From the IMG/VR virus record IMGVR_UViG_3300048903_000341, positions 1 to 21,801 of that record: a DNA stretch of 21,801 nucleotides. The stretch is one strand, 5' to 3'. The translations under genes were made by a program, and so were the position numbers. The stretch's first letter is position 1. Each line of letters starts with the position of its first letter. Origin of the DNA: a virus. Below, piece after piece: positions 1-21,801 of the stretch. The notes below the pieces were generated by a model. It was given only the letters and a program-made list of their open reading frames with translations. It was not told where the DNA came from and ran no database searches.

Positions 1-25
1 CCGCTCTCGCTAAGGCGCGTGGCGA

Positions 26-97
26 ATGACCTCGCACCTCGAGGCGTTCCTCGTCGGCCTGCTGCTCGCCGGCTTGGCGATGGCGCTGTCGCTGTGA
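26..97 (+). CDS. 23-aa putative single-pass membrane peptide
   Basis: This very short ORF begins at an ATG and encodes a 23-residue peptide. It has a short polar N-terminus (MTSHLEAF) followed by an almost wholly hydrophobic stretch (LVGLLLAGLAMALSL), enough for one membrane helix. An AAGG lies about ten bases upstream, and an in-frame TAA of a preceding gene (cgc tct cgc taa, ending at 13) sits just before it, so this is probably an internal cistron of an operon entering from the left. Its TGA overlaps the GTG of the next gene in a GTGA arrangement, the same stop-start coupling used by every later gene of this operon. I do not recognise a family. Short phage membrane peptides of this kind include inhibitors and accessory lysis factors, but nothing here chooses among them. 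The main doubt is whether it is translated at all. Confidence 0.45.
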   Translation: MTSHLEAFLVGLLLAGLAMALSL

Positions 98-501
98 TTT
101 GCCCGGACTGCCAAGGCCGCGGCTATCCGGCCTTCGCGCCGGCCGGGCAAGCGATGCCATGTCAGATGTGCGGCGGCAGCGGGATCACGTCGTGCTGCGA
201 TGCGGCTGGATCATCCGACCGCGCGGAGCTGCGCGAGCCGCTGACCGGCAACGTCAAGGTCATCGACCGCCGCACCGGGCGAATCGTCGAGACGCGCTAC
301 GCCGCCGCCCCCGAACACCACGCCGACACCGTGCTGCTGCACCTGTCCTACGAGCGCCGGCTGCTGCTGCGGCAGGAGCTCTATCACGCGGTGCACACGC
401 TGGAAGCGCAGGCAAGGGTAGCTAAGGCGGGCAGCAACCGTCAGCGGGCGCTCACGCGGCGCGCTGCGGATTTGCGCTACGTTGCGAACCAGCTCGCATG
501 A
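94..501 (+). CDS. DnaJ-type zinc-finger small phage protein
   Basis: The 135-residue product starts at a GTG that overlaps the TGA of the preceding small ORF. The same frame is open further upstream, to a GTG at 19, but the coupled start puts the zinc finger right at the N-terminus. Residues 4-11 read CPDCQGRG and a second half-site, CQMCGGSG, follows about 20 residues later. Two CxxCxGxG motifs are the signature of the DnaJ central zinc finger, which holds Zn with four cysteines. A further CC pair follows. The C-terminal half is helical and rich in Leu/Arg/Ala, with no J domain, so this is not a co-chaperone. Phage early regions often carry such isolated DnaJ-type fingers, usually of unknown function; nucleic-acid or protein binding is the general expectation. 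It overlaps the next gene by 4 nt (ATGA). Confidence 0.75.
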   Translation: MICPDCQGRGYPAFAPAGQAMPCQMCGGSGITSCCDAAGSSDRAELREPLTGNVKVIDRRTGRIVETRYAAAPEHHADTVLLHLSYERRLLLRQELYHAVHTLEAQARVAKAGSNRQRALTRRAADLRYVANQLA

Positions 502-896
502 AAGAAAGATATTTTCTGATGCGGGTCACACGCTATGGCCCACTCGTGCCGGCGCGCCTGTTCTGGTGCGACCACGGGCCCGACGATCCACCCGAGAACA
601 AGCTCGACCGGGGCCGGCTCAGCCTCTACCCGCGCGCCGACATCGCCGGCGTCGAGGTCGATCCCGAGCTGCTCGGCGACCGGCTGTGCAGCCTGACCGA
701 CCCGCGCCCGGCGAACCCGATCACACACTGGCGCTATGCGAAACCAATCTCGGCCGAGGAATACCGCTGGCGCTTTTACGCGCTGCGCGGGGTCGAGGCG
801 CTGCGGCCGGACGACCCGCTGCTGAAGACCCGGCGGCCGCTGGCGGCGGCCGACGTCGAGGTGCCTGATTTCAGCCGGGAGGAGGCGCTGCTATGA
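498..896 (+). CDS. Hypothetical early-operon protein, 132 aa
   Basis: The 132-residue product starts at an ATG overlapping the previous stop (ATGA); an alternative in-frame ATG lies seven codons downstream (MRVTRYGP). The N-terminal part has the aromatic/basic sequence RYGPLVPARLFWCDHGPDDP followed by an asparagine-lysine-leucine-aspartate-arginine stretch and a DIAGVEVDPE segment. The middle has THWRYAKPISAEEYRWRFYA, and the C-terminus is Arg/Pro-rich. I recall similar small proteins of unknown function in rhizobial prophage early regions, always without an assigned role. No transmembrane segment, signal peptide or catalytic motif is visible. The coding assignment is firm from its coupling and codon bias; the function is unknown. 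Confidence 0.75.
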   Translation: MKERYFLMRVTRYGPLVPARLFWCDHGPDDPPENKLDRGRLSLYPRADIAGVEVDPELLGDRLCSLTDPRPANPITHWRYAKPISAEEYRWRFYALRGVEALRPDDPLLKTRRPLAAADVEVPDFSREEALL

Positions 897-1015
897 TGAC
901 GAGAACCCGCGGGCGGGCAAGCTGCGCCGCCAAAGTCCCGGCCAGGGGTCAGCCGCTAATGAGCCGGGCGCCTCGCGCCAGATGTACTTGGTGCCCGCGG
1001 GCCTTGCTGCCATGA
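893..1015 (+). CDS. 40-aa basic Cys-containing peptide, possible coupled cistron
   Basis: This ORF fills what would otherwise be a gap of about 115 bases between two well-supported genes. Its ATG overlaps the stop of the upstream gene (ATGA, with a second ATG immediately after), and its TGA overlaps the ATG of the downstream gene, also as ATGA. The product is 40 residues, strongly basic (many Arg), with three cysteines, two of them in a CTWC pair near the C-terminus. Exact double coupling on both sides is the main evidence for translation. The composition is low-complexity and I recognise no family. It may instead be a decayed remnant whose length merely preserves coupling of its neighbours. 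Confidence 0.4.
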   Translation: MMTRTRGRASCAAKVPARGQPLMSRAPRARCTWCPRALLP

Positions 1016-1944
1016 CGAACCAACTCGTCGCCGAAGCCGAGGCACTGCCCGACCTCGATGAATATGCTGGCATGTCGACCACCGACATCTGCCTCGCGGC
1101 GGCGCACTGGCCAGAAGGGTCGGAAGACCAACTCCGCGCGATAGCGGCAATCCGAGCACGGGCCCCCGGTATCGGCCACAATCGGCCACCGTTGGACGAA
1201 GCGCTTGACGAGGAACTGGCTGGCCGCCGCTCTCGCGCCGACCAGCTCCTGGCCGTGGCGGCGCGCAGCGTCATCGTGGACGAGGCGTCGGCAGGCAAGG
1301 TGGTCGACCTCACCCGCCAGCTAAAGGAATTACACGACGAAGTGGACAAGGCGCGCCTCGCGCGGACCGAGCCCTACCGCGATGCCGTGAAGCTCATCAA
1401 CCACAGCTACGACGCGCTGAAGCTAAAGCTCTCGCTGGCGATCGGCGGCACCAGCGGCCGCGACGGGCTGAGCCGGATGCTGACGGCGTGGGACGATAAG
1501 CAGCGCGCCACGGTCGAGGCCGAGCGCCGCCGGCTGGCGGAAGAAGCCCGCAAACGCGAGGAGGAAGCCGCTGTCGCCCGAGCGGCTGCCGAGGCGAAGG
1601 CCAGCGCCGGCAAGATCGATCCCGCCGCGGAGCTCGAGGCGCTGAAGGCACAGGACGAAGCCGAGCGGCTGGCGCGTCGGGCCGACGCGATCCGGCACGA
1701 GCCGACCCGCTCGCAGCTTGGGCAGACCACGAGGCGCAAGCAGATCCGATTTGAGATTCAGGATTTCGCCGCACGGCTGCGCGACATCCTGCGCTCGCCG
1801 CGGAGAACGCAGGTCGAGCAGCTCGTCCACAAGCTCACCGAGCATGAGTTGCGCGACCTCGGCGTCGCCGCCGTCGAGAGCGGCGTGCAGATTATCGGCG
1901 TGCGCGCCTGGGTCGAGGATGGAGGAGTCAGTGTCCGACGCTAA
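1012..1944 (+). CDS. Coiled-coil phage protein preceding recT, 310 aa
   Basis: The frame is open from an earlier ATG at 982, but the ATG at 1012 overlaps the preceding stop (ATGA) and gives the natural N-terminus MTNQLVAEAEALPD. The motif GIGHNRPPL at about residue 53 is a short 'IGHN' element that recurs in alphaproteobacterial phage and host proteins. From about residue 90 to 240 the protein is long, charged and helical (Ala/Glu/Arg/Lys-rich, for example AEERRRLAEEARKREEEAA-like heptads), consistent with a coiled coil. The C-terminal 70 residues end in a predicted mixed alpha/beta segment (GVQIIGVRAWVEDG). Proteins of this layout commonly sit directly upstream of phage recT. A role in the recombination module is inferred from position only. 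It overlaps the recT start by 14 nt. Confidence 0.75.
   Translation: MTNQLVAEAEALPDLDEYAGMSTTDICLAAAHWPEGSEDQLRAIAAIRARAPGIGHNRPPLDEALDEELAGRRSRADQLLAVAARSVIVDEASAGKVVDLTRQLKELHDEVDKARLARTEPYRDAVKLINHSYDALKLKLSLAIGGTSGRDGLSRMLTAWDDKQRATVEAERRRLAEEARKREEEAAVARAAAEAKASAGKIDPAAELEALKAQDEAERLARRADAIRHEPTRSQLGQTTRRKQIRFEIQDFAARLRDILRSPRRTQVEQLVHKLTEHELRDLGVAAVESGVQIIGVRAWVEDGGVSVRR
1921..1925 (+). promoter_or_regulatory. Shine-Dalgarno that sets the recT start
   Basis: A perfect GGAGG lies five bases before the GTG at 1931. It favours that GTG over the in-frame ATG at 1919, which would place the ribosome-binding site inside the coding sequence. Confidence 0.65.
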
Positions 1945-3499
1945 GGAGCTTGCAACCAAGCCGCGCCAGAATATGGCCGAGGTGTTCTATGCGGACCTCG
2001 AACACTACACGCCGAACCTGAAGGACGCGCTGCCGGCCGACATCCCGGTCGAGCGGTTCAAGCGGGTGCTGGTGACAGCGGTGTCGACCAACCCGGAATT
2101 GCTCTACGCCGACCGGCGCAGCCTGTTCAATGCGGCGATGCGGTGCGCGGTGGACGGTTTACTCCCCGATGGCCGCCAGGCGGCGCTCGTCGTCTTCCGC
2201 ACCGATGTCAAACAGCGCGACCCGCAGACCGGCATCGACCACATCCGCAAGATCGACGCAGCGACCTATATGCCGATGCTCGCCGGGCTGCGCGAGCGGA
2301 TGCGCAAATCGGGCGAGGTCGCCAGCGCGATCGCCGAGGCGGTGTTCGAGAAGGATCATTTCCGCTACCGGCTGGGCGACGATGCGATGATCGAACACGA
2401 GCCGCCGCCGCTCGGCGTGTCCCGCGGTCAGGTGATCGGCGCATACGCGATAATCCGGTTGAAGAACGGCGAAGTGATCCGCGACGTGCTCGACCGCAGC
2501 ATGATCGAGGCCGCCCGCAATGTATCGCGCGCGAAGAACTCGCCGATGTGGACGAATTTCTATTGGGAGGGTGCGAAGAAGACCGCGCTGCGGCGCGCCG
2601 CCAAGCAGGCGCCTTTCTCATCCGAACTGCGCACGGTGCTGGACCGCGACGAGGAGGAACCGGCGATCGGGCAGGATCTCGGCCCCCTGACCCACCACCG
2701 TCAACCGGAGCCGCAGCCCGAGCAAGATCGGATCGGCCGCAGCGTTGAGCCGATCGGCCCCGAGTTCGCCGTGGTCGATCTCGATGGCGTCGAGAATATC
2801 TATGGCGCCGCCGGCGCCGCCGGCGAGGCGTTGCGGATCTGCCTCGACGAAGCGGCCCGGCTCGGCCCCGAGCGCCTCGAGGGTTGGTGGGAGGATAATC
2901 GGAACGCGGTCGAGTTCCTGGCGGCTGCCGGGCATCGCGACATTGCCGACGAAATCACCCGCGCCTACGAGGCCCAGCGCAAACCGAAACCTGCTGGCCG
3001 TAGCCAAACTCCGCCGGCAGGCGAAGGCGGCAGGCTTGCTCCAAGTGAAGCCGCGCGTCGGCGGATGGTCGAGGAGGAAGGCTATCCCGGATCACTAGTG
3101 CCGCGCAGAGCGCGCCAGACGCGTGCAAGCGAGGCGCCGGCCCCGGAGCCGCCTATCGAGGAACAGGCGCCCCACGCGCCACCAGCGGACGACGCTGACG
3201 ATGATCCTTTCGGCCTGGCCGAGGTCGACCACCACAGGCCGGCCGAGCCGCCGCCGCCGGTGGACTCAGATCACAGCGGCCTCGAGATCGCGGTGCCGTT
3301 AAAGAATGGCAAGCGGGACTGGCGCACCTGGGCGCTGGCGCTGCTCGGCCCAAAGATCCGGCGCTGCACCGCCAGCAACGAGCTCGCGGACCTACTCGGC
3401 GCCAACGAGCACAACCTGGAAGAGGCGCGCGCCGCGCTGGCGGCTGCCGACCGCGCGGAGCTCGAGCGCATCATCGCCGAGCAGTGGAAGAAGCTATGA
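1931..3499 (+). CDS. recT: RecT-family single-strand annealing protein with long C-terminal extension
   Basis: RecT proteins anneal complementary single-stranded DNA in phage recombination, normally with a partner exonuclease. The GTG at 1931 follows a perfect GGAGG; an ATG at 1919 is the alternative. The first ~240 of 522 residues carry RecT-family features: SLFNAAMRCAVDGLLPDGRQ near residue 60, the YMPMLAGLRERMRKSGEV block, GDDAMIEHEPP, RGQVIGAYAIIRLKNGE, and the closing SPMWTNFYWEGAKKTALRRA-type block. Known RecT proteins are usually about 270-330 residues, so about 200 are extra. The extension comprises a helical segment (about 282-354, VENIYGAAGAAGEALRICLD), a Pro/Glu/Ala-rich linker (about 355-450), and a compact charged C-terminal domain (about 451-522, DWRTWALALLGPKIR). 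The partner nuclease is not in the window and may lie to the left. This is the last gene of the plus-strand operon. Confidence 0.92.
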   Translation: MSDAKELATKPRQNMAEVFYADLEHYTPNLKDALPADIPVERFKRVLVTAVSTNPELLYADRRSLFNAAMRCAVDGLLPDGRQAALVVFRTDVKQRDPQTGIDHIRKIDAATYMPMLAGLRERMRKSGEVASAIAEAVFEKDHFRYRLGDDAMIEHEPPPLGVSRGQVIGAYAIIRLKNGEVIRDVLDRSMIEAARNVSRAKNSPMWTNFYWEGAKKTALRRAAKQAPFSSELRTVLDRDEEEPAIGQDLGPLTHHRQPEPQPEQDRIGRSVEPIGPEFAVVDLDGVENIYGAAGAAGEALRICLDEAARLGPERLEGWWEDNRNAVEFLAAAGHRDIADEITRAYEAQRKPKPAGRSQTPPAGEGGRLAPSEAARRRMVEEEGYPGSLVPRRARQTRASEAPAPEPPIEEQAPHAPPADDADDDPFGLAEVDHHRPAEPPPPVDSDHSGLEIAVPLKNGKRDWRTWALALLGPKIRRCTASNELADLLGANEHNLEEARAALAAADRAELERIIAEQWKKL

Positions 3500-3503
3500 G
3501 GGT

Positions 3504-3740
3504 TTAACGCCGTTCCTCCAACCGCTGCCTGATAGTTTCACACGGCTCCACCACCGACAACCACTTGCCGTCGCTGAGTCCGATCGCGCAGCGCACGGCG
3601 CCGGTAAATAACCGGGCCGTGCTGCTCCCCGGCGTCGGCGCGTGCAACGTCACGATCTGTGCCGGGTTTACGATGACCTCGCCCCCGTCGCCGCGATGCA
3701 GCACCATCAGGTACAGCCCCGAAGCAAGGACAAAGCTCAC
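3504..3740 (-). CDS. Small hypothetical protein, 78 aa, last gene of late operon
   Basis: The GTG at 3740 overlaps the TGA of the upstream membrane-protein gene (GTGA) and is in frame with a later ATG at 3707, so the product is 78 or 67 residues. The core reads LHRGDGGEVIVNPAQIVTL, then a Pro/Ser turn, a strand (TARLFTGAVRCAIGL), and a helical end CETIRQRLEERR. This resembles the small beta-rich phage and bacterial proteins that have 'G..I.VNP..I' followed by 'V.E....V...L', often annotated as hypothetical or FlbD-like. I infer resemblance only, not function. Its stop codon lies 4 bp from the stop of convergent recT, and no terminator-like hairpin is seen between them. Confidence 0.6.
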   Translation of the reverse strand: MSFVLASGLYLMVLHRGDGGEVIVNPAQIVTLHAPTPGSSTARLFTGAVRCAIGLSDGKWLSVVEPCETIRQRLEERR

Positions 3741-3895
3741 CGCATCGCCGGTAGGAAAACAAACAGCCCGAGCAGCAGCACCGCGACGAACGCGAAATAG
3801 ACGTTGCTCGCCGAGAACGGCGCCATCGGCGGCAGCGGCAAAATCGTCAACAACCAGAGGAACATGACCACGACGAACAGGATTTCTAAAATCAT
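3737..3895 (-). CDS. 52-aa putative two-helix membrane protein
   Basis: This gene is only 52 codons long. A strong GGAGGT lies five bases upstream of its ATG. The product is very hydrophobic, with two likely membrane helices: residues about 2-20 (ILEILFVVVMFLWLLTILP) and about 33-49 (YFAFVAVLLLGLFVFLP), joined by a short Pro/Ala/Ser loop. It ends in Met-Arg and its stop overlaps the next start as GTGA. Size, topology and position after the tail fibre are compatible with a holin or other lysis accessory, but there is no endolysin beside it and no sequence signature to prove it. A generic phage membrane protein is equally possible. The coding call is well supported by the ribosome-binding site, the coupling and the amphipathic-free hydrophobic pattern. 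Confidence 0.7.
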   Translation of the reverse strand: MILEILFVVVMFLWLLTILPLPPMAPFSASNVYFAFVAVLLLGLFVFLPAMR

Positions 3896-3925
3896 GCGCC
3901 ACCTCCTAACCGATGACGATTTGGC

Positions 3926-6900
3926 TCACTGCGCCCGGAACGCGATCAGCGGAAACGATCCGGCATTCTGAGCCGGACCAGCGAGCGTCGTCGGCAGGTT
4001 GCCGGCCGAGAATGTCCACGTCGCGAGCCAGCCTTGGAAGCCCTGGAAACTCGAACCCAATCCGGTGAAACCCAGCAGGTGCATCTGCGAAATATCGGTG
4101 GCTGTCGTCGTGATAACCGACGGCGTGCCGCTAAACCCGGCAACTAGAAAATACCAGCCAGCCGCCAATGCCTGAGTGAACCCGGTCACCGCCTGCACGT
4201 TGGACAACCCCGTGTTGACCGTTCCGACATCCCGGATCAAGCTGCCGACCGCACCATTGGAATTGGCATAAATGCCAAGCTCGGCAGAGGTGCTGCTCGC
4301 CACCGTCCCGACAAAAATCTGCATCGCATCGATAGTGATCGGGCTGGCGATGAAAATCGGTGTGGCGTAAATCCGGTTAGCCACCATTGCGGTATTGACG
4401 CCGGGCGCGGATATCGGCCGCGTGTAATAGATACCCGAGCGATAACCGGGGTGTGGCACCGCGGCGCCGTTGGCCGCCGCGGTGACCCTGCCTTTCGCAT
4501 CAACTGTGATATTCGCCGCGGTATAGCTGCCGGCCGTCACCGCGGTACTGGCGAGCGTAATCGCCTGGCTGCCGCTGCCGGGCCCTGCCGTCGCGTCGCC
4601 GGTCAACTGCGTGATGCCGCCGCCGCTGCCGTTGGCCGCCGCCGTCACCCTGCCTTTCGCATCAACTGTGATATTCGCCGCGGTATAGCTGCCAGGCGTC
4701 ACCGCGGTATTGGCCAGCGTCGCGGCTTGGCTGCCGCTGCCAGGGCCGGCGGTCACATCGCCCGTAAGCTGATTCAGTCCGGCGGCCGGCAACGCCGCTT
4801 GCACAAACGCAGTCGTGGCAATCTGCGTTGTGCTCGTCGCGAGAGCGGCTGTCGGCGCCGTTGGCGTGCCGGTCAGCGCCGGGCTGGCAAGCGGCGCCAC
4901 AGCGGCCCAGGTGGCGTTGAGACGGCCGTATGACGTGCCGTCGCTCGGCGCATCGGTGAGGCCGCCGCCCGTGCCGTTGCTTGCGGCTGTGAGCCGTCCT
5001 TTAGCATCGACGGTGATCGAAGCCAGCGTGTAGCTCCCCGGCGTCACCGCGGTATTCGACAATGTTGCGGCTTGACTGCCGGTGCCGGGGCCCGCCGTCA
5101 CATCGCCGGTGAGCTGATTGATGCCGCTGCCAGCCGCGCCGTTGGCTGCCGCGGTGACCCTGCCCTTAGCATCGACCGTGATGTTGGCCGCGGTGTAGCT
5201 GCCTGGCGTCACGGCGGTACTGGCGAGGGTGGCGACTTGGCTGCCGGTGCCGGGACCGGCGGCGACATCGCCGGTCAACTGCGAGATGCCGCTGGCCGGC
5301 GTTGCGGTGATCCAGCTCGGGTCGGCAGTTGTGCCGCCGGTGCGCAAAAGCTGTCCCGCGGTGCCCGCCGCCAACGTGCGCCAGCCGCTGTTGTCGCGGT
5401 AAATGATCATCCCGCGGGCCGCGCCGAGGATGCTGTCGAATATCGCGGTCAGCGTGTTGCCAATCGGCGCCGCCGAACCACCGCTGATGTTGGACATAAC
5501 CCGGCTGTTGCTGATCGCCGTGGCGCCCGGCGGCGCGGTCCAGCTTGGGTCGCCGCTAGCGCCGCCGGTTTGCAGGATCTGCCCGGTCGTGCCAGCCGCC
5601 AACCCGGTCCAGCCGCTGTTGCTGCGGTAGAGCAGCGTGCCGCGCGACGAGCTGATGATCGCGTCGAGGATATTCGACAGCGTGTTGCCGGTCGGGACAG
5701 CCGTCGAGCCGCTGATGTTCGAGACGATCCGCAGGTTCGCCGTGCTGGCCCCGGTGATCGGCGCGTTCTGCCACGAGGGGTTTGCCGCCGCGCCGCCGGT
5801 CGCCAGGAACTGACCGCTGGTGCCGGGAGACAGCATCACCCAGGCGGTCGCCGAGCGGTACAGCACGGCGCCCTGCGTGGTGCCGAAGATGTGATCCAAG
5901 ACCAGGGTTAGCGTCTGTGGCGTCGGCGCCGCGGTGCTGCCGCTGATGTTCGCCAGGATGCGGTCGCTGGCAATGTCGGCCAGCGACACCGTGCCGGTGG
6001 CCGTGATCGGCGAGCCGCCCGTCGTGATGCCGGTTCCGGCGCTGATCGAGGTGAGCGTGCCCGAGCCGACCGGGGCGTCCCACATCACATCGGCGCCCGC
6101 GCCTTGCGTCTTCAGATAGTAGCCGCTGGTCCCCGGCGCTAACCCCACCCATCCGCTGATGTTGCGCGCCAGGATGGTGCCGCGCGCGTTGGTCAGGATG
6201 TGGTCGAGAATGGCCGATAGGGTCTGCGGCGTGGGTGAGGCCGCGGCGCCGCTGATATTTGCCAGGAGGCGGCTGTCGGCGGCGCCGGCTAGCGATACGA
6301 TGCCGGTGCTCGTGATGTCGGCGCCGCCGGTATCGATCCCGGTGCCGGCGGCGATCCGGACGACACCGGCAGCCCCGACCGCCCACGTCGGGTCGGCGCC
6401 CGCATCGTGCGTCTGGAGGAACTGACCATCGGCACCCGGAGGCAACGCGAGCCAACCCGTGCCGCCGCGGTAGAGCAACGTGCCGCGCACGGTCGTCAGG
6501 AGCACGTAGTCGAGGAAATCCGACAGTGTGTTGGGCAGCGCCGGCCCGATCAGGCCGGAAATGTTCGACATCATGGTGTGGTCGTTCACCATGGTGCCGC
6601 CTGGCAGCGCGTCGACGTATGCCTTGTTGACGGCGTCCCCCGGCAACAACGGGTTGGCGAGGTTGTGGAACACGCCTCCCGTAATATTGACATTGCTGGC
6701 GGCCTGCACCGCCATCGATCCCAGCGGAGAGTTCACCCACCGGCTAATACTCTCCGTCCAACGCAGCACGTCGCCGTCAGTTAGCGGCTCGATGATATCA
6801 ACGTCGCCCATCGTGCTGACGCTGTTGTCGGCCGATCCGAACAACTGTTTGTAGACGGGCGCGCCATCGACCATTTCGTTCTGGTCGAATAGCGAATAGG

Positions 6901-7267
6901 TGCCGGCGATCTGCACCATATAAATGCCGTAAGAAACTAAAGCTGGATCGAGAACGTCGGTATTGCCGGTGCTGACGGTAAAGACATCGAGCACGGCATA
7001 AACATTCGGCTCGAACTCGCCGCGCCAACGGAACGTAAGCACCGGCAATGTATACGGCCCAAGCACAGTGCCATCCGTCAGGTAGATGGTCATCTGCGTG
7101 CCGCTGACCGTGATCGATTCTATCCCGTTCGGCGCTTCCGGGTTGGCCTGGATATCGACAATTGCCTGTGCTAACGAATAAAAGTTTTCATCAACCTCGC
7201 TCGGTTGAAGGTTGGCTCCCTTGCCGGAACCCCACGGCCCGAGCGTGCGATAAGTGATGTCAACCAT
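3926..7267 (-). CDS. Repeat-built phage tail fibre / receptor-binding protein, 1113 aa
   Basis: The largest gene of the window encodes a fibre in three parts. The N-terminal ~210 residues (MVDITYRTLGPWGSGKGANL, then FRWRGEFEPNVYAVLDVFTV) are the likely tail-attachment region and carry a motif often found at the start of phage fibres (beta-rich, 'W.G.....Y...DVV'). The middle has five copies of a ~70-100-residue unit (NISG...NTL...ILD...RG.LLYR...GW..L..GT.GQ.L.T.G..A.PSW) and then four copies of a ~54-residue unit (QLTGDVTAGPGTGSQ ... ITVDAKGRVTAAANG). Between the second and third copies of the latter is the common fibre motif TSTTQIATTAFVQAA. The last ~180 residues (IYYTRPISAPGVNTAMVAN to the end) are non-repetitive and beta-rich, probably the receptor-binding tip. 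It starts at the ATG overlapping the upstream stop by one base. Confidence 0.9.
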   Translation of the reverse strand: MVDITYRTLGPWGSGKGANLQPSEVDENFYSLAQAIVDIQANPEAPNGIESITVSGTQMTIYLTDGTVLGPYTLPVLTFRWRGEFEPNVYAVLDVFTVSTGNTDVLDPALVSYGIYMVQIAGTYSLFDQNEMVDGAPVYKQLFGSADNSVSTMGDVDIIEPLTDGDVLRWTESISRWVNSPLGSMAVQAASNVNITGGVFHNLANPLLPGDAVNKAYVDALPGGTMVNDHTMMSNISGLIGPALPNTLSDFLDYVLLTTVRGTLLYRGGTGWLALPPGADGQFLQTHDAGADPTWAVGAAGVVRIAAGTGIDTGGADITSTGIVSLAGAADSRLLANISGAAASPTPQTLSAILDHILTNARGTILARNISGWVGLAPGTSGYYLKTQGAGADVMWDAPVGSGTLTSISAGTGITTGGSPITATGTVSLADIASDRILANISGSTAAPTPQTLTLVLDHIFGTTQGAVLYRSATAWVMLSPGTSGQFLATGGAAANPSWQNAPITGASTANLRIVSNISGSTAVPTGNTLSNILDAIISSSRGTLLYRSNSGWTGLAAGTTGQILQTGGASGDPSWTAPPGATAISNSRVMSNISGGSAAPIGNTLTAIFDSILGAARGMIIYRDNSGWRTLAAGTAGQLLRTGGTTADPSWITATPASGISQLTGDVAAGPGTGSQVATLASTAVTPGSYTAANITVDAKGRVTAAANGAAGSGINQLTGDVTAGPGTGSQAATLSNTAVTPGSYTLASITVDAKGRLTAASNGTGGGLTDAPSDGTSYGRLNATWAAVAPLASPALTGTPTAPTAALATSTTQIATTAFVQAALPAAGLNQLTGDVTAGPGSGSQAATLANTAVTPGSYTAANITVDAKGRVTAAANGSGGGITQLTGDATAGPGSGSQAITLASTAVTAGSYTAANITVDAKGRVTAAANGAAVPHPGYRSGIYYTRPISAPGVNTAMVANRIYATPIFIASPITIDAMQIFVGTVASSTSAELGIYANSNGAVGSLIRDVGTVNTGLSNVQAVTGFTQALAAGWYFLVAGFSGTPSVITTTATDISQMHLLGFTGLGSSFQGFQGWLATWTFSAGNLPTTLAGPAQNAGSFPLIAFRAQ
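4452..5293 (-). repeat. Four-copy ~54-residue 'LTGDVTAGPG...VDAKGRVTAAANG' repeats in the tail fibre
   Basis: Four in-frame copies lie at about 5293-5129, 5126-4965, 4780-4616 and 4613-4452 (approximate edges), with a 180-base spacer holding the TAFVQAA motif between the second and third. DNA similarity is very high between the last two copies over the part coding SYTAANITVDAKGR, where a run of about 45 bases starting CTGCCTTTCGCATCAACTG is shared. This suggests recent duplication or gene conversion. The same unit is widespread in phage fibres, where it is thought to form a trimeric beta shaft. Confidence 0.85.
5310..6580 (-). repeat. Five-copy 'NISG...GW..L..GT.GQ.L.T' shaft repeats in the tail fibre
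   Basis: Five diverged copies start near 6575, 6275, 5965, 5735 and 5508 on the minus strand. Each opens with R(V/I/L)(M/L/V)(S/A)NISG, passes through a TL...(I/V)LD helix-like segment and an RGT(L/I)LYR strand, and ends in GW..L.PGT.GQ.L.TGG....PSW. The first two copies are followed by an extra 35-residue module (G(T)GI.TGG..IT.TG.VSLA) that later copies lack, so the units shorten toward the C-terminus. Confidence 0.8.
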
Positions 7268-7866
7268 CAGCCGCCTTCGCAGTCAAATTCGACAGTGATG
7301 TGGCCGCCGCCACCCGGCGGCACCTTGACTATAATGGTCGTGCCGCATCCCTGATGCGCCTCGTGTTCCGGCAAGGCCATCTCGTCAATGGTACAGATTA
7401 CGGGCGAGCTAACGAACTCCGGTTCGTATCGGTCGATTTGCTGGATGCAGGTTCGCGGCCACTTTTTGATCCAGTCCACATCGCCGTTAAATGTTATCGT
7501 CACCTTCGGGGCGTTTTGCCCCGGTATCATTGCAGAACTGAAATTAACCACCGGCCCGGTGATATCCCCCATATCCAACGGACTACCATCCGGGTTCAAC
7601 ATAGCCGGCGGGCAGCATTGCTGCGGGTTGATCCACAGCGCGTTGCCGACATAATAGATAAATGTTGGTATGCCGAACTCTGGGCTGGAATCCCATGACG
7701 GGGTACAGATGATCGGCGTTTCCGGCGGCGGTTCCGCGGGCGGCGGCGGATCTTGTGTCGGGTCGCGCTTGGTATGCAGTTCGACAATGCGATCCAGCAT
7801 GAACGGGATCTGATAAGAGAAGGTCTGCGTCGACACATCGCGGCCCCGCCTTGGCCTGGTAATCAT
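7267..7866 (-). CDS. Hypothetical Cys/Pro-rich late protein, 199 aa
   Basis: The frame is open further upstream, but the ATG at 7866 overlaps the stop of the preceding gene (ATGA) and gives the N-terminus MITRPRRGRDVSTQTFSYQ. Residues about 37-50 form a proline-rich stretch (DPPPPAEPPPETP). Seven cysteines follow across the remaining 150 residues, including an adjacent pair (PQQCCPPAM), a motif shared in style with the CC pairs of the three upstream paralogues. The middle holds predicted beta segments (VTITFNGDVDWIKKWP), and the C-terminus is Gly-rich then acidic (PPGGGGHITVEFDCEGG). No family recognised. Lying between the paralogue array and the fibre, it may be a fibre-attachment or tip component, by position only. 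Confidence 0.7.
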   Translation of the reverse strand: MITRPRRGRDVSTQTFSYQIPFMLDRIVELHTKRDPTQDPPPPAEPPPETPIICTPSWDSSPEFGIPTFIYYVGNALWINPQQCCPPAMLNPDGSPLDMGDITGPVVNFSSAMIPGQNAPKVTITFNGDVDWIKKWPRTCIQQIDRYEPEFVSSPVICTIDEMALPEHEAHQGCGTTIIVKVPPGGGGHITVEFDCEGG

Positions 7867-8321
7867 GGGTCTTCCCACGGCGGCACGGTGTTCGGACTCA
7901 AATGAAAAGTCTGGTGGCACTGATCAACAGTCTTGCCGCCGACGGATTCGATGTCATCCTTAAGGTCGGCGAAAACAGCTGCTACCGCAGACGCGACATA
8001 CGACATCTGCAACCAATCATCGGCGCATTTATCGTCCGTGGCTTTGCGAAAGTTCACCGCAACCGCACGGTCGACGACTATGTAATTTTCCGGCGTATCC
8101 GGGTCGGCGATGCTTACTATATCGCCTTTCCGGTCGAGCTCATGCAGATGCTCGTTGCAGCAATTAACGTTGTTTCCAGTTCTTTTCGGTTCCGGCAAGC
8201 CGGCGACCTTGGCCCCCCAGGTCAGGGTCGCGCGCTCGAAGCCCGACGGCGTCGCAGGTAGGATGACCCGACCGTGCGAGTCGGTGGATTGAAATGGCCT
8301 GACAAAGTATTCAAATGGCAT
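7863..8321 (-). CDS. Tandem paralogue 3 of 3, unknown late protein (152 aa)
   Basis: This is one of three adjacent related genes. The first 38 residues are identical in amino acids to the middle paralogue (MPFEYFVRPFQS ... TLTWGAK). The centre (about 40-95) differs from the middle copy but aligns with the first copy without obvious gaps (VAGLPEP..., then a CC pair at 54-55). The C-terminal conserved block begins KCADDW (Cys99) and continues QMSYVASAV..VFADLKDDIESVGGKTVD to Cys135, a helical segment. The final 17 residues are unique. There is no signal peptide or membrane segment. Function unknown: its position between the hub and the fibre suggests a tail-tip role, and the four conserved cysteines suggest disulfides or a metal site. 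Confidence 0.75.
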   Translation of the reverse strand: MPFEYFVRPFQSTDSHGRVILPATPSGFERATLTWGAKVAGLPEPKRTGNNVNCCNEHLHELDRKGDIVSIADPDTPENYIVVDRAVAVNFRKATDDKCADDWLQMSYVASAVAAVFADLKDDIESVGGKTVDQCHQTFHLSPNTVPPWEDP

Positions 8322-8337
8322 TTTCTTCGCCCCGCGG

Positions 8338-8937
8338 TTACGCTGGTGCCGCCGGCGGTTCCCAGACCAAGCCAGGAGTACCGGCGAGGCTGGGAGGGGG
8401 AAAGGCCGGAACCTTTTGGGGAAACGCTCCAGCTGGATCGCCGGTAAATTCCCAAGCCTCAGTTACGACTGAATTGATCCTCGCCTTGCAATGATCAACA
8501 GTCTTGCCGCCGACGGATTCAATGTCATCCTTAAGGTCGGCAAGAACACTTTCCACCGCAGACGCAACGTAAGACATCTGCGTCCAATCATCGGCGCAGC
8601 TATTCGTGTCGTTCACCTTCGATAAAACGCCGACACTTCGTTTGGTGTCAACGCTAGCGCCCCATTGTCCATGTGGTCGCGGCGGCCCGGCCGTTCCCGG
8701 TCCCCAAATCTGTTGCATAAACTGCCCCGCAAACTGTTTCTCTGCCTTATTCTGCGTCCGCGTGTCCTTGCAGCACCCGGCGCCCTGACCTTCTTTCTTG
8801 AGCTGCACCTGATTCGCCGTTGTCTTAGCGCCCCAGGTCAGGGTCGCGCGTTCGAAGCCCGACGGCGTCGCAGGCAGGATGACCCGGCCGTGCGAGTCGG
8901 TGGATTGAAACGGCCTGACAAAGTATTCAAAGGGCAT
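8338..8937 (-). CDS. Tandem paralogue 2 of 3, unknown late protein (199 aa)
   Basis: The middle copy shares its first 38 residues exactly with its downstream sister; the two DNA segments differ at only seven third-codon positions that I could count, all synonymous. The central region (about 39-110) has no visible similarity to the other two copies apart from the CC pair (55-56). It is Gly/Pro/Gln-rich (QIWGPGTAGPPRPHGQWGA). The conserved helical block resumes at SCADDW (Cys114) and ends at Cys150. A unique 49-residue Pro/Ala-rich tail follows. Function is unknown; see the sister entries for context. Confidence 0.75.
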   Translation of the reverse strand: MPFEYFVRPFQSTDSHGRVILPATPSGFERATLTWGAKTTANQVQLKKEGQGAGCCKDTRTQNKAEKQFAGQFMQQIWGPGTAGPPRPHGQWGASVDTKRSVGVLSKVNDTNSCADDWTQMSYVASAVESVLADLKDDIESVGGKTVDHCKARINSVVTEAWEFTGDPAGAFPQKVPAFPPPSLAGTPGLVWEPPAAPA

Positions 8938-8946
8938 TCATTAGCT

Positions 8947-9390
8947 CTATGTTGTGTTGAGGTGAAGCGTGGTAAAACACGGATCGGTACTCTCGGCATC
9001 GGCCCCGCCGACGGATTCAATGTCAGCCTTAAGATCGGCGAAAACACTTTCCACCGCGGATGCGACATACGACATCTGCGTCCAATCGGAGGCACATTTA
9101 TCTTCCGTTTTCTTTTTAAGTTTAACTTCGGTGGCTCGATGTTCCAGAATGAACAGCCCAGGAGATTCCTTCGACACAATCTTGTGTACTTCGCCGACCC
9201 GTTGATGTTCGGCCAACTGTTCATGGCAACAGGTGACTTCGGTTCCGGATATTTCCGGTTCCGGCAAGCCGGCGACCTTAGCGCCCCAGGTCAGGGTCGC
9301 CCGCTCGAAGCCCGACGGCGTTGCAGGTAGAATGACCCGACCATGACTATCCCTCGACTCAAAAGGGCGGACGGCATATTCAAACGGCAT
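8947..9390 (-). CDS. Tandem paralogue 1 of 3, unknown late protein (147 aa)
   Basis: This is the first transcribed copy. Its start lies inside the end of the 911-aa hub gene (11-nt overlap). The N-terminus MPFEYAVRPFESRDSHGRVI differs from the other copies at only a few residues. The centre aligns with paralogue 3 (VAGLPEP, CC at 54-55), and the C-terminal block has Cys99, the QMSYVASAVESVFADLK helix and a final Cys138 after a slightly longer linker. It lacks the extended tails of the others. Direct overlap with the hub gene argues that this copy is ancestral in place and that the others arose downstream by duplication; that order is an inference. Confidence 0.75.
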   Translation of the reverse strand: MPFEYAVRPFESRDSHGRVILPATPSGFERATLTWGAKVAGLPEPEISGTEVTCCHEQLAEHQRVGEVHKIVSKESPGLFILEHRATEVKLKKKTEDKCASDWTQMSYVASAVESVFADLKADIESVGGADAESTDPCFTTLHLNTT

Positions 9391-12115
9391 GGCGTCGGCC
9401 CGACGAGGCTGCGAGGTCGATCGTCTTCGGCAACCAGAGCTGAGAGACGGCGGGAAAGAACGTCGTGTGAAATGAGTTTCCGGTTAGCGGCTTAAGGTCA
9501 AGAGTAACTGCCGTCGTCGCGGTTTTCATCGCGCTGATCGGGTCGCTCGCAGTCGGCGCCACCAGGCGTTGATAAGACGACAGCTTATCGAACTGAGAGG
9601 TCAACCCATTAACCACGACGCATTCATTGACCGCACGATCCACGGTCATGTTGGTGAGGTCGAGGTTGTCGTCGTCGATCACAAAATTGTCCAACGACTC
9701 ATAGGCCAGTTCCTCATCCAGCAGCATCTTTTGACCACCGACGATGACCTGATAGCCGGGATCGACGTAATCTAACTCGACATAAGAGAGGACGCCCTCA
9801 GCGGCGCTCGACAGATCGTCGTTGCCGATCGAGCACCCGATGGTGAACTCGCCGGCCATCGTTTCGCCGGCGGTGAGTTTGTAGCTCTTGACTTTGCCTG
9901 TTGCAGCGCCGCCGGGCAGCCGCCGGTCAAGGTAGATGACGCTGTGGCGCAGCGTAATGCCGAGCGCAGTGTACCAATCGACGCCAAAGGTGATATCGAC
10001 CGAGCGCGCCCGCGCCCGCATCTTCGCCCGCGCCGCCAATAGCAGATATTCAAAAGACGCGGCCCCGCGGTCGGTTTGAAAATATGACCGGCGAGAGATG
10101 CTGCCGAGCGGCACCTCGCCACCGGGATCGATGCCCTTGTCGACATATTCGGAACTATAGGACATATCTTCGCGATCGCTGTCGGCGGTGTCAGACAGCT
10201 CTCTCTGAACGTTGGCGGTCAAAACCGCCGTAACGGTTTCGGTGCGCGGCCGATCTGCTTTCCAGTCCAGCACCATTTGGATTTTGTAGATGTTGATCGG
10301 AAAGCGCGCGGTGTATTGACCGTAAGGCTCGGTAATCACGGCCACATTTGCCTGATCGCTGGTCATGCCCGTCGTGTCGGCGGTTGATTGGCCGCCATAT
10401 TTTACGTTGTAGGTTTGCGCTTGCATCCACCCGTTCGGCTGCAGCGCATCGATGCAATAGCACAGCGGCTGCCCCGCACCGTCGTTCCCGGTGGAGAGCG
10501 ACCAACCGCCGCCGATGCTGGTGCCCGGTTTCGGCCAATCGGTACGCAGCCCGTCGCCGCAGATGCAGGTAATGAGCCCGCCGCCCTTGGCGGGCGACTT
10601 ACCGCGCGCCGGATCTCTAGGCGGAACATACTTGCCGAATGCGGTTTTGTACGGGCTCCCGCCGGCGGCAAACGCATCGATAAGCGTCTGAGTAATGTCG
10701 ATTGCGCCTTCGCCCTGTTGGTTCCAGCTTACCGTGCCGGATAGAGTGATCGCGGTGAGCGGCGTCGACCCGTAAGAAAGACTGAAGCTATCGTAGAACG
10801 CGGCGTCTTCGCCGACGCTGATAACGCCGGCTTCACCCTGCAGGATGTCGCTTGCTGTCAATACGAGGCTGACGCGGTCGATGTGCCAGAGCGACGAATA
10901 CGTCTCAAGCACGGTGTCGGGATTGACGTTCGCGGCGAGCCAGATCGGATCGTAATACGGCAGCACGCTCATGTCCGAGACGAGCGCGTCCTTCTGTGCG
11001 TTGAAGTCGTCGGGCCTGGCCAGAAATTGCAGCTGAACTGTCTCGCCGACCGATAGCGTTGGGACGCCGATCAGCCGGCCATTGAATAACGGGACAAGGT
11101 CGGGCGCGCCGCCGCCTTCCGGTGTCCATGCCTGATCCCATGACAACCAGGCCCAGAGGTTTCTGCCAAATGCCAGCAACCCGATATTGGGATTGCGGAT
11201 CTCGATGGTCAGCGTCGCGAAGCCGCCCTCTTCCTGGCTGATCTCCAGGGCGACGATCTGTTCGTCTTCCCGGTTATGGACGGCAGGATCGAAATCGGCG
11301 TTCGGGGTTCGCGGCCCGGTAATCGTCAGGATGGCGTTGATGCTGGTAGAGCTGGCCGGAAGATCGAGAGTGATCGTCGTGGCGCTGCTGTCGGCGAGAA
11401 AGGTCGTGCCGACTTGAATGCCATTGCCGGCGATGTTGTACCGCAACCCCGCGGTCAACCCCGCCAACGCGCCAGCAGGAATGCTCGTCACGCTGTACCA
11501 ATCGGCCGTCGGCATCCCGGTGATGCGGATCGCGTAAGTCCCGGTCGACGTCGCCCATACCGGCTGCATCCCGCCGGGCACCAAGATGTACATGGCAAAC
11601 ACGCCGCCGCCGCTGTAGGAGACCCAGGCGGTGCTGACAAAGACCGTCTCCGTATCGCTCGCCGGCGATGCCGTCTCTCCGATGCTGGTGCCAGACACGC
11701 AGTACAATCCCGGCAGCAACCCGATGTCGTCGACCAAGGTGATGAAGTGCGATCCTTGGGTCATCGCCGCAGCGGTAGACCCGATCAATATCGACTTGGT
11801 CGCCACAAACGTCGCGTTGTTAAGCGTGCCGCTTGCCGCATCGCTGAGGTTGATCGAGCCTTCTTCCGTCAGGATCGAAACGTCGTAAATGAAGAACGTG
11901 CCATCCGCTAATCCGGGACCGGCGATCGTATACAAGGCGCCGGCTTCCAAGCCGCTGCTGCTGGCTATGTTGCGCAGAGACGCGATTCCTGCCTCGGTAT
12001 CGCCGACCAGGGTTATGGTTTCGACCAGGCCGCCGTGCGTGTTGCCGTTGACGACGAGCGTCTGCTGCTCGGTGATGGTGCCGCCAGCCCAGGCAAACTT
12101 GAAGGGGCCCGGCAT
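9380..12115 (-). CDS. Tail hub/tip (baseplate-like) protein with N-terminal insertion, 911 aa
   Basis: The core from about residue 273 (DFDPAVHNREDEQIVALEIS) continues with EEGGFATLTIEIRNPNIGLL, then GRLIGVPTLSVGETVQLQFL and ARPDDFNAQKDALVSDMSVL. It matches, from memory, a family of large structural proteins in rhizobial prophages. The early strands (short sequence, 'E..F..L...I.NP', then 'FNGRL.GVP') resemble hub proteins of the gpD/gp27 type. In relatives I recall, the opening 'FKFAW' strand is followed closely by the HxxEDE segment; here about 260 residues of beta-rich, Thr/Ser/Gly-rich sequence intervene. The remainder (to residue 911) is long and includes a YVDKGIDPGGEVPLGSISRR segment. 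It starts at an ATG overlapping the upstream stop (TGATG). Specific function as hub is inferred. Confidence 0.7.
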   Translation of the reverse strand: MPGPFKFAWAGGTITEQQTLVVNGNTHGGLVETITLVGDTEAGIASLRNIASSSGLEAGALYTIAGPGLADGTFFIYDVSILTEEGSINLSDAASGTLNNATFVATKSILIGSTAAAMTQGSHFITLVDDIGLLPGLYCVSGTSIGETASPASDTETVFVSTAWVSYSGGGVFAMYILVPGGMQPVWATSTGTYAIRITGMPTADWYSVTSIPAGALAGLTAGLRYNIAGNGIQVGTTFLADSSATTITLDLPASSTSINAILTITGPRTPNADFDPAVHNREDEQIVALEISQEEGGFATLTIEIRNPNIGLLAFGRNLWAWLSWDQAWTPEGGGAPDLVPLFNGRLIGVPTLSVGETVQLQFLARPDDFNAQKDALVSDMSVLPYYDPIWLAANVNPDTVLETYSSLWHIDRVSLVLTASDILQGEAGVISVGEDAAFYDSFSLSYGSTPLTAITLSGTVSWNQQGEGAIDITQTLIDAFAAGGSPYKTAFGKYVPPRDPARGKSPAKGGGLITCICGDGLRTDWPKPGTSIGGGWSLSTGNDGAGQPLCYCIDALQPNGWMQAQTYNVKYGGQSTADTTGMTSDQANVAVITEPYGQYTARFPINIYKIQMVLDWKADRPRTETVTAVLTANVQRELSDTADSDREDMSYSSEYVDKGIDPGGEVPLGSISRRSYFQTDRGAASFEYLLLAARAKMRARARSVDITFGVDWYTALGITLRHSVIYLDRRLPGGAATGKVKSYKLTAGETMAGEFTIGCSIGNDDLSSAAEGVLSYVELDYVDPGYQVIVGGQKMLLDEELAYESLDNFVIDDDNLDLTNMTVDRAVNECVVVNGLTSQFDKLSSYQRLVAPTASDPISAMKTATTAVTLDLKPLTGNSFHTTFFPAVSQLWLPKTIDLAASSGRRHAV

Positions 12116-12249
12116 CAGCCCTGCTTTGCCGGCGGCGCCTTAGCGGGTTGCCGCGGCGGCGGGACTACTCTGCCCTTCAGCCGAGCGAGCACCCGCTGCT
12201 TCAGCCGCCGCATCCCGGCACGGCGCGCCGCACACCCACCGCAGGCCAT
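12115..12249 (-). CDS. 44-aa basic CxxC peptide
   Basis: This 44-residue ORF occupies the otherwise empty 130 bases between two tail genes. It opens MACGGCAARRAGMRRLKQRV, with a single CxxC pair, then a basic helix and a Pro/Lys/Ala-rich end (VVPPPRQPAKAPPAKQG). A perfect GGAGG lies seven bases before the ATG, inside the end of the upstream gene. Both its start and its stop overlap the flanking genes in TGATG junctions, which strongly suggests real, coupled translation. One CxxC cannot complete a zinc site alone, so dimerisation or partner cysteines would be needed. No family recognised; small CxxC proteins at this position recur in rhizobial prophages as far as I recall. Confidence 0.65.
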   Translation of the reverse strand: MACGGCAARRAGMRRLKQRVLARLKGRVVPPPRQPAKAPPAKQG

Positions 12250-12710
12250 CAGATTTCCTCCAGCGTCAGCGACCAGCCAACATCGGCCTCCCACTCGCTG
12301 CGCTCGATCTGGAGCTCGACGACGCGCATGGAAAGCTGCGGGCGGTAATAAGTGTAATCGCCCTCGACCCGCTCGCTGCCGGTCACCGGAGAGCGCCCCG
12401 GCGTGCCGCCCGCCGTCAGGTACGCAAGCTCGACATGGCAATCGACCAGCACCTCCATACCCACCCACACGCCATCGAGCGCGGGCGGCGCCTGGTCCGA
12501 GCCGGCAACCTCGAGCTGATACTTGCGCATCTGCGGCGCCGAGATGTCGACGAGCGTGCCGTTGACGGTGCGGCGCAGCTTGTCCGCGCCGCGGGCGGCA
12601 TCGATCGGCGACAACGTGCCGTTGAGGCCGCGGGCTGAATAGGGCGCAACGCCGGGCGCTGTGTCAGACGGGAAATGAATATCGAAGTCGGTATTCGAGG
12701 CTCCGATCAT
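12249..12710 (-). CDS. Hypothetical tail protein, 153 aa
   Basis: The ATG overlaps the stop of the tape-measure gene (ATGA). The product is 153 residues, soluble and beta-rich: FDIHFPSDTAPGVAPYSARG, then an NGTLVDISAPQMRKYQLEV segment, a VWVGMEVLVDCHVELAYLTA strand pair, and a C-terminal WEADVGWSLTLEEI. The repeated 'L.G.L..I......RK..LEV.G.D..PPA.....G..V.V.C' pattern suits a small minor-tail or tip protein that packs beside the hub. It lies directly between tape measure and hub, where siphoviruses encode distal tail and tip components. A distal-tail assignment is possible but I cannot confirm it from sequence. Confidence 0.65.
   Translation of the reverse strand: MIGASNTDFDIHFPSDTAPGVAPYSARGLNGTLSPIDAARGADKLRRTVNGTLVDISAPQMRKYQLEVAGSDQAPPALDGVWVGMEVLVDCHVELAYLTAGGTPGRSPVTGSERVEGDYTYYRPQLSMRVVELQIERSEWEADVGWSLTLEEI
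12257..12261 (-). promoter_or_regulatory. Shine-Dalgarno of the 44-aa CxxC gene
   Basis: On the minus strand a GGAGG sits seven bases before the ATG at 12249, within the last codons of the preceding gene. It is the best evidence that this very short ORF is expressed. Confidence 0.65.
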
Positions 12711-14461
12711 CGGCCGGGCGTGCCACCGTACCAGCTAGGCTTGATGCCGGTGGCGCGGATCTTGTGCCGGTGCGCCTCGATGACGAGCGCCGAGACGACA
12801 TCACCGCTGCCTGACAGCGCGAAGCTATGGCCGCCGAGATGTAGATGCACGGGCGTTCCACCGCCGGCGGTGACCAGCCCGCCATCGGCAAAGCGCCCAG
12901 GGTTGCGTGCCACCAGCGGCGCCGACAAGCCGCCGACCGCCGCGTTCATCGATGCGAGCAGCCCGGCGCCCCAATGCTGCACCGCTGCGGCGCGCATGAC
13001 AAATTCGCCGGCCGATAGCCGCGCCACGATGCTGTCGCTGGTGCCGCTGCCGGGGCCATGCACCATGCCGCCCGCAGCGAATCCAGGCACCGGCACCGCA
13101 GACAGGATGCTTCCGGCGGCGGCCGCGATGCCGGACAACTGTTGCCCCGCCCAGGAGGCAAGGTTGCTAAGGCCGTCCATCATCCCTTTGATCAGGTCGC
13201 CCCACCATTTACCGATGCCGTTGAGGCTCGTGATGGCGGCGTTCGAAAAGTCGGTCCAAAGCTGCGACCAGTTCGCCGCCACGAAAAGCTGGCTCATGTC
13301 GCCGATAAACGATGCCCACGCGCTCTGCATCGTCGGCATAAAAGAGTTGCTGAAGAAGGCGGAAAAGTCCGCGCTCCACTTCGGGAGCGTGTCGGTGATG
13401 AACCTGTTCTCGGCCTCGGTCACCGCCGCATCGAGCCCGATGTACCAGTTGGTGATCCCGGCGGTGAGTTCGAGGAACATCTGGTTGCGCGCGGCTATTG
13501 CCGCGGTGCGCCGCGTGGCGGCATCCAGCGCCGGGTCGGTGGCGCCGCGCGCCGAGGTTTCCAGTTCCGCTATCTGCTTATTAAGGTCGGCGAGCAGCTT
13601 CGGCGCGACGATCAGCGCCGCTCCCGCCGGCACCCCTGCAAACAAGACCTTGGATAGTTCATTCAGCTTTTGCGATGTCGGGTCCAGGGTTTTTGCAAAG
13701 TTCAAGAAACCTTGAAGCTGAAGCTGAAGCGCCTTTTTGCTCTCAAGCGAATTGTCCTTCATCCGCGACAGATCGACTTGGATGACGTCCAGCGGCTTGG
13801 ACAGATCCTGCACGATCGGCACGCCGCCCCGGAACACCTTCACGGTGTTGTTGACGGCGCCGCTGAGCGTCACAAAATGGCCCGCCGTCTCCTTGGCGTC
13901 CTCGCCCATCCCACGCAAGACCTTGACGCCGTCGAAGGTGCTTAGTGCCTTTGTTTCCGTCCGCACCTTCTGAAGTTGCGCGGTCATCCCGGCGATCATC
14001 CGCTCGCCGACATCGGTGCCCTGCCCCGCCGCGGCGGAAATTTCGCCGGCCGCCTGCACCACCAGCGGGCGTTGTCCCAACTCCCGCGCCTGCTGCTGAA
14101 TCTTCGTCAACCGCTCGGTCACGTCGCCAAGGCTGTTGGCGATACCGCTGACGACTTTCGCGAGGCCGACGCCGATGACGCCGCCGGCCACACCGCCCAA
14201 GGCCGAGCCCAACAGCCCGCCGATCGATTCGAGCCCGCGGCCCATGTCGCCGAAATTCTTGAGCAACTGCCCGGTCGCCCGGCGCATGCCGGTGGCTTCT
14301 CTGGTGAAGCTCCGCAGGCTTTGGGTGGCGGACTTCGAGCCTCGGTCGACCTGGGTGAAGGCTTGCTCGCCGGCCGAGCCCACTTCCTTGAAGGCGGCGA
14401 CGACCTCCTCCTTGCCGTCAACCGCGATCTGCTGCCGGATGCCGCCGCCGCCGCGCGCCAT
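12707..14461 (-). CDS. Phage tail tape measure protein (short), 584 aa
   Basis: Tape-measure proteins set tail length and pass through the tube during DNA injection. The N-terminal 80 residues are helical and charged (GGGIRQQIAVDGKEEVVAAF, then EVGSAGEQAFTQVDRGSKSA, LRSFTREATGMRRATGQLLK). A glycine/alanine-rich hydrophobic segment follows at about residues 79-112 (GGLLGSALGGVAGGVIGVGL). A long helical body then leads to a second hydrophobic region (SWAGQQLSGIAAAAGSILSA) and the characteristic C-terminal tape-measure signature FAAGGMVHGPGSGTSDSIVA followed by RLSAGEFVMRAAAV. At 584 residues it is short for a siphovirus, which predicts a short tail. It starts one base after the upstream TAG and ends in an ATGA junction. 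Confidence 0.88.
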   Translation of the reverse strand: MARGGGGIRQQIAVDGKEEVVAAFKEVGSAGEQAFTQVDRGSKSATQSLRSFTREATGMRRATGQLLKNFGDMGRGLESIGGLLGSALGGVAGGVIGVGLAKVVSGIANSLGDVTERLTKIQQQARELGQRPLVVQAAGEISAAAGQGTDVGERMIAGMTAQLQKVRTETKALSTFDGVKVLRGMGEDAKETAGHFVTLSGAVNNTVKVFRGGVPIVQDLSKPLDVIQVDLSRMKDNSLESKKALQLQLQGFLNFAKTLDPTSQKLNELSKVLFAGVPAGAALIVAPKLLADLNKQIAELETSARGATDPALDAATRRTAAIAARNQMFLELTAGITNWYIGLDAAVTEAENRFITDTLPKWSADFSAFFSNSFMPTMQSAWASFIGDMSQLFVAANWSQLWTDFSNAAITSLNGIGKWWGDLIKGMMDGLSNLASWAGQQLSGIAAAAGSILSAVPVPGFAAGGMVHGPGSGTSDSIVARLSAGEFVMRAAAVQHWGAGLLASMNAAVGGLSAPLVARNPGRFADGGLVTAGGGTPVHLHLGGHSFALSGSGDVVSALVIEAHRHKIRATGIKPSWYGGTPGR

Positions 14462-15100
14462 CTAAGCTGCCTCGCTCATGCGCTGACGGAAGAACCGCGG
14501 CAGCGCCTCGGCGGCCTCACGGTAGACGCGGTCGACATCGAGCCGGTCGGGAATAAGGGCCGCCCGGATACCGACAAAGATCGGCACGCTTTCGGTGTGC
14601 CGGCCCGCGCTCCTGCGGCGGGCGCCGGTCTTGAGCGACGCCACGCTGGCCCGGCCGGTGGGTTTGCGCGCGGCGTCGCCCGCCAGGAGCGGCGGCTTGC
14701 CCGGCCGGTTGATGCTGTGCAAGGGCCCGATCTGCTGCACATAGGCGCTCGGCGTGATGCGCTTCCTGGCGAGCCGCGGCGCGGTCGGCAGCGGCACCCA
14801 CAAGAGGTTCTTCTTTGGCCGGATCTGGCCGCCGCGCTCAAAGATGTTGGCGTAGCCGATGCGGATATATCCGCGCATCGTCGGCTCGAGGCTGTAGCCG
14901 ACCCGCGGCTTGGCGCGTGCAAAGAATGCCTTCTGCCAGCGGCGCGAAAGCCCGCCGCGGGCGATCTCGGCGCGGGCGTTCGTCTCGACCAGCTTTGCGG
15001 TATCTCGCATCGCCTTGGTCAGCGCGCGCGCCATCCGGTCCTGTGCCGTCTGCGCGCCCCGCTTCAACTGATCGAGGCCGCTCTGGTACCGGACGTTCAT
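14462..15100 (-). CDS. DUF6441-like minor structural protein, 212 aa
   Basis: The 212-residue product is basic and helical at its N-terminus (LDQLKRGAQTAQDRMARALT, then KAMRDTAKLVETNARAEI). A centre follows with SRRWQKAFFARAKPR, a YANIFERGGQIRPKKNLLWV block and a PLPTAPRLARKRITPSAYVQ stretch. The 'ANIFE.G..I..K....LW.PL' block is typical of DUF6441, found between tail chaperones and tape measures in alphaproteobacterial prophages. By position it is a minor tail component. Its ATG overlaps the stop of the upstream chaperone extension (ATGA) and its TAG directly abuts the tape-measure start. Confidence 0.75.
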   Translation of the reverse strand: MNVRYQSGLDQLKRGAQTAQDRMARALTKAMRDTAKLVETNARAEIARGGLSRRWQKAFFARAKPRVGYSLEPTMRGYIRIGYANIFERGGQIRPKKNLLWVPLPTAPRLARKRITPSAYVQQIGPLHSINRPGKPPLLAGDAARKPTGRASVASLKTGARRRSAGRHTESVPIFVGIRAALIPDRLDVDRVYREAAEALPRFFRQRMSEAA

Positions 15101-15276
15101 TCTTCGCGCACCGCTTTCGCCAAGGCTTTCGGGTCGCCGCGGGCGGCCAGCGCGTTGTCATGCAGCAGGAGCCGCCGCTCGGCCTGCCGCCGCTTGTTCG
15201 CGATAACAAGGAAATTGCGGATCTGCCGCGGCGTGTAGCGCCACACCTCGGCCGGCGGGTGTCCCCAGGCGATCAA
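15097..15276 (-). CDS. Tail assembly chaperone C-terminal (GT-type extension) frame
   Basis: This frame has no ATG. If translated alone it would start at a TTG at 15276 that overlaps the stop of the upstream chaperone gene (TTGA), giving 59 residues: IAWGHPPAEVWRYTPRQIRN, then FLVIANKRRQAERRLLLHDN and ALAARGDPKALAKAVREE. This is the compact helical tail-chaperone type that in lambda is gene T, made only as a -1 fusion (gpGT). The frame is open upstream to about 15430, through the overlap with the chaperone gene, and the codons just before the TTG (GLGYEIAEGIEQ) look protein-like. I favour expression by frameshift from the heptamer at 15363-15369; independent TTG initiation is the alternative. 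Stop overlaps the next ATG (ATGA). Confidence 0.65.
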   Translation of the reverse strand: MIAWGHPPAEVWRYTPRQIRNFLVIANKRRQAERRLLLHDNALAARGDPKALAKAVREE

Positions 15277-15707
15277 CTGCTCAATGCCTTCTGCGATCTC
15301 GTACCCGAGCCCTTGGTAGCGCGGCCGGCGCCGTTGGCGGCCGGCGCCGGTGAGGCGTCTAACAAAGGGCTGAGCACATCCCCCGGCAGCGACAGGCTGA
15401 CCACCTGATCGAACAGCGACTGCCGCTCGTCAAAGGTCAGCACCGTCAGAGACGCGCGCTCGATGTCGGCGTCGCCCGGATGGCCGGTGCCGGCGGCAAT
15501 GACGGCACTCTGCGCCGCCAGGAACCGCAGCCGGTCCCGCCCGTCGCTGCTCTCCTCGCCCAACATGATCTTGCGTAGCTCGGGGAAACGCCCGTAGAGC
15601 ATCGCCCAATCGATCGCGGGAATGCCGGCCACCTTTATCGCGACGCCGCGGATCTCAAGCTCGACGGCCGAGATTTCCGGCGGTGCGATGTCGAGCAGAG
15701 ACGGCAT
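15273..15707 (-). CDS. Tail assembly chaperone (G-type), 144 aa
   Basis: The gene lies between the tail tube and the tape measure, where siphoviruses encode chaperones that hold the tape measure during tail polymerisation. The 144-residue product opens MPSLLDIAPPEISAVELEIR, GVAIKVAGIPAIDWAMLYGR, then an FPELRKIMLGEE helix and FDERQSLFDQVVSLSLPGDV. The final 30 residues (from about residue 115, SPAPAANGAGRATKGSG) are disordered and Pro/Ala/Gly-rich. That is what is expected when the useful continuation lies in the -1 frame. A -1 shift at C_CCT_TTG would give a fusion of about 203 residues. The ATG is separated from the upstream TAA by no bases. Confidence 0.8.
   Translation of the reverse strand: MPSLLDIAPPEISAVELEIRGVAIKVAGIPAIDWAMLYGRFPELRKIMLGEESSDGRDRLRFLAAQSAVIAAGTGHPGDADIERASLTVLTFDERQSLFDQVVSLSLPGDVLSPLLDASPAPAANGAGRATKGSGTRSQKALSS
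15325..15369 (-). promoter_or_regulatory. Candidate -1 programmed frameshift site: C_CCT_TTG heptamer plus hairpin
   Basis: On the minus strand, 15369-15363 reads C CCT TTG in the zero frame of the chaperone gene (codons AGC CCT TTG), which is a canonical X XXY YYZ heptamer. After a 12-base spacer comes a perfect 8-bp inverted repeat, CCGGCGCC (15350-15343) and GGCGCCGG (15332-15325), with a ten-base loop. Reading on in the -1 frame is open to the stop at 15099-15097. Spacing is somewhat longer than the usual 5-9 bases, and whether this heptamer slips well is not known to me. Confidence 0.55.
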
Positions 15708-16274
15708 TTAGGCCGCCGCCATCATGACTCCCGGATCGACCTCGGCGGTGATATTCCAGATGGCGGTGCCGTATTTCATCGCGTCATCGACCAGCACCTC
15801 GGCCGTCACCTCAAGCTGCCCCCACTCCTCCGAGATCGGGCTGAAGGAAGCGCTCGGGGTAAAGCTGACATTGCCGAAGTCCAGCTGCACCTTGGCGCCG
15901 ATGTCGTTGGTGCCGACAAAGCGCAACATTCCGGTGATCTCGGCCAGCGAAAAAATGTCGACGGTATAGGTCACATCGGGCGGCGTACCGGTTCCGGCGA
16001 CGGCATCGCCCATCAGATAGAGCGCCAGGTTGTCGGCGGTCAGTTCCGACATGATCATGCGCAATGCGGCCGAGCGCTCGCGGATGACGCTGCGCGCCTT
16101 GGTGCGGATGCCGCTGCGGCTGGAAAAGTAGTCGAGCCGGTCGATGGTCATCGTAAACTCGAACTCAGGCACTTCGCCCAAATCCCGGTAGTCGGTTTCC
16201 CCGTCCTTTTTGAATTTGACGATGCCCTTGCCGACAAAGGTGTTGTCGATGTCGGCCGCATTGGTGATCGGCAT
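15708..16274 (-). CDS. Major tail tube protein, 188 aa
   Basis: The product forms the stacked rings of the tail tube. The 188 residues open MPITNAADIDNTFVGKGIVK, with strands EFEFTMTIDRLDYFSSRSGI, then the TKARSVIRERSAALRMIMSE segment and LTADNLALYLMG, typical of the beta-sandwich tube fold with a long loop and a helix. The C-terminal half has FVGTNDIGAKVQLDFGNVSF, PISEEWGQLEVTAEVLVDDA and ends PGVMMAAA. Length and order (after terminator, before chaperone) match siphovirus tail tubes. It follows the upstream terminator-like gene with a three-base gap and abuts the chaperone ATG. Confidence 0.85.
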   Translation of the reverse strand: MPITNAADIDNTFVGKGIVKFKKDGETDYRDLGEVPEFEFTMTIDRLDYFSSRSGIRTKARSVIRERSAALRMIMSELTADNLALYLMGDAVAGTGTPPDVTYTVDIFSLAEITGMLRFVGTNDIGAKVQLDFGNVSFTPSASFSPISEEWGQLEVTAEVLVDDAMKYGTAIWNITAEVDPGVMMAAA

Positions 16275-16277
16275 GGC

Positions 16278-16727
16278 TTACACTCCAGCGAGGTCGGATA
16301 GCCGGAAAAGACTGGTGAAGACGAGATTGAGCTCGCAGCGGTACTCGCGCGCCTCGGCGTCGGGCGCGGCTACCGTAGCGCCCTCGTAGCGGATATCGCG
16401 GTCAACGACGCAATCGAGCAACACGGAGTCGGTCAGCACCGCTGCCACGATCCGCGAGCGGTAAAGCGTCAAGAGACTGCCGGCCTCGGCACCGTTGTCG
16501 CCGCGCACGATGACCACGACCAGCGGCTTTAATTCCATCCGCTGTACGCGGCTGCCGCGCGTCCCTTGGGGCGCGTCGAGCACATCCTCGGAGCCGTCCT
16601 GCACGATCACCGCCGGCCGCGCCAGCGCTGGCACATCGAGCTTGTTGCGGGCGGCGGCCTGCACGCCCGTCACCGCGCCGCAGACTTCCACCAACCGCGT
16701 CAGAATGGCCTCGCGCTGGTCAGCCAC
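16278..16727 (-). CDS. Tail terminator / tail completion-like protein, 149 aa
   Basis: The 149-residue product begins MADQREAILTRLVEVCGAVT, a helix typical of tail terminators ('R..IL..L...L....GV'), followed by a strand and loop region PALARPAVIVQDGSEDV. The core has QRMELKPLVVVIVRGDNGAE, then LLTLYRSRIVAAVLTDSVL, and the final strands REYRCELNLVFTSLFRLSDL. That arrangement of helix, four strands and a 'Y...L...F.' end fits the tail terminator fold that caps the tube. The position immediately before the tail tube supports this. It overlaps the upstream closure gene by 8 nt. Confidence 0.7.
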   Translation of the reverse strand: MADQREAILTRLVEVCGAVTGVQAAARNKLDVPALARPAVIVQDGSEDVLDAPQGTRGSRVQRMELKPLVVVIVRGDNGAEAGSLLTLYRSRIVAAVLTDSVLLDCVVDRDIRYEGATVAAPDAEAREYRCELNLVFTSLFRLSDLAGV

Positions 16728-17064
16728 GGCAGAGCAGATTTACCCGCACGAGCTCGCCGCCGTAGGACAGCGGCGCGATTTGGGTGATGTTGGCCGGGTC
16801 GCCGTCGATGAGGATGCGGTCATCGCGCGACGGCACGCCCCAGGCGCCGAGTCCGGTCGGGCTGACGACGACCCGGATCTCTTGGATCTGCCCGGCCTCC
16901 AGATCCTGCGGCCCGAAGTTCCGCACCGCCGCCGGACACTCGATTTCCTCGGCCACCGTCGTCGCCCCAGTCGTTGGATCGACCGCGGTGCGCTGCAAAG
17001 TCACCGTTTGCCCGTAGCCGGCGATTGCCGCATCCAGCCGGGCGATCAGCACTTGCGGCGTCAT
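16720..17064 (-). CDS. Head closure / head-tail joining protein, 114 aa
   Basis: The open frame extends upstream to 17235, but the added N-terminus would be an Arg-rich shadow of the connector gene. The ATG at 17064 overlaps the connector's stop (ATGA) and yields 114 residues. The sequence has the small SH3-like beta-barrel character of head closure proteins: VTLQRTAVDPTTGATTVAEE, VVVSPTGLGAWGVPSRDDRI and LIDGDPANITQIAPLSYGGE. Such proteins plug the portal-connector assembly before tail attachment. Order connector-closure-terminator-tube matches long-tailed phages. Confidence 0.72.
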   Translation of the reverse strand: MTPQVLIARLDAAIAGYGQTVTLQRTAVDPTTGATTVAEEIECPAAVRNFGPQDLEAGQIQEIRVVVSPTGLGAWGVPSRDDRILIDGDPANITQIAPLSYGGELVRVNLLCRG

Positions 17065-17720
17065 ACCGACCAGATCTTGTAAGGCGCCAACAGGTCGCGG
17101 GCGCCGGGTGGGATGGCGCCGCCGCTGGTCCCGGCGCCGGCGTCGCCGGCGTAAACCTGGCTGATCAGGTCGGGCACTGTCTCCGACCGCAGCGCCGGGT
17201 CGCGCCCCAGCGCGAACCACCGCGCCGTCAGCCATTCCAGCGCCGCGCCCTGCACGTCCGCCGGGATCGGGTCATAGCCGGCGGTGTAGTCCACCAAAAG
17301 GGTGGTGCCGAGCCACGCGGCGACGGTGGTGCCGTCGAGCCGATAGAGCGCGCCTTCCTCGGGATAGACATCCCACGCCGCCACGTCGACCGCGGCGCCA
17401 TCCTCGAACACCGCCACCAGCGGCACGCCGGCATCGTCGACGACGATCGGGAATTGCCGGGTGCGCAGCGGCTCGCCCGAATAGAGCCAGTTGTAGACGT
17501 AGCGGAATTGATCCTGATAGCTCTGCACCGCGAAGACCCGGTTGCAGTAGTTGTTGACCGCCGCCGACACCGCGTCGATCTGCTGGGTTAGCGCCGCGTC
17601 CTTCGAGGTGTCCGCCGCGTCGATGCCGAGCACCACTTTGGCGTCGTCGAGGCTCACCAGCGCCAGGCTGTCGGCCGGCGTGATCACCCGCGTGATGCTA
17701 TAGCGGACATTGGTCGGCAT
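17061..17720 (-). CDS. Head-tail connector (HK97 gp6-like), 219 aa
   Basis: The ATG at 17720 overlaps the preceding stop (TGATG); upstream codons in this frame are a shadow of the collagen-like gene. The 219-residue product opens MPTNVRYSITRVITPADSLA and contains VSLDDAKVVLGIDAADTSKD followed by AALTQQIDAVSAAVNNYCNR, the alpha-helical N-terminal motif of gp6-like connectors ('L..AK..L.......D..L...I..A...I...'). Two beta domains follow (QFRYVYNWLYSGEPLRTRQF, AWDVYPEEGALYRLDGTTVA), and then VDYTAGYDPIPADVQGAALE with a helical end. This layout, with 'Y.AG....P.D...A...', is the standard adaptor that docks on the portal ring. Confidence 0.8.
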   Translation of the reverse strand: MPTNVRYSITRVITPADSLALVSLDDAKVVLGIDAADTSKDAALTQQIDAVSAAVNNYCNRVFAVQSYQDQFRYVYNWLYSGEPLRTRQFPIVVDDAGVPLVAVFEDGAAVDVAAWDVYPEEGALYRLDGTTVAAWLGTTLLVDYTAGYDPIPADVQGAALEWLTARWFALGRDPALRSETVPDLISQVYAGDAGAGTSGGAIPPGARDLLAPYKIWSV

Positions 17721-18412
17721 CAGGCGGCGCGCTCGGCGTGGTAGAGCTCGAAAAATTCGCGCAGGTCGAGCGGCGGCCCGACGCTGCCGTCCGACATCAC
17801 CGGCACCGCGCGGAAGTCCCGCGTTTCCCAGCGGGCAATGGTCGGTGCCGGCAGGCCCGGAACCCCGCGGTCGCCCTTTTCGCCGGGCTTGCCGCGGCTG
17901 CCGGCGCGCGCCGAGACGGCCCAACCGTCGCCCGGCAATTCGCCGGGGTCGTCGCACCGCGCTCGCCACTCCGAGTCCCGAAAAGTCACGACATCGTATT
18001 TGCGATATTGCCGCTCGGGATCGAACAACCCGCAAACCTCGCCGACATAAGGTTCCGGCCCCGGCGGGCCGGGCACCTCGGAGTCGGCCCCCGGCGGCCC
18101 CTGGATGCCCGGTTCGCCAGGCGGGCCTGTGATGGCCTCGCCCGGCTCTCCCCTCTCCCCAGGCTCTCCTGGCGCGCCGGGGGAGCCGTCCTTCAACGAC
18201 GCCAATCGCTCGGCGACGGCGCGCTCGATGCGAAGCTCGAACTCTGCCCGCGCGGCGCGAAGCTCCGCCTGCAAAGCCGCCGTGGACAGCCTAAGCTCGC
18301 GCTCGATGCGCTCGACATCGGCCGCAACTTCCGCGGCCAATACTTCAAGCGGCAACATCGAGTCGGCGCCGGCTACGGTAGGCACTCTTGATTGCCTGTT
18401 CGGTGTTTGCAT
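17720..18412 (-). CDS. Collagen-like protein inside the head module, 230 aa
   Basis: The N-terminus has a coiled-coil-like helical region (LPLEVLAAEVAADVERIERE and AALQAELRAARAEFELRIER), which could trimerise the chain. Then come two Gly-X-Y runs, about residues 95-140 (DGSPGAPGEPGERGEPGEA and PPGEPGIQGPPG-like) and about 185-205 (GSRGKPGEKGDRGVPGLP). Between them a small Cys-containing domain (YVGEVCGLFDPERQYRKYDV, VTFRDSEWRARCDDPGELPG) resembles carbohydrate-binding modules in its 'Y...DVV.....W.A' pattern, an inference. The ATG at 18412 overlaps the portal end by 68 nt; ATG 18358 (18 codons later) would reduce this to 14. Location between portal and connector suggests a head decoration fibre. 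Confidence 0.72.
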   Translation of the reverse strand: MQTPNRQSRVPTVAGADSMLPLEVLAAEVAADVERIERELRLSTAALQAELRAARAEFELRIERAVAERLASLKDGSPGAPGEPGERGEPGEAITGPPGEPGIQGPPGADSEVPGPPGPEPYVGEVCGLFDPERQYRKYDVVTFRDSEWRARCDDPGELPGDGWAVSARAGSRGKPGEKGDRGVPGLPAPTIARWETRDFRAVPVMSDGSVGPPLDLREFFELYHAERAA

Positions 18413-19754
18413 TATCCCCGCCACTGTCGGCCCCCGCAGGCGGTGCCGCTGGCGGCGCGTCAGGCGCCGGGGTTGCCGGCGGCGCCTGGTCCCACGCACT
18501 GAGCGGCACGACCTGCTGTTGCACCCGCGGCTCGTCGCCGAACGGCATGGCCGGCAGATCCTCTTTGGCGCGCGCCTCGTTGGGCGAAAAGATGCCGCCC
18601 TGCACGCCTCTCGCCAGGCCCTCGATGCGGTCGCGGAAGTTCGCCCGCAGCAGCGCCTCGAGGTCGAGCTCGAGATAGTCGTCGGGCCAACCGCCGAGCG
18701 CAAAAACCCGCCCGAACGCGTCCTCGATCAGGTTTGCGCAGAAGCCAAGCCCGGTCGACACCCAGAACCCCATCAGGCTCTCGGTCGAGCCCTGCGGCCC
18801 GGTGCCCGCCATCAACGACAGCAATGGCAGCGGCACCCGGTAGGCGGTGGCTATGCGCTGGTCGCTGACCTGGAGCTTCTCCGCGAGTTGCGCGTCGCGG
18901 CTGGTGACAACAGCGGGCGCCCAGACGAGGCCATCGGTCAGGATCGGCGTGCCGCCCGCGTTGATCCCTTGGGTGTGCTCGTCCCACTTGGCGCGCAGCC
19001 GCTCGACCGCTTCCGGCTTGTCGTGAAAGCTGGCCGGCGTTTGTAGCACCCCGGAGGGCCGCCCCTCGTTGGCGGCATAGGCCAGTGCCTGCGCCACCAG
19101 CGCGTTCGACACGGCAATCTCGAGCAGCGCCGCCTCCAAGGGCGCGCAGCCTTGCAATGGGTTGCGCGGGTTCGGCAGCCGAACATGCAGCACATCGCGC
19201 GCCGGCACTTGCTGCAACGCCTGCCGGTCATCGGCAAACAAGCGCTCGACAATCGCATTGCCGGCAAGCTGGTAGTAGATCGCCCCATCCGCGCCGACGC
19301 TCACCGAGCACTGGCTCGGGGTCATCAGGTGAATTTCGGATATCTCGAAGCGTTGATTGCGGATCGCCAGCCCGAAGGCGCAGCCCTCGCCATAGAGGCA
19401 GTCGGTGAGGTAGAGGAAGAAATCGGTCGGCGACTGATAGCTATTCGGCCGCTTCAGAATCCGCGACAGTGCCGATGTCGTCACCCGCTCGCGGCCGCCA
19501 TCGCCGTCGGCTTCCCAGTGCGTGCCGGCGCACATGCTGATGGTCTGGGCATAAGCCTGGCGGCAGGCGTAGACGACAGCCGAGCCGCTCGGGCGCAGCG
19601 GGTCGTAGCCGAGCTGCCACCAGTTGATCGGCCAGTTCTTCGGGATGCCGCTGCTGCCGACCGTCAGCGGGAATCCCGGCGGCCCGAACTGCTTGGCCCG
19701 CGGGCGGAAGACGCTGGCGAGCGCCCCCGCGGCCCGCGCGACCAGTTGCGCCAT
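18345..19754 (-). CDS. Phage portal protein (HK97-like), 469 aa
   Basis: The portal is the twelve-fold ring through which DNA enters and leaves the capsid. The 469-residue product has portal hallmarks: an N-terminal basic helix (MAQLVARAAGALASVFRPRA), VVYACRQAYAQTISMCAGT ('V.AC...IA..ia'), SRILKRPNSYQSPTDFFLYL with LTDCLYGEGCAF, GCAPLEAALLEIAVSNALVA ('G.SPL.AA...I....A'), LQVSDQRIATAYRVPLPLL, TESLMGFWVSTGLGFCANLI, and a C-terminal FSPNEARAKEDLPAMPFGDE ('..T.NE.R....L'). The C-terminal tail is Pro/Ala/Gln-rich. It begins one base past the preceding gene's stop. The order places it after the capsid gene, unlike most HK97-like phages. Confidence 0.9.
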   Translation of the reverse strand: MAQLVARAAGALASVFRPRAKQFGPPGFPLTVGSSGIPKNWPINWWQLGYDPLRPSGSAVVYACRQAYAQTISMCAGTHWEADGDGGRERVTTSALSRILKRPNSYQSPTDFFLYLTDCLYGEGCAFGLAIRNQRFEISEIHLMTPSQCSVSVGADGAIYYQLAGNAIVERLFADDRQALQQVPARDVLHVRLPNPRNPLQGCAPLEAALLEIAVSNALVAQALAYAANEGRPSGVLQTPASFHDKPEAVERLRAKWDEHTQGINAGGTPILTDGLVWAPAVVTSRDAQLAEKLQVSDQRIATAYRVPLPLLSLMAGTGPQGSTESLMGFWVSTGLGFCANLIEDAFGRVFALGGWPDDYLELDLEALLRANFRDRIEGLARGVQGGIFSPNEARAKEDLPAMPFGDEPRVQQQVVPLSAWDQAPPATPAPDAPPAAPPAGADSGGDNANTEQAIKSAYRSRRRLDVAA

Positions 19755-19755
19755 A

Positions 19756-20328
19756 TTACCTCGCCCGGCCGCCGCCGGTCATGCGGGAGGCGCCGCCATT
19801 GCCGGCAACCTGCACCGCATTCGACGGCGGCGCCTCGGTGCTGCCGGCGGCATTGGTTGCCGTCACCACGCAGGTGATCGACTTGCCGGCATCGCCCGCC
19901 GCGACGACGTAGGTATTGCCGCTCGCGCCGCTGATGGCGGTGCCGTCGCTTTTCCAGTCGTAGGCGTACCCGGTCGGCTCGCCGTGCCAGTTGCCCATCG
20001 TGCAAGTGAGCGTCTCGCCGACAGCCCCGTTGCCGCTGAGGTTTGGGACATCGACATTGCTCGGCGCGCCCGGTGCCGGCGTCGGCCTATCTGGCACCGC
20101 CGCGGTTTGCTGCGCGTGTCGTAGCGCCGCCTGTTGCACGGCTACTGGCGGCATCTCCGGGTTCTGCGGGCTCGCCTTGTCGTCCGGGTGCATCAACCCC
20201 AGCCGCAACAGGTCGTTTTCCTCCTGCGTCGGCGTCGGCTGGTTTTGCTCGGTCACTTCCAGGGTCTTTTTCGTCAGCGCCGCCCGCGCCTCCTGGTCGG
20301 CGCGGTACTGTTCTTCCGTGACTGCCAT
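19756..20328 (-). CDS. Ig-like-domain protein next to the major capsid gene, 190 aa
   Basis: The frame is open further upstream, but the ATG at 20328 is preceded by AGGAGC six bases away, giving MAVTEEQYRADQEARAALTK. The N-terminal ~95 residues are helical, charged and then Pro/Gln-rich (EVTEQNQPTPTQEENDLLRL, PDRPTPAPGAPSNVDVPNL). Residues about 95-175 form a bacterial/phage Ig-like domain: VGETLTCTMGNWHGEPTGYA, YDWKSDGTAISGASGNTYVV and GDAGKSITCVVTATNAAGST, with the paired cysteines (TCT and TCV) and W (NW/DW) of this fold. A short Gly-rich end follows. Ig-like domains on phage heads and tails often bind carbohydrates weakly. A decoration protein is the likely role, by analogy with Hoc-type proteins. 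Confidence 0.78.
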   Translation of the reverse strand: MAVTEEQYRADQEARAALTKKTLEVTEQNQPTPTQEENDLLRLGLMHPDDKASPQNPEMPPVAVQQAALRHAQQTAAVPDRPTPAPGAPSNVDVPNLSGNGAVGETLTCTMGNWHGEPTGYAYDWKSDGTAISGASGNTYVVAAGDAGKSITCVVTATNAAGSTEAPPSNAVQVAGNGGASRMTGGGRAR

Positions 20329-20348
20329 CGGGTTGCTCCTTTGTGGTG

Positions 20349-20376
20349 AGCCGGGCAAGAAACTCTTTGCCCGGCT
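20349..20376 (-). promoter_or_regulatory. Perfect 10-bp hairpin just after the capsid gene
   Basis: In the 75-base gap following the major capsid gene, AGCCGGGCAA (20349-20358) and TTGCCCGGCT (20367-20376) are perfect inverted complements with an eight-base loop. No run of T follows on the minus strand, so it is not a standard intrinsic terminator. It may be an mRNA-stabilising or attenuating element that sets capsid transcript level above the downstream genes. Confidence 0.6.
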
Positions 20377-20403
20377 TCCACCATCCATAACGCCTGCGGG
20401 GTT

Positions 20404-21798
20404 TTACCAAGTGACAGATTGCGTCCAAGCGATGACGCCGGTGCGCAGCATGGCCCAGTTCATCGGCAGGATCATGCGGAGCGCCAAGCTGTCGGTCTGG
20501 AACATCGAGCGCACCGGGGTCGCTGCCACCGCGGAGCCCTGCGCACCCGTGGTGATTTGCAGCGGGGTCGTATCCTCAAAGTGCAACGTCGTTTGGTTAG
20601 AGACGTCAAACCTCGGATCGTCGCCCGTCACCGACATGAAGTCGGCGGCGTCGAGCAGGATCACCATCCCCACCGGAACGGTGCTCGACACGATCACCGG
20701 ATAGCCCACCAGCCGGTTCGAGTTCATCTCGCCCTGGAACGGAAACGCGACCGCACCAGCGGCGCCCTGTGTCAACCCGATCGAGTTTTTCTGCACCGGG
20801 TTCATGATCCATACCGGGCTACGCAAGCTGTTCGCACCGGCAAGCACCGCAGTTAAAGCCTTGACGTCACCGACAAGCGCCGCAATCCCGCCGCCTGCGG
20901 TTGCCGTCGTGGCGCTGACGCCCGCCCGCAAGCCCGAAGGCCGGATAGAGGTGAAGGACGTGGCGTCGATCAGCACCGTGTCTACGGCGACCTGCGTGTC
21001 GTCCTGGATAAGCTTGCGCAGGATGCCCTCGATCTCCGGGTTCGCGTGCTCGGCGATCTCCCTCGTGTAGCTGACAATGACCGACATCTTTTTGAGGACG
21101 AGGGTGATCGGCACAAACGCGGCCTGCCGCACCGGGATCGGCGCGCCCTCGGCGACGAACGAACCCGCCACAGTCGGTGTTGCGGCCCGCGTCGGCATCG
21201 TGATCTGAGCGAACCGGCCGAGCGTCTGACGGAAGCCCATTGCCGACAGCGGGCCGTAAATGCCGCCGGGCATCAGGCTTTCGACGTAGTCCCCGTATTG
21301 CGTCTGGGCTAGCTCTGCCGCCCACCCGGTTGTCGTCGTCGTCGCCGGCGCGGTGGCGGCGCGCATGTACCACTCATGCGTGCCCTTGATCTGCTCCCAG
21401 TCGCCATAGCTGCCGTAGCGCTCCGCCATCACCTGGTCGAGCGGCTTATTTGTGACGTGCGCCAAGGTCACGCCGACGCAGTGCCGGATGAACAGATAGC
21501 CGGGCTTCTCCTCTTTCTTCGGGATTGCCCACGCCTTCGGCCGGTCCATCATCACCGGCACGTTGCTGCCAGGAGGCAGGATCGTGGTGCGCGAGGCTGG
21601 CACGGTGATCGGCAGGCTCTCGCTGCCGAGCGCTTTCTCGACCCGCTCCCAGGTCGCCATCTTCTGCTGCACCTCCTCGATTTTCGCGGTGAGGTCGGTG
21701 AGGCGGCTAAGGTCGTTGTCGGGATCGACACCGCCGATCTGGTCGCGTAGCGCCACGAGCTCCTGCTGCGCGCTTTCAATTCGTTCGCTGATGTTCAT
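20404..21798 (-). CDS. Major capsid protein (HK97 fold), 464 aa
   Basis: The shell-forming protein starts at the ATG at 21798, three bases from the window edge, and is complete. The first ~55 residues form a coiled coil (SERIESAQQELVALRDQIGG and DLTAKIEEVQQKMATWERVE), the internal delta/scaffold domain of HK97-type capsids that is normally removed by a prohead protease. Then SFVAEGAPIPVRQAAFVPIT with LVLKKMSVIVSYTREIAEHA gives the typical HK97 sequence 'F..E....P.....F..V.L...K....V..S.E'. The C-terminal part has VWIMNPVQKNSIGLTQGAAG, NRLVGYPVIVSSTVPVGMVI and LLDAADFMSVTGDD, the P-domain/A-domain elements. No protease gene is visible; it is expected upstream, outside the window. Confidence 0.92.
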   Translation of the reverse strand: MNISERIESAQQELVALRDQIGGVDPDNDLSRLTDLTAKIEEVQQKMATWERVEKALGSESLPITVPASRTTILPPGSNVPVMMDRPKAWAIPKKEEKPGYLFIRHCVGVTLAHVTNKPLDQVMAERYGSYGDWEQIKGTHEWYMRAATAPATTTTTGWAAELAQTQYGDYVESLMPGGIYGPLSAMGFRQTLGRFAQITMPTRAATPTVAGSFVAEGAPIPVRQAAFVPITLVLKKMSVIVSYTREIAEHANPEIEGILRKLIQDDTQVAVDTVLIDATSFTSIRPSGLRAGVSATTATAGGGIAALVGDVKALTAVLAGANSLRSPVWIMNPVQKNSIGLTQGAAGAVAFPFQGEMNSNRLVGYPVIVSSTVPVGMVILLDAADFMSVTGDDPRFDVSNQTTLHFEDTTPLQITTGAQGSAVAATPVRSMFQTDSLALRMILPMNWAMLRTGVIAWTQSVTW

Positions 21799-21801
21799 GT
21801 C

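Follow-up and report, generated by a model that had tools for sequence, protein, structure and literature searches.

Tail gene neighbourhood and overlapping reading frames

The window analyzed here, a 21,801-base virus record, has the features described below on its minus strand in the order major tail protein, G/GT, DUF6441 and tape measure. Specifically, a major tail protein with an Ig-like domain (15708..16274; phrog_807, E 4.3e-28) is located directly upstream of G, the zero-frame ORF of a putative tail assembly chaperone (15273..15707; 144 aa, ATG start). T, the -1-frame extension of G (15097..15363; 88 codons plus stop), is directly followed by a DUF6441 protein (14462..15100; PF20039, E 4.2e-16) that overlaps the T stop, and then by a 584-aa tape measure protein (12707..14461; several PHROG tape measure families, best E 4.4e-15). 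Portal and capsid genes are found farther upstream. Tail assembly chaperone genes usually lie in the slot flanked by the major tail protein gene and the tape measure gene, and the pair described here occupies this slot, as do pairs of the lambda G/GT type. The DUF6441 protein (14462-15100) separates the chaperone from the tape measure gene.

Reading of the minus strand confirmed the slippery heptamer C_CCT_TTG (15363..15369) that the initial annotation had placed in the zero frame of the chaperone ORF (15707-15273), within the context ...GTG CTC AGC CCT TTG TTA GAC.... An open -1 frame extends from 15429 to a stop at 15099-15097, and no ATG precedes its conserved domain, the alternative starts being only a TTG at 15276 and a later GTG. 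That is, an ORF without an ATG of its own overlaps G from downstream in the -1 frame, an arrangement characteristic of G/GT-type pairs; the 88 further open codons that had been claimed for this frame are present as well. A shift at the heptamer gives, as computed from the frames, a G-T fusion of 203 aa (115 zero-frame residues plus 88 from the -1 frame), in line with the size of roughly 203 residues proposed previously. The -1 extension opens with an Arg-rich linker, RRLTGAGRQRRRPR (window 15310-15363, minus strand), the Arg runs of which are retained in most relatives with the linker length differing among them.

In-frame X_XXY_YYZ heptamers occur seven times in the 5008 codons of the 13 other window genes, and thus ~0.07 such heptamers are expected in the 51-codon overlap. 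The window alone therefore offers only modest evidence against a chance occurrence, and it is the comparative data that decide the case for a frameshift. G contains another in-frame heptamer at codon 39 (TTTCCCC), which was rejected because it lacks conservation and falls outside the open stretch of the -1 frame.

Predicted identity of G and T

The Pre_tape_measure family (PF23789) matches 20 of the 25 G family members (best E 2.3e-17), and relatives of G match PHROG tail families as well; G of the window itself showed no PF23789 match at E 0.1, so its tie to the family runs only through its relatives. When the predicted structure of G (mean pLDDT 76) was searched with Foldseek, the top match was the HK97 tail assembly chaperone (PDB 2OB9), with a probability of 0.99 but an E-value of 0.063. 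For T, phrog_13355 matches 23 of the 26 members, and Phage_TAC_6 (PF09550) gives weak matches to eight of the 26 (best E 0.0034) and none to T of the window. The T model is confident (mean pLDDT 83) and helical, and a search of the PDB with this fold returned no structural match. Further, G and T of the window alone reached no Pfam family, and an NCBIfam search gave no match. The predicted fold of G appears to be HK97-chaperone-like, which agrees with the family matches and the gene order, and it is on the basis of these three lines (gene order, Pre_tape_measure matches, and predicted fold) that we favor a lambda G/GT-type identity for the pair.

Conservation of the heptamer and the overlap across relatives

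Relatives were obtained from searches of viral contigs and bacterial genomes and extend down to roughly 30% protein identity; counts refer to 37 intact non-redundant members, with the window included and duplicates removed. C_CCT_TTN occupies the same codon position in 35 of these 37. Its last base varies (C in 21 members, G in nine, A in four, and T in one), and either Leu or Phe is encoded accordingly, with CCCTTT itself remaining constant. CCT encodes the slip-site Pro in 29/31 aligned genes, whereas the remaining window genes use it for 24 of their 304 Pro codons. All relatives for which the sequence is complete retain T. Accordingly, an in-frame X_XXY_YYZ within the overlap is kept in relatives, as in G/GT-type pairs, and the alignment of homologues proposed in the initial annotation showed both heptamer and -1 frame to be conserved across more than 35 relatives.

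In the two exceptions (L029 and L052), C_CCA_AAA and C_CCA_AAC are located ~12 nt upstream; their CCCTTT position now reads as the codons CCC TTC, with G_GGC_CCC near the old place. These genomes (L029 is Mesorhizobium soli and represents the same prophage as L060) look like an apparent slip-site swap within the family. More distant relatives also keep the -1 overlap, with G_GGA_AAC in L067, A_AAA_AAG in L070 and L072, and A_AAA_AAC in L071. In L069 (distant, reverse strand), the overlap and the -1 relation are kept but there is no X_XXY_YYZ, only T_TTC at the matching place; a TTG is found shortly past the G stop codon of this genome. The initial annotation had counted loss of the heptamer from a retained overlap as evidence against a frameshift. 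What we observed was mostly the opposite, i.e., another X_XXY_YYZ replaces CCCTTT, and L069 is the sole distant exception where the objection applies. Since distant relatives keep the overlap with different heptamers, the frameshift appears to be older than the particular heptamer. Separately, an indel in L036 (2486-2900) breaks the G frame before the slip site, with CCCTTTC retained; this break may come either from an error in sequencing or from decay of the prophage.

Selection on the -1 frame and alternative origins of T

The positions that are free to change differ on the two sides of the heptamer. Among 15 close pairs, the 150 nt preceding the heptamer contained 115/89/313 substitutions at zero-frame positions 1/2/3, the overlap 59/110/58, and the stretch past the G stop 130/364/163; these figures, like the conservation figures below, are descriptive since related sequences are not independent, and the pattern was alike in most pairs. 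Position 2 of the zero frame coincides with the third (wobble) position in the -1 frame, and the move of the free position from 3 to 2 just past the heptamer argues for translation of, and selection on, the -1 frame from that point onward. In 15-nt bins, an ungapped and hence less exact analysis, the position-3 fraction dropped at the heptamer, from 0.52-0.65 over the four preceding bins to 0.35 over the two following ones. Similarly, synonymous conservation in G was ~1.0-1.2x the expectation ahead of the heptamer region, rising to 1.6-2.1x from that region onward. Judging from these substitution patterns, constraint is stronger on the -1 frame than on the zero frame from the heptamer onward. 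The family alignment of T includes invariant (A24, L30, T44, and P45) and near-invariant (G20, V40, and R58) residues and, together with the substitution phase, reveals protein-level selection on the -1-frame product, as in G/GT-type pairs.

Alternatively, T might be made separately, without any frameshift, by re-initiation or coupling at the TTG (15274..15276) that overlaps the G stop (TTGA, 15276-15273), a signal with a similar counterpart in L009. This TTG is the only candidate for an independent start near the beginning of T, and we judge its use very unlikely. It is absent in the close relatives L010 and L011, the latter being without any start codon in the stretch, and the candidate starts of other relatives are scattered rather than conserved. 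Starting at the TTG would also cut off most of the conserved first helix of T (GYEIAEGIEQ) and would leave the conservation of CCCTTTN unexplained. The -1 frame comes under selection from the heptamer onward, long before the TTG is reached.

Even less probable is that slippage of the RNA polymerase, not of the ribosome, yields the fusion at the heptamer region. The same proteins would result and a repetitive tract would suffice for it, as would be available in the long A runs of the relatives with A_AAA_AAG/C. However, transcriptional realignment has been tied to A runs of >7 and T runs of >8 (PMC3711429), and the runs of CCCTTT, at just three bases each, are too short for such tracts. Moreover, the conserved feature is a codon-phased X_XXY_YYZ for which differing sequences substitute for one another. 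Finally, a -1 frame that is merely a decayed remnant, or open by chance as long frames often are in GC-rich DNA (the window has 127 ORFs of at least 60 aa), is contradicted by the protein-level conservation of T and the family-wide codon-wobble pattern in the -1 frame, and we give this idea hardly any credence. The -1 programmed frameshift in the tail chaperone that the initial annotation had proposed is strongly supported: in more than 35 relatives, the heptamer and the overlap are conserved and the -1-frame protein is under selection.

Candidate stimulatory elements

Two elements that flank the heptamer could stimulate a ribosomal frameshift. The first is a GC-rich hairpin (15325..15350) that starts 12 nt after the heptamer and has an 8-bp stem (15350-15343 pairs with 15332-15325) with a 10-base loop; RNA folding lengthens the stem to 9 bp, and the 81-nt region has a z of -2.4 relative to shuffles. 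The hairpin described in the initial annotation is thus present in the window, but it lacks family-wide support: across 31 loci no conserved 3' stimulatory structure was found downstream of the heptamer (mean z -0.30, like elsewhere in the gene), and close relatives fold differently there. The Arg-rich linker encoded in the -1 frame alone would produce a GC-rich downstream region.

The second element is GGGGGA (15379..15384), a Shine-Dalgarno (SD)-like stretch that ends 9 nt upstream of the heptamer and pairs with the anti-SD at -8.6 kcal/mol. Relative to a synonymous-codon null, such pairing had a z of -4.2 in 29 loci and of -2.5 in 17 representatives, and a permuted anti-SD control scored alike (z -2.8, as strong as the -2.5 of the true anti-SD). 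SD pairing is therefore not specifically supported, and we treat the SD-like stretch only as a candidate stimulator. Based on these sequence data, the upstream G-rich stretch and the hairpin represent equally plausible candidates for a stimulator.

Comparison with known systems

The genes of the window matched no sequenced phage record, lambda included, at either the DNA or the protein level. The likeness to the lambda gpG/gpGT pair, whose role in tail assembly has been described previously (PMC5009743), is instead one of arrangement, i.e., the location between the major tail protein and the tape measure, a -1 shift near the end of G, and a fusion of G with T. The two systems differ in the slip site, which is C_CCU_UUG here, and in one extra gene (DUF6441) between T and the tape measure here. 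Gene order, family matches and the HK97-like model agree with the use of lambda G/GT as a precedent. The HK97 chaperone (2OB9), the best structural match of the G model, shares just 12% identity with it, at an E-value of 0.063 and a TM-score of 0.45-0.58. AH2 gp55/gp56, likened to the pair here through the PF23789 matches of family members, have been predicted to use a -1 shift as well, at AAAAAAG (PMC3483164); this predicted site differs from the one here, and G of the window is below the Pfam reporting limit.

One relative gave a weak match to Ruegeria phage V16. In this phage (vB_RpoS-V16, NC_052969.1; L063:2198-2889), the locus is annotated as a separate "tail protein" and a 70-aa "tail length tape measure protein". 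The 70-aa gene is in the -1 frame, which is open upstream of the annotated ATG, and G_GAA_AAG (A_AAG) is located near the expected slip place. The two-gene annotation is probably a missed G/GT frameshift, judging from this arrangement of frames.

With respect to the heptamer itself, all 64 X_XXZ_ZZN heptamers were assayed in E. coli reporters by Sharma et al. 2014 (PMC4066793). Their motif list places C_CC.U_UU.G, A and U among 18 motifs that shift at >0.10% without stimulators and are under-represented in genes, and adds C_CC.U_UU.C for high-level shifting (PMC4066793). According to this list, C_CCT_TTG was already shift-prone in E. coli assays, and the earlier suggestion that it could add a slippery site does not hold. 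The assays behind the listed C_CC.U_UU.G, shift-prone and under-represented, used E. coli reporters (PMC4066793), a setting that differs from the phage's own host. The literature we searched, which did not include the main survey by Xu et al. (2004, Mol Cell) of frameshifts in tail genes, contained no report of CCCTTTN in a tail chaperone.

Proposed model and implications

Taken together, the locus very probably encodes a tail assembly chaperone pair of the lambda G/GT type that is expressed by a -1 frameshift. We infer slippage itself and its efficiency as follows: most ribosomes would read the 144-aa G through to its stop at 15273, and some would slip back one base with the CCU and UUG codons in the P and A sites, the tRNAs re-pairing with CCC and UUU. 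These ribosomes would then read 88 more codons and produce the 203-aa G-T fusion. By analogy with the lambda pair, G may coat the tape measure protein, the T part may recruit the major tail protein, and the ratio of G to G-T may matter for tail assembly.

C_CCU_UUN represents a clade-wide natural example in GC-rich phages of a slip site that, in the literature searched, is otherwise found only in reporter assays, and the family also offers cases of one slip heptamer replaced by another. We tentatively suggest, with more doubt than confidence, a more specific scenario in which C_CCU_UUN is fixed in a clade that includes several prophages of Mesorhizobium and related Hyphomicrobiales, the upstream SD-like stretch aids slippage more than the 3' hairpin does, and one branch has swapped to C_CCA_AAN. 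If this scenario is true, the clade would be a natural series for studying the evolutionary replacement of slip sites. Gene callers would split G-T in two or drop T, and the fusion would represent a missing protein that is now annotated in this phage group.
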